From contig CATLBH010000010.1 in NCBI GenBank assembly GCA_949878745.1, positions 1 to 61,289 of the forward strand: a DNA stretch of 61,289 nt. Reading direction: 5' to 3'. Source of the stretch: an uncultured Ruminiclostridium sp. (GTDB lineage Bacteria; Bacillota; Clostridia; Oscillospirales; Ruminococcaceae). The position numbers were made by a program, and so were the translations under genes. Position 1 is the first letter of the stretch. Every line of letters begins with the position of its first letter. The notes under the pieces are model-generated. The model was given only the letters and a program-made list of their open reading frames with translations, was not told the DNA's origin and did no database searches. This document shows, one piece after another, positions 1-61,289 of this stretch.

Positions 1-481
1 TGCCAGTCACGAACAGCGGAAAAAGCCTGATTGCCCGCACAGGAAAATAGTTTCCTGTCAATTTCATAAAACTGTCTTTCGGGTAGCCCAGCACCAACAG
101 ACCATCTTCCATGTTCCGCACAAAAACAGGATAGTCTTGCAGGTAGCCTTTTGAGAACACGGCCACATCCTGAATCGTGTACTGCGTTGGTATTTCCTCC
201 GGCAAAAATAGCGCCCAATCACATTTCCCATCTGCATTAAGCAGCATAGCCCAAATATGATTGCGCTCTAACTCCTGCGACCTTTCTTCTGATATGCCGG
301 ATGCCGCCAAATCAGCGGCCACGGCCTCTAACATATTCGCTGGGGACGCTGAACCGTATTCTTTGGACACGATGCCGCTGAACGTCAAAGCAAACGCCAG
401 AATGTTGACGAACAGGAGAACCAGTGCAAAGGCAAAAAAGGAGAGAAGATATTTTGAGATATATTTTCCAAATGCTTTCAT
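1..481 (-). CDS. Sensor histidine kinase, N-terminal part (cut by window edge)
   Basis: Reading the minus strand from ATG at 481 gives about 160 residues open to the window edge. A hydrophobic segment at about residues 12-36 (KYLLSFFAFALVLLFVNIL) is followed by an extracytoplasmic stretch. This is the usual start of a membrane sensor kinase; the catalytic domains would lie beyond base 1 and are not visible. The start codon is only 3 bases past the stop of the response regulator gene, so the pair is almost certainly co-transcribed and coupled. The kinase call rests on this context plus the N-terminal membrane topology, not on any kinase motif. The stimulus is unknown. Confidence 0.7.
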   Translation of the reverse strand, partial: MKAFGKYISKYLLSFFAFALVLLFVNILAFALTFSGIVSKEYGSASPANMLEAVAADLAASGISEERSQELERNHIWAMLLNADGKCDWALFLPEEIPTQYTIQDVAVFSKGYLQDYPVFVRNMEDGLLVLGYPKDSFMKLTGNYFPVRAIRLFPLFVTG

Positions 482-484
482 CTG

Positions 485-1186
485 CTATTTCCTCGCCAGC
501 AGCTTATAGCCCAGCCCCTTGACCGTCAGCAGGGAAACTGGCTTTGACGGGTCTGCCTCAATCTTCTCCCGGACGCGCCGCACATGGGCGTTCAGGCTGT
601 TTTCATAGCCGAAAGGATTGTCGCCCCATAGGGCCTCGCAGAGTATGTCCACTGTCACAATGCGGCCCTCATTCTTCGCAAGAGTTTCCAGCAGCCTATG
701 CTCCATCGCTGTCAAGGGAAGTATCTCACCGCCCTTATCCACCTCGGCCCGGCTGAAATCCACCGTACAGCTATCCAACTTCAAAACGGTTGCGTCCTCT
801 TTGTAGCACCGACGCAGAACAGCATAGACCCGCAACAAAAATTCTTGCGGCAGAAAAGGTTTTGCAATATAATCATCGGCTCCAAGTCCAAGCCCCGCCA
901 GCTTGTCCGCCGCCTCGTCACGGGCTGTCAGAAAAATCACGGGAATATCCGTCCATGTGCGTATCTGCTCCATCAGCGAAAAGCCGTCGCCGTCCGGGAG
1001 CATCACATCTAAAATCGCCAAATCAGGCTTTTCCGTTTTAACAGCGGTAATTCCATCTTTCATATTTGCGGCGGAAACAAGATGCTGAAAGCCCTCGTCC
1101 GCTAAAATAGTCGATACCATTTTCAAAAGCTCCGGCTCGTCATCGACCAGCAGGAGTTTTTTGCTGTGTAAAAATGAATTGTCCAT
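485..1186 (-). CDS. OmpR-family two-component response regulator
   Basis: This 233-residue protein has a receiver domain at about residues 9-125 with the acidic pair DD at 15-16, phospho-acceptor Asp60 in AILDVMLPDGDGF, the T of FLTARDE and the K of DDYIAKPF. A winged-helix Trans_reg_C domain follows at about 140-230 (AMEHRLLETLAKN, then NSLNAHVRRVREKI and KGLGYKLLARK). Length and order are normal for OmpR/PhoB regulators. It is upstream of the sensor kinase gene with a 3-base gap. No regulated target is evident; the gene immediately upstream is the split GAP1-like gene, separated by a terminator. Confidence 0.93.
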   Translation of the reverse strand: MDNSFLHSKKLLLVDDEPELLKMVSTILADEGFQHLVSAANMKDGITAVKTEKPDLAILDVMLPDGDGFSLMEQIRTWTDIPVIFLTARDEAADKLAGLGLGADDYIAKPFLPQEFLLRVYAVLRRCYKEDATVLKLDSCTVDFSRAEVDKGGEILPLTAMEHRLLETLAKNEGRIVTVDILCEALWGDNPFGYENSLNAHVRRVREKIEADPSKPVSLLTVKGLGYKLLARK

Positions 1187-1288
1187 AGCTGTTTCTTCAT
1201 AGGTGTGTTCATAATTTCAATGCTGCTGATGAATTCTAATTTTTTTCTTCCTGCCATTTTGTTCCTCCACTCAAATAAATTTATCGAA

Positions 1289-1318
1289 AACAAAAATCCC
1301 GCCAATAAACGACGGGAT
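1289..1318 (-). terminator. Intrinsic terminator, minus strand
   Basis: On the minus strand AATCCCG and CGGGATT form a stem around an 11-base loop, followed by TTTTTGTTTTC. It lies 170 bases past the stop of the 660-residue gene, so it closes the HerA-ABC-GAP1 transcript and separates it from the response regulator gene. Confidence 0.7.
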
Positions 1319-1486
1319 TGCTCTCTATATACTTACCGACACAAGAAAGGATAATTATTCCATGCCAAAAATAAATTTTTAGATTTTGTATAGTTGAACA
1401 AAAATTATAATTCTTTTTTATGCAATTTAACTGTACTAAACCTTGTAATAACCTTTTCGCCACAAAATAAAATCAAAACAGCCTAT

Positions 1487-3469
1487 TTAATTGTTCCATA
1501 ATTTCCATATCCTTTTAAATGCTGTCTTAGTCCCCCTTATATCATATTTTGCCGAAATTTGTTCTATAAAATCACTCAGCCTTTTCTCATCCGCCATATC
1601 GACCAACTTACATACTTTTTTATGATTTACTTTATCGTCAAGGTCCTTTTTTAAAAGCTTTATTACGGTATTTTGTTTAACTTTAGAGGGAATTTCTTCT
1701 AACGCTGAATATAAAAAGCCGTTAAGATCCAGCACTATGCTGTACTCTATAAGATCGGCAATGTGTCGATATTTATTTTTAGTGTTGTTTTCGATAAGTT
1801 GTTGAAGAATATTTGAAAACAAAGTGTTTATCGCTTCGGTTGCCCTCGACCGATCCGACACAACAAATAACTCATTACAATTAGGAATCATGCCCGTGTT
1901 TTCCCAATATTTACAGCAATAAAATGCTGTCGATCGCAAAAACATACTTTTTCTTTTTTGCGTAAGAATGCTGTAATCAATTAAATTTACGCCTCCGCCG
2001 TTGAAAATACATTTGCCTTTATTATCTGTATTTGCAGCCATTTCATTTATCACGAGAAAAGCAGAAACAATGGCGGTTCTATCCTTGCAGCCAATATTTT
2101 CGTATTCGTCGTTAAGGTAGCGAAGCTCTTTTATCGCCTCGCTGGATACAACGAAGTTTTCATGTTCTTTCGCTAAAAAGCTGAAATAGGCTTCAATCAA
2201 GGCCTTTGATTCTTCATATTCAAATTTTATTCCTCCTTTCTCCTCGCACATTTTGAAGAACCGATATGTAGTAAATATAATTGGAGTGCTTAGTTCTGTG
2301 CTTTTGCACAGTTTCTCGAATATTTCGCTAACGTGATCTTTAATTAAGGCGGTATATTTCCGAATATCTGTTTCAAGATCGTTTATTAAAACAGAATACT
2401 GTCGCAAAACATCGTGATACTTTTCCGATTTTGAGATCATACGGATAATGCAAGGCAAATACTCATCGAATAAATTATATTTTGTTAAAGCTTTGATAAT
2501 ATTGGTTTTGATGCTTGATTCAGCACTTATATATTTTATGGCAAAAGATTCGCACACTGTGTTGGAAAGCAGCCTCAAGTTTTTTGATGCCAAAGCGTTG
2601 TTGACGGCGTCAATATATGCGACCAACGCTTCTGTTTCGGTTATTGCTTTTTCTGATTGGGCAATAATTCTGTCAATTAACTTTCTTTCTTTTTCTGTTT
2701 CGATATCAACCATACCGCCAACTAATTTTACAACAATATTATAAAGAGCATTGCCTTTTTGGACAGCATTTTTCCTAAAGTCAACAAAATGACAAAGTGC
2801 GCCGTTCAAGTATGCTTTTTTCCACTTAGCCTGTGCCGAGGAGGCAATATTGTCAATTCTGTTAAAGCCGAGTCTGTCAACAATAATGATGTCAAGTTCA
2901 CTTTCTGACAGTCCACATACTTTTTCTGTCAATTCCACCATGTCGGAAAACTTTTTCAGATTGTTGAAGTTCTCATCTGTAAGCATATCGGCGATAGTTG
3001 TTGCAAATTTATTTGTAACAACGTCTTTGGACGTACTTTTATCATCAAACAGCTGCTGAAAGAATTTTAAAAAAATCGATATTGCGCCTTCGTCTTGCAT
3101 ATAATTGTCTATGTTTTCAAAAAAACAATTTATTATAAGGGGTTTTTCCGTATCCGCAGCATATTTCAACGCAAATTCAAGTCCTTTTTGCAGTTCAACG
3201 TTCGCGAGGGTAATTTTAGTGCGAAGAAGAACATACATATAATATCCGGCTATGTACTCGCTGTTTAACTCTGTATACGAAGTGAAGTCCTTGATATAAA
3301 GTTTATATGAATCTAACAGTTTTTCCATATTAACGGTAAATGAATTCTCTATCATTCCCATAAACAAGCTATCTTCCGCTTCAATATTCGGAGCATAATA
3401 CCGCTCTTTAAAATCATAAACAGCAAATGATGACACTACCTTGGAAAATTCATAGTCCGTAGGTGGCAT
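1487..3469 (-). CDS. Large GAP1-like conflict-system protein, middle/C-terminal part (660 aa)
   Basis: This is a cytosolic-looking, alpha-rich protein with no signal peptide, membrane segment or catalytic motif that I recognise. Its first residues (TDYEFSKVVSSFAVYDF) read like the continuation of the upstream ORF, which resembles the N-terminal domain of GTPase-associated protein 1 (GAP1). In the GAP1 families the N, M and C domains normally sit in one chain. The two ORFs overlap by 34 bases in different frames. A good SD (AGAGGAG, 7 bases before ATG) favours separate translation; a one-base shift near 3500 would give a single chain of about 940 residues. Family assignment is inference; function unknown. 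Confidence 0.45.
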   Translation of the reverse strand: MPPTDYEFSKVVSSFAVYDFKERYYAPNIEAEDSLFMGMIENSFTVNMEKLLDSYKLYIKDFTSYTELNSEYIAGYYMYVLLRTKITLANVELQKGLEFALKYAADTEKPLIINCFFENIDNYMQDEGAISIFLKFFQQLFDDKSTSKDVVTNKFATTIADMLTDENFNNLKKFSDMVELTEKVCGLSESELDIIIVDRLGFNRIDNIASSAQAKWKKAYLNGALCHFVDFRKNAVQKGNALYNIVVKLVGGMVDIETEKERKLIDRIIAQSEKAITETEALVAYIDAVNNALASKNLRLLSNTVCESFAIKYISAESSIKTNIIKALTKYNLFDEYLPCIIRMISKSEKYHDVLRQYSVLINDLETDIRKYTALIKDHVSEIFEKLCKSTELSTPIIFTTYRFFKMCEEKGGIKFEYEESKALIEAYFSFLAKEHENFVVSSEAIKELRYLNDEYENIGCKDRTAIVSAFLVINEMAANTDNKGKCIFNGGGVNLIDYSILTQKRKSMFLRSTAFYCCKYWENTGMIPNCNELFVVSDRSRATEAINTLFSNILQQLIENNTKNKYRHIADLIEYSIVLDLNGFLYSALEEIPSKVKQNTVIKLLKKDLDDKVNHKKVCKLVDMADEKRLSDFIEQISAKYDIRGTKTAFKRIWKLWNN

Positions 3470-4323
3470 TCCCTGCTCCTCTGATATATTATTAATGCAG
3501 CCACGTACACACCGTTAATATCAAAATCGGCAATTGAATATCCATAAGTGGTATAGCTTAAATTCAAGCAATTTTGCGTTGGAAAAACATATGACAACGC
3601 CGCAATCCACATTATGTTATTTTCCTTGCTGTCCGCTAAAACGATCCGACAGCCAAGATCTCCGTCTTTCAGTCTTATTAAGGCAGTAATAAGACTTTTT
3701 AATATTTGAAGGCGTTCTTCGTACTCATTTATAAATTCCAAAATTTCATTTACGGTTATAGGCGTAAAGCCCGGTTTATGACCAAGCTGAATATCGTTCT
3801 CCGAATCCAACAAACATTCATTTTTCAGTAAATTGGGTGTAACTACCGAATTATCGTTCGGAAAAAACTCCTCTCTCAATATATCACAGCATACCACGGG
3901 AGACGAACAGTAAGAGACAGGATATTGAGTTATATCGGATAAATCACATATTGTAGCGCATTGATACGGAGTTAAAGGTCTGTTTCCTGTCCAGTCAAAA
4001 CCCAAGTCTTTTGCGTAAATGAATATACATTTTTCTTGATTCCCGATCATTTTTCTGCAATAACTAAAGCATTGGGGATGCTCTTCCATAGCCATTGCGG
4101 ATGCCTTATTACAGTTGATCATGTTATGTTCGGCATTAGTAAACCATTCATAATAACCGTATGTTAAGGGAGCCCTGTAAGATGCCACGACTATACTGTC
4201 AACAAAAGGAAATGAATCAATAACATCTTTATATCCCGAAGTATATGTATAGTATTGAAAGCCCTGATTTTGCCCTTTTATTCCGTTTTTAAACGAACCG
4301 TAAATTGCTCTTTCTATTGACAT
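3436..4323 (-). CDS. GAP1-N-like protein (295 aa), N-terminal partner of the downstream ORF
   Basis: The N-terminus IERAIYGSFKNG followed by an aromatic stretch (FQYYTYTSGY) resembles the GAP1-N pattern (ALYG..DG..ll..S.G), known from NTP-dependent conflict systems. There is no signal peptide. ATG at 4323 is preceded by GAAAGGG at good spacing, and the gene starts 24 bases after the ABC permease gene. After YSIADFDINGVYV the ORF runs on for only 20 residues of low-complexity appearance before stopping, while the next frame continues with a plausible downstream sequence. So this is either a naturally split gene or a frameshifted one. Recognition is from memory of the family pattern and is moderate. 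Confidence 0.5.
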   Translation of the reverse strand: MSIERAIYGSFKNGIKGQNQGFQYYTYTSGYKDVIDSFPFVDSIVVASYRAPLTYGYYEWFTNAEHNMINCNKASAMAMEEHPQCFSYCRKMIGNQEKCIFIYAKDLGFDWTGNRPLTPYQCATICDLSDITQYPVSYCSSPVVCCDILREEFFPNDNSVVTPNLLKNECLLDSENDIQLGHKPGFTPITVNEILEFINEYEERLQILKSLITALIRLKDGDLGCRIVLADSKENNIMWIAALSYVFPTQNCLNLSYTTYGYSIADFDINGVYVAALIIYQRSRECHLRTMNFPR

Positions 4324-4347
4324 TGTTTTTCCCTTTCATTCTTAAAC

Positions 4348-5154
4348 TTAAAAATTCTTTTGTCTAAACCATAATAAGCCGACAATGTAAAATAACGCCG
4401 ATGTTAATACGGCAACAATAATACCTAAAGTTAATTCTGTTTCGTTCATTGAAGCTGATTCTATCAAACAAGACAAAAGCAAGTAATTGGTTATATCTAT
4501 TTTCCTGTTTGTAAAAACGCTCAAATAGTTTGGCAGCAATGGCACGATCACTACCGCACATAAGCAAACCAGCGACGCTTTTTTTGCTAAAAAGGATACC
4601 ACGGTCACACATATTCCTATGGCTATGATTATTAAAATTTGTATTCCTACGATCACAAAAACGCGCTTTATGTTTTGTATTTTCGCTATTCCGTTTATTA
4701 ACAAGGAAAATATTACGCCGATCTGACAAGTAATGATTAAAGGAAAAAGCGATATTACCGATGTAATAATATATTTTGTATAAAGCTTAGAACGCTTTGC
4801 ACCTTTGGTAATCGCAAATAACATATATCCGCCCTTTTTCTCGGAGCCAATAAATGATGTTATTAGAAATACAATTAAGAAAATAAAAAAGCTTCCCGAT
4901 AATATTCCCGTAATAATATTGTCGCACGATGTGTTGTCGGCGGCGTTTAATGACGGTAATGACAAGATCCCAATGTTATAATTATCTCCGCTTTTAAAAG
5001 CGTCAATAACATTCTGCGGAAAAAGCAGCGCCGCCTTTTCAAAAGCTTTTAATATTTCAATGCTCATAATTGATAATATTACCGTGACTGTTATATGTAT
5101 TAAATATCTTGATGAAAAAAGCGATCTTTTTAAAGAAGGTTTTATTATTTTCAT
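4348..5154 (-). CDS. ABC-2 type transporter permease
   Basis: This 268-residue protein has six hydrophobic segments (near residues 18-36, 88-110, 133-157, 163-190, 195-215 and 240-262) and a long extracytoplasmic loop after the first, the layout of ABC-2 permeases of the bacitracin/lantibiotic-immunity type. It overlaps the ATPase gene by 4 bases, which implies coupled translation and one complex. Substrate is unknown. It sits between a HerA-type ATPase and GAP1-like genes, so it may be part of a conflict system rather than a classical peptide-immunity pump; that is inference from gene order. Confidence 0.8.
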   Translation of the reverse strand: MKIIKPSLKRSLFSSRYLIHITVTVILSIMSIEILKAFEKAALLFPQNVIDAFKSGDNYNIGILSLPSLNAADNTSCDNIITGILSGSFFIFLIVFLITSFIGSEKKGGYMLFAITKGAKRSKLYTKYIITSVISLFPLIITCQIGVIFSLLINGIAKIQNIKRVFVIVGIQILIIIAIGICVTVVSFLAKKASLVCLCAVVIVPLLPNYLSVFTNRKIDITNYLLLSCLIESASMNETELTLGIIVAVLTSALFYIVGLLWFRQKNF

Positions 5155-6050
5155 TTATGTATACCCATTTTCCACAGCAAAATCTCTTCTTTGCTCATGC
5201 GCACTTTTTCGGCTTTGCCTTTAACAAATTCCTTTATTTCAACTATTTTATCCAATATTTCATTTTCAGTTTCGCCAAATATATTTATTTCCTTTGGAGA
5301 GTTAAAGTTGTAGCATATATCGTTCGCTAAAAAATCTGTTTTTCCCAAAAAAACAGACGGGTCTTCAATTTCGGCTACGTATTTGTATTGCTCATAGACA
5401 TTTAGATCCGCATCAAGAATAATATCCGAAACTTTTCCGTTACGGATCACGCCGAATACGGAAGCAAATTTTATAAGCTCGTGAATGTTGTGACTTGTTA
5501 AAAATACGGTTATCCCTTCCGATGATAATTGCTGCAATAAAACTCTGATCTCGTTCATACCTTTTGGATCTATACCGTTAAAAGGCTCATCCAATATAAG
5601 TATTTTGGGAGAATTTATCATTCCGCAAGCAATATCAAGTCTCCTTTTCATTCCTAACGAAAACTGTCCGATGGATTTATTGACAATGTCGCCAAGTCCA
5701 ACCTTTTTCAGCAAATTTACAGCTAAATCTTTGTCCGTTTCACCCATCATACATGCAAGCCTTGTAATATATTTTAAAGCACTTATTTGTTGTTCGGTAT
5801 TAAACACGTCCATAACCGAACCAATTTTTGCTCTTTGTTTTTCGACATCGGTATCGTTAAAAAACATAAGACTTCCCGTATACGAAACGATCATACCAAG
5901 CAAGATTTTAAGCAAACTTGTTTTTCCCGCTCCGTTATGACCTATTAAACCGAAAATTTCGCCCTGCGGCACATAAAAAGATACATTGTCTAAAATTAAG
6001 GTTTCATTGTACTTTAACGATACATTTTTTAATTCAATTGCCTTTGTCAT
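5151..6050 (-). CDS. ABC transporter ATP-binding protein (ABC-2 type)
   Basis: This 299-residue nucleotide-binding subunit shows Walker A GLIGHNGAGKTSLLK at about 36-50, signature FSLGMKRRLDIACG at about 130-143, Walker B ILILDEPFNGIDP and H-loop TSHNIHEL. The family is CcmA/BcrA-like. The C-terminal 80 residues form the usual accessory region (charged, PSVFLGKTDFLAND). ATG at 6050 has AAAGGA 6-7 bases upstream. It is 73 bases after the HerA-like gene and overlaps the permease gene by 4 bases. It energises the neighbouring permease; the substrate cannot be read from sequence. Confidence 0.93.
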   Translation of the reverse strand: MTKAIELKNVSLKYNETLILDNVSFYVPQGEIFGLIGHNGAGKTSLLKILLGMIVSYTGSLMFFNDTDVEKQRAKIGSVMDVFNTEQQISALKYITRLACMMGETDKDLAVNLLKKVGLGDIVNKSIGQFSLGMKRRLDIACGMINSPKILILDEPFNGIDPKGMNEIRVLLQQLSSEGITVFLTSHNIHELIKFASVFGVIRNGKVSDIILDADLNVYEQYKYVAEIEDPSVFLGKTDFLANDICYNFNSPKEINIFGETENEILDKIVEIKEFVKGKAEKVRMSKEEILLWKMGIHK

Positions 6051-6123
6051 TTTTTCCTTTCCGAAACTGTCATTGCTATCTTTTGGCGCACAAAAACACT
6101 TTTTCGATAATTATTACATTCAA

Positions 6124-7986
6124 TTATTGCAGATTTTTTATTACCGAAATACTGCATATTTTATGTGCGGTCGAAATGGGCCTTTCTATACAATAACGGC
6201 ATATATGGTATATTATATTTTTTAAATTTTGCTCATTGCTACAAGTTACATAGGATTTTTTTAAAATTTTCTCCATCGTATTTATCCACTCACTAAGCTT
6301 TTCCTTATATTCACCATCTTCATCATATTTTACCAAATCCTTTGGAATTTCTCGTATTTTGGGAGTGCAAATAATAAGACCGTCATGGAATGAGAGAACG
6401 TCCATAACAAAAAAGGAAATCCTGCTGTGCCTGGATTTTGCGTCCAATGTGCAAAAGTCCAGCCATTTGCACATTATATAGTCGATATGATGCCGAGCAA
6501 CGTCATTCTGCCTGTTTATATAGTCCACTATGGTCTTTTTGTCCGCTGCGAGAATATAATCCCGCTTTGCGTTTCGTTTATTTATTAACAGGCATTTCTC
6601 TATCAGCTCACCTCTAAACTGCATCAGATCTTCATAGTAAAATTCATCGAGATGCTTTGTGAAAAATGTTTTCTGCGCTCTGTCTATAAGAACCATTATC
6701 GGATCGATCCAGTCTCCTTGCTTAACTATGGCGTGTCCGCGCGGAAGCTTAGCTAACATTTTCTTTTGTTCATCGGAAAGACCGATCGACGAACCCGCCG
6801 CTTGAATATCTTTTTCACCGGGCAAACGAAGTATTATTTTTGTACTGGTATTTGATATTGCCACATCGGCAACAGCAGACGGAGTTTGATCAACAATGAT
6901 AAAGCCTTCTCCGTATGTTCTCATTTCGGATATAGCTTCACTGATCGATTTGACGGATTGTCCTTGGACATTGGAAGAATCTTCGCTAAGATTTGTTGAA
7001 CAATTTGGCAAAATATTATGGGCTTCTTCCAAAATCGTAATATGCCGCAAAGGATAGTTTGCCTGCTTAGCAGTAGCCTTGCGATAATTTTTTAATTTCA
7101 TAATAATTACACCCATAATGAGTGATTTTACATCAGCGGATCCCACGGTGCTCAAATCGATTACAGTGTTCTCATCAAATAATACCTCATCAGAAATAGT
7201 TCCGTCGGATTCAAATATAGATCCCACTATGCCTTTTGTCAGTGAAGAAACACGTGTTACCAGTGCTCCTATGTAGTCACCCTTAGCTTGTACCGAGTAG
7301 CCAGACTTATTTATTATTGTTGGCAATACCTCTAAAACATTTTTAAAGCTTGGGAATTTCACTTCCCCCGGCATAATATAAATGGAATTTTTTAAATCCC
7401 AGCCAACTTTTCTGTAAGCGTGCTCTATGGCGTCGGAAAGTATCGCAGGCATAGCGGCGGTTAATGGCCAGCAAGCTCCGATGATCGTTTTTACTTGTTC
7501 TATATGATCGGCAACTTTAACTTTTTCATAGGGAAATTCAAACGGATTTATTCTTAACAATCTACACAAGTCGGGGTCTGCGGTAAAAATATTTATTCCG
7601 GGCATTTTGCCGAATTCGTTTTTATATTCTCCTTTTGCGGGTTCTACAACAAGAAACTTAACATTGCTGTAACCGCCATCGCTGTTTTTAATATTGCTTA
7701 AGCTGTATATCATTTTATATATCGCATTGCTCTTGCCTGTTCCTGGAGTACCACAAACAAACATATGCGATGCAATAGTATTAACATACAGTTTTACCTC
7801 CGTACCGTCCTTCTTTCCCATATAAACGACTTCGCCTAAACGTATTTCTCTGTTTCCCGGTTTATTGTAATCATCTGTAACAATATTTCTTCCGAATTCC
7901 GCTATTTCCGCCACGGTAATCCCAGATACGGATTCCGTTCCTCCAAATACCTCTTTGGGAGATTTTTCCACCCAAGACATATCCAA
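6124..7986 (-). CDS. HerA/DUF87-type ATPase, N-terminally truncated
   Basis: This is a P-loop ATPase of the FtsK-HerA superfamily: Walker A GTPGTGKSNAIYK at residues 79-91, LVVEPAKGEYK, ACWPLTAAMPAI, DENTVIDLSTVGS and Walker B ILEEAHNILPN. These blocks match the DUF87 proteins paired with SIR2 or nucleases in defence loci. In that family a long region precedes the block SGITVAEIAEFGRN; here that block is only 21 residues from the start, so the N-terminus looks lost. The only in-frame start before the block is TTG at 7986 (ATG at 7980 is also possible), lying inside the SIR2 ORF. The junction suggests an internal deletion that fused SIR2 to this gene out of frame. Confidence 0.8.
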   Translation of the reverse strand: MDMSWVEKSPKEVFGGTESVSGITVAEIAEFGRNIVTDDYNKPGNREIRLGEVVYMGKKDGTEVKLYVNTIASHMFVCGTPGTGKSNAIYKMIYSLSNIKNSDGGYSNVKFLVVEPAKGEYKNEFGKMPGINIFTADPDLCRLLRINPFEFPYEKVKVADHIEQVKTIIGACWPLTAAMPAILSDAIEHAYRKVGWDLKNSIYIMPGEVKFPSFKNVLEVLPTIINKSGYSVQAKGDYIGALVTRVSSLTKGIVGSIFESDGTISDEVLFDENTVIDLSTVGSADVKSLIMGVIIMKLKNYRKATAKQANYPLRHITILEEAHNILPNCSTNLSEDSSNVQGQSVKSISEAISEMRTYGEGFIIVDQTPSAVADVAISNTSTKIILRLPGEKDIQAAGSSIGLSDEQKKMLAKLPRGHAIVKQGDWIDPIMVLIDRAQKTFFTKHLDEFYYEDLMQFRGELIEKCLLINKRNAKRDYILAADKKTIVDYINRQNDVARHHIDYIMCKWLDFCTLDAKSRHSRISFFVMDVLSFHDGLIICTPKIREIPKDLVKYDEDGEYKEKLSEWINTMEKILKKSYVTCSNEQNLKNIIYHICRYCIERPISTAHKICSISVIKNLQ

Positions 7987-8317
7987 TACTTGGTTTTGCC
8001 TTTTCCATTATCTTTTCAAGGTAATTATATCCGTCTGATGGGTGTTTGGAAAATCGTTTTTCATAGTAATGACTATAGTGACTGTACTTATTATCATTGG
8101 TAATATTTAGTTCTTCTTTCCATTTCATGTATTCTTCGTAATTACGTTCCGCAAGCTCCTTATCCCACATATTAACTAATTCTTGTCCCGATTTTATCCC
8201 AGAACTACGTGAAGCACCTGCGCCTAAAATAAAACAAAATTTTCTTGGGTGTGGACCGACATTAACGTCTTTAACTTCGTTTATAAATCCTTGAATAGAC
8301 AATTTTTCACAACACAT
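7871..8317 (-). pseudogene. Truncated SIR2-domain gene, fused out of frame to the HerA-like gene
   Basis: The N-terminal 125 residues carry the SIR2 NAD-binding signature FILGAGASRSSGIKSG (about 28-43) and the later helix EKIMEKAKPSIGYVL, where SIR2 proteins normally continue toward a TTNFD motif. Here that continuation is absent: from about 7985 the same DNA encodes the HerA-like protein one frame over, and the SIR2 frame runs into an unrelated tail ending at 7871. SIR2 partners of HerA are usually near 380 residues; only 148 remain and the catalytic half is missing. AAGGAAGAG precedes ATG at 8317, so the fragment is probably still translated. SIR2 normally depletes NAD+ when the defence complex is triggered; this copy should not. 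Confidence 0.75.
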
Positions 8318-8445
8318 AATTTTTACTCTTCCTTTGATTTGTACGCCTTATGTAATTAACACATAGTATCATATTATCAAAACATTTTACATATAAAAAA
8401 TTGCTTTTTTAACCCAATACCTTACACTGACAGTCAGCTGTTACT

Positions 8446-9759
8446 TCAAACACAATACAAAAGCGAAACTACCGTATCCACTATGTCATCATATGTGTAA
8501 ATTTCAAAGTCACTGTATCCTGCTTTTATCCTTTGCCATTCATCTGTACTAAAATCTGCTCTTCGACCTACAACTAAATATTTTCTCGGCTTGTAAACTG
8601 TAAATCCGTATTTCTTCTCAAACCATTTTCTATTAGCACTGTCATAAAAATATTCGGCGTAAACTGACAACTGGGATATGTACGAATTCAGCTCCGCACT
8701 AAATGCTTCTCTGTTTTCATTGCCTACTATTGCCTTGACTTTTAATGAAGGTAGCTTAAACTCTACTATATCTACGGTACCGTTAGCTTTCACAACAAAA
8801 AAATCAGGCTTAAGGTCTTTCCGTTCTTCACCATTCTGCCATATGCACAATAACTGGTTTTTAAGAATAACTCCTGCAAACGTCATTAGAAGTATAAACG
8901 AATTTTCTTCCTCTGCAAGAAACGATGTGATATCTGTTTCTTTATTATCTTTATCGCCAAAAATCTCAACAAATCGATTGATTATAGGCAATTTGCTGTA
9001 CTTTCCTTCAGCTGGTATGGGCAGCGTGTAAAACAGATCTTTTTTCCACAATTCATTATACTTTGGCAGATAGCACTGAAAGGTCTGACTGTAGTTGTCA
9101 CCATCAATATCCTCTCCCTTGTATTTGCACGGGTAAAAATCAATCCACTTCGCTATCCTTGTCTTCAGATTATCGTTTTCAACATAATGAAATCGGCAAT
9201 TTATGAGTCTATGAAAACTTCCTTTCCTAAAGTCAATGAAACCTGAGTTAAATCCTACAAGGGATTCCTCTGATGTAAAATTATATCCCAAATTGACCAG
9301 TTTAAGAACGGCATCATTGGTCGGTAAAAATAGGTCAGCAATGTCCTGGGATTCGGATACTAATGGAATTGTGGGATTATAGTCGGAAAGTTTTAATCCA
9401 AGCACCTTGCATATGAATTGCTGAACCGACAATTCCTCGTCAGAATAATCAAATGTCTGAACAAGAAGCTGATTCTCTCCCAATATCTCTCTTGTATCTT
9501 TCGGCAGGATCTCATCCATGTACTCAACTGCAATATAATCCCGACCAATATAAAATATCAGCTTGGTAAGGTTCATCATCAAAGTATTGGTGTCTTTTTC
9601 TGATATGTGATTTTCTTTCACATAACCCTTCATCGGCAAAAGATACTTATGGCTTATTTCCAATGCGATTTTTTCCACCAGATCGATGCAAGGATTCATC
9701 TTTCTTAACAGTTCCTTTCCCAATAGTTCAAAGTTATCAAGTTCATCATTTTCTTTCAT
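8446..9759 (-). CDS. sduA: Shedu-like anti-phage nuclease (SduA, DUF4263 C-terminal domain)
   Basis: The C-terminal third shows the Shedu/DUF4263 pattern: KPDFFVVKANGTVDIVEFKLP (the E of EFK is the expected catalytic acid), then YISQLSVYAEYF (conserved Q and Y), then RKYLVVGRRADF and the end block FEIYTYDDIVDTV. The N-terminal 250 residues are variable, as expected for the sensing part. Shedu is a single-gene anti-phage system whose nuclease domain belongs to the PD-(D/E)xK group. I chose ATG at 9759 because AAGG lies about 10 bases upstream; a longer form from 9822 has no visible SD. The island is completed downstream on the same strand by SIR2/HerA genes. Confidence 0.8.
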   Translation of the reverse strand: MKENDELDNFELLGKELLRKMNPCIDLVEKIALEISHKYLLPMKGYVKENHISEKDTNTLMMNLTKLIFYIGRDYIAVEYMDEILPKDTREILGENQLLVQTFDYSDEELSVQQFICKVLGLKLSDYNPTIPLVSESQDIADLFLPTNDAVLKLVNLGYNFTSEESLVGFNSGFIDFRKGSFHRLINCRFHYVENDNLKTRIAKWIDFYPCKYKGEDIDGDNYSQTFQCYLPKYNELWKKDLFYTLPIPAEGKYSKLPIINRFVEIFGDKDNKETDITSFLAEEENSFILLMTFAGVILKNQLLCIWQNGEERKDLKPDFFVVKANGTVDIVEFKLPSLKVKAIVGNENREAFSAELNSYISQLSVYAEYFYDSANRKWFEKKYGFTVYKPRKYLVVGRRADFSTDEWQRIKAGYSDFEIYTYDDIVDTVVSLLYCV

Positions 9760-9822
9760 ATATTGTTTTCCTTTTTTAAAATTAAGAGTTTTACTGTAAC
9801 TATAAATCTGTTCCTCCGGCAT

Positions 9823-10690
9823 TGTACAGAATCACAATCTGCTGCTTAAATCCCAGAGTGTAAGATTTTTGTTTTTTCACCATGTTGACCATCGCCTTTT
9901 AGCTTAGATTGTTCAACTTTTTCTGTCCACACTTATATACTAACACCACCCCAAAGGGAAATGGAAAGGAAACAGCTATACAGAAGTAATAAGCAGCCAT
10001 ATGCCACTATCGGAAATGATAAAGATGACATCCAGAAAAGCGTTTAAAAGAGCGTTTGTGGGATAAAGTCAAGCAATGAAATCAATCCTTCAATCGTCAA
10101 CATCCGCTCAGCTCTCCTTCCCCAGATTTCTGCAAGTATCGAACAATGTGCTTCAACAAACTTATTAGTTGTTGCAATAACTGTTTATTACATTTTAGTA
10201 CTACGAGAAATTTATTTAACCAACATGATTTGAATAATATACAATTATACTATGTTGACCTTTTCAGTCTGTCCCAATTAAAGATACCACACAGTCATTC
10301 ATAAGACAATAGAAAACCAACCAAACGGTCAAAATTCGACAATAAACTGCAACTTTGTTTATAATTTTAACAATTTATATTTCGACCAACTATAACATAT
10401 TTTCATGTAATTTTTTCTCATATGTATAAATTAACCGCTATAATGTTAAAATTGGATTGTATCAGAAACAAAAACAGGCTTGTCCTTATAAATTTAATTT
10501 AAGTATAACATAATTTGGAAAAATTTCAATACTTTTTGCACAACGTGTCGAAATATTGCACAACTGGTAATTTTATTGTTGTACTGACCAAAATTTTGCT
10601 GTTTCGATTGTGCAAATTCACATAATTTTTTGGCAATTGACTTATCTCAAATTGGATTTCAAATACACCAATTTGATAAAATAACAATAT
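9823..10690. other. AT-rich gene-free stretch between Shedu and rubrerythrin
   Basis: No credible gene is seen. Two similar short blocks face each other in related form: minus-strand GTGTGGACAGAAAAAGTTG near 9910-9935 and GGGACAGACTGAAAAGGTC near 10258-10280. They could be ends of a lost insertion sequence, but no transposase remnant is recognisable between them. The 10280-10690 part is strongly AT-rich and featureless. Confidence 0.4.
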
Positions 10691-10692
10691 TA

Positions 10693-10719
10693 AAATCGGG
10701 CAGGAAAACTGCCCGATTT
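10693..10719. terminator. Perfect 11-bp hairpin, probable bidirectional terminator
   Basis: AAATCGGGCAG and CTGCCCGATTT flank a 5-base GAAAA loop. On the minus strand TTTTAATATTG follows; on the plus strand TTTAACACATTGTTTTT. It lies 24 bases past the stop of a small minus-strand ORF (10743-10958), which is the only candidate gene it could serve. Confidence 0.6.
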
Positions 10720-10742
10720 AACACATTGTTTTTAATGCCGCC

Positions 10743-10958
10743 CTACATCCCCATACTCATTACCATGCCCTCGGATTCTTCCTGTTCCTCAATCATATCC
10801 TCATCCTCGCATTGCTCTTCATCTTCGCCCAAGGGAAAGAAGAAATAAATAAATAACGGAAAACACCACTGCGGCGACTCAAAGAAATTTGGTTTGACAG
10901 TAATATCTTTCGTGAATTTTCGTTGATATTTACAAATTTTGCTTGACAATTTTCTCAA
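10743..10958 (-). CDS. Possible small protein (up to 71 aa), hydrophobic then highly acidic
   Basis: The ORF encodes a hydrophobic stretch (WCFPLFIYFFFPLG) followed by a very acidic Met-rich tail (GEDEEQCEDEDMIEEQEE, ending VMSMGM). Support: it ends 24 bases before a perfect terminator hairpin. Against: the first ATG overlaps the divergent rubrerythrin promoter, and no SD is visible before it or before any internal start. It may be a real small gene with an unusual start, or chance. No family recognised. Confidence 0.25.
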   Translation of the reverse strand: MRKLSSKICKYQRKFTKDITVKPNFFESPQWCFPLFIYFFFPLGEDEEQCEDEDMIEEQEESEGMVMSMGM

Positions 10959-10971
10959 TTTTTGCTATAAT
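10943..10971 (+). promoter_or_regulatory. Consensus sigma-A promoter of the rubrerythrin gene
   Basis: TTGACA at 10943-10948, 17-base spacer, TATAAT at 10966-10971: a perfect consensus. It gives a leader of about 60 bases with AAAGGAG before ATG 11040. No obvious operator dyad is seen around it, so high constitutive expression is likely. Confidence 0.9.
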
Positions 10972-11039
10972 GTAATGAAAACAGTAATGATTGCTGTTTA
11001 AGAAGAACAAAAATTGAAAAATAAAGGAGAACAAAAGCT

Positions 11040-11585
11040 ATGAAGAAGTATGTTTGCCCGATCTGCGGCTATGTTCATGAAGGAAACGAGCCTCCCGAAA
11101 AGTGCCCCCAGTGCGGCGCTCCCGGTTCAAAATTCCAGGAGCAGAGCGCGGAAGGCCTTGTATTTGCCGATGAGCACAGAGTAGGCGTAGCAAAAGACGT
11201 AGATCCCGAAATTGTCGAGGGTCTCAGAATGAACTTCACCGGCGAGTGCACCGAGGTTGGTATGTATTTGGCAATGTCAAGAGTTGCCGACAGAGAGGGC
11301 TTCCCCGAAGTTGCGGAGGCCTATAAGAGAATCGCTTACGAAGAGGCGGAACACGCCGCAAAGTTTGCCGAGCTGCTTGGCGAGGTTGTTACCGATTCCA
11401 CAAAGAAGAACCTCGAGCTCAGACTTGCCGCGGAGCATGGCGCTACCGCAGGAAAAATGGAAATCGCAAAGAAAGCGAAGGCTTTGGGCTTGGATGCCAT
11501 TCATGATACCGTTCACGAAATGGCAAAGGACGAAGCGAGACACGGCAAGGCGTTCAACGGCCTTTTGAACAGATATTTCAAGTAA
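11040..11585 (+). CDS. rbr: Reverse-type rubrerythrin (rubredoxin domain first)
   Basis: This 181-residue non-heme iron protein has an N-terminal rubredoxin-like domain with [10 protein letters not shown] (Cys 5 and 8) and CPQCGAPG, then a ferritin-like four-helix domain with the diiron carboxylates in [29 protein letters not shown] and [15 protein letters not shown]. The domain order is the reverse of classical rubrerythrin, a form known from clostridia as an NADH-linked hydrogen peroxide reductase. The role is cytosolic oxygen/peroxide protection in an anaerobe. It is monocistronic: own consensus promoter and a strong terminator after it. Confidence 0.95.
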
Positions 11586-11610
11586 AAATACAACTTGCGT
11601 ATAATATAAA

Positions 11611-11654
11611 TACCGCGATCCAACCTTATTGAGGACGGATCGCGGTATTTTTTT
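11611..11654 (+). terminator. Intrinsic terminator after rubrerythrin
   Basis: TACCGCGATCC pairs with GGATCGCGGTA and is followed by eight T residues. It also lies just past the stop of the convergent ABC exporter gene (11662) and may act on both transcripts. Confidence 0.9.
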
Positions 11655-11661
11655 AACTATG

Positions 11662-13470
11662 TCAACATTCTTCATATTTGCTTGCCTGCAATTCGAATAA
11701 ACGCGAATATTTACCCTGTTTTTTCAGCAATTCCGAATGTGAACCCTGTTCGATTATTTGTCCGTTTTCAAGGAAAAGTATCTTGTCGCAAAGAGTAATG
11801 CTTGACAGCCTGTGGGAAATCAGAAGGGCGCTTTTGTCCTTTGATAAGCTGACAAAGTCGTCAAAAATCCGGCGCTCCGCAACTGGATCGAGAGCGGCGG
11901 AGGGCTCGTCCAGCAAAATAATCGGAGCGTCACGGAAAAAGGCTCTTGCCAGCGAAACTCTCTGCCATTGCCCTCCCGACAGTTCCCTTCCCTTTGGATC
12001 AAACAGACGGGTCAGGTTTTCATTCAGCCCTTTTTCCCATTCGCCTATAAAATCGGTTACGCGGCTTTTTTCACAAGCCTCCATCAGCGCTTTATCGTTT
12101 TCCGCCTTCGATATGTCGGAAAGCGCTATGTTTTCCCGCAAAGTGAAGCTGTACCTTACATAGCTTTGGAACAGTACTCCGAACAATTCTCTCAGCTTAG
12201 TAATGTCGTATTCGCGGGCGTCCTTCCCGTCTATGAGAATCCGCCCCTCCGTGGGATCGTAAAAACGGCAAAGGAGCTTTACGACGGTGCTTTTTCCCGC
12301 GCCGTTCAGCCCTACCAGTCCCACGGTTTCGCCGGAGGAAAGGGAGAAGGAGCAGTTTTTCAGAATATACCGTTCGGTATCCGGATACTTAAACGACACG
12401 TTTTTAAACTCTATGGAGGGATTGCCGACGGGCGTGAGCGTTCCTCCGCTTTCAAGCTTGGATTTCATCTCGATAATCTCACGAACGTCCTCAAAGCTTT
12501 TCATAAGTTCCACCAACCGCGGCACAGTCCTGCATACGGATTTCAGGTGGAATTCGAATTTGGCGCTTACGGAGCGATAATAAGTTATGTCGCCTACCCC
12601 CAGCGCTCCCGAAAATAACCCGAATACCGAATATAAAAATATTGCCGCGTTTCCCAAAAACGAAGAGACAAATCCCGCGCTCTGCCACGTAAATTTGTTT
12701 TTGTTCAGTTTCATTTTCGAGTTATGAAGCTCGTTCCACGCTTCATTGTACCGTTCGTTGAAAAAACCGTTCAGGTCATACAGCTTGATTTCCTGAAGCG
12801 CGTCTCCAAAATAAATATCTTTATAATATGACAGCTTTCTGTCATAAATAGAAGAATAGTGTTCAAATTCATATTCTTTTTTCTGAGTTGTTATATTGCC
12901 GATTATATAGGGAATTCCCGCTATTATAATCAAAAGGGGTATCCACCACTCAAGCTCGCACAGTAAAACCAGCGAAACTATAAGCGAAACCGCCGACCTG
13001 ATAAAGTTCATCATGTCCATAGTCATGGCATTGGTTGTCAATCTCATAACCCTTGTTACATAATTCAGCTTATTTCTCATCTTGCTTGAATCATAAAAAG
13101 CCAGATCAATTTTCGCTATTTTGTCCAGCACTACATTGTCAAGGTAATAATCCAAAGCGTCGCTATATTTATACGATACAACTCCGGACGCGGTGGAAAA
13201 GGCGTTACCGAACACCTCAACCGCGCAGTACAAAACGGCGAAGATCAGCATGGTATAAAGCGTATCGGCATTCGCGGCCCCGCCCAAGTATGACATAAGG
13301 GCGTTTATCAGTTCACGCAAAAAAAACATCGGCAGATAGACAATAACGACCCTTATCATCGTACAGGCCATGTACAGAATGAAGTATTTTTTGGAGGCTG
13401 TATATGTCATTTTAACGGCTTTGGCACAGCTTCCGAAATACCCCGCCGCGGACGATATTATTTTTTTCAT
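11662..13470 (-). CDS. ABC exporter half-transporter (TMD-NBD), canonical-signature subunit
   Basis: This 602-residue type IV exporter has six membrane helices in about residues 20-320, then a nucleotide-binding domain with Walker A LVGLNGAGKSTVVK (about 385), signature LSGGQWQRVSLARAF, Walker B IILLDEPSAALDP and H-loop SHRLSS. It overlaps the other half-transporter by 4 bases, so they are translationally coupled and probably form a heterodimer. Both have the NGAGKST P-loop and GQWQ signature variant seen in exporters of peptide-type gene clusters, but no precursor peptide gene is visible nearby. Substrate unknown. Confidence 0.9.
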   Translation of the reverse strand: MKKIISSAAGYFGSCAKAVKMTYTASKKYFILYMACTMIRVVIVYLPMFFLRELINALMSYLGGAANADTLYTMLIFAVLYCAVEVFGNAFSTASGVVSYKYSDALDYYLDNVVLDKIAKIDLAFYDSSKMRNKLNYVTRVMRLTTNAMTMDMMNFIRSAVSLIVSLVLLCELEWWIPLLIIIAGIPYIIGNITTQKKEYEFEHYSSIYDRKLSYYKDIYFGDALQEIKLYDLNGFFNERYNEAWNELHNSKMKLNKNKFTWQSAGFVSSFLGNAAIFLYSVFGLFSGALGVGDITYYRSVSAKFEFHLKSVCRTVPRLVELMKSFEDVREIIEMKSKLESGGTLTPVGNPSIEFKNVSFKYPDTERYILKNCSFSLSSGETVGLVGLNGAGKSTVVKLLCRFYDPTEGRILIDGKDAREYDITKLRELFGVLFQSYVRYSFTLRENIALSDISKAENDKALMEACEKSRVTDFIGEWEKGLNENLTRLFDPKGRELSGGQWQRVSLARAFFRDAPIILLDEPSAALDPVAERRIFDDFVSLSKDKSALLISHRLSSITLCDKILFLENGQIIEQGSHSELLKKQGKYSRLFELQASKYEEC

Positions 13471-15308
13471 TTGTCCCTCCCCGCGCCGTCTTTCAGATAT
13501 TTTTCCGCCTGCATACGGTACAGCTCGGCATATCTGCCGTTCAGCCGCATCAGTTCATCATGAGTTCCGCTTTCAAGAAGCGTTCCCTTTTCCATCAGGA
13601 AAACCCTGTCCGCCATAAAAACGCTTGACAGCCGATGTGACACAAGGACGGCGCCTTTATTCCCGCAATGCTTAGCAAAGGATTTGAACAGGAAGTCCTC
13701 CGCTTCCGGGTCGAGAGCGGAGGAGGGCTCGTCCAGTATCGTTATGTCCGCGCCACGGAACAGCGCTCTGGCAATCGCGATTTTCTGCCACTGCCCCAAA
13801 GACGGTTCATAGCCTTCCGACGAAAACTGTCTTGTCAGCTCCGTTTCGTATCCTTGGGGGAACTTCTCGAATATTCCGTCGGCTCCGGAGGAACGGGACG
13901 CCTCTTTAAATTTTTCGTTATTGTCGCCGTCCTTCAAAGAGGATAAGACAATGTTTTCCTTTGCGGTTAAAGCGTACTTTGTGATACTTTGAAAACAAAC
14001 GCCGAACACCGGGTACAGCTCGGACTGCTTAATTGATTTTATATTCCTTCCGCCGATAAATATTTCCCCCGACTCCGGCTCGTAAAAGCGCAGCATCAAT
14101 TTTATAATCGTGCTTTTTCCCGCGCCGTTCACTCCCACAAGGGCTATTTTCTCTTTTCTTTCGATTTTGAAGCTGAGATTTTTAACGGCATAGCTGTCGG
14201 AATTGGGATATTTAAATGACACGTTTCTGAACTCGATTTCGGGGAAGGGTTCGATTTTTTCTGTTTTATTTTTGGGGGCAATGTACGTGTTTTCGAAATC
14301 ATACGTTTTTTCTATAAATTCAATAAATTGCAATATAAAAGGTACCGTTCGGTTAAGATGAAACGGAATCGCCGAGAACAGATACGAAATATGAGATTTT
14401 ATCGTGGCGGTAAACCCGATAAACAGCGAAAGCGTACCGACAGACATATTGCCGTCCTTAACGGAAAAAACGGATAAAATGATGATCATTATCAGGCTCA
14501 CATTTTCTAGAACAGAAGCGAAAAAGACTTTATATGTGCCTTTTTTAAAAAGCTCCGCTCTTTCGACCCTTATTTCGTTCCACAGCCCGTTGCATTTTGA
14601 CCTGAAATAGTCCGCGAGATTATAGATTCTCAGTTCCTGCGCGGACTCGTCGCCTAACATTAGTAAGCGGAGATAGTTTTTTTCACGATGCTTGGGTATA
14701 TAATCGATGGAAAACATGTCCATCGCTTTCTGGCTTTTATACTCAAAATACGCGCCGGGAAAACAAGTTACGCAAAATATTACGGCAAATAAAAAATTAT
14801 AGGAGCAGAACATTATAAGCGCCGATATAAACGCAATTGCCATAAAAAATGTATTACACAAATAATCTATGTTATGTATTATTTTATTACGGCATGTTTG
14901 AACGACCTCAAATAAATTGCGATTTTCGGGATTATCGTAAAAAGCCGTATCGATTCCCGACATTTTTTCCATGATCAGTATATCAAGATAATAAGTTACT
15001 TTATCATTTATGTATGGATAAAGTATATTTTCGGAAAGAAACCCGGCTATTGCTTCTATAAGCGTCAAGGACAAATAAACGACGATAACAAGCATAAGAG
15101 AAGATATGCCAGCAAAGGCTGTTTCCGCTATTGTCAGCGAATCTATAATCACTTTCCAAATGTAAATAAGAAATATGGGAGCAAAATAGCCGACAGACTT
15201 GACAATAAGGTATATTATATAGCGCATCGGTGCCGCGGTCATAATGGTTTTATTAAGATATTTTTCGGCAGTGAAAAATTCTTTTATTTTTGTTATTGCT
15301 TTATTCAT
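13467..15308 (-). CDS. ABC exporter half-transporter (TMD-NBD) with degenerate signature motif
   Basis: This 613-residue exporter half has six membrane segments (about 28-320) and an NBD with Walker A LVGVNGAGKSTIIK and Walker B ITILDEPSSALDP. The signature is PSLGQWQKIAIARAL instead of LSGGQ, so one of the two ATP sites of a heterodimer with the downstream partner would be non-canonical. Asymmetric sites are common in heterodimeric ABC exporters. Its own promoter lies at 15349-15377 on the minus strand. First gene of the two-gene operon. Confidence 0.9.
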   Translation of the reverse strand: MNKAITKIKEFFTAEKYLNKTIMTAAPMRYIIYLIVKSVGYFAPIFLIYIWKVIIDSLTIAETAFAGISSLMLVIVVYLSLTLIEAIAGFLSENILYPYINDKVTYYLDILIMEKMSGIDTAFYDNPENRNLFEVVQTCRNKIIHNIDYLCNTFFMAIAFISALIMFCSYNFLFAVIFCVTCFPGAYFEYKSQKAMDMFSIDYIPKHREKNYLRLLMLGDESAQELRIYNLADYFRSKCNGLWNEIRVERAELFKKGTYKVFFASVLENVSLIMIIILSVFSVKDGNMSVGTLSLFIGFTATIKSHISYLFSAIPFHLNRTVPFILQFIEFIEKTYDFENTYIAPKNKTEKIEPFPEIEFRNVSFKYPNSDSYAVKNLSFKIERKEKIALVGVNGAGKSTIIKLMLRFYEPESGEIFIGGRNIKSIKQSELYPVFGVCFQSITKYALTAKENIVLSSLKDGDNNEKFKEASRSSGADGIFEKFPQGYETELTRQFSSEGYEPSLGQWQKIAIARALFRGADITILDEPSSALDPEAEDFLFKSFAKHCGNKGAVLVSHRLSSVFMADRVFLMEKGTLLESGTHDELMRLNGRYAELYRMQAEKYLKDGAGRDK

Positions 15309-15348
15309 ACTTTCCTCATCTTTTTATTATACTTTTTTGTGGAAAAAT

Positions 15349-15377
15349 ATTGTAACATATTATGTAATAAAAGTCAA
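15349..15377 (-). promoter_or_regulatory. Promoter of the ABC exporter operon
   Basis: On the minus strand TTGACT (15372-15377), 17-base spacer, TACAAT (15349-15354), about 40 bases before the ATG at 15308. Confidence 0.7.
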
Positions 15378-15698
15378 TAGATAATTTTTTAAGTTTTAAT
15401 ATGTTCAGATATGGACATTTTTTCTTCCTTAAAAATAAAATGTTGTTGCCATGAAAATTTTGGGGGTAAGATTGACAACAATTAGCAAAAAATATACTTA
15501 TTAAAGGACGGTGAGTATTCCGCCGGTTTGGCTTTTGGATTATCGAAGCTAAAGGAAAAACTACAAGAGCTACCTCACGGATACCGCCGTGTCCTTAAAA
15601 ATGGGCGACTTTAATACACACTCCGATTTTCTATTTTTCAAAAGAAAACGGCGATTTGAAATTTGATATTTCAAAACCGCCGTTAGGCTACTGGTTAT
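15378..15698. other. Gene-free stretch with a gene scrap and a hairpin
   Basis: No complete gene. Plus strand 15509-15610 keeps 33 open codons (YLLKDGEYSAGLAFGLSK and onward) between stops, with no start or SD: possibly a scrap of an old gene, family unrecognised. A 38-base hairpin at 15647-15684 (AACGGCG.../...CGCCGTT, followed on the minus strand by TTTTCTTTTG) looks like a minus-strand terminator with no gene left to serve. Confidence 0.4.
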
Positions 15699-15701
15699 TT
15701 A

Positions 15702-16016
15702 GAAACTGTTCCAATAGGAATGGTGTGCGGAATTTCTAGCAAATTTTGTTGATGACAAGGCAAAAATCCGCAGGCGGGCAGCTTACGCAATAAGCCCGTC
15801 AAAGATTTTTAACACACGATGTGTTATACCAATCCCTTTTTAAACTGACGTAATACCCACAGTTTAATACTAATCCAACAGTTTAAAGAGGGATTAGTAT
15901 TAGTCATTTGCCCATAGTCGGCGCAAGGATGCGCCGACTATGGGCAAATGACAAAACGCAAGTCAGCGGCAAAATATGCCGAAAAGACGTGCACCAATTC
16001 CTATTGGAACAGTTTC
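15702..16016. mobile_element. MITE-like element 1 with TTA target duplication and nested palindromes
   Basis: The ends are inverted: GAAACTGTTCCAATAGGAAT at 15702 and its complement ending at 16016. TTA flanks both sides (15699-15701 and 16017-16019). It has no coding capacity. The subterminal part GCAAATTTTGTTGATGACAAG and the right part CGGCAAAATATGCCG are shared with a 159-bp element at 49903-50061. The GAAACTG ends and 3-base TNA duplication fit the IS5 family (IS1031-like), whose transposase would act in trans. Extra palindromes at 15824-15952 make this copy longer. Confidence 0.8.
15824..15952. repeat. Two palindromes nested inside MITE 1
   Basis: Unit one (15824-15902) begins ATACCAATCCCTTTTTAAACT and ends AGTTTAAAGAGGGATTAGTAT with an internal duplicated fragment. 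Unit two (15903-15952) is a perfect 22-bp stem, starting GTCATTTGCCCATAGTCGG, with a 6-base loop. The GATTAGTAT end of unit one matches the end framework of the palindromes at 48881, 53663, 56348 and 58164. Confidence 0.75.
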
Positions 16017-16055
16017 TTAGTTTTTGCGAGCAGATATTCAGCCGCTGAAACAACG

Positions 16056-16086
16056 TTTTTTATTTTGCCGTTGTTCTGGCAAAAAT
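16056..16086 (-). terminator. Intrinsic terminator after the BlaR1-like gene
   Basis: On the minus strand TTTTGCC and GGCAAAA pair around an 8-base loop and are followed by TAAAAAACG; the T-run is imperfect. It lies 12 bases past the stop at 16098. Confidence 0.55.
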
Positions 16087-16097
16087 GCTGAATATTA

Positions 16098-18221
16098 TCA
16101 GGATGCGTCTGCTGACTTAATCGAAACACTGCCCCTTACATTTCCCAAAGCGTCGTCCGGAGCCTGGAGGTACAACTGATAGGTTCCGGGCTTTGTTGCT
16201 GGAGACCCAACGATAAAATCTGCGATACATTCCAGCGATTCACCCGGCTGCCGCAGGTTATTCACAGACCAATAGGCAACATCTTTCTGTTCGTCCTTTG
16301 CGAAAAAGACCTTTATTCTGCTTCCCGTTTTCGCTGAAATATCATACAAAATTTCGTCCCCGTCGGATAATGTGTATTCCCCCAGGAAAATGGTTTCTGC
16401 TGCCACTACGGTCTTGAAATCGATGGGGATTATTTCCACGTCAGTTTTATCATCCGGGTCATCCATGTCCTCCAACAGTTCAACCACTTCCGCCTCGGTC
16501 ATATAGAAAACGCCTGTGATTTTGTTTTCTACATCACGGACAATTTTGATATTGATAGTTCCTTTTGGGTTCATATTCAGCGTATAAAAGGATTTGTTAG
16601 GCCGGATGTCTAAAAAGATGTTGACAAGCTGGCTCTGGTAGTAGTAATCTTTACCGTCCATAGTAACGCCTACCGCCTGATATTCTGTCGCCTGGGCTTC
16701 CGCCCATTCTTTTTCGTGCTTCTCTTCCAGTTCGTCAAATTCCTCGCCCCGATTCAGTTTATCAAAAAGTATGGATTGAAATGCCCAATTCCCATCTTCC
16801 AAAGCCCTATCCAGCCAAATTTCCAGTTCCGCTTTGTCCATGTAGTCCGACAGGGTGGAGAAAAACGCCATTTCTTCATCGGCATACGCTTTTTCGGCAA
16901 AGTCGGTAAACAAAGCGGAGTTTGTGTCAAACCAACGCACAGCGACAGAGAAAAACGCAAAATCTCTGTCAGCATAGAGCTTTTCAAGCCATCTCTTTTG
17001 AGCATTTTTATCCAGACGAGGAAAAGCGATTTCAAACAGCAGCAAGCTGTCAGCCTCATAGTACCGCTCTACCTGAGACGCATAGTCCTTGCTGTCTGTG
17101 CTTGTTGCGGGAGTTTTATCCACATCCACCCGGGGGGGTGCCTCTATGCGATCAACTGCTGCGTCAACAGGGTAAACACCAACAAAAGCCGCACCTAAAA
17201 GTATGCACAATGTCAGAACAAACGTCAACATTTTAACTGTCCTTGATTGTTCCCCAAATTTCATAATTGCACCTAACCTTTCTTTTAATAGCTGTTTATT
17301 TTCGCTCAAAGTGACAGCCCCAAGATTTTCCTTGTATTTTCCAACTGCCGCCATAGCGTCAAGTAAGGTTTTCCCATAATCCTGCGCGTTGCCGCTCCCA
17401 ATTTTAGCGAGGACGGCTTCATCACAGGAAAATTCACAAGCCTTGGTAATTTCCCGGCTCATAAGATAAACCAACGGATTAAACCAATGCAGGCAGACTG
17501 TAACCTGCACCAGCCACTTATAAAACATATCCCGCCGCTTATAATGTGTCAGTTCGTGCAGTACGATATACTGAAAATCTTTTTCGGAAATATTCATGCT
17601 CGGCAATACGATACATGGATGGAAAAATCCAATTAACAGCGGAGAAGAAATCAACGGATTGACACATAATTCAATCGGTTTTTTTATACCCGCCCGCTCT
17701 GTCACAATGGAAAGGCGATCTAAAATTCCTATGTCAGAAACGGGAGCCAATCCGGCATTGATATACCGTATAAAGCCTTGATAGATTGTTACTTTCCGTA
17801 TCAGCATACCCAGCGCAACCATCAGCCAAATTAGCCAGATATGATTTATCATCAGTGATGTGATGTCTTTAAGAGGATGTGCAGTTACCAATTCTTCTAC
17901 CGGGACATTTGTGTTTTCGTTATCCGGCTCTAAACTGACAGCAGGAGGAAGAATATTTTCCGAAGCATTAACCGGCCTTTGTGATTCCGATAAAGAAGCG
18001 TTTTTTGTAATTGCTTCATCGACCGCTTGATAGGTTTTCCCCATCAAATTTGTTTCTGGCCCAAAGGGAAGCAACAGCCGCAGGATAACAATGAGCCAAA
18101 TATAATACTGCCACTGTCGGCTGATTTTATGTTTCAAAAATCGTTCACCACAAAACAAAGCCAGAATGAGCAGGGCTCCGGAAAAAGACATAGACAAGAA
18201 GACTTTCAAAACCATGTTCAT
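16098..18221 (-). CDS. BlaR1/MecR1-like M56 membrane peptidase with a novel sensor region
   Basis: This 707-residue protein starts with membrane segments (MVLKVFLSMSFSGALLILAL; SRQWQYYIWLIVILRLLLPF) and an M56 zinc protease domain with HELTHYKRRD at about residue 221 and the later EFSCDEAVL. A further membrane helix is near 330. The outer region is not the penicillin-binding-like domain of BlaR1: residues about 385-510 hold three or four helical repeats of about 28 residues (WLEKLYADRDFAFFS; FAEKAYADEEMAFFS; WLDRALEDGNWAFQS), then a beta-rich C-terminal domain. On sensing its signal the family cleaves the partner BlaI-type repressor. It overlaps that gene by 4 bases. Confidence 0.88.
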   Translation of the reverse strand: MNMVLKVFLSMSFSGALLILALFCGERFLKHKISRQWQYYIWLIVILRLLLPFGPETNLMGKTYQAVDEAITKNASLSESQRPVNASENILPPAVSLEPDNENTNVPVEELVTAHPLKDITSLMINHIWLIWLMVALGMLIRKVTIYQGFIRYINAGLAPVSDIGILDRLSIVTERAGIKKPIELCVNPLISSPLLIGFFHPCIVLPSMNISEKDFQYIVLHELTHYKRRDMFYKWLVQVTVCLHWFNPLVYLMSREITKACEFSCDEAVLAKIGSGNAQDYGKTLLDAMAAVGKYKENLGAVTLSENKQLLKERLGAIMKFGEQSRTVKMLTFVLTLCILLGAAFVGVYPVDAAVDRIEAPPRVDVDKTPATSTDSKDYASQVERYYEADSLLLFEIAFPRLDKNAQKRWLEKLYADRDFAFFSVAVRWFDTNSALFTDFAEKAYADEEMAFFSTLSDYMDKAELEIWLDRALEDGNWAFQSILFDKLNRGEEFDELEEKHEKEWAEAQATEYQAVGVTMDGKDYYYQSQLVNIFLDIRPNKSFYTLNMNPKGTINIKIVRDVENKITGVFYMTEAEVVELLEDMDDPDDKTDVEIIPIDFKTVVAAETIFLGEYTLSDGDEILYDISAKTGSRIKVFFAKDEQKDVAYWSVNNLRQPGESLECIADFIVGSPATKPGTYQLYLQAPDDALGNVRGSVSIKSADAS

Positions 18222-18598
18222 TTTTCTCGCCCTTTCTCCAGCAGTTTTTTCAGCTCTTCATATTCCTCGTCTGCCATCAAATCACCTAAAATCAAATTAG
18301 AAACCAGTTCACTTGCGTTTCCCTCATAGATTTTATCCAAGAAATTTTTTGTTTGTGCCGTCTGATATTCCGTTTCTGAAACCAGTGTTGTGTATTCGTT
18401 GCGCCGACCAATTTTTTTAGCACTTAGAAAACCCTTGTTAATCAGCCGCGACAAAAGGACAATCAATGTATTCTTTTGACACGGTTTTCCTTTGGCCGCC
18501 AGTCCATCCATGATATAGGGGAACAATGTCACCTCCTTTGGATTTCCCCATGCAATTTTCATAATCTCAAGTTCGGTATCTGATAGTTGTTGTACCAT
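18218..18598 (-). CDS. blaI: BlaI/MecI/CopY-family transcriptional repressor
   Basis: This 126-residue winged-helix repressor has DNA-binding domain residues 1-75 with LSDTELEIMKIAW at the start, NTLIVLLSRLINKGFLSAKKIG as the recognition helix and wing, then a dimerisation tail (FLDKIYEGNASELVSNLI). AAGGAGG precedes the ATG. The overlap with the M56 peptidase gene and the dyad operator over the shared promoter indicate the standard scheme: the dimer blocks its own operon until the membrane protease cleaves it. No beta-lactamase gene is adjacent, so the controlled resistance or stress gene is unknown. Confidence 0.93.
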   Translation of the reverse strand: MVQQLSDTELEIMKIAWGNPKEVTLFPYIMDGLAAKGKPCQKNTLIVLLSRLINKGFLSAKKIGRRNEYTTLVSETEYQTAQTKNFLDKIYEGNASELVSNLILGDLMADEEYEELKKLLEKGREK

Positions 18599-18637
18599 GT
18601 TTCTTTCCTCCTTAATGTACGACGCGGTGTTGACATT

Positions 18638-18669
18638 AAAAGTATAACATATCGTTGTACTTTTGTCAA
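18638..18669 (-). promoter_or_regulatory. Promoter and overlapping repressor operator of the blaI-blaR1 operon
   Basis: Minus strand TTGACA (18664-18669), 17-base spacer, TATACT (18641-18646). The spacer and -10 are covered by a near-perfect dyad: AAAAGTATAAC at 18638-18648 and GTTGTACTTTT at 18654-18664, the same arms with one mismatch around ATATC. A weaker second dyad (AATGTACGAC...GTTGACATT) lies at 18614-18637 toward the gene. Position and symmetry fit autorepression by the BlaI-type protein. Confidence 0.85.
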
Positions 18670-18744
18670 GCCCGCAAGTACGATCCTTGGCAAACTGTGT
18701 ATTCCAAATTTCGCAAATGAAATGATGATGGGGTATTAAAAAAG

Positions 18745-18959
18745 GTATTTAAAGCACCTTGGGAAGACGCTGATATGGAAAATTTGAGCATAGATTCAAC
18801 ATCAATCAGGCTTCATCAAAGTGATAACGGGGGAAAACTCCGAGAAAAGCTGTAAGTTTGTCAAGAGGTGGCAGAACTGCAAAAATTAATGCTGTAGTAG
18901 ATGGGTTGGGAAACCCTGTAGAATTTTTGCTAAGTCGTGGAAACGAGCATGATTCAATA
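18745..18959 (+). pseudogene. IS5-family transposase remnant 1
   Basis: One frame reads VFKAPWEDADMENLSIDSTS then IRLHQ and stops; the -1 frame continues VSLSRGGRTAKINAVVDGLG and NPVEFLLSRGNEHDS. These are the typical DST and RGG..TKIHAVVD..GNP blocks of IS5/IS427-type transposases. The frame change occurs at an A-rich site (GAGAAAAG) where this group uses programmed -1 frameshifting. Both ends of the gene and the element ends are missing. Confidence 0.85.
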
Positions 18960-19125
18960 CATATTTTTGCCGCCCGCATTAACATCCGCTGCTTGATTTT
19001 TTGTACAGCGTGTGCTAAAATAAATTTTGCACTTTAGCGATCAGTAGGATTACGCGTTTTGCAACTCATATCAAGATTTTGACTGCCGAGTTGTGGTAGA
19101 ATATAATCACAGGAGGGAAACAGCC

Positions 19126-20031
19126 TTGTACGAATGGAACGAAGCAGTACAGAAAATGCTGGACTGGATAGAGAAAAATATCGGCGAAAACCCCACTCTT
19201 CTAAAAATATCGAAACAGGTCGGATACTCACCCTATTACTGCTCGGTTCAGTTTCACAAAATCTGCGGTATGACGATAAAGCTATATATTTCGGGACGGC
19301 GGCTGGCGCTGGCTGCGCTGGATTTGCGAGACACGAAGGAGCGAATAATCGATATTGCCCTAAAATACGGGTTTTCTTCTCAGGAGGCTTTGACGAGAGC
19401 CTTTACGGCGGCGTTCGGCTGCGCACCGGCGGCGTACAGGAGAAGTCCCGCACCCTTTCCGCTTCCCATACGTAAGGTGGTTTTCTTTCCCGAACACTAT
19501 TATGAGCTCTATAAAGGAGGAATTAAAATGAGCGATATTACCGAAGCCAGAGTAAGAGCGGAGTTCATTCCCGCTCACAGGTATATCGGAATATGGGACG
19601 ATGCCGCTGAGGACTACGGCGGTTTCTGGGAGCGCCATAACTGCGACGAGGTGTGCGGCACTATCGACAGTATGAGCAACGTCAGCGACCTTATAATAAC
19701 ATGTCATACGGCGGGCTGGACGTTAAACGGGGGAAAGCGCCGCTACTTCTACGGCTTGGGCGTTCCCAAGGATTACGGAAGCCCCGTTCCCGACGGCTTT
19801 GAGATCCGCGATATTCCCGCTTCTTATTATCTGATTTTTTATCACCCGCCCTTCGATTATCTTAAGGACAACGGCGAGGTTATGGAAAGCGTGGAAAAGC
19901 TGGCGTGGAATTATGACATAAATGATTTCGGCGGGGGAAAATACGTCTGGAACGAAAGCGCCCCCTGCTACCAGCGGCATAATCCGGAAGTGATAGGTTA
20001 TGAGGTGTTAAGGCCGATAAAATTAAAATAA
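19126..20031 (+). CDS. AraC-family regulator with GyrI-like effector domain
   Basis: This protein of about 301 residues has an N-terminal AraC/MarA-type double helix-turn-helix domain (about 1-105: VQKMLDWIEKNI, LLKISKQVGYSPYYCSVQFHK, IIDIALKYGFSSQEALTRAF) and a GyrI-like small-molecule domain (about 150-300), as in Rob-type and multidrug-response regulators. I chose TTG at 19126 because AGGAGG lies 9 bases upstream; a GTG at 19093 in the same frame has no SD. It is monocistronic with a strong terminator. Targets are not evident. The flanking IS5 remnants suggest a mobile-element-rich neighbourhood. Confidence 0.92.
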   Translation: MYEWNEAVQKMLDWIEKNIGENPTLLKISKQVGYSPYYCSVQFHKICGMTIKLYISGRRLALAALDLRDTKERIIDIALKYGFSSQEALTRAFTAAFGCAPAAYRRSPAPFPLPIRKVVFFPEHYYELYKGGIKMSDITEARVRAEFIPAHRYIGIWDDAAEDYGGFWERHNCDEVCGTIDSMSNVSDLIITCHTAGWTLNGGKRRYFYGLGVPKDYGSPVPDGFEIRDIPASYYLIFYHPPFDYLKDNGEVMESVEKLAWNYDINDFGGGKYVWNESAPCYQRHNPEVIGYEVLRPIKLK

Positions 20032-20049
20032 TTTTACCGTAAAGTCAAC

Positions 20050-20106
20050 ACGGCGCGCCCGTGCGGAGAGCGTTTATTTCTCTTTGCGCGGGCGCACCGC
20101 GTTTTT
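20050..20106 (+). terminator. Intrinsic terminator after the AraC-GyrI gene
   Basis: GC-rich arms (CGGCGCGCCCGTGCGGAGAG and its near complement ending at 20100) with a 9-base loop, followed by GTTTTT. Confidence 0.8.
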
Positions 20107-20141
20107 ATACCGATTTCTTTTAAACTGTGGGATTTGTATTA
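20107..20141. repeat. Degenerate half-copy of the dispersed palindrome
   Basis: ATACCGATTTCTTTTAAACTG followed by GGGATTTGTATTA matches the two outer arms of the unit at 15824-15902 (ATACCAATCCC...GGGATTAGTATTA) with its centre deleted. Confidence 0.45.
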
Positions 20142-20149
20142 AAAAGACT

Positions 20150-20323
20150 TTGAGCATAGATTCAACATCAATCAGGGTTCATCAAAGTGCTAACGGGGGA
20201 CAACTCCGAAAAAAGCTGTAAGTTTGGCAAGAGGTGGCAAAACTGCAAAAATTCATGCTGTAGTAGATGGGTTGTGAAACCCTGTAAAATTTATGCTAAG
20301 TCGTGGAAATAAGCATAATTCAA
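20150..20323 (+). pseudogene. IS5-family transposase remnant 2
   Basis: About 85% identical to remnant 1 by eye. The first frame reads LSIDSTSIRVHQSANGGQLR then stops. The -1 frame reads AVSLARGGKTAKIHAVVDGL then meets TGA. Here the slip site is CGAAAAAAG, matching the A-AAA-AAG type used by IS427-group elements. Only the central part of the transposase survives. Confidence 0.85.
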
Positions 20324-20848
20324 CTCGTGAATATATTATAGGGAAAATCGCTGATTATACCATTCCACCGCGGTCTTGTGATTCTGAGCAGTGGTTTTGC
20401 GATTGGCGGAAAAATAAGGCCGCTTGAATTTTTTAAAAAAAGTTAAATGACCTGTTTTTTTACCATGAAAAAAAACAAATGACCGAAAATATTTCCCGAA
20501 CTTTATTTTTTCTTTTGGCAAAAGGACTTGTTAAAATTCGCGGCAAAATTTCCACCAAAAAAATACATATTGAAAATACACAAAAGGGAAAGCGCGGCTT
20601 AAAATGTTTTTTTATTATTTCACAGCATTTTTTTCGTTAAATTCGATAAAAGGATTTTTCACACAATTATTTAGTACGACCTGTACAAAACAGTGCCGAT
20701 TGATTTATAATAAATCACCAAAAATACCTTCATCGCATTTTTTAATAATAATTTATTGGGGTGAAAAACTGCGTTGAAGCAAGCGATGTTCATACACAAA
20801 AAACAAATGAACGTAATATTTCCCCGACGAAAAAAATTCACGTAAAAT
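20324..20848. other. AT-rich gene-free stretch upstream of azlC
   Basis: Poly-A/T-rich, no SD-ORF combination and no protein family recognised. An open frame of 61 codons on the minus strand near 20336-20521 is low-complexity (Lys/Phe-rich) and is taken as chance. Confidence 0.5.
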
Positions 20849-20877
20849 TTGCATTTTTTTACAGGATATGATATGAT
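20849..20877 (+). promoter_or_regulatory. Candidate promoter of azlCD
   Basis: TTGCAT (20849-20854), 17-base spacer, TATGAT (20872-20877), about 30 bases before the azlC start. Confidence 0.5.
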
Positions 20878-20915
20878 TATTGCTGCAAAATATAGAACAA
20901 AGAAAGGTTGCTTTA

Positions 20916-21611
20916 ATGAAAACGGATTTTTTTAGGGGAGTCCGTCACGGAATACCGATAGCGCTCGGCTATATTTCGGTATCCTTCGGATTCGGTATAA
21001 TGGCGGTTGGAACGGGGCTGTCGCCTTTAACGGCGGTTATGATATCGGTGACGAACCTCACGTCGGCGGGACAAGCTGCGGGAGTGTCGGTGATAGCGGC
21101 GGGAGGAACATTGGCGGAAATGGCTCTGACGCAGCTTATCATAAATATACGCTATTCCCTGATGGGCTTTTCCCTCTCACAGAAGCTGAGCCGAAATTTC
21201 GGCACCGCGCGCAGAATGGCGGCTTCCTTCGGAATAACCGACGAAATTTTCGCGGTGGCTTCCTCCCAGCCTCACGAAATTACTCCCTCCTATATGTACG
21301 GCCTTATAGCGGCGGGCTTTTTCGGCTGGAGTCTCGGTACTCTTTTGGGAGCACTGGCGGGGCAGATATTACCGCAGCCGTTCACCGACGCGATGGGTTT
21401 GGTGCTGTACGGAATGTTTTTGGCGATAATTATTCCGCCAGCAAGAAGAAAATTAAGCGTTTTGTCTGTGGTTCTGATCGCGGCGGGAATTTCAGTGCTG
21501 TGCAAATACGCGTTCACTTTTCTGAGCGGAGGCTTTTCCGTTATAATAAGCGGCGTCGCGGCGGCCGCCGCAGGGGCTCTGCTTTTTCCGGTAAAGGACG
21601 GTGAAGTATGA
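20916..21611 (+). CDS. azlC: AzlC-family branched-chain amino acid exporter, large subunit
   Basis: This 231-residue membrane protein of the AzlC family (LIV-E exporter) has the typical start FFRGVRHGIPIALGYISVSFGFGI, an internal TNLTSAGQAAG motif and about seven hydrophobic segments. With AzlD it exports branched-chain amino acids or analogues. ATG at 20916 is preceded by AGAAAGG at good spacing; an ORF extension to 20880 has no SD. It overlaps azlD by 4 bases. No Lrp-type regulator is adjacent. Confidence 0.92.
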   Translation: MKTDFFRGVRHGIPIALGYISVSFGFGIMAVGTGLSPLTAVMISVTNLTSAGQAAGVSVIAAGGTLAEMALTQLIINIRYSLMGFSLSQKLSRNFGTARRMAASFGITDEIFAVASSQPHEITPSYMYGLIAAGFFGWSLGTLLGALAGQILPQPFTDAMGLVLYGMFLAIIIPPARRKLSVLSVVLIAAGISVLCKYAFTFLSGGFSVIISGVAAAAAGALLFPVKDGEV

Positions 21612-21907
21612 GTATAGCTTTATATATAGCGGTTATGGCTTTGGTGACCTATCTTATCAGAATGGTTCCTTTTACCTTTTTCAGAAGAAGGATAAATTCG
21701 CGTTTTTTAAGGAGTTTTCTTTTCTATATTCCATATGCCGTATTAAGCGCCATGACCATACCGGCAATTTTTTACTCTACGGGAGACGTAATAACGGCTG
21801 CGGTGGGAACGGTCATAGCCGTTGTTCTGGCTTATTTCGGGCTGCCGCTTATCGTTGTGGCTCTTGCGGCTTCGGCGGGAGCGCTGATAACGGGTTTTTT
21901 AATTTAA
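21608..21907 (+). CDS. azlD: AzlD-family branched-chain amino acid exporter, small subunit
   Basis: This 99-residue protein has four hydrophobic segments and the family features TYLIRMVPF near residue 16 and VLSAMTIPAIFY in the middle. The start ATGA overlaps the azlC stop, so the two subunits are made in a coupled way. Confidence 0.92.
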   Translation: MSIALYIAVMALVTYLIRMVPFTFFRRRINSRFLRSFLFYIPYAVLSAMTIPAIFYSTGDVITAAVGTVIAVVLAYFGLPLIVVALAASAGALITGFLI

Positions 21908-21948
21908 GAAACACATAAGCTTTATAATTTAAAGGAGCAAAGCACATT

Positions 21949-22311
21949 ATGTTTTTTAAAAAAAATAAAAAAATCGACTTTTCGGAGGATTTTGCGGCGA
22001 AACTCGCAAAGACTCTTCCACATATAAAAAAGGTACAGTTTTGTTATGTAAAACCCAAAGAATTGGAAAATATGCTTGACAATGACATAAGCTCGGTGCT
22101 GACGCTACAACCGGTCAATTATTATGCCGAAAAAAGCAGGTTTTGGCAGTGTGTATTTTACTTTGATGATGAGTATAATAACATAGTAATGAGATTCGAG
22201 CTTTATGAAAACGACAGAAAAAGTTTTGGCGGAAGGTACAGAAAAATAACCAGTGAGCATTACGATAAAATTCTTATGAAATTCGGTCAAAGAGCGGGAA
22301 TTGCTTTTTAA
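21949..22311 (+). CDS. Hypothetical protein, 120 aa
   Basis: A soluble, charged alpha/beta-looking protein with no signal peptide or membrane segment; not recognised. AAGGAG lies 9 bases before ATG, and the gene starts 41 bases after azlD, so it is probably in the same transcript. An aromatic-rich core (FWQCVFYFDDEYNN) and a basic N-terminus (FFKKNKKIDF) stand out. Function unknown. Confidence 0.7.
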   Translation: MFFKKNKKIDFSEDFAAKLAKTLPHIKKVQFCYVKPKELENMLDNDISSVLTLQPVNYYAEKSRFWQCVFYFDDEYNNIVMRFELYENDRKSFGGRYRKITSEHYDKILMKFGQRAGIAF

Positions 22312-22596
22312 AACTTTTTAGCCTTTTTTACTTAAAAAAAGCAAATGTTGTTCCCAACGTTTTTTTGATTTTTGTATAAAATAACAATTTATCGAATTTT
22401 AAGACAATTTTCATTTAAAAATACGGTTATTTTACACAAATCCTTAAATTTTCGCTATATTTGATAAAAAAGCCTATACTGCGGGCTTTGCGGCCTTTAG
22501 GTTATTAGGCAAAAAAAGCGTTGTCGGTAAAAAGTATAAAAAAATCAATAGTTAATTGTTACAAATTCACAACATTTATTTTGATAAAAATGTATA
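22312..22596. other. AT-rich intergenic stretch before the sugar ABC operon
   Basis: A weak terminator-like element lies at about 22465-22515 (AAAGCC...GGCTTT and AGCCTA...TTAGGC). Otherwise only AT-rich DNA leading into the promoter at 22597. Confidence 0.4.
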
Positions 22597-22625
22597 TTGC
22601 TTACTTTTACCAATTTATGTATAAT
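22597..22625 (+). promoter_or_regulatory. Promoter of the sugar ABC importer operon
   Basis: TTGCTT (22597-22602), 17-base spacer, TATAAT (22620-22625). It gives a leader of about 130 bases that contains the structured element at 22667-22729. Confidence 0.7.
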
Positions 22626-22666
22626 TGAAGTGACAGAAAAAGGACATATATTTTTTGTCAAAGCTT

Positions 22667-22729
22667 CAGCCGAAACTTACTCCGCCGGTACCACAGCGAG
22701 AAGCCTTCGGCTGCGAAAAAACAGTAAGT
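22667..22729 (+). promoter_or_regulatory. Structured 5' leader of the sugar-binding lipoprotein gene
   Basis: Two perfect pairings cross each other: CAGCCGAA (22667-22674) with TTCGGCTG (22706-22713), and ACTTACT (22675-22681) with AGTAAGT (22723-22729). They could form a pseudoknot or be alternative folds. The SD at 22753-22757 lies 24 bases downstream. No riboswitch class was recognised. Confidence 0.4.
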
Positions 22730-22763
22730 AAAGAGTAAAAGAGAAAATTTTTAGGAGGACACA

Positions 22764-24113
22764 ATGAAGAAGAAACTTATTTCAATTTTTTTGGCGGCTG
22801 CCATGACACTGTCACTGACAGCCTGCACACAGGAATCCTCAGGCGGTGACAACTCAACTACCACCACCGCCGGCAGCGGAGACGATGCGGCCGATACCAC
22901 CACTAGCGCCGCAGAAGGCAACGGCGCTTCCGGTGAAACCATCACTCTCAGAGTATGGGGCGGTGAGGAAGATCAGGCTTTGCTTGCCGAATTGGTAAAC
23001 GATTTCAAGGCGGCTCATTCCGATCAGAATTTTGATATCCAGATCGGCGTAGAATCAGAATCCACTGCCAAGGATACCGTTCTTACCGATATATCCGCCG
23101 CTGCGGACGTATTCGCTTTTGCCAGCGACCAGATCGCTTCACTCGTGAGAGCGGGCGCTCTCGCCAACCTTGACAGTATGAGCGAGGTTCTGACAAATTA
23201 TTCCGGAAAGTCCATTGACGACGTTAAGTCCGCCAACAGCGCAGGTACCATCGGCTCCGCAACCTTCAAGGACAATCTTTACGCTTTCCCCATGAGCGGC
23301 GGCAACAACTATTTCCTTTATTATGACGCAAACGTTCTCTCCGAGGACGACGTAAAGTCTTGGGACACAATGCTTGCCAAGGCATCGGAATCCGGAAAGC
23401 AGGTAGGTATGACCTTGGCTTCCGGCTGGTATCTCTCCAGCTTCTTCATGGGTGCGGGCTTCACTTCCTCCACCAATGACGACGGAACCACCAACTGTGA
23501 CTGGAACGGCACCTCTGCCGACGGTTACACCGGCGTACAGGTAGTTGAAGGCATTCTCGGAATTACCAACAGCTCCGCTTTCCTTCCCGTTGCAGACGGC
23601 GACCTTTCCAACCAGATCGCTTCCGGAAACCTTTGCGCCGTAGTTGACGGTACTTGGGATGCCGACGCCGCTCAGGCCGCTTTCGGCGAAGGCTACAGAG
23701 CCACCAAGCTCCCCACCTTTACCTGCAACGGCACTCAGCTTCAGCAGTACACCTACACCGGTTCCAAGCTTATCGGCGTTAACGCCCTCAGCGAAAACGT
23801 AGGCTGGGCTACCGTTCTTGCCGAATTCCTCACCAACGAACAGTCTCAGGCAAAGCGTTTCGAGCAGAGACAGCTTTCTCCTTCCAACCTTGTTGTATCC
23901 GAACGTGACGACGTTAAGGCTAACATTGCGGGCGCTGCTTCCATGGAACAAGATAACTTCGGTTCCATTCAGGACGTGGGCGAGAAGTTCTGGGATCCTA
24001 CCAAGACTCTCGGCGAGCTCTGCGCTCAGAAGTCCCTGACCGTCGGCGATACCGCTGGCATTCAGCAGGCTCTCGATACCGCGGTAGAAGGTATCACCGC
24101 CGCGCTGCAGTAA
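22764..24113 (+). CDS. Sugar ABC transporter substrate-binding lipoprotein (MalE-like)
   Basis: This 449-residue protein has a lipoprotein signal peptide with lipobox LTAC (Cys21), a Ser/Thr/Gly-rich linker (about 24-55), then an extracellular solute-binding type-1 fold: ITLRVWGGEEDQALLAELV at the start, DVFAFASDQIASLVRAG, YAFPMSGGNNYFLYYD, and AVVDGTWDADAAQAAFG. It captures an oligosaccharide for the two permeases downstream; the maltodextrin-type fold is clear, the actual sugar is not. GGAGG precedes ATG. No ATPase gene is in the operon, so a shared MsmX-type ATPase elsewhere is likely. Codon use is strongly biased, which suggests high expression. Confidence 0.93.
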   Translation: MKKKLISIFLAAAMTLSLTACTQESSGGDNSTTTTAGSGDDAADTTTSAAEGNGASGETITLRVWGGEEDQALLAELVNDFKAAHSDQNFDIQIGVESESTAKDTVLTDISAAADVFAFASDQIASLVRAGALANLDSMSEVLTNYSGKSIDDVKSANSAGTIGSATFKDNLYAFPMSGGNNYFLYYDANVLSEDDVKSWDTMLAKASESGKQVGMTLASGWYLSSFFMGAGFTSSTNDDGTTNCDWNGTSADGYTGVQVVEGILGITNSSAFLPVADGDLSNQIASGNLCAVVDGTWDADAAQAAFGEGYRATKLPTFTCNGTQLQQYTYTGSKLIGVNALSENVGWATVLAEFLTNEQSQAKRFEQRQLSPSNLVVSERDDVKANIAGAASMEQDNFGSIQDVGEKFWDPTKTLGELCAQKSLTVGDTAGIQQALDTAVEGITAALQ

Positions 24114-24286
24114 GTTTGACAAAAAAGCTTGATTCCGCTCTGACGCCAATCCCGTTTCGCCTTTGAGTAAAACCTCAAACCGAAAAAGGGGTTCCACCGA
24201 AATACCGTGCGCTCATTATAACTCATTGTAAAGAGAATCGGTATTAACACGATCCAGCAGGTTAATGAGCTGAAATAATCCGCTTC

Positions 24287-24322
24287 AAAGGCTCATATGC
24301 AAGCATATGAGCCTTTGTTTTT
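24287..24322 (+). terminator. Intrinsic terminator/attenuator between binding protein and permeases
   Basis: A perfect 14-bp stem (AAAGGCTCATATGC with GCATATGAGCCTTT), 2-base loop, then GTTTTT. Its position after the first gene would make the binding protein more abundant than the permeases, a common arrangement. Confidence 0.88.
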
Positions 24323-24398
24323 GGATATTTTTTCAGCACCGACCATTCGATAAGCATATTAACAAACAGTAAATTTATAGTAAAGGCAGGAAACCAAT

Positions 24399-25850
24399 AT
24401 GGCAAAAGCAAAAAAAATAAATAAAGTTTCCGACTTTTTTAAATCAATCGGCGGTTTTTTTAAAAGCTTCGCCGAAGCGGTGGCTAAGGGCGATATTTTC
24501 GTTAAGCTGTCGCTGATTTGGGTAGGAGCGGGTTACGCGGGAAGAAAACAGTTTATCCGTTCTCTGCTTGTAACGATACTTCAAGCGGCCGTTATCGTCT
24601 ACAGTGTTTTGGTAGCGCCGCAGTATATTTCAAAATTCCATAATCTGGGCGAGGTTCAGATGGAAATGGTGTTTGACATAAACACCATGAAGAACGTGCC
24701 CAACGATTACGACGATTCCTTCCAGATACTCTTGTTCTCGGTAGTAAGTATAATTATCTGGATAGTGTTCTTTTTCTTTTGGATCAAAAATGTCATTAGC
24801 GCGTACAAGCTTCAGAAAAAAGCGGAAAAAGGCGAGCACATAAATAACTTCAAGGAAGATGTCACATCTTACCTGAACGAAAAATTCCATATCACCCTTC
24901 TTTCCGTCCCCGTTTTGGGCATAGTTCTTTTCAGCATAGTACCTATTTTCATACTGATTCTCGTAGCCTTTACCAACTATGACCAGGAACATATGGCTCC
25001 CACCGCATTGTTTACATGGACCGGGCTTACAAACTTTATAAATCTGTTTGGCGGCGGCGGAATGACCGTTACCTTCGGCTATTCCTTTGTAAGGGTATTG
25101 GGCTGGACTTTGGTGTGGGCGTTTTTCGCGACGTTCACCACTTATTTCGGCGGTATTCTTTTGGCGCTGTTCCTGAACAATAAACGCACCAAGCTTGCGA
25201 AGCTTTGGAGAGCGCTGTTTGTCGTAACCATTGCGGTACCGCAGTTCGTATCCCTGCTTCTTGTAAGAAACTTTTTCGCCAATAACGGTATAGCCAACAC
25301 CATGCTGTCAAATATGGGGGTTACGGACTTTCTGCAAAACATAGGTCTGCTGAGTTACGATTATATACCGTTTCTATCCGCGCCGGGGTGGGCGCATGTT
25401 ACAATTATAATGGTAAACATATGGATAGGTATACCGTACCAGATGCTGATCGCGACAGGCGTGCTGTCGAATCTTCCCGTAGACCAGATCGAAAGCGCGC
25501 GCATAGACGGCGCGAATACGGGACAGATATTCCGTCATATTACGATGCCCTATGTTTTGTTTGTAACGGGGCCTGCTCTTGTAACGGATTTTGTTAAAAA
25601 CATAAATAACTTTAATGTAATCTACCTGCTTACTCAGGACGTATTTACCACCACCGACCAGTATCTTGCCAACAGCCAGGCGAAGGAGGTCGACCTTCTG
25701 GTAACGTGGCTGTTCCGGCTTACGCAGGAATACTACAACTACAAGATGGCCTCGGTCATCGGCATCTGCGTATTCGTAATATGCGCCGTATTTACATTGG
25801 TTGCCTTTAACCTTATGACCGGCAAGGATAAAGAGGAGGTGTACAACTGA
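24399..25850 (+). CDS. Sugar ABC transporter permease, MalF-like
   Basis: This 483-residue integral membrane protein has about eight hydrophobic segments and a longer N-terminus than its partner. The EAA-type loop that docks the ATPase is QIESARIDGANTGQIFRHITMP near residues 365-387. The N-terminal 140 residues include a charged cytosolic start (KAKKINKVSDFFKSIGGFF) and a periplasmic-type loop, as in MalF. It overlaps malG by one base and forms the pore with it. Confidence 0.92.
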   Translation: MAKAKKINKVSDFFKSIGGFFKSFAEAVAKGDIFVKLSLIWVGAGYAGRKQFIRSLLVTILQAAVIVYSVLVAPQYISKFHNLGEVQMEMVFDINTMKNVPNDYDDSFQILLFSVVSIIIWIVFFFFWIKNVISAYKLQKKAEKGEHINNFKEDVTSYLNEKFHITLLSVPVLGIVLFSIVPIFILILVAFTNYDQEHMAPTALFTWTGLTNFINLFGGGGMTVTFGYSFVRVLGWTLVWAFFATFTTYFGGILLALFLNNKRTKLAKLWRALFVVTIAVPQFVSLLLVRNFFANNGIANTMLSNMGVTDFLQNIGLLSYDYIPFLSAPGWAHVTIIMVNIWIGIPYQMLIATGVLSNLPVDQIESARIDGANTGQIFRHITMPYVLFVTGPALVTDFVKNINNFNVIYLLTQDVFTTTDQYLANSQAKEVDLLVTWLFRLTQEYYNYKMASVIGICVFVICAVFTLVAFNLMTGKDKEEVYN

Positions 25851-26710
25851 TGACTCAAAAGGGCAAAACAATTCAGCTTATAAAGGATATTTTAAGACAC
25901 GTTGTTATAGTCTTAATGGTGTCCGTCTGGCTTATCCCCATAATCTGGCTGATTGCCACCTCGTTCAGCGCCTATCCCGGCAGAAACACTTCCAATTTTT
26001 TCCCCGAACAATGGTCGCTTCAGAACTATATCAATATTCTCAATCCCACGTCTCATACGGTAAACTTTCCCATCTGGATGTGGAACACCTTTAAAATAGC
26101 CATGGCGGTATGTATTGTGTGCACTCTGTTTGCCGTTATGGTAGCGTATGCCACTTCGTTTTTCCGTTTCAAAACGAGAAAGCCGCTGATGAATGTGGCG
26201 GTAATACTGAACCTGTTCCCCGGCGTTTTAAGTATGATTTCGGTGTATTTCCTTCTGAAAGCCATGAATCTTACCAATACTCACATAGGTCTTACCTTAG
26301 TGTACTGCGCTTCGTCGGGTCTGGGCTATCTCATAGCCAAGGGTTATTTCGATACGGTTCCCAGAGCGCTGGTGGAAGCGGCGAAGCTTGACGGCGCAAG
26401 TCAGGCAAGAACGTTTTTCAGCATAATTCTTCCCATAAGCAAGCCCATAATAGTCTACACGGTAATAAGCTCCTTCCTAACACCCTGGACCGACTTCGTG
26501 TTCTCGAAAATGATACTGAATTCCGGTATCGCGGATATGTGGACTGTATCCATCGGTCTTTACAATATGCTTGACCGAAGCCTTATAAACACTTATTTCT
26601 CACAGTTCTGCGCGGGCGGCGTTATCGTGTCCATTCCCATTTCCGTTTTATTCGTTATTATGCAGAAGTTTTATGTGGAAGGCATTACGGGCGGCGCCGT
26701 CAAAGGCTGA
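25850..26710 (+). CDS. Sugar ABC transporter permease, MalG-like
   Basis: This 286-residue permease has six membrane helices and an EAA loop VEAAKLDGASQARTFFSIIL at about 179-198. The C-terminus FYVEGITGGAVKG is the hallmark of MalG-type subunits. Its ATG shares a base with the stop of the MalF-like gene. It completes the importer started at 22764, apart from the ATPase. Confidence 0.94.
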   Translation: MTQKGKTIQLIKDILRHVVIVLMVSVWLIPIIWLIATSFSAYPGRNTSNFFPEQWSLQNYINILNPTSHTVNFPIWMWNTFKIAMAVCIVCTLFAVMVAYATSFFRFKTRKPLMNVAVILNLFPGVLSMISVYFLLKAMNLTNTHIGLTLVYCASSGLGYLIAKGYFDTVPRALVEAAKLDGASQARTFFSIILPISKPIIVYTVISSFLTPWTDFVFSKMILNSGIADMWTVSIGLYNMLDRSLINTYFSQFCAGGVIVSIPISVLFVIMQKFYVEGITGGAVKG

Positions 26711-26745
26711 GCGTCTGATTTTCACAGAGGCATCGGAGGTATCTT

Positions 26746-27546
26746 ATGGCAGTATTCGGCCCTCGGAGCAGAATGTTAAGCGCGCGCAGACGTCCGTTTA
26801 CCCTACCCGTTGTATCGGCAAATTGGCTGAAAAACGCGGGGGCGGTTCTGACCCTTATCTATTTTTTCGGTCTTACGGTTATCCAGAATGGCGTTTTACA
26901 CGCTTCCGACTACACCTCGCAGGAATTCAGCGAGCTGATAAATAGGGACAACAGCGCTTTTATGCTGTCTGGAGTCGCCACAATATGCTACCTTATAGGC
27001 GTGGCGGCGATTCCGATATACGCTTTTCTGTTGGTTCAGGGAGTTTTACACACCTCCAACATTAAAAAATATGTTCTGTCGCTGTTGATATTCGCAGTGA
27101 TTTCCGAAGTGCCCTACGATCTGGCCGTTTCGGGAAAAGCGTTTAACTGGGAGGATCAGAACGTTCTCTTCACTGCCCTTGTCGCGCTTGTTATGCTGTG
27201 GCTTCTGAAAATTTTCGAGGGCAAGGGCGCGGGTCCCAAGCTGCTGTGCTTTTTGACAGTGGCCGGCGGCTGTTTCTGGGCAATGGTTCTCGGGTGTAAA
27301 TTCGGCGGCGGATTTGTGCTTATAACCGCCATACTCTTTTTGCTCAGGGAGAAAAAGGGGTGGAGCATTCTTGCGGCGCTGATCGTTAGCCTTATTTACG
27401 CCACCGCCCTTTTCGGCTTCGCTCCCGTGGCTTTGTACAGCGGAGAAAGAAAGTACCTTGAAAAAAAGAGCGCCAAATACTTCTACTATGTTTTTTATCC
27501 CGTAATGTTGGCGGCCTTTGCGGTAATTGTCATGGTAATACAGTAA
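26746..27546 (+). CDS. TraX-family membrane protein
   Basis: This 266-residue protein has about eight hydrophobic segments. The motif block MLSGVATICYLIGVAAIPIYAF, then SLLIFAVISEVPYDLAV, is the TraX core. F-plasmid TraX acetylates pilin; the many Firmicutes homologues have no known substrate and may be acyltransferases of surface polymers. GGAGG lies about 10 bases before ATG 26746. It starts 35 bases after the MalG-like gene and ends before a terminator, so it is probably the last gene of the sugar-uptake transcript. A link to sugar uptake is only positional. Confidence 0.82.
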   Translation: MAVFGPRSRMLSARRRPFTLPVVSANWLKNAGAVLTLIYFFGLTVIQNGVLHASDYTSQEFSELINRDNSAFMLSGVATICYLIGVAAIPIYAFLLVQGVLHTSNIKKYVLSLLIFAVISEVPYDLAVSGKAFNWEDQNVLFTALVALVMLWLLKIFEGKGAGPKLLCFLTVAGGCFWAMVLGCKFGGGFVLITAILFLLREKKGWSILAALIVSLIYATALFGFAPVALYSGERKYLEKKSAKYFYYVFYPVMLAAFAVIVMVIQ

Positions 27547-27585
27547 GAGACGAAATTTAATTGCCCAAAAAATATTTAAAAATTT

Positions 27586-27634
27586 TTCAAGTCCGAACCC
27601 TACCGTAAAAGGTTAAGTTTGGACTTGAATTTTA
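27586..27634 (+). terminator. Intrinsic terminator after TraX-like gene
   Basis: TTCAAGTCC.AAC pairs with GTT.GGACTTGAA across a short loop, followed by TTTTA. Preceding A-rich DNA is typical. Confidence 0.8.
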
Positions 27635-27665
27635 TCCTATTACTAAAAAATCGGAGGAAAAAAAG

Positions 27666-29423
27666 GTGAAACTCATCTTCAGATACATAAACAGGCATTT
27701 GGGCACTTTCCTTTTATCCACCCTTTTTCTGACGCTGGAGGCGGCGGCGGATCTGCTTCAGCCCGCTTTTATGTCCGCCATTGTGGACAAGGGGATAAAA
27801 AACGCCCAAGTGGGACAAATCTTGTTTTACGGCGCAATAATGCTTTCCATCGCCGCGGCGGGAGCCTTCTGCGCCGTTATGCGAAACAGGTTTGCCGGCC
27901 GCGTGTCCCAGACGGTGGGAAAAGAGCTTCGCCATGATATGTATCACAATGTGACTAACCTTTCCATGGAAAATATCGACCGTCTCCGCCCCGCCTCGAT
28001 AATTACCCGAATCACCAACGACGTGTCCCAGGTTCAGGATTTTATCAACGGAATAATGCGCATTATGGTGAAAGCGCCCATAACCTGTATCGGCGCGGTG
28101 GCGCTTATTTTGATACAAACCCCGAAGCAAGCACCTGTTATAGCCGCCATACTCCTAATCGTGACTTTTCTTGTGTTCCTTAATATGCGAATCGGCTACC
28201 CCCGCTTCGGAACCGTACAGAAAAGAACCGACAGCCTTAACGGCGCGGCGCGGGAATTCCTTTCCTCCGTCCGCATCGTAAAGGCGTTTCGCGCCGAGGA
28301 AGCCGAAACGGAAAAATTCGAGGGGGTGTCCCGTGACTTGGCGTATGCCAACACCTCCGCCCTTCGTACGATGGCGTTTTTTTCCCCGCTGATAAGCTTA
28401 ACGGTGAATTTCGGCATAGTACTCCTTCTGTGGATTTCGGGCAGCGGCCGAAGCGAAGAAATAGGAAAGCTGATGGCCTCCGTGAACTATATGACTCAGG
28501 TGCTGTTTGCCGCCTCCATGATCTCCAACGCCCTGAATACGGCGGTAAGGGCAGGGGCCTCTTCGGAAAGGATAAGCGAGGTGCTTAACGAAAAGCCCGC
28601 TCAAAGTCTTCCCGAATCCCCCCTTACGCCGAAAATCCAAGGGGATATACGCTTCGAAAACGTTTCCTTCGCTTATTCGGGGGCAGTCAACGCGGTACTG
28701 GATCGTATCTCTTTTCATATTCCCGCGGGAGAGACCGTCGGAATAATAGGGGCTACCGGTTCGGGAAAATCAACTCTTGTAAACCTGATTCCCCGTTTTT
28801 ACGATCCCAAAAACGGCCGAGTTTACATAGACGGCTGCGACATGACCGAAATCGACCCAGCCCACCTTCGGAGGCATACGGCGACAGTGCCCCAAAAGGC
28901 GCTTCTCTTTTCGGGGACAATACGGGAAAATCTACTTTGGGGCAGCGCCGAAGCCACGGAGGAAGAGCTTAAAGCCGCTGCCCAAGCCGCCTGTGCCGAA
29001 GAATTTATAGAAAAAACCCCAAACGGCTATGACTCGGTACTGGGACAAGGCGGGGTAAATCTTTCGGGAGGACAAAAGCAGCGTCTTTCCATCGCGCGGG
29101 CGCTTGTAAGAAAGCCAAAAATACTTGTTCTTGACGACTGTACCAGCGCCCTTGACGCCACCACGGAAGCCAAGGTGCTGAAAAACCTCCGTAACCTTTT
29201 CACCGATACCACCGTGCTTCTGGTAAGCCAGCGCGTATCCGCGGTAATGCGTGCCCAACGTGTTCTTTGTCTGGATAACGGCCGCGTAAAAGGCTTAGAT
29301 ACCCATGAGGAGCTTTTAAAAACTTGTGACGTCTACCGTGAGATTTACCGTTCCCAGATAGGCGATAGCGAAGAAAAAGATATAAATATAAATAAATATA
29401 AAGAGGAGGAGCAAAATGTCTGA
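27666..29423 (+). CDS. Multidrug-type ABC exporter half, degenerate ATPase site
   Basis: This 585-residue TMD-NBD half has six helices within residues 15-300, Walker A GATGSGKSTLVNL (about 361-373), signature LSGGQKQRLSIARAL and Walker B LVLDDCTSALDA. The catalytic glutamate after Walker B is Asp (LDDC), the classic mark of the degenerate-site subunit in heterodimeric exporters such as BmrC/BmrD or TM287/288. GTG at 27666 is preceded by GGAGG. It overlaps the partner gene by 8 bases. Substrate unknown; drug or lipid export is likely. Confidence 0.93.
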   Translation: MKLIFRYINRHLGTFLLSTLFLTLEAAADLLQPAFMSAIVDKGIKNAQVGQILFYGAIMLSIAAAGAFCAVMRNRFAGRVSQTVGKELRHDMYHNVTNLSMENIDRLRPASIITRITNDVSQVQDFINGIMRIMVKAPITCIGAVALILIQTPKQAPVIAAILLIVTFLVFLNMRIGYPRFGTVQKRTDSLNGAAREFLSSVRIVKAFRAEEAETEKFEGVSRDLAYANTSALRTMAFFSPLISLTVNFGIVLLLWISGSGRSEEIGKLMASVNYMTQVLFAASMISNALNTAVRAGASSERISEVLNEKPAQSLPESPLTPKIQGDIRFENVSFAYSGAVNAVLDRISFHIPAGETVGIIGATGSGKSTLVNLIPRFYDPKNGRVYIDGCDMTEIDPAHLRRHTATVPQKALLFSGTIRENLLWGSAEATEEELKAAAQAACAEEFIEKTPNGYDSVLGQGGVNLSGGQKQRLSIARALVRKPKILVLDDCTSALDATTEAKVLKNLRNLFTDTTVLLVSQRVSAVMRAQRVLCLDNGRVKGLDTHEELLKTCDVYREIYRSQIGDSEEKDININKYKEEEQNV

Positions 29424-31230
29424 AAAAAATATGGGTATCCCTCCCGCCAATCTTAACGGTATATCCCGTCCCGGAAGGGGAGGAGCGGTAGTAAAGCCGA
29501 AAAATATGAAAGGAACTCTCGCGCGTTTGTGGCAAATCACCGAGGGAAAAAGAAGAGGACTTGGTCGGATACTGCTCCTGTCCGCCTTAGCCTCCGCCGC
29601 TTCTATCCTTTCACCTTACGTAACGGGAAAAGCGGTCACCGCCATAAGCGATAACGACCCTCTCACCGTGACTTTGATCTGTTTATCCGCCCTTTACCTC
29701 ACCGACTGGCTGGTGAAATTTTTACAGGCCTTTTTTATGGCTTCTATCGGACAGCGCATAATACATCATATACGAACCGTCCTTTTCGGACACATAAAAA
29801 CGCTTCCTCTATCCTTTTTCGACCGCCGAAGCCACGGAGAGCTGATGAGCCGTCTCACAAACGACGTGGACAATATCAGCACCACCGTCTCCAATTCCCT
29901 TACCCTGCTTCTGACCTACGGCTTTACCGTAGTCGGCGTATTCGTGATGATGCTGTGCTTAAACCCGTTTCTCACCTTAGTGGCACTGTCCGGTTCTGCT
30001 CTGATTTTTTTGCTCACCAAAACGATAACCAAAAGAACGAAAAAGCTTTTTTCAAAACAGCAGAAAAGCCTCGGCGCCCTTAACGGACAGGTGGAGGAAA
30101 GCGTATCCGGTCTTTCCGTGGTAAAAGCCTTTTGCCGCGAAGAAAAAACGGAAAAGGAATTCGAGGAAAAAAATGAGTCTCTGTGTAAGGTGTCCATAGA
30201 CGCCCTTATCTGTTCCGGTTACCTTATGCCGCTTATGAACGTAATCAACAACGTTCTGTATGTGGCCGTTTCGGTGCTGAGCGGTATTCTTTTCGTAAAC
30301 GGCAATATAAAAGACATCGGCCTGATTACCGGCTTTTTGCTGTATGTGCGCCAGTTTACCCGTCCCTTTGTGGAAATCGCGAACATTTACAATAATTTTC
30401 AGACCGCCGTAGCGGGAGCCGAACGCGTTTTTGAAATATTGGACGCGGCCTCGGAGCCTCCCGATAAGGCTGACGCGATAACGATGGAACGCCCGAAAGG
30501 AGATATTGAATTTCAAAATGTGGGATTTTCCTACGAACCCGACCGCCCCGTGCTTAAGGACATAAGCGTGAAAATCCCCGCGGGAACAAAAACCGCGATA
30601 GTGGGCGCGACGGGATCGGGAAAAACCACCGTTATAAATTTGCTCACAAGATTTTACGACGTGTCCTCCGGAAGCATACTTTTGGACGGTCACGACCTGC
30701 GGGATTACCGTATGGAGGATCTGCGGAAGGCCTTCGGCACTGTGCTTCAGGATACGGCGCTCTTCGCGGACTCCGTCCGAGCCAATATAGCTTACGGAAG
30801 ACCGAACGCAGACATTGAGGAAATAAAGGCGGCCGCCGAAACGGCGGGAGCCGACGGCTTTATAGAAAGGCTGCCCTACGGCTACGACACCGTTCTGGAG
30901 CTTGGCGGGGCGGAGCTTTCTCAGGGGGAGCGCCAGCTTCTTACCATAGCGAGAGCAGTGCTTGCCGACGCTCCTATCCTGATACTGGACGAAGCCACCA
31001 GCTCCGTGGACACCGTCACCGAGCAAAAAATACGCAGAGCCATGTTAAAGCTCTGCGCCAACCGCACCTCGGTGATAATAGCTCACCGTCTGTCCACCGT
31101 AAGGGATTCCGATCTTATAATTCTCTTGGAAAACGGAAATATAGCGGAGCGGGGAACCCATAACGAACTGATGAAATTAAACGGTACTTACGCAGAAATG
31201 TACCGAACCCAGACGGAAATCATGGGATGA
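29416..31230 (+). CDS. Multidrug-type ABC exporter half, catalytic-site subunit
   Basis: This 604-residue partner starts with an unusual 35-residue Gly/Pro-rich cytosolic extension (GRGGAVVKPKNMKG) that is common in the larger subunit of such pairs. It has Walker A GATGSGKTTVINL, a variant signature LSQGERQLLTIARAV, Walker B ILILDEATSSVDT with the catalytic Glu, and H-loop AHRLST. Together with the upstream gene it forms an asymmetric heterodimer. No regulator gene is adjacent. Confidence 0.93.
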   Translation: MSEKNMGIPPANLNGISRPGRGGAVVKPKNMKGTLARLWQITEGKRRGLGRILLLSALASAASILSPYVTGKAVTAISDNDPLTVTLICLSALYLTDWLVKFLQAFFMASIGQRIIHHIRTVLFGHIKTLPLSFFDRRSHGELMSRLTNDVDNISTTVSNSLTLLLTYGFTVVGVFVMMLCLNPFLTLVALSGSALIFLLTKTITKRTKKLFSKQQKSLGALNGQVEESVSGLSVVKAFCREEKTEKEFEEKNESLCKVSIDALICSGYLMPLMNVINNVLYVAVSVLSGILFVNGNIKDIGLITGFLLYVRQFTRPFVEIANIYNNFQTAVAGAERVFEILDAASEPPDKADAITMERPKGDIEFQNVGFSYEPDRPVLKDISVKIPAGTKTAIVGATGSGKTTVINLLTRFYDVSSGSILLDGHDLRDYRMEDLRKAFGTVLQDTALFADSVRANIAYGRPNADIEEIKAAAETAGADGFIERLPYGYDTVLELGGAELSQGERQLLTIARAVLADAPILILDEATSSVDTVTEQKIRRAMLKLCANRTSVIIAHRLSTVRDSDLIILLENGNIAERGTHNELMKLNGTYAEMYRTQTEIMG

Positions 31231-31259
31231 GCTTTTGCTCCGACGTAAGCGCCATATTG

Positions 31260-31958
31260 TTAATCAGGTTTTTTATCCGCCGATACGGAATCGAAATATA
31301 ACCTTGTTTTCGCGAAAACGGCGGCGTTAACGGTTTTCGCTCCCGCGTTTTTGAGAGTCCTTGCCGCTTCGGACAAGGTGCTTCCCGTGGTGCTTATATC
31401 GTCCAGTATCAGAACGCTTCTGCCCTTTACGGTTTTCTCCTTTAAGCAGGAAAAGGCGTCCTTTACATTAACCGATCTTTCCTCCGCCGTTAAGGTTTTT
31501 TGCGGCTTGGTGTTCCTGATTTTTTTCAGAAGACCTATACAAGGCTTATCCGCCAGCTGTGCCGTTTCGTTGGCGATCAGCCTACACTGATCGTAGCCCC
31601 GCTTATAAATATCCCTTTTCCTCATGGGGACATAGGTGATAATGTCGGTTTCGTTTAAAACGGAACTGTCCCCTTTAACCAGCGCCTTGTATATAAGATA
31701 GGCCGCTCCGCTTATGGCGTAACCATCGCCGTCGTTTTTGAACCTGCCCGCGAATTCTTTTCCGAAGCTGTCATAAACGGCAAAGGCGGTAAAATGATCC
31801 ACATAAGGTATAAAAACGTTTTTATCCGCCGAGGAGAACAAATTTACGCAGGTGTTGCATAAATATTCGTCAAAGGGTATCTCACAGCCGCACATACCGC
31901 AGCGGTTGGGATAAAAAAGATCGAGAATCAGTCTTTTCAGAATATAAATACGGTTCAC
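31260..31958 (-). CDS. comF: ComF-family phosphoribosyltransferase-like protein
   Basis: This 232-residue protein has an N-terminal zinc-binding knuckle (CGMCGCEIPF and CNTC, about 20-39) and a type I phosphoribosyltransferase domain with VLILDDISTTGSTL (about 184-197). ComF proteins act in DNA uptake during transformation, probably as single-strand DNA-handling factors. It overlaps recD2 by 4 bases, forming a DNA-metabolism pair. No other competence gene is visible in the window. Confidence 0.93.
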   Translation of the reverse strand: MNRIYILKRLILDLFYPNRCGMCGCEIPFDEYLCNTCVNLFSSADKNVFIPYVDHFTAFAVYDSFGKEFAGRFKNDGDGYAISGAAYLIYKALVKGDSSVLNETDIITYVPMRKRDIYKRGYDQCRLIANETAQLADKPCIGLLKKIRNTKPQKTLTAEERSVNVKDAFSCLKEKTVKGRSVLILDDISTTGSTLSEAARTLKNAGAKTVNAAVFAKTRLYFDSVSADKKPD

Positions 31959-34183
31959 AGCGGCTTCTCCCCGTTATTGGCCAGTCTTAAAAGCGCTCTT
32001 ATACAGGAATAGCGAAGGGTTCTCCTGTCATTGTCCACCATCTCGCAAACCTGTTTTTTTGTGCCTATCAAAATAAGAATGTTTTTCGCCCTCGTAACGC
32101 CCGTGTACAGCAAATTGCGGTATTGAAGGTTTCTGCTTATGGAGGTAAGGGGCATTATTACAGCGTTGTACTCGCTGCCCTGGCTTTTATGCACCGTCAC
32201 GGCGTAGGCAAGATCCAGCTTTTTCAGTAGATCGGGAGTGTAAAGCGCTTTTTTCCCGTCATAATTTACCGTAAGATTGCCGCTGTGCCTGTCCAGCTCT
32301 TCTATATAGCCAATATCCCCGTTAAACACACCCCTGCCGTATTCCGCGTCTTTCTTCCACTCGATATCGTAATCGTTTTTTATCTGCATCACCTTGTCGC
32401 CCTCGCGGAAAACGGTCTCAAACACCTTTACCTCGCTTTTTCCCTTGGAGGGCGGATTAAGGGCAAGCTGAAGATCTCGGTTAAGCTCCTTTGTGCCCGC
32501 GCAGCCCATTCTGGTGGGAGTCAGTATCTGTATGTCCTCTAGCGGGGAATAGCCGTATGTGTTCGGAAGCCTTTTTTTTGTCAGTTCTATCACAAGCCTC
32601 GGTATGTCTCTTTCGTTTTCACAGGGCATAAAGAAAAAGTCCTTTTTCCTGTCGCCCAGAAGGGGATACTCGCCGTTCACTATCCTGTGAGCGTTGGTAA
32701 CAATAAGACTTTCCGACGCCTGACGGAATATTTCGGTGAGCTCCACTTTGGGTATCTCCCCGCCCGCTATAAGGTCTCTGAGAACGTTTCCCGCCCCCAC
32801 CGAAGGAAGCTGATTGCTGTCCCCCACCATTATAAGGGAGGCCGACGGCTTAAGTGCCCTTAAAAGAGCCTCAAACAAAAGAACGTCCACCATAGACATT
32901 TCGTCAACCACGATCACGTCCGCCCTAAGGGGGTTCTTTTCGTTTCTTTTGAACATCAGCTTGTCTTTTACAGTAAAATCCACCTCCAGAAGGCGGTGTA
33001 TGGTTCTGGCGTTTTCCCCCGTGACCTCGCTCATTCTCTTGGCCGCCCTTCCGGTGGGCGCGGCAAGAGAGATGCTCTTTTTGTGCTTTTTAAAAAGCTG
33101 TATAACACCGTTTAAGGTGGTGGTTTTTCCCGTTCCCGGCCCTCCGGTGAGAATAAACAGCCTGTTTCCGAGACATCCGTTTATCGCCGCCTTTTGAAGA
33201 GTCTCAAACTCTATGTCCAAAGCGAATTCCACACCCGCTATCTCTTCGGAAAGATCCTTGACTTCTCCCGCAGAGGTTTTCAGCATTTCGGTCAGTTTTT
33301 GAGAAATATATGTTTCGGCTCGGTAGTATTCGTTCAGATAAATATAGCTTTTCTCTCCTATATTGAGGATTTTAAGCTGTCCGTTTTTCAGCGCCTCGTC
33401 AAGTCCTCGGTGAATGTCTTCCACGCTCAGCGCCAAAAACCTTACCGCCGCGTCCACCGCCCTTTTCAAAGGAAGACAGGTGTGCCCCGCTCCCGCGTTT
33501 TCCCTTAATATGTACAGCATGGCGGCTATCACTCGGTTGACGCTGTCAACGCTTATTCCCTCCGCTCTCGCTATCTCGTCCGCCTGTTCAAAATCGACCC
33601 CCAGCTCATCGTCGCACAATATATAAGGATTTTCCTTTATAAAAAGAATGGAAGACACATCGTATTTTTTCCAGACCTGCGCCGCGGCCGCGGGGCCGAT
33701 TCCAAAACGCTGCAAAAATTCTATAACGTTTTTTATTCCGCTGAGCTTGCGGTACTCGCTGCTGATAAAAAGCGCCTTGTCGCTCGTTACCCCTTTAAGC
33801 TCCGCAAGTCTCAGCGGGTCGTTTTCGATAACGTCAAGGGACTCCTCGCCGAAGCTCTGAACGATCTTTTTCGCCAATGCGGGGCCCAAGCCCTTTATTA
33901 TGCCCGAACCCAGATATCTCCGTATTTCCTCCGGCGTGGTGGGAAGAGTGCGCGTGCAGCTTACCGCCTTAAACTGTCTCCCGTATTTGGGATTATTGAC
34001 ATAGTCTCCGTACAGCTCCAGCCGCTCACCTTCGGCAATATCCCCCAGCTCTCCCACAACGTCCACCGGTTCCCCGTCATGATTCAGCAAAAAAACTATA
34101 TAGCCCGTTTCGGAGTTTTTATACACGATTTCCTCAACAAAGCCCTTTAACATTACCTGTCCGATTTCTTCCATCAGCCTCAT
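31955..34183 (-). CDS. recD2: RecD2-type ATP-dependent DNA helicase
   Basis: This 742-residue SF1B 5'-3' helicase has N-terminal OB-like and HhH regions (about 1-190, with YLGSGIIKGLGPALAKKIV), Walker A LTGGPGTGKTTTLNGV at about 345, APTGRAAKRMSE, Walker B DVIVVDEMSMVD, GDSNQLPSVGAGNVL, and the C-terminal AVTVHKSQGSEYNAV and LLYTGVTRAKN. RecD2 works outside RecBCD in repair and replication-fork stability. Its start overlaps the preceding small gene by 4 bases. Confidence 0.95.
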   Translation of the reverse strand: MRLMEEIGQVMLKGFVEEIVYKNSETGYIVFLLNHDGEPVDVVGELGDIAEGERLELYGDYVNNPKYGRQFKAVSCTRTLPTTPEEIRRYLGSGIIKGLGPALAKKIVQSFGEESLDVIENDPLRLAELKGVTSDKALFISSEYRKLSGIKNVIEFLQRFGIGPAAAAQVWKKYDVSSILFIKENPYILCDDELGVDFEQADEIARAEGISVDSVNRVIAAMLYILRENAGAGHTCLPLKRAVDAAVRFLALSVEDIHRGLDEALKNGQLKILNIGEKSYIYLNEYYRAETYISQKLTEMLKTSAGEVKDLSEEIAGVEFALDIEFETLQKAAINGCLGNRLFILTGGPGTGKTTTLNGVIQLFKKHKKSISLAAPTGRAAKRMSEVTGENARTIHRLLEVDFTVKDKLMFKRNEKNPLRADVIVVDEMSMVDVLLFEALLRALKPSASLIMVGDSNQLPSVGAGNVLRDLIAGGEIPKVELTEIFRQASESLIVTNAHRIVNGEYPLLGDRKKDFFFMPCENERDIPRLVIELTKKRLPNTYGYSPLEDIQILTPTRMGCAGTKELNRDLQLALNPPSKGKSEVKVFETVFREGDKVMQIKNDYDIEWKKDAEYGRGVFNGDIGYIEELDRHSGNLTVNYDGKKALYTPDLLKKLDLAYAVTVHKSQGSEYNAVIMPLTSISRNLQYRNLLYTGVTRAKNILILIGTKKQVCEMVDNDRRTLRYSCIRALLRLANNGEKPL

Positions 34184-34356
34184 TCCATTCTTTTAAAACT
34201 TCCGCCCTTTTTGCCGCTTATCCTATTTCCGAGACGGCGCCCCGACATATACCCCTCGGAAAGTCTCTTCGTAAGCGAATACAGGATTATCCTTAAAATA
34301 AAATATCCGCCCATTATCCCGAAAAAAACGCTAAGGAAAAACCATATAGCCTGCAT
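34180..34356 (-). CDS. Small membrane protein, 58 aa
   Basis: One N-terminal hydrophobic helix (AIWFFLSVFFGIMGGYFIL) is followed by a basic tail (RRLGNRISGKKGGSFKR). ATG at 34356 has GAGGTG 6 bases upstream, better than the ATG at 34365. Its stop overlaps the recD2 start, so it is a real, coupled gene although no family is recognised. It may anchor something at the membrane; function unknown. Confidence 0.65.
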   Translation of the reverse strand: MQAIWFFLSVFFGIMGGYFILRIILYSLTKRLSEGYMSGRRLGNRISGKKGGSFKRME

Positions 34357-34407
34357 AAAAATCACCTCGGTATATTTTATGCCAAGTCGGGCGTTCGGGT
34401 TACCTGT

Positions 34408-35379
34408 TTAATTTGACAAACGGCAAATTACGGCGTTCCAGTCCTCTTCCTCGTCTATCCTTTCAACGGCGAGTTTTTCCCTTTCCAGCGCCTCTTTTAC
34501 TTCCTCGAGACGCTCGGTTATTATACCGGAAATGATAACGGTGCCATTTTCCTTTAAAAATCCTCTGAAATAAGGGCACATTTTTATAATAACGTCCGCT
34601 ACGATATTTGCGGTAATAACGTCGTAGCCGAAGCCTATTTTTTCCCTCAGCTCGTGGTCGTCGATAATGTTTCCGCAATAGGCTTCATATCTTGTCTTAT
34701 CAAATCCGTTTTGCTCTGTATTTTCGGAGGCGGTATTTACGGCGTTAAGGAACACGTCGGTCATAACCGCTTTTTCGGCGCCGAGAAGAAGTGCCGCAAT
34801 CGAAAGGATCCCGCTGCCGCAGCCTAAATCCAACACCTTTTCGCCGCCCTTTATCACCGATTCCAGCGCTTCCATAACAAGCTTTGTGGTATGATGCTGC
34901 CCCGTGCCGAAGGAGGAAGCGGGATCTATCTCGAGTATTTTTCTGCCGCCGCTGTCGGGTACTTTTTCCCAGGTAGGCTTTATCAAAAGCTTTTTTCCCA
35001 CATTAAAGGGCTTGTAATACTGCTTCCAATTGTTTGCCCAATCCTCCTCCCGTATACTTCCCGTTTCAATATCCAGAGAGCCGTAAAAACCGTCCTTATC
35101 CCTGTTTTTTATATCCTCAAGAGCGCCCTTGAGAGCCGAAAACATTTCCGCCCCCTGTGAATTTTCCTGAAGATACAGGGTGATATGGGTCTTTACGTCT
35201 TTAAGCCCCATAAGGTCGTCGTCAATGTAGTCCCAGTTCATTTCCTTGTTTGTCAGAAAATCCTCGAAATCCGCGCTGTCGTGAATCTCGAAGCCGTTTA
35301 TCCCAAGCTCGCTCAGCAGCATTGTCAGAGGATAAACCGCCTCGGACTCGGTAAATACGTTTATTTTTTTAAAATCCAT
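34408..35379 (-). CDS. prmA: Ribosomal protein L11 methyltransferase PrmA
   Basis: This 323-residue enzyme has an N-terminal substrate-binding domain (about 1-110) and a Rossmann methyltransferase domain with the SAM motif LDLGCGSGILSIAALLLGA near 185-203, plus IDPASSFGTGQHHTTKL and the NIVADVI motif IV that define PrmA. It methylates L11 of the ribosome. ATG at 35379 (MDFKKIN) is chosen because AAAGGATG lies 8 bases upstream; in-frame ATGs at 35388 and 35406 lie in or before that SD. It is followed by the small membrane protein, recD2 and comF on the same strand. Confidence 0.94.
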   Translation of the reverse strand: MDFKKINVFTESEAVYPLTMLLSELGINGFEIHDSADFEDFLTNKEMNWDYIDDDLMGLKDVKTHITLYLQENSQGAEMFSALKGALEDIKNRDKDGFYGSLDIETGSIREEDWANNWKQYYKPFNVGKKLLIKPTWEKVPDSGGRKILEIDPASSFGTGQHHTTKLVMEALESVIKGGEKVLDLGCGSGILSIAALLLGAEKAVMTDVFLNAVNTASENTEQNGFDKTRYEAYCGNIIDDHELREKIGFGYDVITANIVADVIIKMCPYFRGFLKENGTVIISGIITERLEEVKEALEREKLAVERIDEEEDWNAVICRLSN

Positions 35380-35534
35380 TATATTCATCCTTTCGGGTAA
35401 AAACATTCCCTTTTATTATGCCTTATTTTTGCCGAAATTTCAAGTGTTTTGGAAAAATTTTATTTATTTTGCGCTTGTTTTTTTGGATTGCAATATAAAT
35501 AAAATGAAAATCGGGTGAAATTTTCAAAAACCCA

Positions 35535-35582
35535 TTGACTTTGTGAACAATGTTCACTATAATAATTGTGAACATTGTTCAG
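35535..35582 (+). promoter_or_regulatory. TetR promoter with two operator dyads
   Basis: TTGACT (35535-35540), 17-base spacer, TATAAT (35558-35563). The spacer holds the odd-length palindrome GTGAACAATGTTCAC (35543-35557); a second copy GTGAACATTGTTCAG follows the -10 (35568-35582). The 25-base offset and promoter occlusion fit autorepression by the TetR protein encoded downstream. Confidence 0.9.
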
Positions 35583-35604
35583 AGGAATGGAGATATAAAT
35601 TAAA

Positions 35605-36222
35605 ATGAGCGACAACGAAAAAATCAAAAAACACATAATCGAGATTACCACCGAATTACTTAACCGATACAACGGAGACACAAAAAAGCTGACGTCCCGT
35701 CTGATCGCGGAAAAAGCCGATATCGGATTAGGCTCGATCAATTACTTTTTCGGGAGCAAGGAAAAGCTTATAACGGAATGTATTCAACGAATCATAAACA
35801 AGATGCTGAAAGGCTTTGCTTCGGACTTAACCGATTTGCCCAAAACCGACGGACTGTCGGATAAGGATCGTCTGATATCCTGGGCAAGCCAAACCTTTGA
35901 CTTTCTTTTTGAAAATCAGGCCATCGCAGGCATTTCAATTTTAAACGATATGCAAAATTATTCGGCAGGCACCAATTCCGTTTACACACAAAAAGGCTTC
36001 GTTTTCGCGCTTAAAGGCAATAAAAGCGGTGAAACCAAAAAATTGCTTGTATTTATACTTGTTTCCGCTATGCAGGCGGCGTTTCTAGCCAAAAACGACG
36101 CTAAAGAAATCATAGGATACGATCTTTATTCCAAGCCCGAGCGAGACCGTTTTATTTTAAACACGGTTACAATGCTTTTAAAGGGCGCCGACAGCAAGGA
36201 GAACGCCGCCGATGAAAAATGA
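35605..36222 (+). CDS. TetR-family transcriptional regulator
   Basis: This 205-residue protein has an N-terminal HTH (about 8-55: IIEITTELLNR, TSRLIAEKADIGLGSINYFFG, SKEKLI), then a helical ligand/dimer domain. ATG at 35605 is preceded by GGAATGGAG. The overlap of 11 bases with the CPBP-like membrane protein gene means they are co-expressed. With the two GTGAAC..GTTCAC operators over its promoter it probably represses its own operon; the inducer is unknown. Confidence 0.93.
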   Translation: MSDNEKIKKHIIEITTELLNRYNGDTKKLTSRLIAEKADIGLGSINYFFGSKEKLITECIQRIINKMLKGFASDLTDLPKTDGLSDKDRLISWASQTFDFLFENQAIAGISILNDMQNYSAGTNSVYTQKGFVFALKGNKSGETKKLLVFILVSAMQAAFLAKNDAKEIIGYDLYSKPERDRFILNTVTMLLKGADSKENAADEK

Positions 36223-36931
36223 TCAAAAAATATGGTTTATTTTACCGCTGCGCTGTGTAATGTTTACGGCCGTGTTTTCCGCTTGCGGTTTAATCGCTCA
36301 AAAGCCCTTAACGGAAATCACAAATTGGTGGACAGTAATCGCTTCGGCGATCAACATAGCCACCGCCTTTATTTTGCATATTCTTTGCAGACGCGGCAAT
36401 ACGGCATATTGCCGTATGATACGCCTAGATAAAAGGAAGAAAAGCCTATTCGAAGGATTTTTGTTTGTTTCGGCAATGCTGTTTATAGGTATGGGAGGTA
36501 TATACTTGGCGGGCCTGATTTGCTACGGTGAGTTTCCGTATCTCGCGCCTATGATGATAGCGCCAATTAACCCTTTTATTGCCGTTTTGAATATTTTTAT
36601 ACTCCCGCTGACGACAACAATAGCGGAGGACGGATTGTACCTGGGATATGGGGTAAACGGATTCGGGTCAAAACAGGCGGCCGTGTTGATCCCCGCTTTT
36701 TTCTACGCCTTACAGCATAGCTTTATTCCCACGATATTTGATATGAAATTTATAGTCTACCGTTTTTTGTCCTTTTTACCCTTGACTTTATGGATTTGCC
36801 TCAAATATTATAAGGGAAGCCCCGTTTCATATATTATGACAGGTCACTGGATTCTGAATATGGCGACGACTATACAAATTGCCCTAACCTCATTTAATCC
36901 CGAAGAGTTCAAGGCATTAACCGGAGTATAA
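36212..36931 (+). CDS. CPBP-like (CaaX protease/bacteriocin-processing) membrane protein
   Basis: This 239-residue protein has seven or eight hydrophobic segments. The C-terminal half keeps the CPBP layout: an acidic motif (IAEDGLYLGYG), then FYALQHSF, then GHWILN. In catalytic members the first motif is EExxxR; here it is EDxxxY, so activity is doubtful. CPBP proteins process prenylated or peptide substrates or act in immunity to bacteriocins. It overlaps the TetR gene. Family call is moderate. Confidence 0.65.
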   Translation: MKNDQKIWFILPLRCVMFTAVFSACGLIAQKPLTEITNWWTVIASAINIATAFILHILCRRGNTAYCRMIRLDKRKKSLFEGFLFVSAMLFIGMGGIYLAGLICYGEFPYLAPMMIAPINPFIAVLNIFILPLTTTIAEDGLYLGYGVNGFGSKQAAVLIPAFFYALQHSFIPTIFDMKFIVYRFLSFLPLTLWICLKYYKGSPVSYIMTGHWILNMATTIQIALTSFNPEEFKALTGV

Positions 36932-36944
36932 ACAATTAAAATTA

Positions 36945-36979
36945 AAAACGGAATCGATGTTTAATACCGATTCCGTTTT
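36945..36979. terminator. Bidirectional intrinsic terminator
   Basis: AAAACGGAATCG pairs with CGATTCCGTTTT across a short loop; the A-run and T-run make it usable from both strands. It separates the TetR/CPBP-like operon from the convergent cohesin-like gene, whose stop is at 36986. Confidence 0.85.
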
Positions 36980-36985
36980 AAATTA

Positions 36986-38353
36986 TTATTTTTTCGAAGT
37001 CTTGCTATGAGTTCCGCTTTTCGCTTTTTTCTTATTGGAGCTTATCACGGCGGCTATGGCAATTACAACGATCGCCGCGGCAAGTACCGCAAGCACTATT
37101 ATCCACGGGGTGAGACTGTCGGAGTTTTCATCGGGGTTTTCGCCGGGATTACCTTCTGAACCGTTTCCCGTGTCCTCCGTGGGAGCCTGAGTATCCGAAG
37201 GCTGTTCGGAATTCGCTTCGTCGCTTTTGGAAGGAGGGGCAGTAGTATCGGAAGTGCTTTGAGTCTCGGCTTTGGTATCGCTTTCCGGCGGAAGCGAAGC
37301 CGACGTTTCTTCATTTGTACCGTTATCCGACCCGACCTCCGTTACATCGGTCACATTTTCCTCAACTTGGGAGGGAGCGTTGGAAGGAACCAGCATTCCG
37401 ATAGCATTTTCAAGTATAAGAAGGGCTTCGTCGACCTCCTCCTGCTTCGCGTCATCCTTTAAAAGCAACGCCTTAGCCTTTTCCACCGCTTCCCTTAAGC
37501 TGCGGTAGCTGCTTTCGCTGTAATCCGATCTTTTATACAGCTCCGCTCGCGAAACCGCCTCGGTAAGCGCCTTTTTTTCCGCGCGGGAGAAGCTTTCTCC
37601 CTCCACGGGTATGGCGGGCGCATTATCCTCGGAGGGGGCGGTTACTCCCGTGTTTCCTGCCGGGGGAGCCGATTCCGCAGTAGTAGTGACAGGCAATGTG
37701 GTCTCGGCGGTTGTGACGGGCTTCGTCTCGGAAGAAGAGGCGGGAGTCTGAACGGGTTCGGAAGCGGAGGTCGTGGTTTCGGGAACCACAAAATCACCCG
37801 AGCCTCCACCGTAGGAAGGTCTTTGAGAGGTTTCCGCTTCGCTTTCGGAGGTTATTCTTACGGTATTTTCGGGGTATTCAACGCCCGTATCCTGAACCAC
37901 CAGCTCGGTGCCCCTGACAAATTTAAGAGAATTTTTGACAACCTTAACGTCGGCGTAGCAATCCTCTCCCGTTACTCTCACATATCCCAACGAAAGAACG
38001 GGATTTTCCTTGCTGAAAAGCGGCGCGGTACCCGCTATGTAAATATTGAGTATGCCTGTTTCCCTATTGAACCTGCCTTCCGCTATTTTGGCCGAAAGAC
38101 CCGCGGCGGGGACGAACTCCGCCGCCGTCCCGCCTGTGCCTAAATCCACCGAAAGGCTGATCTGAAGAGAAGAAATCTCTTCCTTTGCCGCCTGCGGAAA
38201 GGTGAGTATTATCTCCGCTTGTTCCCCGTTTTGCTTTAGTTCGATCGTCTGAGCTTCCGCGGCGAAAACGTTTATTGACGATATAACCGTGAATAACGCG
38301 GTAACAAGCAGGGATAAAAGCTTTCCGAAAGGCTTTTTTCTTAATATATTCAT
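36986..38353 (-). CDS. Membrane-anchored surface protein with cohesin-like domain
   Basis: This 455-residue protein has a signal peptide (about 1-31, ending VFA), then a cohesin-like beta domain (about 35-170: ISSLQISLSVDL, ETGILNIYIAGTAPLF, NPVLSLGYVRV). A Thr/Ser/Pro linker (about 175-255), a FIVAR-type helical hairpin (about 258-322, SYRSLREAVEKAKALL), another Ser/Thr/Pro-rich linker, and a C-terminal transmembrane helix (WIIVLAVLAAAIVVIAIAAV) with a Lys-rich tail follow. This is a cell-surface scaffold layout. The 1689-residue dockerin protein is encoded 72 bases upstream on the same strand. Docking of the two is inferred; the cohesin match is by pattern, not alignment. Confidence 0.65.
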   Translation of the reverse strand: MNILRKKPFGKLLSLLVTALFTVISSINVFAAEAQTIELKQNGEQAEIILTFPQAAKEEISSLQISLSVDLGTGGTAAEFVPAAGLSAKIAEGRFNRETGILNIYIAGTAPLFSKENPVLSLGYVRVTGEDCYADVKVVKNSLKFVRGTELVVQDTGVEYPENTVRITSESEAETSQRPSYGGGSGDFVVPETTTSASEPVQTPASSSETKPVTTAETTLPVTTTAESAPPAGNTGVTAPSEDNAPAIPVEGESFSRAEKKALTEAVSRAELYKRSDYSESSYRSLREAVEKAKALLLKDDAKQEEVDEALLILENAIGMLVPSNAPSQVEENVTDVTEVGSDNGTNEETSASLPPESDTKAETQSTSDTTAPPSKSDEANSEQPSDTQAPTEDTGNGSEGNPGENPDENSDSLTPWIIVLAVLAAAIVVIAIAAVISSNKKKAKSGTHSKTSKK

Positions 38354-38425
38354 ATTCTGATTATCCTTTTACGAAAGTATATTTTCCAACGAATAAGCTA
38401 ACGGGAAATATCAAACCGAGATGCG

Positions 38426-41400
38426 TCAGAATTCGATATTCGGAAGCGTCTCGGGCATTTCCCTGAACAGCGAATCGCTTACGAGTCGTTGTCCCTCGTT
38501 GGTAAGAGCGTTGTTTACACGGTAAAGCTCCGCTCTTACACTTAGGATATTATCCAAGGAAAGTTTATCCTCAGGCTCGATCCAATAGATCCAAATGCCC
38601 TCGGCAACATCCTGAATAGGCCCGTTTTCGGGAACCTCCGCCAAAATTATCTGCTGAGCCGCAAGATTGCCCTCTTCGTCAGCTCCGCCGACGATATTTC
38701 CGTCCTGATCGAACAGAAGCACAACGTTATAAGCGGGGTTGCCCTTATACTTGCCGGTGAATATTACGGAGCCTTCGGGAATAACATCGTTTTCACCGTC
38801 GCCGTACTTATACGCCTTAGCCAGCTTGCCTATTGCGGGTTTACCGTCGTCGGTGCTTAAGAAATCTATGTTGTCGCCCGTAACTCCCAGTACGTCGAAC
38901 TCCTCAACGGAAATCTCGCTTCCCGAACGGTCGGGCATAAGAATTTTAACCGCGTCGGCTTTGTACGTGCTTACATACTTGCCCTCGGGATTTTCAAAGT
39001 AAACCGTTCCGCTGCCGCCGAAGCTGCCTGAAGCCGCTTCGAGCCACTGACCGTTCTCATCTCTTACTTCGATAATGAATTTCTCGATGGGTGTTCCGAC
39101 GCCCGCCGTGTACTTAAAGCCGGATATGGTGAGCGTCTGATTGAATTGGAGCACTATCTCGGCGTTTGCCCCAAGGATACCGTTATATACGGTGTCTTTT
39201 CCGTCTATGACATAAGTCAGCGGATCTTCGGGCTCGGGAGCGCAGGGCATATCCTCCGTTCCCTCGGAAACGGGAGGAAGCTCCGAAGTGGTAATATCGT
39301 TGGCCGATACCGACCAGAAGGTCTTGTCAAGGCTTCCGTCGTTTTCGATCTTTATCGGTTCAAGCGTCTTTACCGCCGAACGGTTAAGGTATTTGTCCAC
39401 AAGGGTTATCTCGTAATAAATAACTCTGTTGTTCACGGTGGTGATTATATCCGTAAAGCTGTTTTCAACGGTAAATCCCGCCGTTTCCCTTATTTCCTCG
39501 CCGCCGGAAATCATACAGCGAACTATTTCGTAACCCAAAACCTCCTCTTCGGGAATGTTTTCGGAGGTCAAGGTAATATTGACGCGGGAGGGATCGGCCG
39601 AATCGATTACGGCGGCTGTATCCGCGCCTACCGCACTGACGTTTCCGCCTGTTCCGAGACTTCCGCCCTCTGGGTTTTCAATTCTGTATACACGTGAATC
39701 GTCGTCAGAGTAATAAAGCGCTCTCGTTTCCTTTTCAAACTGGCTTGCGTAGCTTACGGTCTCGCTGTCGGGTACCTTGCCCCAGCGTTCAAAGAACTCG
39801 AGAAGATCCTTTTCCGCCGCCGCGCATGCCAAACGCATTATGTTCTGATCGGAGCCTCCTCCGAGAGTGAGCGCAACACCGCCGGGAGCGGGCGCAAGGG
39901 AGGCGTCGCGGGCATAGCTGTCGACTCTGGCAAAGAACAGGCTTTGAAGCTGTTCCCCGCGATCCTCGTAGGTCTTGTAGTTATAGTCGCTGTCGTAAGC
40001 CGAGCGGAGCTGCCAGTACATACCCAGCTGTGTGAATACATTGGAGGCAGAGCCGGTGGTGCCCGACGTTACTTTATCGTATATATTGTTGTATTTAAAC
40101 CTTACGCTGGCGTTGCTGTCCTTTGCCTGAGCAAGCTGGGCAAAATAGTTGTTGGTAACCTCCGCCACGGCGTAGGCGCCTTGATTGATGCAGTGTCCTA
40201 TTTCGTGAGCGATACCCCAGCCGAAATAGCGGCCGCTTTCATAACGTCCGTTTTCGTCGGCGGAAACAGGGGTACAATTAACCATTCCGGCACATTCGTT
40301 CCATTCTATGCCTATATGATTTCCCGCCGCGTACATAAACGCGCCGCTGAACATTCTCTGATAACGTATATTGAGATGCTGCTTCGGGAATCTGTCAAGT
40401 TCCTTTTCCGCGTTGACATTCAAGCCCTTATGCTGATAGAAAAGCTCCATCATTCCTTCCATGGCGTTCATGGAGGCAACCGCTGTCGCCGCCTTTTCTT
40501 CAATGCTTCCGGCTCCCGCGCCGTTCAAAACCTGTTTCGCGGGCAAGGACAGGAGCATTGTGTCAAGCATAATATCGGTGGCGCCGAGAATACAGTTTCT
40601 TTCGACATAGTCGAATTTGTTGATATTGGAGTTGTCGGAACCTTTATGATGCTCGTTGTGCAAGGCTTCCAGCTGACTAACATATGCTTCCAGTTCTTCC
40701 ACATATGCCGAAGCGCGCTCAAGCTTTTCCGACTCGTCGGTTATACCGTAAAGATCAAGCTTTGGCACGGATACGCCTCCGCTTACTCTTACGGCGCAGC
40801 GCTCATTGGCGTTGTTTCCCGTATACTGAATATAAAGGGCTCCGCCGGATTCCTCGTTCACCGTCCAGAGCTTGGGTATCTCCACAATATTCACGCCCAC
40901 CTTAAGAGAAGCCACTGTTTTGGCCACAGAGCCGGATTCGGCGTGATACTGGGTAGCCACAATTTGGAGGTTAGTGAGATCGCCCGTATTCTTTAAATTA
41001 TCCCCAACATATACGGTAACGCTGTCACCCGCCGCCGCAGTAACGCCCAAAGGCTGCCAAGCGTTGAGTCCGCCGAAGCCTCTTCCCACATCGTAGGTGC
41101 TGATGGAAGTATGTACTCTCACGGCTTCTCTAAGCCCGACGCAGTTAAGAATGTTCTCGGCGTCGTCAAGCTCGCGCTCGAGAGCCTCCAGATCTGGGTT
41201 AAGCTCCCCGCTTACCTCATCGGGCGTATTCAGGCGCACCCTCAAGGCGTCAATGGTTTCCTGTGTAACTCCGTCGGCGAGTGTTGTATGAAGATCGTCG
41301 GTAAACAAAGCGTTGATATCGTCAACTATGGTATCATAATTGTAAAAATAAACTTCGGATATGTTTATGTTTCCGCTGGCGAGATACCTGGCAAGGCCTA

Positions 41401-43495
41401 TCTGTATCCTCTTTATCTGTGCTTTCTGAGGAAGCTTTATCAGATAGTAGAATCGTCCGTTTTTGTCCGTTTTCCTTGACAGTGAAGCCTGATTTCTTCC
41501 CAAGGAGGTCAGATTTCCGTTTGCGTCCCAATAATTTATCTTTAAATAGGAATAATGGAGATCGTTAGGCTCAAACTCCTGGAAGGCGATGGTCTGGATA
41601 GTATACTCCTTGTCAAATTCATAGAAAAGACCGTGGCTGCCCAGATTGTTGAAGCCGCCGTCGTCCCATGTGGCGCGGTAGTAATAGGAATCGAAATCAT
41701 GGTCAACTGTGCCCCACGCGGTTTTTGCTTCCGTATCGAGGGGACTGTCCGTCATCGTGCCGTAGTTCTGAGACGCAGATATAATGTGCGCTCCCTTTTC
41801 GCCCGCTTCTCCGGTATTTATAAGGAAGTATTCGGGCATCTTCGCCGGGTCTTTGTCCGTGGTTGTGGCGGATACAGTAAGGGAAGGGCTTCCCTCGCCC
41901 AAATCATTGACTCCGGCAACGTAGACGAAATATTCAGTAAGGGTCTTTAACCCGCTTATCGTATAGCTTGTTCCGGTTATGCCCTCCGTTTTCAGGTATT
42001 CCGCGGTTCCGCTTTCCTTATAATAAATATTATAGGTTTCCGCATCCTCCGCCTTTTTCCAAGAAAGTTTTACGGAGTTGAAGGCGCCCATTGCCGACAG
42101 ATTATCAACCTTTCCCGGCTTTGAGGTGGCCTTCGGCGTAACGGTGATGGGGTCGCAGTATCCGCTGCGCCAAGCACCGTTGACCGACTGTACGCTTACG
42201 GTATAGGGCGTGCCGTTTTCAAGCTTTTCTTCGGCAAAGGAGCTGACGCTTATGGAATTGCCCGTCACTTTTTTCGTATCGGAAACGCCGTCAAGCTCGA
42301 TCTTTACCTCATAACCGGTCACGTTCTTACAGCCGTCCCATGTCAATATGAAAGACTTATTCCCCGGCTCGCCCTTTAAATTTTCGGGAATGTCCATATC
42401 TGGCTCGGGAATTCTGTTTTCCATGCCGTTTACAAATTCCACGTATGAAATTTCCGCCAAATTGGTGTTCTTCACCATTCCGACGATCTTTATGGTGATT
42501 TTCTTTACCGCCACCTGATCGCCCAAGTTTATATGTATATTTCCGCGGCTGTCCTGTTCCACCGTTACACTGTCGGTGTCGAGGAGATGGTGAACGCCGT
42601 TTTCAATAACCGCGATCTGGGTGTATTCCTTCCCGCCCTCGGTATAGACAATATCCACTGTGGCCTTTGAAACGGGGTTTTCCTCGGAACAGCCTATAAC
42701 TATTCCGTCGGCGCCCGTGGCGCTTTCCTCCGCGTCGATATCAAACACCAGTGATACCGGGTTTTCATCGGAAATGTTTTCACCGTTTTCGGGAGAAAGA
42801 GTCACGCTTCCTTCCTTTGTCAGAAGCTCCTCAAAGCTTCCGTTAACCTCCGTACCCTCGCCCGCCGAAGGTTTTATTACGGAAGAGGAAATGACGATTT
42901 CCGGTACCGCGACGGTTCCCTCGGTTTTATAGCCCTTAGCCAGATACTCAAGATCCACAAGGTCGATCTTTCCGTCGCCGTTAAGATCGCCTAAGTCCGA
43001 ACCCGAATCAATACTGTCCAGAAGGGCGGTTTTATCGCTGTCGTCGATGACACCGTCGTTGTTGACGTCGCCGATAAGAAGAGTTCCGGGATAAGCGAAA
43101 CCCTGCTCATAGGTTATGCCCTCCAAAAAATCGGTGGCCAAGCGAACGGAACTGGCCTGTTCGGATACACTGAGAGTCTGGGTGTAATCCGCGAAGCCGT
43201 CGGCGGACAGCTTAAGGGTATAATCTCCAGGCGTAAGCCCTTTAAAGCTCACTTCCTTTTCGGAACCGCCGTTGGCGTCAAGGATCAATGTCCTTGTGAA
43301 CCCGCCGGACAGCTCCGCCGTAAATTCAACGGGACTGTCGAGCGACAGAGCGGGAGACACGGAGACGTTTACCTGTCCCGTGCCTTCCGTTTTTTCCTCC
43401 GTCCTTTCGGCAAAAATCGCCGGATCCTGAAACGGGAACAGCAGGAGCGATAAAGCCGAAATGACGGAAATTAAAGCAATAACGGTTTTTTTCAT
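38426..43495 (-). CDS. Secreted multidomain M60-like metallopeptidase with dockerin
   Basis: This 1689-residue protein has a signal peptide (1-29), a beta domain (about 40-125, PEGA-like), a type I dockerin at about 140-190 with two calcium loops (GDVNNDGVIDDSD and GDLNGDGKIDLVD), and a discoidin-like region (about 200-360). Two fibronectin III repeats (about 370-545) and an F5/8-type C domain (about 580-725) follow. The catalytic region has zinc motif HEIGH at 1097-1101 with Glu1112 in AEVTNNYF, the HExxH...E pattern of the M60/enhancin family. A further F5/8-type domain is near 1490-1590. M60 enzymes cut heavily O-glycosylated proteins such as mucins. The dockerin lies near the N-terminus, which is uncommon. 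It is probably co-transcribed with the cohesin-like gene 72 bases downstream. Confidence 0.85.
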   Translation of the reverse strand: MKKTVIALISVISALSLLLFPFQDPAIFAERTEEKTEGTGQVNVSVSPALSLDSPVEFTAELSGGFTRTLILDANGGSEKEVSFKGLTPGDYTLKLSADGFADYTQTLSVSEQASSVRLATDFLEGITYEQGFAYPGTLLIGDVNNDGVIDDSDKTALLDSIDSGSDLGDLNGDGKIDLVDLEYLAKGYKTEGTVAVPEIVISSSVIKPSAGEGTEVNGSFEELLTKEGSVTLSPENGENISDENPVSLVFDIDAEESATGADGIVIGCSEENPVSKATVDIVYTEGGKEYTQIAVIENGVHHLLDTDSVTVEQDSRGNIHINLGDQVAVKKITIKIVGMVKNTNLAEISYVEFVNGMENRIPEPDMDIPENLKGEPGNKSFILTWDGCKNVTGYEVKIELDGVSDTKKVTGNSISVSSFAEEKLENGTPYTVSVQSVNGAWRSGYCDPITVTPKATSKPGKVDNLSAMGAFNSVKLSWKKAEDAETYNIYYKESGTAEYLKTEGITGTSYTISGLKTLTEYFVYVAGVNDLGEGSPSLTVSATTTDKDPAKMPEYFLINTGEAGEKGAHIISASQNYGTMTDSPLDTEAKTAWGTVDHDFDSYYYRATWDDGGFNNLGSHGLFYEFDKEYTIQTIAFQEFEPNDLHYSYLKINYWDANGNLTSLGRNQASLSRKTDKNGRFYYLIKLPQKAQIKRIQIGLARYLASGNINISEVYFYNYDTIVDDINALFTDDLHTTLADGVTQETIDALRVRLNTPDEVSGELNPDLEALERELDDAENILNCVGLREAVRVHTSISTYDVGRGFGGLNAWQPLGVTAAAGDSVTVYVGDNLKNTGDLTNLQIVATQYHAESGSVAKTVASLKVGVNIVEIPKLWTVNEESGGALYIQYTGNNANERCAVRVSGGVSVPKLDLYGITDESEKLERASAYVEELEAYVSQLEALHNEHHKGSDNSNINKFDYVERNCILGATDIMLDTMLLSLPAKQVLNGAGAGSIEEKAATAVASMNAMEGMMELFYQHKGLNVNAEKELDRFPKQHLNIRYQRMFSGAFMYAAGNHIGIEWNECAGMVNCTPVSADENGRYESGRYFGWGIAHEIGHCINQGAYAVAEVTNNYFAQLAQAKDSNASVRFKYNNIYDKVTSGTTGSASNVFTQLGMYWQLRSAYDSDYNYKTYEDRGEQLQSLFFARVDSYARDASLAPAPGGVALTLGGGSDQNIMRLACAAAEKDLLEFFERWGKVPDSETVSYASQFEKETRALYYSDDDSRVYRIENPEGGSLGTGGNVSAVGADTAAVIDSADPSRVNITLTSENIPEEEVLGYEIVRCMISGGEEIRETAGFTVENSFTDIITTVNNRVIYYEITLVDKYLNRSAVKTLEPIKIENDGSLDKTFWSVSANDITTSELPPVSEGTEDMPCAPEPEDPLTYVIDGKDTVYNGILGANAEIVLQFNQTLTISGFKYTAGVGTPIEKFIIEVRDENGQWLEAASGSFGGSGTVYFENPEGKYVSTYKADAVKILMPDRSGSEISVEEFDVLGVTGDNIDFLSTDDGKPAIGKLAKAYKYGDGENDVIPEGSVIFTGKYKGNPAYNVVLLFDQDGNIVGGADEEGNLAAQQIILAEVPENGPIQDVAEGIWIYWIEPEDKLSLDNILSVRAELYRVNNALTNEGQRLVSDSLFREMPETLPNIEF

Positions 43496-43695
43496 AACGC
43501 TTCTCCTTCTTTACTTACAGTAAGGTTTTAAAACGGTATCAAAATATGTCGTTACTTTTCCGTTCCGAACACAATAGGTTGATCCTATAAATCCTATGCT
43601 GTGAACATTTCGTATGTATAAGAATTTTAACATATCCTGGAAAAAAAATCAATAGATTTATGAAAAAAAGCCGAGAAAAAAACGAAATTATGTTG
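43496..43695. other. Divergent intergenic region of the M60 gene and thrS
   Basis: AT-rich, with GAAGGAGAAG as SD of the M60 gene at about 43499-43508 (minus). No clear minus-strand promoter with both boxes was found. Confidence 0.4.
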
Positions 43696-43724
43696 TTGAC
43701 AATATTAGTTAAAGATGCTATAAT
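43696..43724 (+). promoter_or_regulatory. Promoter of the thrS T-box transcript
   Basis: TTGACA (43696-43701), 17-base spacer, TATAAT (43719-43724): perfect consensus. Confidence 0.92.
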
Positions 43725-43734
43725 AGTATTGAAT

Positions 43735-43998
43735 AAGAAAAGCTATGAAGGAAAGAGTAGCCTTTGCGGAACAGCCAGAGAAGGAAGCGTTTGGTGGAAG
43801 CTTCCCATGGAAAGCGAGGGTGAAGACCGCTCCTGAGCCGCAGTGCCGAAGGTACAGTAAGCGCTGCCGTACTTCTGCGTTAAAGAATAGGATTTATTGG
43901 AATCCGACAAGTGAAAAATCAAGGTGGAACCGTGCATTTCATGATTAGTATGCACCCTTGACGATTGCAAAGCTGTGATCGTCAAGGGTGCTTTTCTT
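43735..43998 (+). promoter_or_regulatory. T-box riboswitch leader of thrS
   Basis: Stem I starts with GAAAGAGTAG (the AGTA bulge motif). The T-box sequence AAGGTGGAACCGTG is at 43921-43934. It is followed by a strong terminator, GCACCCTTGACGAT with its complement, at 43952-43992, and TTTT. A probable specifier ACC (Thr) lies at 43826-43828 after the GAAG of the specifier bulge; this codon choice is inferred. Uncharged tRNA-Thr would stabilise the antiterminator and turn thrS on. Confidence 0.95.
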
Positions 43999-44059
43999 AT
44001 TCAAAAAACGGGAATTGCTCCCAAAATATTTAAAAAGAATAAGAAAGGAAAAACGTATC

Positions 44060-45817
44060 ATGAAAGTAATTTACCCTGACGGAGAAGTGAGAAACGCCGA
44101 AGGAAAGGAAGCGCTGGAGGTCATAAGACACAGCGCCGCCCATATCCTGGCTCAGGCGGTTAAACGCCTGTACCCCGACGCAAAGCTGGGCTACGGCCCC
44201 GCCATTGAAAAGGGCTTTTATTATGACGTGGATTTAGGCGATGAAAAACTGTCGGAGGAAAAGCTGGAAAAGCTGGAAGGAACAATGAGGGAAATTATCT
44301 CGGAAAACCTGCCCGTCAAGCCTTTTGTTCTTCCCCCCGAGGAAGCGGAAAAGCTTATGAAGGAAAAGGGAGAGGACTATAAAGCGGAGCACATCGCCGA
44401 CCTGCCCACAAAGGAAAAAATAAGCTTTTACCGACAAGGGGAATATATCGATATGTGTCGTGGACCTCACGTAACTCATACCAAAGCGGTGAAGGCGTTT
44501 AAGCTGACGGGAATTTCGGGTGCCTACTGGAAAAACGACAGCGCGAATAAAATGCTTACCCGAGTTTACGGCACAGCCTTTTTAAGCGGCGAAGAGCTGA
44601 ACAAACACCTTGAAATGCTTAAAGAGGCCGAAAAAAGGGATCACCGAAAATTGGGGAAGGAAATGGAGCTGTTTATGCTCAGCGAGGAGGGTCAGGGCTT
44701 CCCCTTCTTCCTGCCCAACGGAATGATTATAAAAAACGAGCTTATAAGATATTGGCGCAAAATACACGAGGAAAACGGCTACCTGGAAATCTCAACGCCC
44801 ATTATGCTCAACCGCCGCCTATGGGAAACCAGCGGACATTGGGAGCACTATCAGGATAAAATGTATACCTCGGAGATAGACGGCGAAACGTTCTGCATAA
44901 AACCCATGAACTGCCCCGGCGGAGTATTGATATACGGCAGCAGGCCCCGCAGCTACAGGGAGCTCCCCATAAAGCTGGGAGAGCTGGGTCTTGTCCACCG
45001 CAACGAACTTAAGGGCACCCTTCACGGTCTTTTCCGCGTCCGCGCCTTCACCCAGGACGACGCACACATATATATGACTAAGAGTCAGGTAAAAGAAGAA
45101 ATAGCAAACGTTATAAACCTTATTGACAGCGTCTACGAAAAATTCGGATTTACCTGCACACTGGAGCTGTCCACACGCCCGGAAGACAGCATGGGAGAAG
45201 ACGAGGACTGGGAGCTGGCGGAAAACAGCTTGAAGGAAGCGCTTGAACAATGCGGAAGAGATTACACAATAAACGAGGGTGATGGAGCCTTTTACGGCCC
45301 CAAAATAGACTTTCACCTGAAAGACAGCCTTGACCGCACATGGCAGTGCGGTACGGTACAGTTGGATTTTCAGCTTCCCAAAAACTTCGATTTGTATTAT
45401 ATTGACGAAAAGGGAGAAAGACAGCGCCCCATTATGATTCACCGTGTGTGCTTCGGCTCGGTGGAAAGGTTTATAGGGATACTTACCGAACATTGCGGAG
45501 GACGTTTTCCCTTCTGGCTGGCGCCGCTGCAGGTAAAAGTATTAACGGTAACGGAAAGCGCGGAGGATTACGCGACAAACGTGTATGAGAAAATAAAAGA
45601 GGCGGGAATAAGAAGCGCAATAGACAAACGGCGGGAAAAAATCGGCTATATGATAAGAGAAGCCCAATATAAGGAAAGAGTGCCTTATGCGATAATCATC
45701 GGCGATAAGGAAAAAAACAGCGGATTGATCTCGGTGAGAGAAAGGGATAGCGGCAAAACCGAGGTTGTCAGGACGGAGGAATTTATCGAAAGGGCTTTTA
45801 AATATACGAATATGTAA
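44060..45817 (+). CDS. thrS: Threonyl-tRNA synthetase lacking most of the TGS domain
   Basis: This 585-residue enzyme has an editing domain with HSAAH at 24-28 and CRGPH near 155, then the class II catalytic core with PMNCPGGVLIYGS, motif 2 HRNELKGTLHGLFRVRAFTQDD, and motif 3 around MIHRVCFGSVERF. The anticodon-binding domain (about 485-585) contains REKIGYMIREAQ. Usual bacterial ThrRS is near 640 residues, with the HSAAH motif near residue 80. Here only about 22 residues (KVIYPDGEVRNAEG) resembling the first TGS hairpin precede it. ATG 44060 is correct: an earlier in-frame start would lie inside the T-box terminator. It is controlled by the T-box. Confidence 0.95.
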   Translation: MKVIYPDGEVRNAEGKEALEVIRHSAAHILAQAVKRLYPDAKLGYGPAIEKGFYYDVDLGDEKLSEEKLEKLEGTMREIISENLPVKPFVLPPEEAEKLMKEKGEDYKAEHIADLPTKEKISFYRQGEYIDMCRGPHVTHTKAVKAFKLTGISGAYWKNDSANKMLTRVYGTAFLSGEELNKHLEMLKEAEKRDHRKLGKEMELFMLSEEGQGFPFFLPNGMIIKNELIRYWRKIHEENGYLEISTPIMLNRRLWETSGHWEHYQDKMYTSEIDGETFCIKPMNCPGGVLIYGSRPRSYRELPIKLGELGLVHRNELKGTLHGLFRVRAFTQDDAHIYMTKSQVKEEIANVINLIDSVYEKFGFTCTLELSTRPEDSMGEDEDWELAENSLKEALEQCGRDYTINEGDGAFYGPKIDFHLKDSLDRTWQCGTVQLDFQLPKNFDLYYIDEKGERQRPIMIHRVCFGSVERFIGILTEHCGGRFPFWLAPLQVKVLTVTESAEDYATNVYEKIKEAGIRSAIDKRREKIGYMIREAQYKERVPYAIIIGDKEKNSGLISVRERDSGKTEVVRTEEFIERAFKYTNM

Positions 45818-45832
45818 TTTTAAAAATTAATA

Positions 45833-45861
45833 TTGATTATTCCACGCCTTTCTGTTATAAT
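45833..45861 (+). promoter_or_regulatory. Promoter placing +1 at the start codon of the U32-like gene
   Basis: TTGATT (45833-45838), 17-base spacer, TATAAT (45856-45861). The expected start site about 7 bases past the -10 is 45868, the A of the ATG. No SD lies before that ATG. Confidence 0.65.
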
Positions 45862-45867
45862 AACTTT

Positions 45868-46620
45868 ATGGAAAATTTTAACTTGAACCTTCGCGCGGAG
45901 GTAAGCGGCGAACATCAGCTTGCACAGGCTTTAAGACAAGCCGAGTTTTCGTTTGTATATGCTCCTTTGGAATTGTTGGCCGCCAACACGCCGAACAAAG
46001 ATAAAATAATAGCGGTTCCCAACGTGTTTCTCGCCGACTGTGAGGAAGAGACCCTGCGAAAGCTGGAGGCGCTTAAAGCGATGGGCTTTGAGCGCGCTCT
46101 TGCTCATACTTCTGGGCATATTCCTCTTTTACAAAAAGCGGGAATGAAGCTTCACGGAGGAATGAGGCTCAATATTACCAACAGCCTTTCGGCCGACTTT
46201 TTCGCCGATATCGGATTTGAGGACATTATTCTTTCCTGTGAGCTTACGGCCAAAAGAATACGGGCGCTGAGCTGCAAGGTGCCCTTTGGCATAGTGTCTT
46301 ACGGAAGACTTCCGCTGATGATAACAAGGCGCTGCCCCATAAAGGACGGCAGGCCGTGCAACGACGGTTCTCATTGCGGCGGATATCTTAAGGACAGAAG
46401 GGGTGAAAAAATACTTACCCTATGCTCCAATACCGTGGAGCTGCTGAATCCCGATATACTGACGCTGTCAAATAGAATTTCCGATTTTGATACCGTTGAT
46501 TTTTTCGTGATGAGGTTCACTTGCGAAAAAAACGTCAAAGAAGAGCTGGATCGCTTTAAACACGGCGAAAAGCCCAAGGGCAAGGTTACTTCCGGGCTTT
46601 ATTACAGAGGTGTGGAGTAA
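45868..46620 (+). CDS. Short U32 peptidase-like protein, possibly leaderless
   Basis: This 250-residue protein carries the U32-type block: HGGMRLNITNSLSADFFADIG, then ILSCELTAKRI, then FGIVSYGRLPLMITRRCPIK with cysteines CNDGSHCGG. It matches the core seen in larger U32/DUF3656 proteins (400-800 residues), so this is a short stand-alone version. U32 proteins act in tRNA or ubiquinone hydroxylation or collagen-type proteolysis depending on subgroup; this one cannot be placed. No SD precedes the ATG, and the promoter places +1 there. Two bases per codon fit normal local usage. Confidence 0.75.
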   Translation: MENFNLNLRAEVSGEHQLAQALRQAEFSFVYAPLELLAANTPNKDKIIAVPNVFLADCEEETLRKLEALKAMGFERALAHTSGHIPLLQKAGMKLHGGMRLNITNSLSADFFADIGFEDIILSCELTAKRIRALSCKVPFGIVSYGRLPLMITRRCPIKDGRPCNDGSHCGGYLKDRRGEKILTLCSNTVELLNPDILTLSNRISDFDTVDFFVMRFTCEKNVKEELDRFKHGEKPKGKVTSGLYYRGVE

Positions 46621-46745
46621 GTACAAGTCCGCGATGAGACAGCGCGAGTCATTTCTATTATAAATATAAAGACAAGTTATAAAACCGAACATTTCTCGGC
46701 GTATCGAGACGAAATCCGAAAAGCCGATAAAAAAGGAGCGTAAAA

Positions 46746-47183
46746 GTGAAAATAAACACAGTTAAGCTTAAAGAAGGGGCAAAGCTGCCTTTTAAGGCTA
46801 CCGAAGGAAGCGCGGGCGCCGATCTCTTCGCCTGTATTGACGGCTCGCTGACGGTGAAGCCAGGCGAAATACGGTTTGTTCCCACGGGAATAGCCATGGA
46901 GATACCCGAGGGCTACGGCGGATTTATGTTTCCCAGAAGTTCTCTCGCCTGTAAATACGGTATTTCGTTTCCCAACTGTGTCGGCGTGATAGACAGTGAT
47001 TACAGGGGGGAAATTTCAGCGGTAATTATCAATCAGGGGAAAAGCGATTACACCGTGAATCCAGGCGACCGTGTGGCTCAGATGGTGATAATGCCAGTTG
47101 AAAACGCGGAATACGTATTCGCGGACGAGCTTTCCGAAACCGAAAGAGGAAAAGGGGGCTTCGGCTCCACCGGGAAAAATTAA
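46746..47183 (+). CDS. dut: dUTP diphosphatase
   Basis: This 145-residue trimeric dUTPase has all five motifs: GSAGADLFA, PRSSLACKYGI, GVIDSDYRGEI, GDRVAQMVI and the C-terminal GKGGFGSTGKN that closes over the active site. It hydrolyses dUTP to dUMP, keeping uracil out of DNA and feeding dTMP synthesis. The start is GTG at 46746 with AAGGAG 9 bases upstream. Confidence 0.96.
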   Translation: MKINTVKLKEGAKLPFKATEGSAGADLFACIDGSLTVKPGEIRFVPTGIAMEIPEGYGGFMFPRSSLACKYGISFPNCVGVIDSDYRGEISAVIINQGKSDYTVNPGDRVAQMVIMPVENAEYVFADELSETERGKGGFGSTGKN

Positions 47184-47226
47184 CAAAAATGATAATACGC
47201 TTTAAATTATACAAGGAGTAACAAAA

Positions 47227-47478
47227 ATGCTTGAATTCAGATATGATACCCAGATGCTCATTGAAGGCGAAAACCTTGACGAAGACGCTGTAAGCCGATA
47301 TTTTACCGAACACTTTAAGGGTGACTGCCTTCTTGCTGTGGGCGACGAGGAAGTGCTAAAAATACATTTCCATACCAACGAACCGTGGAAAGTCTTGGAA
47401 TACTGCGCTTCCTTAGGCGAAATATACGATATTGTCATCGAAGATATGGACAGACAGGAAAGGGGCTTAAAGGGATAA
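47227..47478 (+). CDS. Orphan C-terminal domain of FakA/DAK-type kinase
   Basis: This 83-residue protein resembles the C-terminal part of FakA/YloV: YDTQMLIEGENL (FakA: YCTEF...), FKGDCLLAVGDEEVLKIHFHTNEP, and the end IEDMDRQ (FakA: NMREQ). In FakA this part of the 550-residue fatty-acid kinase follows the nucleotide-binding domain. Here it stands alone with a good SD (AAGGAG). It starts 43 bases after dut, so it is probably in the same operon. Function as a separate protein is unknown; it might partner a DegV/FakB-type protein or be a relic. Confidence 0.72.
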   Translation: MLEFRYDTQMLIEGENLDEDAVSRYFTEHFKGDCLLAVGDEEVLKIHFHTNEPWKVLEYCASLGEIYDIVIEDMDRQERGLKG

Positions 47479-47605
47479 TCGGCTTTTATTCCTTTAATTT
47501 ACGTTTTACAGTAAAAATCGGCATTTTTATCAATTATAAACCGACTATTTGGTAATATTTTCCAAAAAAAATTTTAAAAAATGCAAATTTTTTCTGAAAA
47601 TACAG
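47479..47605. other. AT-rich spacer before mreB
   Basis: No gene; AT-rich run leading to the mreB promoter at 47606. Confidence 0.5.
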
Positions 47606-47634
47606 TTGTATAAGGGTGCAATTCGTGTTATAAT
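47606..47634 (+). promoter_or_regulatory. Promoter of the mre operon
   Basis: TTGTAT (47606-47611), 17-base spacer, TATAAT (47629-47634), leaving a leader of about 140 bases. AGGAGG lies before ATG 47780. Confidence 0.7.
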
Positions 47635-47779
47635 ATTCCTAAGTGAAAATTTTTACAATTTAGCAAATTTGTGACGTAAAATTTCGCAAAAATTGTTTAT
47701 TTATCCATATATTTCGATACGTCGCTTTTGTTACAACAGAAATTTTTAATTTTGCAATTCAGGAGGAACAAAGCAGCAG

Positions 47780-48802
47780 ATGTTTACAAAGGATATCGGT
47801 ATAGATCTGGGTACCGCGAATACCCTTGTTTATATGAGAGGAAAAGGGATCATTATAAGAGAGCCCAGCGTTGTGGCGGTTGACGTAAAGTATGACAGAG
47901 TTCGCTATGTGGGTCAGGAGGCCAAGGACGTAATAGGAAGAACCCCCGGCTCCATAAAGGCGGTAAGACCTCTTAAGGACGGCGTTATCGCGGATTTTGA
48001 CATAACCACCAGTATGCTTCAGGAGTTCATAAAAAAAGCGCTTAAAGGAAGAGCATTTACAAAAGCGCGGGTAATAATCTGTATCCCCTCCGGAGTTACG
48101 GCGGTAGAACGCCGCGCGGTAAAGGAAGCCACCCAGAACGCGGGTGCCAAACGCGTCTCGATAATAGAAGAGCCGATGGCTGCGGCGATAGGCGCGGGAC
48201 TTCCCGTTGCGGAGCCTACCGGAAGTATGATTGTAGATATCGGCGGCGGTACCAGCGAAGTGGCTGTTATTTCTCTTGGGGGCATTGTCACCTCCCGTTC
48301 CGTAAGAGTCGCGGGAGACGAGTTTGACGCGTCCATTATCAACTATATAAAGAAAAAGTACAACCTTCTTATCGGCGAAAGAACCGCCGAAAACATTAAA
48401 ATAGGCATCGGCTCCGCGTACCCTTACACCGACAACGAGCCGGTTATGGATATCAAGGGAAGAAACCTTATGAATGGTCTCCCCGAAAATATCACCGTGA
48501 CCAGCGAGGAAATAAGGGACGCTCTTTCCGAGCCGCTGAGCAACGTCACCGAAGCCATAAAAATCACTCTTGAAAAAACTCCTCCCGAACTGGCGGCCGA
48601 TATTATCGATCAAGGCATTATGCTGGCCGGGGGCGGTGCGCTTCTTAAAGGTTTGGATCTCCTTATAAACCACGAAACGGGTATGCCCGTTAAAATCGCC
48701 GAACGTCCCTTGGACTGTGTCGCGGACGGAACCGGCGCGGTACTTGAAAACATCGACAAGCTGGTAGACGTGCTTGACGATGACGAAAAGACCTATTATT
48801 GA
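47780..48802 (+). CDS. mreB: Rod-shape actin homologue MreB
   Basis: This 340-residue actin-fold ATPase has [20 protein letters not shown] (phosphate 1), [56 protein letters not shown] (phosphate 2) and [13 protein letters not shown] (adenosine). It forms membrane-bound filaments that guide lateral wall synthesis. First gene of the mreBCD-PBP2 cluster. Confidence 0.97.
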
Positions 48803-48880
48803 TACTTTTAAAGTCGGTGTATGTTCAGCGCCGACTTATTTGTATACGATTATACTAATTCACAATTATTTACTTTTATG

Positions 48881-48990
48881 CTAATCTTTAATCATATTGT
48901 AGACGAAGTCGGAAATATGATTAAAGATTACACCCGAAACACTAATCTTTGGTCAACATTTTTTGTCTATAATCTGACCAAAGATTAGTA
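48881..48990. repeat. Paired-palindrome repeat, copy 1
   Basis: Hairpin A (48882-48930: TAATCTTTAATCATAT with its complement), spacer CACCCGAAACAC, hairpin B (48941-48990: ACTAATCTTTGGTCA, loop with TTTGTCTATAAT, then TGACCAAAGATTAGT). Nearly identical to 58164-58279. It sits between mreB and mreC, where it could also act as a transcript stabiliser or partial terminator. Confidence 0.9.
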
Positions 48991-49022
48991 CTACACTCTT
49001 CCGCCGCTTTTGAGGAGAACAT

Positions 49023-49886
49023 ATGAGAGAATTTTTTCATACGATAAAGTTTAAAATCCTTGTATGCATTTTTGCCCTTTTGCTCGGCTTTTTAATATAT
49101 GTGGCGATAGCCGCGGGAGCCTCTTCGCTGCCGAAGGCTTTTCTTGAAACCGTTTCCTCTCCCTTCGTTACTCTTTCCACCAACGTTACAAGCTGGATGG
49201 AAAGCACTATCGACAAATTTGTCAACGCCGATAAGTACAAACAGGAAAACGAGCTTTTAAGGGAACAGCTTTCGGAAATCTACAGCAACGTTCTTGACAA
49301 AGAGGCTCTTGAAAAGGAAAACCAGCAGCTTAAGGATATGCTTGAAATTACGGAAAATCACAAGGATTTCAAATGGAGCTCCCCCTGTTCCGTAACGGCG
49401 AGAAACTCCGCCGACATATCGGGAGGCTTTACCATAAACAGAGGCTCAAACGACGGTATTTCGCTTTACGACCCGGTGTTTACCAAAACCGGACTTGTGG
49501 GGTCGGTGAGCGAGGTGGCGCCTAACTACTCCATTGTTTCCACCGTCCTTTCCAACGATATAAACATAGGAGTGAGCGGCGTTGACAGCCACGCTCTCGG
49601 AATCATCGAAAACGATCTGGACAGCGCCTACACGGGACACTGTGTGATGAACTATACGGGAAGAGACAGCGGCATAGCCGTAAACGAGGTCATAGTAACG
49701 TCGGGAAGTTCTTTTTTCCCAAAAGATATGCTTTTGGGTACCGTCACAGATATAATGAACGACAGCAACGGCCTCTCGGTTCATGTGCAAATAAAGCCCT
49801 TTGTGGACGTGTTCAGCGTTTCGGAGGTTTTTGTGTTGGTGGACTTTGATGGAAAGGGCGAGGACACGGCAGGAAGAGCCGAATAA
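49023..49886 (+). CDS. mreC: Rod shape-determining protein MreC
   Basis: This 287-residue protein has one N-terminal membrane helix (KILVCIFALLLGFLIYVAI), a coiled coil (about 72-108, ENELLREQLSEIYSN), then the MreC beta-barrel core (about 120-275, ISLYDPVFTKTGLVGSV). It connects MreB and the elongation penicillin-binding protein across the membrane. Normal length. Confidence 0.95.
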   Translation: MREFFHTIKFKILVCIFALLLGFLIYVAIAAGASSLPKAFLETVSSPFVTLSTNVTSWMESTIDKFVNADKYKQENELLREQLSEIYSNVLDKEALEKENQQLKDMLEITENHKDFKWSSPCSVTARNSADISGGFTINRGSNDGISLYDPVFTKTGLVGSVSEVAPNYSIVSTVLSNDINIGVSGVDSHALGIIENDLDSAYTGHCVMNYTGRDSGIAVNEVIVTSGSSFFPKDMLLGTVTDIMNDSNGLSVHVQIKPFVDVFSVSEVFVLVDFDGKGEDTAGRAE

Positions 49887-49902
49887 ACATATTGACTATT
49901 TA

Positions 49903-50061
49903 GAACCTGTCTTCACAAGATTTGTGCGTGGATTTTCGAGCAAATTTTGTCGAGGACAAGGAAAAATTCCGCAGGATACTCGTGTATTTCAAGGAATTTT
50001 GACACAGTCATCGGCAAAATTTGCCCAAAGGACGCGTGTAATATCTTGTGAAGACAGGTTC
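49903..50061. mobile_element. MITE-like element 2 with TTA target duplication
   Basis: 159 bp, perfect terminal inverted repeats GAACCTGTCTTCACAAGAT at both ends, flanked by TTA (49900-49902 and 50062-50064). No coding capacity. Inner segments (GAGCAAATTTTGTCGAGGACA; TCATCGGCAAAATTTGCC) match MITE 1 at 15702. It sits between mreC and mreD and leaves 21 bases to the mreD start, so it supplies most of the gap. Confidence 0.88.
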
Positions 50062-50082
50062 TTACATTAAAAGGAAAAGCCG

Positions 50083-50763
50083 ATGCGTTACAAAATAAAT
50101 CCTAACGTCGCTTACACAAGGAAAATGAAAATCAAGGTTTTTTTTCGTTGGTTTTTTTATTCACTTTCCTTGGTATTATTATACTCCATAATGAGCTGCG
50201 GCGCCTTCGGGCTGTGGCAGCCTTATCTTATTTTTGCCTTAGCCATCGGTGTTTCAATGAGAGAGACGGAGTTTTCCTCTTCGATATTCGGAATTTTCTG
50301 CGGCTTTATGCTGGATATTTCCATGGATACGCTGTTCGGTTTTTTTGCGGTATGCATTATGCCATGCTGCTTCATAGCCTCTCTTTTATCCCACAATCTT
50401 ATTAAGGTTAATTTTTTGAATCATCTTATCTTTACCGGAGTTACAACGTTATTTTCTTTTTCCTTATATTATTTGTTCAATTATGTTATCTGGAACACCG
50501 AGAGAAGAGGGATAATTATTACGAGCATTTTGCTCCCCTCTTTTATCGCCACCCTCCTTACCGCGCCGCTGATGTTTTTCTTAACGAGATTTATCGCTTC
50601 AAAATTCGGACTCGAGGAAAACGAACAGCTTGACGAAGCGGTGGAGGAAGCGGTGGACAAGGCGGAGGAAAAACGCAGAAGCAAAAAGATTTTAAATATT
50701 AAAAACAATAAGTACATCAAAGAACTGGATAAGGAAACAAAGAGAAACAAGAACGACAATTAA
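50083..50763 (+). CDS. mreD: Rod shape-determining protein MreD
   Basis: This 226-residue membrane protein has five to six hydrophobic segments, with the MreD-type start (VFFRWFFYSLSLVLLYSI) and FGIFCGFMLDISMDTLFGFFA in the centre. The C-terminal 55 residues are a charged tail rich in Glu and Lys (DEAVEEAVDKAEEKRR), longer than in typical MreD of 160-180 residues. AAAAGGAAAAGCCG precedes ATG 50083 just past MITE 2. Confidence 0.88.
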   Translation: MRYKINPNVAYTRKMKIKVFFRWFFYSLSLVLLYSIMSCGAFGLWQPYLIFALAIGVSMRETEFSSSIFGIFCGFMLDISMDTLFGFFAVCIMPCCFIASLLSHNLIKVNFLNHLIFTGVTTLFSFSLYYLFNYVIWNTERRGIIITSILLPSFIATLLTAPLMFFLTRFIASKFGLEENEQLDEAVEEAVDKAEEKRRSKKILNIKNNKYIKELDKETKRNKNDN

Positions 50764-50809
50764 TCTAAAAAACGTAAATTGTATACCATTTTTAAGAAAG
50801 GAACCTTAA

Positions 50810-52903
50810 ATGAAGATCGGATATATTGTAAGAAGCCTGTTCTGGGTAATAATCGCCTTTGTTTTGGTTTTTCTGGCGGCGATCCGTCTTATGAGCATAC
50901 AGATAGTAAACGGCGACTATTACGCTTCACAGACGGAAAGCTTCCGAGAGGCGGATCAGTCCATTTCCGCGGCGAGAGGTCAGATATCCGACATTAACGG
51001 AAAGGTTATAGTCAGCAATGAAAGCGTCTTTAAGGTGATCCTTCAGGAAGCCTTTCTGACCTCCGGAAAAGAAAACGATACGATTGCCTCCACGGTGGCA
51101 ATTCTGAAAAAATGCGGAGAGAAATGGATAGACAACGTTCCCATAACCATGGAGGAGCCGTTTGTTTTTACCGACGTTTCCGAAGAAGCTTTGGATAAAT
51201 TCAGAACCAATCTGGGGCTGAATCTTGACGCAACCGTGGAAAACTGTCTTCGCGCATTGGCGGAGAATTATTCAATCGACACCGAAAAATACGACGCCAG
51301 AACGGTAAGACTCATCGGCGGGGTAAGATACGAAATGGAGCGAAAGGATTTTTCCTTCCGCAACAAGTATATACTCGCGGAGGACATTTCCCTGGAAACG
51401 GTGCTCCGCTTGAAGGAACAGGGCTTTATTCTCGCGGGAATCGATATCTCCGAGGAACCGAAGCGCATTTATATCAGAGGCGACATTGCTCCCCATGTAA
51501 TAGGAACCATAGATCCCATAACCGAAAAGGAATATGAGAGAAGCAAGGACGAGGACGGCAATACAAAGTACACCATTAACGACCTTATAGGAAAAACCGG
51601 CATAGAATACGGAATGGAAAGCGTTTTAAAAGGCACCGACGGCAACCGCACCATTGTCCGCAGCAGCAGCGGCGAGGTAGTATCCGATACGGTCACCGAA
51701 CCCGTACAGCCGGGCAGCAGTCTTAAACTCACCATAGACAGTGACTTTCAGGAGGATCTTCAGGCCATACTTGAAAATCAGATAAACTGGCTCCACTGGC
51801 TCAACGACCCCAAAAGAGGAAACGAGTGCGACGGAGGGGCGGTGGTGGTTCTCAACGCCAAAACGGGAGCCGTTCTGGGAATGGCCAGCTATCCCACCTA
51901 TAACCTTATCGACTACGCCAACAACCCCCTCGCGGTTTTAAACGGGGAAAACGGGGCTTCCATGTTCAACGCGGCGGTGGACGGACTTTTCCGCCCCGGC
52001 TCCGCTTTTAAAACGATAAACGCCACGGCGGGGCTTATCGAAGGCTATATAAACAAGGACACCCCCGGAATCTGCACAGGAAAATACACCTATTACAGCG
52101 ATTATCAACCCACCTGTACCGGTTCCCATTACGGCTATAACGTGGTGCAGTCCCTTAAGGTCTCCTGCAATATTTTCTTTTACGATCTGGCAAGGCGAAT
52201 GGGCATTGACACGCTGTCCTCCTATGCCGAAAGGTTCGGCTACGGCACCGATCTGGGGCTGGAGATACCCGCCGAGTCCGGACAGATGACCACCCCCTCA
52301 AGCTACGAAATCTCCACCAATCAGCCCTGGGACGTGGGACAGGTATTACAGGCGGGAATCGGACAGAGCGCTACGCAGGTCACCCCCCTTAATCTGGCGG
52401 TACAGGCGCTTACTCTCGCCAACAAAGGCATAAGATACAAGCCTTATCTTGTGGATTCCGTCTGGAACTACGATTATACCGAGCTTCTGTCGAAAACCGT
52501 CCCCGTCGTTGCACATCGGATAGACGACAAGGGCACCGACGCCTTTGAAACGGTAAAAGAGGGTATGATCGAGGTCAGCACCTGGTGCTATTGGCCCACC
52601 GGCGATCCCAGCAAATGGACCTTCGATTACCTTCCCTCTAAGGTCGCTATAAAAACAGGTACCGCTGAGATGGACTCGATAGGAAAATACTATACCTCCA
52701 CCGTAATGGGCTACTATCCCGCCGAGGATCCACAGATAGCCTTCGGAATAGTACTCAGCAAAGGTGAATATTCCAGATATATGATAAGGAATATTATTGA
52801 CTCGTATTTTTACGACTGCTACCAGCCCGATCTTGACGAAGAAGGCAATGTGGTTTCCCCCTGGAAGCGCTGGACGGTGACGGATAAGCCTACGGTACGA
52901 TGA
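50810..52903 (+). CDS. mrdA: Elongation-specific transpeptidase PBP2
   Basis: This 697-residue class B penicillin-binding protein has an N-terminal anchor (about 6-28), a dimerisation domain (about 50-240 with IDISEEPKRIYIRGDIAPHV), and a transpeptidase domain with active-site SAFK near 398 (RPGSAFKTINA), SxN motif SCN (KVSCNIFFYDLARR) and KTG (IKTGTAEMD) near 616. It cross-links lateral peptidoglycan with RodA and MreBCD; no rodA gene is in the window. The position after mreD and the 46-base gap fit one operon. Confidence 0.93.
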   Translation: MKIGYIVRSLFWVIIAFVLVFLAAIRLMSIQIVNGDYYASQTESFREADQSISAARGQISDINGKVIVSNESVFKVILQEAFLTSGKENDTIASTVAILKKCGEKWIDNVPITMEEPFVFTDVSEEALDKFRTNLGLNLDATVENCLRALAENYSIDTEKYDARTVRLIGGVRYEMERKDFSFRNKYILAEDISLETVLRLKEQGFILAGIDISEEPKRIYIRGDIAPHVIGTIDPITEKEYERSKDEDGNTKYTINDLIGKTGIEYGMESVLKGTDGNRTIVRSSSGEVVSDTVTEPVQPGSSLKLTIDSDFQEDLQAILENQINWLHWLNDPKRGNECDGGAVVVLNAKTGAVLGMASYPTYNLIDYANNPLAVLNGENGASMFNAAVDGLFRPGSAFKTINATAGLIEGYINKDTPGICTGKYTYYSDYQPTCTGSHYGYNVVQSLKVSCNIFFYDLARRMGIDTLSSYAERFGYGTDLGLEIPAESGQMTTPSSYEISTNQPWDVGQVLQAGIGQSATQVTPLNLAVQALTLANKGIRYKPYLVDSVWNYDYTELLSKTVPVVAHRIDDKGTDAFETVKEGMIEVSTWCYWPTGDPSKWTFDYLPSKVAIKTGTAEMDSIGKYYTSTVMGYYPAEDPQIAFGIVLSKGEYSRYMIRNIIDSYFYDCYQPDLDEEGNVVSPWKRWTVTDKPTVR

Positions 52904-53238
52904 AAAAAACTTTATTATTTGTGAAATATTTGTCATTTCATTATTAACGGCGCTCTTTTTTGTACAACTTATACAATTTTTTCTTCTTTTTAACAATAAA
53001 TATACCAAACTTTTTTTCAACCATACCAAACCCCTTTTCATTTTTAAAAATATATGCTATAATGTTATGGAAGCGTTATTTGCTTTAAAACAATTCAAAA
53101 ACCCGAGGCGCTGTCCTAATTTGATTTTTTGAAAAAGCAGCTGACAATAAACCAATGAATTCGTTTTCATAAAGGTTAAAAAGCATTAGGGCGTATATGA
53201 AGGCGTATTCCGAAAAAATAAAAAGGGAGGGTTTTCCA
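52904..53238. other. Intergenic stretch between PBP2 and mgsA
   Basis: Contains a probable mgsA promoter: TTTTCA (53035-53040), 17-base spacer, TATAAT (53058-53063). T-rich DNA after the PBP2 stop has no strong stem. No other gene seen. Confidence 0.5.
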
Positions 53239-53637
53239 ATGAACATTGCTTTAATAGCGCACGACTCCAAAAAAGAGCTTATGGTGCAGTTCTGCATAGC
53301 ATACTGCGGAATTTTAAGCAGACATGACCTTTGCGCCACCGGAACCACCGGAAAACTTGTTGCGGAAGCGACGGGTCTTCGTATCCAAAGATTCCTGAGC
53401 GGATCCCAGGGCGGAGATCAGCAGATATCTGCGCGTATTTCCTGCAATGAGATTGATATTCTGATTTTTTTCAGAGACCCCATTAACATAAACCATCGCG
53501 AGCCGAACGAATCTCATCTTCTCAGGCTTTGCGATGTTCACAATATACCTGTGGCCACAAATATGGCGACTGCCGAGGCGCTTATACACGCCCTTGAGCG
53601 CGGCGACCTTGATTGGCGGGAGATAGTAAGATACTGA
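53239..53637 (+). CDS. mgsA: Methylglyoxal synthase
   Basis: This 132-residue enzyme converts dihydroxyacetone phosphate to methylglyoxal and phosphate. Family marks: [40 protein letters not shown] and ILIFFRDPI with the catalytic Asp. ATG 53239 has AAAGGGAGGG upstream; the same frame stays open to an ATG at 53197 without SD, so the shorter start is chosen. It bypasses lower glycolysis when phosphate is limiting. Confidence 0.95.
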
Positions 53638-53662
53638 TACGGCTTTGTGTTTTACAGGGCTT

Positions 53663-53782
53663 TATACTAATTGCAATTAAATCTATAAACAAATAGATTT
53701 AATTGCAATTACACCCGAAGCACTATTTGCAAATCATTTCAAATTTCAATTTGTCTATAATATGATTTGCAAATAGTATTAG
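53663..53782. repeat. Paired-palindrome repeat, copy 2 (different arms)
   Basis: Hairpin A (53663-53711) uses arms CAATTAAATCTAT/ATAGATTTAATTG instead of those at 48881. Spacer ACACCCGAAGCACTA is conserved. Hairpin B (53722-53782) uses TTTGCAAATCAT/ATGATTTGCAAA. Loop TTTGTCTATAAT and end TAGTATTA are conserved. So the frame is the same while both stems are different but still complementary. Confidence 0.85.
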
Positions 53783-53789
53783 CGGCAAG

Positions 53790-53834
53790 CCTGTAAGAAA
53801 CCCCCGCGCCTTTTACAGGTGCGGGGTTAATTTA
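53790..53834 (+). terminator. Hairpin region before hisS with two alternative stems
   Basis: CCCCGC (53802-53807) pairs with GCGGGG (53821-53826), followed by TTAATTT, a weak terminator. An overlapping stem CCTGTAA (53790-53796) with TTACAGG (53813-53819) would exclude it. It may be a plain terminator for mgsA or an attenuator of hisS. Confidence 0.5.
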
Positions 53835-53872
53835 TATACCGGTAAAAAAGAGAACGGAAAGGAAAAGACAAA

Positions 53873-55156
53873 ATGGATATTGTTACAAGAGCGCCGAGAG
53901 GCACCGCAGATAAGCTGCCGTCTCAAATAAATAAATGGCACACCGTGGAAAAGGCTTCGGCGCGGATCGCGGAGACCTACGGCTGCAAGGAGCTGAGAAC
54001 CCCCACCTTTGAACACACCGAACTGTTTCAGAGGGGTGTGGGCGATACCACCGACGTTGTACAAAAGGAAATGTATACCTTTAACGATAAAAAAGGAAGA
54101 AGCATAACCCTTAAGCCCGAGGGCACCGCGGGAGCCGTGAGAGCCGCTCTGGAAAACGGTCTCCTGAACGAAGCCCTTCCCCTTAAGCTTTATTATCTTA
54201 CAAGCTGCTTCCGCTACGAAGCCCCCCAGAGCGGAAGATTAAGGGAATTCAAACAGTTCGGCGTGGAATATTTTGGCACGGATTCCCCCATAAGCGACGC
54301 GGAGCTTATCTGTATGGCGGACGGTATTTTCAAGTTTTTAAAGCTTGAAAACGTTCAGCTGGAAATAAACAGCATAGGCTGCCCGAAATGCAGAGCGGAG
54401 TATCAGAAGGCTTTAAGGGAGTATTACGGTCAGTATAAAGAACAGCTTTGCGATACCTGTAAGGAAAGGCTGGAAAAGAACCCCATGCGGCTTCTGGACT
54501 GCAAAAGCGAAATTTGTCACGGCTTCGCGGAAAAAGCGCCCGTTATTCTGGATTACCTTTGCGATGAGTGTAAGGAGCATTTTGACAGCGTCAGAAAATC
54601 CCTTGACGATATGAATATAAAATATGTTGTAAATCCCCGCATTGTGAGAGGGTTGGACTACTACACCAACACCGTATTTGAATTTATAAGCGATAACTGC
54701 GGCACTCAGGGTACTATCTGTGCCGGCGGAAGATATAACGGCCTTGTTGAGGAAATCGGCGGTAAATCCGTTCCGGGTCTTGGTTTTGCCATGGGGCTTG
54801 AACGGGTTATTATGGTAATGGACGCGCAAAACGCCGATTATGAGCCCGCGAAAAAGTGCGACTTGTTTATCGCGGGCACGGACGAGGCTTCCTCCCTGTA
54901 CGCCATGGGGCTTGTAAAACAGCTCAGGGATTACGGCTTCTGGGCGGAATGTGACATAGTGGGAAGAAGCCTGAAGGCTCAGATGAAATACGCCGATAAG
55001 CTGGGGGCAAATTTCAGTATGGTAATAGGCGAAAACGAAATGAAATCCGGAAAAGCGGAGCTAAAAAATATGAAAAGCGGCGAAAAGTCCGTTGTAAATA
55101 TCGGGGAGAATTTTACCGAGAGTATAAATTCTTTGCTGATGGATATAGATCTGTAA
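53873..55156 (+). CDS. hisS: Histidyl-tRNA synthetase
   Basis: This 427-residue class II synthetase has motif 1 around ETYGCKELRTPTFEHTELF, motif 2 CFRYEAPQSGRLREFKQFG, the HisA motif GLDYYTNTVFEF and motif 3 GLGFAMGLERVIM. The C-terminal anticodon domain covers about 335-427. GGAAAGGAAAAG precedes the ATG. No T-box motif is visible upstream. It is probably co-transcribed with the GH10 gene 60 bases later. Confidence 0.96.
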   Translation: MDIVTRAPRGTADKLPSQINKWHTVEKASARIAETYGCKELRTPTFEHTELFQRGVGDTTDVVQKEMYTFNDKKGRSITLKPEGTAGAVRAALENGLLNEALPLKLYYLTSCFRYEAPQSGRLREFKQFGVEYFGTDSPISDAELICMADGIFKFLKLENVQLEINSIGCPKCRAEYQKALREYYGQYKEQLCDTCKERLEKNPMRLLDCKSEICHGFAEKAPVILDYLCDECKEHFDSVRKSLDDMNIKYVVNPRIVRGLDYYTNTVFEFISDNCGTQGTICAGGRYNGLVEEIGGKSVPGLGFAMGLERVIMVMDAQNADYEPAKKCDLFIAGTDEASSLYAMGLVKQLRDYGFWAECDIVGRSLKAQMKYADKLGANFSMVIGENEMKSGKAELKNMKSGEKSVVNIGENFTESINSLLMDIDL

Positions 55157-55216
55157 ATCTCGACGTTATCCGTAACAAAGTGTGAAAACCGTTTAAAGAA
55201 AGGAAGGTTAAGCAAA

Positions 55217-56179
55217 ATGGAATTCAGTCTTAAGGAAATTTATAAGGATTATTTCAAAATAGGCGCGGCAATAAACACCGAAAGCGTAGATACCTGCAAG
55301 GACATTATTTTAAAGCACTTCAACAGTATCACCTGCGAAAACGCTATGAAATTCGCGGAAACCGAGCCGGAGGAAGGAAAATTCACTTTCGGGGACGCGG
55401 ACAAAATATACGGCTTCGCAAAGGAACACAATATCCCCGTAAGAGGTCACAACTTCGTGTGGCACCAGGCAATGCCCGACTGGATTTTTAAAAACACGGA
55501 TAGGGAGGGACTTCTGAAACGCCTTGAAAATCACATAAAAGCGCTTACCGAAAGATATCCCGACCTGTACTGCTGGGACTGTATAAACGAAGGAATTGAC
55601 GACGGACAGGGTTATTTAAGAAAGACCCCCTGGCTTGATATAATCGGTGAGGATTATTTTGATAAGGCATTTGACATTGCCGCAAAATATACGGATAAAT
55701 CCCTGTTTTACAACGATTACAACGAATTTGACCCTGAAAAAAGAAAAAAGATAATCCGAAAGGTAAAAGAAGTAACGGAAAAGGGTATCCGTATAGACGG
55801 TATCGGGCTTCAATGCCATCTGGGCTTTAACCTTAATTTTGATATCGACGAGATAAAGCGCGGAATAGAGGAATACGCAAAACTTGGCTATAAGCTTCAG
55901 GTAACCGAGCACGATATTTCCAACTACCCCTTCGAGGACAGGGAACTTCACCTTGCGCCCACCTTCGAGGAGTATAAAAGACAGACTAAGAGATTCAAGG
56001 AGTTTTTCTCGGTGCTCCGTACTTATAAAAACGAAATCGAATCCGTCACCTTCTGGGGCGTGGCGGACGACACGTCATGGCTCAATTACTTCCCGGTGAA
56101 GGGGAGGAAAAACGGCGGGCTGCTTTTTGATGAAAATCATGAGCCCAAAGAAGGATTTTACGCCATATGCGATTTTTGA
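55217..56179 (+). CDS. GH10 endo-beta-1,4-xylanase, cytoplasmic
   Basis: This 320-residue single catalytic domain (TIM barrel) has ENAMKFAETEPEEGKF, GHNFVWHQAMPDWI, the acid/base Glu125 in WDCINEGID and nucleophile Glu231 in QVTEHDIS. No signal peptide: the protein starts MEFSLKEIYKDYFKIGAAIN, directly with the first barrel strand region. A cytoplasmic GH10 normally cuts imported xylooligosaccharides. The distance to hisS (60 bases, with a good SD) suggests shared transcription. It precedes a GH26 gene. Confidence 0.94.
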   Translation: MEFSLKEIYKDYFKIGAAINTESVDTCKDIILKHFNSITCENAMKFAETEPEEGKFTFGDADKIYGFAKEHNIPVRGHNFVWHQAMPDWIFKNTDREGLLKRLENHIKALTERYPDLYCWDCINEGIDDGQGYLRKTPWLDIIGEDYFDKAFDIAAKYTDKSLFYNDYNEFDPEKRKKIIRKVKEVTEKGIRIDGIGLQCHLGFNLNFDIDEIKRGIEEYAKLGYKLQVTEHDISNYPFEDRELHLAPTFEEYKRQTKRFKEFFSVLRTYKNEIESVTFWGVADDTSWLNYFPVKGRKNGGLLFDENHEPKEGFYAICDF

Positions 56180-56217
56180 CCCGACGCAATGAAAAAACAT
56201 AACCCGCGGTAAAAGTT

Positions 56218-56400
56218 TAAAATACTTCCGATCAGACGGTATTCAAAAAAGAACGAGTCTGAAAGGAAGTATTTTAAGTATAATACCACTCCCCTTTTAA
56301 ACTTTGTATATTACGTAAGTTTAAAAGGGATTGATATAAGAGTCTAATACTAATCTTTGGTCAGATTATAGACAAAAAATGTTGACCAAAGATTAGTATA
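56218..56400. repeat. Three consecutive palindromes (compound copy 3, inverted unit)
   Basis: First: TAAAATACTTCC (56218-56229) with GGAAGTATTTTA (56265-56276) and an inner CAGAC/GTCTG. Second: TCCCCTTTTAAACTT (56290-56304) with TAAGTTTAAAAGGGA (56316-56330), the same stem type as in MITE 1. Third: TACTAATCTTTGGTCA (56348-56363) with TGACCAAAGATTAGTA (56383-56398), the reverse complement of hairpin B at 48941. It fills almost the whole gap between GH10 and GH26. Confidence 0.85.
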
Positions 56401-56474
56401 AAAACCGTCTTTGGTTTTTATCGGTTTTGAAAACAACTTTTTACAAATTTTCACACTGAAAGGCAAAATACAGT

Positions 56475-57608
56475 ATGTGCATATATGAAACAAATGTGAA
56501 CAGCCTTCTGAACAAACTTGAAAAAACGCCCCCCGACCCCAAAGTATTGGTTTCCAAAAACGCGGGAGAGAATTCCAAAAGGCTTTTTGAATATCTAAAA
56601 ACCATATACGGAAAAAACATACTGAGCGGACAGCAGTATTTACAGCCCGCCGAGCTTGAGGACGCGGTATATTACCGAATAACCGGACGGCTCCCGGCGG
56701 TAAGAGGCTACGATCTGTTGGATATGTGCAAAAATACGTCCGACAGTCAAACCGACCGCGCAATATACTGGGCGAAAAACAGCGGCTGTATAATAACGAT
56801 GTGCTGGCACTGGTACGCCCCCGACGACATAAGAAACCCTTCCGATTCGGTATGGTCCTTTTACTATAAAACCACGTACTATCAGCGAAAAACAAGCTTC
56901 GATATAGTAAAAGCGGTGAAAGAGGGTACCTTGGAGCACCGCTTTGCATTGGATCAGATAGACAAGGCCGCCGAAGAATTGAAGAAGCTTGAAGCGGAGG
57001 ATATTCCCGTGCTGTGGCGGCCACTGCACGAGGCGGACGGAAGCTGGTTTTGGTGGGGCAATCGAAAAAACGACGGCGGCGAATCTGCGGAAGCCTACAA
57101 AAAGCTTTGGTATATTATCTTTGACAGACTGGAAAACTATCATAGACTCAGTAATCTGATTTGGGTCTGGAACGGCCAGAGCCGCGCTATGGCGGTTCAC
57201 CCCAATACCTTTGACCTATGCGGGGAGGACGTTTATTCCGAAATCGCCCACGATCACTCCTCCCAAGAGGCTCGATATCTTGACGTTACCTCCTATACCT
57301 TCGGTAAAATGGCTGCATTGTCCGAGTGCGGCTATATACCCGATCCCGAAAATCTTAAAAAGGACGAAGTCAAATGGCTCTGGTGGCTCCCCTGGTGGGG
57401 CGGCTTCGTATATAAAACGGACGAGCAGTGGCGCCCGATTTTCGACGAAAAGGGGCTTCCGCTGCATAATCCCGATAAATTTTCCGAAAGAGAGCTAAAA
57501 GAGTATTTTGATAACGATTATTGTCTTACTCTGGACAAGCTGCCTTGGTACGGCGAAAAAAACGCGAAATTCGTCGGGGATATTATGAAGGAGAGATTTG
57601 GATTATGA
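56475..57608 (+). CDS. GH26 beta-mannanase-type enzyme, no signal peptide
   Basis: This 377-residue (beta/alpha)8 hydrolase has acid/base Glu186 in WRPLHEADGSWFWWG, nucleophile Glu284 in LSECGYIP, and substrate-site aromatics CWHWYAPDD and IWVWNGQ. GH26 enzymes are mostly endo-mannanases or mannobiosidases; a minority act on beta-1,3-xylan or mixed-linkage glucan. Without a signal peptide it should act on imported mannooligosaccharides in the cytosol. ATG 56475 has GAAAGG 11 bases upstream. It overlaps the DUF4358 gene by 4 bases. Confidence 0.92.
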   Translation: MCIYETNVNSLLNKLEKTPPDPKVLVSKNAGENSKRLFEYLKTIYGKNILSGQQYLQPAELEDAVYYRITGRLPAVRGYDLLDMCKNTSDSQTDRAIYWAKNSGCIITMCWHWYAPDDIRNPSDSVWSFYYKTTYYQRKTSFDIVKAVKEGTLEHRFALDQIDKAAEELKKLEAEDIPVLWRPLHEADGSWFWWGNRKNDGGESAEAYKKLWYIIFDRLENYHRLSNLIWVWNGQSRAMAVHPNTFDLCGEDVYSEIAHDHSSQEARYLDVTSYTFGKMAALSECGYIPDPENLKKDEVKWLWWLPWWGGFVYKTDEQWRPIFDEKGLPLHNPDKFSERELKEYFDNDYCLTLDKLPWYGEKNAKFVGDIMKERFGL

Positions 57609-58078
57609 AAAAAATAGCGGTTATTTTTGTATCGATCGTTTTGGCTTTTGTTGTTTCGTCTTGTTCTTCCGATGGCAAAAATATGAACAATACTGACGAA
57701 ACCGCCTCCGAGCTTTTAAATACGGTTTTAAACAGCATTGAGTTTCCGCCCACCGTTGAGGTAACGGAGGAAAGCGCTTTTGAGGAAATGGGGATAGATT
57801 TGTCAGTCGCGGAGGATTACGCTGCTGTAAAGCAAATGTTAAGTGTGGACGTGGTGGAGGTAATAATTTTAAAGGTGAAGGAGGGCGAAACGGAAAGCGC
57901 CTTGAAAAAACTGGAATCGAGAAAGGAATCCCTTATCAACGATTTCGCCTTTTACCCCGAACAGGTAGAGTCTGCCAACGCCACCAAGGTCGGAAGCGAA
58001 GGAAATGTTGTATACTTAATATGCCATGTGGACGCGGAGAAGGGCGAAGAGAGTTTATTAAAAAAAATAAACGGATAG
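57605..58078 (+). CDS. DUF4358-family lipoprotein
   Basis: This 157-residue protein has a lipoprotein signal ending VVSSC (Cys19), an acidic linker, then the DUF4358 core: VVEVIILKVKEGETESALKK, LESRKESLINDFAFYPEQVE and EGNVVYLICHVD. The family is common in Clostridia and has no known function. ATG at 57605 (GAAGGAGAG upstream) overlaps the GH26 stop, so the two are coupled. A strong terminator follows. Confidence 0.85.
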   Translation: MKKIAVIFVSIVLAFVVSSCSSDGKNMNNTDETASELLNTVLNSIEFPPTVEVTEESAFEEMGIDLSVAEDYAAVKQMLSVDVVEVIILKVKEGETESALKKLESRKESLINDFAFYPEQVESANATKVGSEGNVVYLICHVDAEKGEESLLKKING

Positions 58079-58112
58079 TTATTTTTTTATTATAATTTAC
58101 TCAACGTATTTT

Positions 58113-58160
58113 AAAATCCTTTAATTAAGAAGATTTTTTTCTTAATTAAAGGATTTTTTT
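58113..58160 (+). terminator. Intrinsic terminator after DUF4358 gene
   Basis: A perfect stem (AAAATCCTTTAATTAAGAA with its complement) followed by seven T. Confidence 0.9.
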
Positions 58161-58163
58161 GTC

Positions 58164-58279
58164 ATACTAATCTTTAATCATATTGTAGACAAAGTCGGAA
58201 ATATGATTAAAGATTACACCCGAAACACTAATCTTTGGTCAACATTTTTTTGTCTATAATCTGACCAAAGATTAGTATC
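58164..58279. repeat. Paired-palindrome repeat, copy 4
   Basis: Almost base for base the unit at 48881-48990: hairpin A (58165-58216), ACACCCGAAACAC, hairpin B (58226-58279). It differs by one G/A exchange in the hairpin A loop (GACAAAGTC for GACGAAGTC) and one extra T in the hairpin B loop. It lies directly before the TetR promoter. Confidence 0.9.
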
Positions 58280-58287
58280 ACACCCCC

Positions 58288-58350
58288 TTGACATTTTACC
58301 GATAATTTATTATAATAGCATTATATAAACAAGTTATATAAGTTGCTTAT
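58288..58350 (+). promoter_or_regulatory. TetR/flavodoxin promoter with operator dyad
   Basis: TTGACA (58288-58293), 17-base spacer, TATAAT (58311-58316). Downstream of the -10 is a 26-base imperfect palindrome at 58325-58350 with pattern ATAA.CAA.TTATATAA.TTG.TTAT. It covers the start site region and fits binding by the TetR protein encoded next. Confidence 0.8.
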
Positions 58351-58363
58351 ACGAGGAACAAAT

Positions 58364-58981
58364 ATGCCGAAACAAAAAATAACCAAAGAAGACGTTGTAA
58401 ACGCCGCCTTTGAACTGGCGAAGGAATACGGCCCAGAGTATATCACGGTAAAAAAAATTTCCGAAAAACTTGCCTGTTCCGTACAGCCCATTTACACATA
58501 TTGCGCCAATATGGAAGGGCTTAAACGGGAAGTAAACGAAAAAGTGAGAGCCTATATAAAAAAGTACGTTTCCCGGCGCGTTCACGGCGGCGACATATTT
58601 AAAGAAACGGGGCAGGCTTTTCTTAAGCTGGCAAAAGAAGAGCCTAACATATACAAAATGTTCACATCTCACAAAAGAGAGAACGTTTCCTCTTTGGAGG
58701 ATCTGTACAAACTGGAAGCGGATCCCCAAATCGCCGAGATTGTTTCAAAACAGCTTGAGATATCCCTTGAAAAAGCGAAAACGCTTCATTTGAATATGCT
58801 TATTTACAGCATAGGAATAGGTATGATTTTTTCAAGAACCTTTCCCGGAATACCCGCCGAAGAGATTTTCGCGCAGCAGGAGCACGCTTTCAAAGCCTTT
58901 CTGGCACAGGCGCAGAACGGGGAAGTGGAAAAAGAAAAAGTTGCCGAATCCGATTGCTTTGGAAAGGAAAAATCAAAATGA
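58364..58981 (+). CDS. TetR-family regulator of the flavodoxin gene
   Basis: This 205-residue regulator has an N-terminal HTH (about 7-52: DVVNAAFELAKEYG, TVKKISEKLACSVQPIYTYCANMEGL). The rest is helical, ending in a Glu/Lys-rich tail. ATG 58364 (GAGGAAC upstream) is chosen over 58343, which lies inside the operator. It overlaps the flavodoxin-domain gene by 4 bases, so both are repressed together. Confidence 0.92.
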   Translation: MPKQKITKEDVVNAAFELAKEYGPEYITVKKISEKLACSVQPIYTYCANMEGLKREVNEKVRAYIKKYVSRRVHGGDIFKETGQAFLKLAKEEPNIYKMFTSHKRENVSSLEDLYKLEADPQIAEIVSKQLEISLEKAKTLHLNMLIYSIGIGMIFSRTFPGIPAEEIFAQQEHAFKAFLAQAQNGEVEKEKVAESDCFGKEKSK

Positions 58982-59520
58982 AAAAAACCGCGATAATTTA
59001 TTTGAGCAAAACCGGCTTTACGAAAAAATACGCCCAATGGACGGCCGAAGAATCGGGAGCCGACATTATCCCATTTAGCGAGGCGAAAAAGCGGCGGGAT
59101 AAAATCTTAACCGAGTATGACTCAGTGGTTTTCGGGAGCAGGCTTATAGGCGGAACGATAAACGGCCTTTCTAAGGCCAAAAAGCTTTTTTACACGGGAA
59201 AAATCCCCTTTGCCGTTTTCGTAACGGGAGCCACGCCGATTGACGCACAAGACACTGCCCCCACGCTTAAAAAAATGTGGGAACAGAATTTTACTCCCGC
59301 CGAGCTTGACAGCATTCCTCATTTTTATATGCAGTCGGGCTTGAGCTACGAAAATATGCCGTTCATAGAAAAGCAGATGATGAACGCGTTTAAGTCGATG
59401 CTGAAAAAGAAAAAAGGCGCGGAGGGGATATCTGAGGGAATGGCGGAGGTGTTGGGAAGCTCCTTTGACAATTCGGACAAAAAATTTGCCGCCCCGCTGA
59501 TTCAATGGATAAAAGGGTGA
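58978..59520 (+). CDS. Flavodoxin-domain protein
   Basis: This 180-residue protein starts AIIYLSKTGFTKKYAQWTAEE, the FMN-phosphate loop type (T/S-x-T-G-x-T), followed by YDSVVFGSRLIGGTINGLSK and FAVFVTGATPIDA. It is of the HemG/flavodoxin-5 kind rather than classical flavodoxin. The likely role is redox or stress related, given the paired TetR repressor. No partner oxidoreductase is adjacent. Confidence 0.85.
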   Translation: MKKTAIIYLSKTGFTKKYAQWTAEESGADIIPFSEAKKRRDKILTEYDSVVFGSRLIGGTINGLSKAKKLFYTGKIPFAVFVTGATPIDAQDTAPTLKKMWEQNFTPAELDSIPHFYMQSGLSYENMPFIEKQMMNAFKSMLKKKKGAEGISEGMAEVLGSSFDNSDKKFAAPLIQWIKG

Positions 59521-59590
59521 TTTTTATACTTGTTTTTCGAAAAAAACTGTAAAAAACATATAAAAATTTGTTAATCGTTTGTCAAACCCC

Positions 59591-59619
59591 TTGATATTTG
59601 CTCCAAAATTTAGTATAAT
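59591..59619 (+). promoter_or_regulatory. Promoter of gap
   Basis: TTGATA (59591-59596), 17-base spacer, TATAAT (59614-59619). Leader about 84 bases. Confidence 0.8.
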
Positions 59620-59651
59620 ATAAAAAGGTAAACAAACCGATTATAAAAAAA

Positions 59652-59679
59652 GCATTGGCCGCCCGGACGCGGCCAGTGC
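59652..59679 (+). promoter_or_regulatory. GC-rich hairpin in the gap leader
   Basis: GCATTGGCCGC and GCGGCCAGTGC pair around a short CCGGAC loop. No T-run follows, so it is not a terminator; 5' mRNA protection is plausible. AGGAGG follows about 16 bases downstream. Confidence 0.5.
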
Positions 59680-59709
59680 ACCAAAACAAAATTCAGGAGG
59701 ACTAATCCA

Positions 59710-60747
59710 ATGGCAGTTAAAGTTGCAATCAACGGTTTCGGACGTATCGGAAGACTCGCATTCAGACAGATGTTCGGCGCGGAAGGCTATGAGGTAGTTG
59801 CTATCAACGACCTTACCAAGCCCTCTATGTTAGCACAGCTTTTAAAGTATGACACCGCTCAGGGCGGATACTGTGGAAGAATCGGCGAGGGACTTCACAC
59901 CGTTTCCGCCGACGACGAAGCGGGCACCATCACCGTAGACGGCAAGACCCTTAAGATTTACGCGGAGGCCAAGGCGGCCGAGCTTCCTTGGGGAGAAATC
60001 GGCGTAGACGTAGTATTGGAGTGCACAGGCTTCTACTGCTCCAAGGAAAAATCTCAGGCTCATATCGACGCGGGCGCCAAGAAGGTTGTTATTTCCGCTC
60101 CCGCCGGCAATGATCTTAAGACCATTGTATTCAGCGTTAACGAAAACACCCTCACCCCCGACGACACTATCATTTCCGCCGCTTCCTGCACCACAAACTG
60201 CCTTGCTCCCATGGCTAAGGCTCTTAACGATTACGCGCCTATTCAGAGCGGTATCATGAGCACCATTCACGCTTATACCGGCGACCAGATGATTCTCGAC
60301 GGTCCTCACAGAAAGGGCGACCTGAGACGTGCAAGAGCGGGCGCCGCCAACATTGTGCCCAACAGCACCGGCGCGGCTAAGGCTATCGGCCTTGTAATCC
60401 CCGAGCTTAACGGAAAACTCATCGGCTCCGCTCAGCGTGTGCCCGTTCCCACAGGCTCCACCACCATTCTTACCGCCGTTGTTAAGAAGGCCGACCTCAC
60501 CAAGGAAGGTATTAACGCCGCTATGAAGGCCGCCGCTTCCGAGTCCTTCGGCTACAACGAGGATCAGATCGTTTCCTCCGACGTTATCGGAATGAGATAC
60601 GGTTCTCTCTTCGACGCTACCCAGACCATGGTTGCTAAAATCGCTGACGATCTTTATGAGGTACAGGTTGTTTCTTGGTATGACAATGAGAACTCTTATA
60701 CTTCTCAGATGGTTAGAACCATTAAGTATTTTGCGGAGCTTAAGTAA
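59710..60747 (+). CDS. gap: Glyceraldehyde-3-phosphate dehydrogenase
   Basis: This 345-residue glycolytic enzyme has NAD-binding [14 protein letters not shown], Asp34 (INDL, the residue that favours NAD over NADP), catalytic Cys160 in [27 protein letters not shown], and the end [16 protein letters not shown]. Codon use is strongly biased toward a small set, as expected for a very abundant protein. Single-gene transcript. Confidence 0.97.
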
Positions 60748-60771
60748 GGTTTTTTAAGAAAATCTTTTTGC

Positions 60772-60806
60772 AAAAACCGGCTTGTTGAGGGTCGGTTTTT
60801 GTTTTA
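60772..60806 (+). terminator. Intrinsic terminator after gap
   Basis: AAAAACCG pairs with CGGTTTTT around a 13-base loop, followed by GTTTT. Confidence 0.75.
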
Positions 60807-60900
60807 TATTTTTAAAAATATAGTGAAAACTTTTAGTTGTATTGAAGTGTTTTTATACTTTGGGTATTAAGATGGGGGTTATGCTTGCCGCAGGGTGGTG

Positions 60901-61251
60901 TTAACGTAAGAACTGCTTTCCGCGAGGGTGGGCGAAGGTTCTTATCGAAGGCTGATTCCTTTATGTGATGTTTTATTTAATGCACGGGCTGTGCAGGGGT
61001 GCTCCCGCGGGAGTGCGTTAACGTAAGAATTGCTTTCCGCAAGGGTGGGCGAAGGTTTTTATCGAAGGCCTATTCCTTTATGTGATGTTTTATTTAATGC
61101 ACGGGCTGTGCGGGGGGGCTCCCGCGGGAGTGCGTTAACGTAAGAATTGCTTTCCGCAAGGGGGGCGAAGGTTTTTATCGAAGGCCTATTCCTTTATGTG
61201 ATGTTTTATTTAATGCACGGGCCGTGCAGGGCCGCTCCCGCGGGGGGCTTA
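60901..61251. repeat. 117-bp tandem repeat, three copies
   Basis: Units start with TTAACGTAAGAA at 60901, 61018 and 61135, exactly 117 bases apart. They share CTTTCCGC, GGGCGAAGGT, ATCGAAGGC and TATGTGATGTTTTATTTAAT. Each unit ends with two small dyads, GCACGGGCTGTGC and CTCCCGCGGGAG. The third unit decays at about 61250. 117 is divisible by 3, but the longest frame (37 codons per unit) ends in TAA at each junction and has no start, so coding is unlikely. Confidence 0.85.
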
Positions 61252-61289
61252 AGGTGACACCAAAGGGGGGGAGATGGTGAACAGGCTAC

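Follow-up and report, generated by a model that had tools for sequence, protein, structure and literature searches.

REP, BIME and REPIN sequences are dispersed intergenic palindromes that often occur in pairs and have a mobiliser of the Y1 type. To our knowledge, they are not accompanied by a target duplication, and Y1 elements in general make none. As far as is known, IS630 elements duplicate TA at their target and not TNA; TNA duplication is typical of the IS1031 group of IS5. RUP of pneumococcus is 107 bp long, intergenic and present in about 110 copies. According to the excerpts available of two papers, its ends are IS630-like, mobilisation by IS630-Spn1 has been proposed, and insertion into IS genes has been reported (PMC3049150, PMC2229807). 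The second source also gives a 9-bp inverted repeat and TA target sites for RUP (PMC2229807). CIR of Caulobacter and Brucella comprises two long-hairpin arms connected by a linker. In the available part of the same review, CIR is singled out for this shape, a GANTC motif is noted, and neither its target duplication nor its mobility is regarded as certain (PMC2229807). A literature search that covered few subscription papers found no description of the frame presented below.

Frame, copies and families of the elements

The window analysed here comprises 61,289 nucleotides of DNA from an uncultured Ruminiclostridium sp. Three copies of an element in it share the frame TACYAWT–hairpin 1–CACCC(G/A)AA(A/G)CAC–hairpin 2–AWTAGTA (Table 1). 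Elements of this kind are mostly 92 or 111–113 bp long, with a direct repeat of 3 bp, in most cases TNA, on their flanks. That the window copies have a common frame, as the preliminary description had claimed, is borne out by the central 18-mer: with up to 3 mismatches permitted, it has 3 matches in the window, every one exact (100 shuffles: mean 0.05, maximum 1). The right end had been read as ATTAGTA or TAGTATTA. It comprises the element end AWTAGTA and the adjoining flanking duplication. The arms differ together with pairing kept: in the copy at 53665 they are unlike the arms of the two other copies but remain able to pair. As the copies at 48879 and 58165 belong to one family, the window alone yields two arm sets. 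In DNA folding, both hairpins form in each of the three copies (z-scores −9.1, −11.3 and −8.1; for each copy 0 of 200 shuffles fold equally well), which corresponds to the two-arms-plus-linker layout of CIR. The unequal flanks of the first copy are read as a decayed duplication; TTA/CTA forms one row in the flank catalogue. Besides the three copies originally reported, the window holds three smaller relatives, listed last in Table 1.

Table 1. Double-hairpin elements, their parts and their relatives in the window
Feature	Position	Strand	Basis
Double-hairpin element, family A; left end TAC changed to TGC	48879..48990	+	sequence, folding
Linker CACCCGAAACAC of the preceding element	48931..48942	+	sequence
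Flanks of the preceding element, TTA left and CTA right	48876..48878 and 48991-48993	+	
Double-hairpin element, family D; arms GCAATTAAATCTAT and TTTGCAAATCAT	53665..53778	+	sequence, folding
Linker CACCCGAAGCAC of the preceding element	53712..53723	+	
Target duplication TTA of the preceding element, left and right	53662..53664 and 53779-53781	+	
Double-hairpin element, family A	58165..58277	+	sequence, folding
Linker CACCCGAAACAC of the preceding element	58217..58228	+	
Target duplication TCA of the preceding element, left and right	58162..58164 and 58278-58280	+	
Single-hairpin relative, family A hairpin 2 alone; flanks TAA/TAA	56348..56398	+	
Single-hairpin relative, family B type; flanks TAA/TAA; weaker assignment (right end TGATA)	56284..56336	+	by eye
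73-bp relative of family B; flanks TTA/TTA	15827..15899	+	

A copy count, which the preliminary description had proposed, is now available. The host genome contains 166 linker matches at ≤2 mismatches (91 forward and 75 reverse; 0 and 1 for the reversed-pattern control). Linker plus right end are present in 8 of the 71 genomes of the genus, and a search of viral contigs for the same combination gave 0 matches. The catalogue scan demanded a linker near the consensus and excluded 34 linker matches close to contig ends. It accepted 134 places, 25 of which have one recognised hairpin only and were not counted as full, leaving 109 full copies of 78–130 bp in the host and related genomes. This catalogue supersedes one of 64 full copies obtained with a stricter filter. 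Families were defined by block counts; single-linkage clustering had fused them. Family G is found mostly near contig ends and is therefore under-counted. At one locus (L017), a family B element lies within a hairpin of a family A element and carries a TTA duplication (by eye).

Each full element carries a variable block four times, as two inverted copies per hairpin. Only the outermost block copies end in TAC/GTA; the inner ones continue into the linker. The outer variable blocks occur in 24 combinations among the 109 full copies, of which, on our reading of the table, about 15 are left without the one-off variants of the two most frequent families. Short (<200 bp), non-coding and dispersed in many copies, the elements have the general properties of MITEs.

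The elements insert at TNA and duplicate it

The three bases flanking the element on either side are identical in 95 of the 109 full copies (5000 shuffles: mean 48, maximum 63). TNA is found on both sides in 102 full copies, with agreement in 95 (shuffled mean 47.6, maximum 65). Up to 95 copies with matching flanks were used as queries in a search for empty sites; 20 of these copies gave a match over the joined flanks, in some cases weak or to the copy's own surroundings. For 7 of these 20 copies, 11 sites were aligned. Five copies (15, 36, 50, 67 and 100) have a single TNA at the insertion point. In copy 3 the triplet has one altered base at both aligned empty sites, and in copy 22 the alignment has a one-base gap adjoining the triplet. 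Thus, the elements show the target site duplication of MITEs, both in their flanks and in five of the seven aligned copies. The TNA duplication and the empty sites together identify them as mobile non-autonomous elements and not as terminators, and set them apart from REP/BIME. Insertions lie mainly outside genes: each of the 49 full copies mapped in 837,170 bases overlaps predicted genes over less than half of its length, although the same rule assigns 81% of the bases to coding sequence.

An IS630-family subgroup with ends of the element design

A search with the PF13358 profile led to a subgroup of the IS630 family. The candidate transposase matches NCBIfam NF033545 (IS630, E 2e-37) and Pfam DDE_3 (E 4e-23) and has winged-helix domains, i.e. 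the autonomous partner would encode a transposase of the IS630 type. In the genus, all 6 best-match places (E 2.8e-12 or better) have an end of the element design near the gene; 6 weaker IS630 relatives (E 4.9e-9 to 9e-4) lack such ends. In the order, at least one such end is present at 6 of 6 places. Four whole insertion sequences (L281, L297, L300 and L301) measure 1104–1117 bp and are flanked by TTA/TTA, TAA/TAA, TTA/TTA and TTA/TTA, respectively. Hence, the whole copies found carry the same TNA duplication as the MITEs. As TNA replaces the TA duplication in both, the elements are classed as an IS630 variant.

In the subgroup's ends, TA(C/T)TA and 2 further bases are followed by about 5 nt that form a variable block and then by an A/T-rich stretch, which in several cases ends in TAGACAA. 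They vary within the same 5-nt block as the element arms. Past TACTA, 17 of 21 positions in one insertion sequence end (G001) agree with the arms of family G (shuffled ends reach 14 at the 99th percentile). Two others (G087 and G012) agree at 18 and 16 positions with a linker-less MITE of genome G027 and at 17 and 15 positions with a family G arm (99th percentile 13 in both comparisons). Altogether, six of the ten ends compared lie above the shuffled 99th percentile, one G312 end equals it and three (G094 and both G412 ends) are not above it. The match between MITE and autonomous ends is therefore present, in other species and not in the host. At the insertion sequence ends, no double-hairpin architecture was observed.

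Within the genus, the copies of this subgroup that were observed are broken, cut by contig ends or cut by a MITE; in one of them (L275) the IS630 gene is interrupted by a family G element. The host genome has 0 matches of this transposase subgroup in spite of the spread of family A there; 19 of its shortest contigs read as N. The one complete IS630 gene observed there has other ends, TATTGTT/TATTGAT, and its two flanks, TAA and TCA, differ from each other. Element-type ends are also missing from a complete IS630 gene of another genome (L273 in G017). Searches with PF01609, PF13359, PF00665, PF13340 and PF05598 yielded no fetched locus with a pair of element ends around the gene; lone small copies lie near some of them, and the single PF13359 match falls on a gene that PF01609 matches as well. 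A scan for paired ends at most 5000 bases apart gave seven pairs of more than 500 bases. Among the candidates for an autonomous copy, a 2.6-kb pair (L133) proved to be two separate small copies and a 2.4-kb pair (L177) holds partial copies and ordinary genes. Ends without hairpin or linker made up 12 of 373, judged on the first 60 bases, and none of them gave an autonomous copy.

Arm pairing, competing explanations and known systems

Covariation was assessed by cross-family and consensus counts. The arms of hairpin 1 agree at 0.88–1.0 per column, compared with 0.37–0.48 between arms of different families in the variable block. The outer arms form terminal inverted repeats: they share TACYA, and their variable columns 5-7 match at 0.75-0.88 vs. 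0.40-0.48 between families. Non-complementary arms in further copies had been named as the refutation of the original claim; fixed frame and complementary arm changes hold genome-wide and across species. Two-sided changes are Watson-Crick in 31 of 32 cases in family B and in all 20 in family E. As the cause, either structural selection or a mechanism rewriting the arms had been suggested, and paired changes do occur. In the recently spread family A, however, 35 changes are one-sided and 4 two-sided, 3 of the latter being one shared change. This predominantly one-sided decay means that individual copies are not constrained to the structure. In family B, most two-sided changes distinguish subfamilies, with one type shared by 14 copies and another by 7, and the stem of hairpin 2 is reduced to about 9 bp, so a long second hairpin is dispensable. 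Pairing seems to characterise the mobile lineage as a whole and is not maintained copy by copy.

Could replication alone preserve the pairing? One arm might serve as template for the other, a template-switching mechanism described in the available part of PMC8794818, without any selection on structure. This is a serious possibility, albeit not the one we favour, and it is compatible with MITEs. The nearly exclusive Watson-Crick character of the two-sided changes in families B and E agrees with it, as do two loci (L050 and L136) where such changes occur in a single copy within hairpin 1 and hairpin 2 still has the family sequence. However, the excess of one-sided changes in family A indicates that correction in place is slow, and the subfamily-marking changes of family B would be expected just as much from inheritance within a mobile lineage. 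Inner-arm changes in hairpin 1 of family B outnumber outer ones (19 vs. 6, p 0.015), suggesting that the outer end is under selection; family A shows the reverse (6 vs. 9), and the pooled counts are not significant (25 vs. 15, p 0.15). Selection for transposition or template switching may maintain the pairing.

A role of the hairpins in termination, mRNA stability or regulation, for which the host would retain them, is very unlikely. The intergenic placement of all 49 mapped copies and the mild enrichment of convergent gene pairs (14/49 vs. 73/461 gaps, p 0.043; genes predicted by a crude method) would suit it, but surviving insertions of any mobile element are intergenic. Furthermore, family A copies lose pairing, presence is patchy across the genus, duplications and empty sites demonstrate insertion, and an Rfam scan found no family at gathering score over the window copies, its sole match in the window being a T-box. 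The three window copies lack the GC-rich stem with a T run directly after it that marks intrinsic terminators: their stems are AT-rich, and after hairpin 2 come GTA and the flank instead of a T run. Another TNA-preferring transposase, e.g. an IS5 member of the IS1031 type, would make the IS630 likeness a convergence on A/T-rich ends. The host has 6 PF01609 matches and no member of the IS630 subgroup, which is in its favour; nevertheless, it is improbable given that none of 10 fetched PF01609 loci (L152 read by eye) has an element-end pair around the gene, and that the nearest IS630 relatives have element-type ends and, in four of four whole copies, the same duplication. A hairpin pair with a short linker recalls BIME on general knowledge, and a Y1 transposase had been the lead of the preliminary description. 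Judged by sequence features, such a REP/BIME/REPIN-type system would be exceedingly improbable: 3-bp TNA target duplications, empty sites and ends resembling those of DDE-type IS630 insertion sequences all contradict it.

As their sequences suggest, the elements are probably MITEs for which transposases of the IS630 family provide the movement in trans, or did so until recently. If the transposase binds the arm, the variable block would belong to its recognition sequence, and different arm sets would reflect differing transposase specificities. Complementarity may be kept in the spreading lineage since transposition would use both arms of a hairpin; template switching, with one palindrome arm copied onto the other, perhaps assists pairing, and inserted copies would decay afterwards. 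Ends of IS630-type transposons that share the element design would explain why arms change in matching pairs. The covariation puzzle would then have an ordinary cause, transposon ends in duplicate, and compensatory change by itself is no proof of a functional RNA. The fixed 12-nt linker is not accounted for by the MITE/IS630 explanation and speaks against it, as do the lack of subgroup matches in the host genome, the complete IS630 genes without element-type ends, the insertion sequence ends that do not rise above the shuffled 99th percentile, the broken or cut subgroup copies in the genus, the short hairpin 2 stem of family B and the duplication of TNA in place of TA. More tentatively, and with some doubt, linker and TAC/GTA ends might be a chassis whose recognition arms were swapped repeatedly as IS630 specificity shifted, all four copies of the short code being rewritten together with template switching in the hairpins as copying device; the driving subgroup would have moved from a TA to a TNA target. 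If arm-swapping is true, the elements log the transposase specificities that a lineage encountered and offer a natural test of template switching versus selection in keeping hairpins paired. The TNA duplication, if confirmed, would mark an unusual IS630 subgroup.

With IS630 insertion sequences, the elements share the ends and, through their candidate partner, the transposase; they differ in the TNA instead of TA duplication and in the double-hairpin architecture, which was observed on the elements but not at the insertion sequence ends. Like REP/BIME/REPIN they are dispersed, paired intergenic palindromes, but they carry a target duplication. The two hairpin arms joined via a linker are common to CIR, for which exchangeable arms are not described in the available part of the review (PMC2229807), whereas many arm sets exist here. 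As with RUP, an IS630 gene is cut by an element; unlike RUP, the elements are built from a pair of distinct hairpins with a fixed linker, exist in many arm sets and duplicate TNA in place of the TA target site.

Copies and anatomy of the double-hairpin element

The preliminary description had proposed three intergenic copies with a fixed frame in the window, and this was borne out (see table). All three fold into two hairpins. The central motif matches the window three times, far above chance (shuffles: mean 0.05, maximum 1). The host genome contains 166 matches with at most two mismatches, against 0 and 1 for the reversed-pattern control. In the host genome, 101 occurrences of linker plus right end were counted; of 71 genus genomes, 8 contain this combination, the host counted. 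Among the matches listed, some come from named metagenome bins of Oscillospiraceae and Clostridia, and one from Cellulophaga, which looks like chance. The same kind of element is present in records filed as Bacteroides (locus L134). The related genomes G016 and G001 very probably correspond to the bins JAAVIG and JAAVIF, as their matches coincide in position and score. In G016, many listed copies are located ~50 bases from a contig end. This means that assembly is interrupted at these repeats, and their true copy number is probably higher.

Each element is composed of TACYAWT, arm, loop, inverted arm, ATTR, the linker CACCC(G/A)AA(A/G)CAC, TAWT, arm, loop, inverted arm and AWTAGTA. The linker in the form CACCC(G/A/T)AA(A/G)CAC was found in 105 of 109 full copies from host and related genomes, whereby the scan itself demanded a linker near this form. 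Full copies (n = 109) comprise 78-130 bp, most of them 92 or 111-113 bp. The element in locus L031 (~1500, minus strand) has two linkers and an additional, third hairpin segment, suggestive of a duplication of hairpin 2. Genome G017, which is devoid of the double-hairpin frame, carries a 102-bp MITE with a single long hairpin, ends of the same type, flanking TNA and no linker (L232, L255).

Coordinates of double-hairpin copies and of whole insertion sequences of the IS630 subgroup
Feature	Location	Strand	Length	Flanks and ends
Double-hairpin copy, family A	window, 48879-48990	+		
Double-hairpin copy, family D	window, 53665-53778	+		
Double-hairpin copy, family A	window, 58165-58277	+		
Whole IS630-subgroup element	L297		1117 bp	TAA/TAA
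Whole IS630-subgroup element	L300		1104 bp	TTA/TTA
Whole IS630-subgroup element	L301		1116 bp	TTA/TTA
Whole IS630-subgroup element	L281 (G017)		1113 bp	TTA/TTA; ends TACTA and TATTA

The window harbours further repeats. An unrelated, TAGAACCTGT-like 86-nt repeat is located at 15689-15774 and 49890-49975 (77% alike), and similar stretches adjoin several double-hairpin copies elsewhere in the host genome. A 175-nt direct repeat occupies 18783-18957 and 20149-20323 (93% alike, 1366 bases apart), and a 117-nt unit is repeated three times in tandem (100, 90 and 74%) at the contig end (60888-61237). A T-box leader (Rfam RF00230, 98.4 bits) at 43736-43962 directly precedes a 609-aa frame.

Insertion sites and target duplication

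The flanking 3 bases are identical on both sides in 95 of 109 copies (TTA 61, TAA 23, TCA 10, TGA 1); in 5000 trials with one side shuffled, 48 copies on average and 63 at most had identical flanks. TNA is present on both sides of 102 copies, and 95 of these agree (shuffled maximum 65). In an empty-site search, the flanks of copies with matching duplications were joined and compared against the collected sequence. Junction-crossing matches were obtained for 20 copies, some of these matches being weak or lying in the vicinity of the element itself, and 11 alignments cover 7 of the 20. In five of these seven (copies 15, 36, 50, 67 and 100), the alignment continues across the insertion point with a single TNA, with TTA in place of TCA at one of the two empty sites of copy 36. 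Copy 3 displays a one-base difference within the triplet at both empty sites, and copy 22 a one-base gap adjoining the insertion point. Judged by locus origin, the comparison for copy 67 is between G016 and G001 and that for copy 15 between the host and G016; the remaining comparisons are between repeats within the host genome. By eye, a family B element with a TTA duplication was found nested within a hairpin of family A. In 837,170 bases (coding fraction 0.813), each of the 49 full copies has less than half of its length in genes as defined by a simple longest-ORF rule.

Divergence and pairing of the arms

Outer variable blocks (~5 nt) form 24 combinations in the 109 copies, several of them one-off variants. 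With one representative per combination, agreement between the arms of hairpin 1 is 0.88-1.0 in every one of 16 columns, compared to 0.37-0.48 in columns 5-10 for arms from different combinations. In hairpin 2, agreement is 0.83-1.0 in columns 1-7 and lower deeper in the stem. The two outer arms of an element, i.e. its inverted repeat, likewise agree at columns 5-7 (0.75-0.88 vs. 0.40-0.48). Thus, an element contains as many as four copies of one short block, and these change together. The contrasts are descriptive, as the representatives are kin to one another. To some extent, the two hairpins are independent: A single type of hairpin 2 is combined with several types of hairpin 1, and in L146, a C-like hairpin 1 is linked to a hairpin 2 of B type, though between flanks without matching duplication.

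Changes were counted against the consensus of families A (31 copies), B (49) and E (11). In family A, 27 one-sided changes break a pair and 8 lead to G-U; of its four two-sided changes, three represent a single Watson-Crick change shared between copies. Family B displays 46 one-sided and 32 two-sided changes (31 Watson-Crick), and many of the latter mark subfamilies; in family E, the numbers are 23 and 20. An anchored count of hairpin 1 in a slightly wider B set (51 copies) yielded 36 two-sided changes, 35 of them Watson-Crick. Paired hairpin 1 changes confined to single copies were found in L036, L050 and L136, and in L160 with one further difference. Hence, recent copies mostly decay without repair, whereas in older divergence, the changes are paired. 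This pattern is compatible both with selection acting in the mobile lineage and with slow template switching; the latter has been published as an origin of paired changes (PMC8794818). Hairpin 1 of family B shows fewer changes in its outer than in its inner arms (6 vs. 19, p 0.015), whereas family A shows the opposite direction (9 vs. 6); the pooled values (15 vs. 25, p 0.15) are not significant.

An IS630 subgroup as probable driver and related systems

Among the loci retrieved for five transposase families (PF01609, PF13359, PF00665, PF13340, PF05598), none had a pair of these ends around its gene. Using PF13358, IS630-type genes were found in the genus. In L275 (G001), the end TACTAATTGAATATCAAAATATAGACAA is located directly upstream of an IS630 gene, which is interrupted by a family G element with TCA flank. 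A protein search in the 71 genus genomes returned 14 rows from 8 genomes, corresponding to 12 places. Ends of this design lie near the gene at the six best places (G001, G017:C101, G094:C137, two in G012, G087); the six weaker ones (G016, G094:C218, G065, G070, G017:C76, G017:C71) have no such ends near the gene. The order-wide search (394 genomes) revealed E values of at most 1e-20 in 6 genomes. In L298, L299 and L302, a single end each was placed. The transposase belongs to NF033545 IS630 and comprises DDE_3 and winged-helix domains. Compared with 16 hand-chosen MITE ends, two of them from linker-less MITEs, similarity past TACTA exceeds the shuffled 99th percentile for G001, both G017, G012, G087 and one G312 end, equals it for the other G312 end and is not above it for G094 and both G412 ends. 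In L283 (3-548 / 512-1054) and L281 (697-1230 / 1185-1532), the IS630 gene is split into HTH and DDE frames that overlap by a few dozen bases, possibly reflecting programmed frameshifting.

Against the proposal that this subgroup moves the elements in trans, protein searches at genus and order level found no subgroup member in the host genome, though family A has spread there, and the ends of the host's own complete IS630 gene differ from the element ends. The enzyme may have been lost, may be encoded on a contig outside the examined sequence or may be of another type. IS630 elements target TA. The double-hairpin elements do not follow this rule and are therefore classed as a variant.

Among the systems compared, RUP and IS630-Spn1 are the closest known pair to the double-hairpin elements and the IS630 subgroup (PMC3049150, PMC2229807), and CIR is the known system nearest to the elements in shape (PMC2229807).
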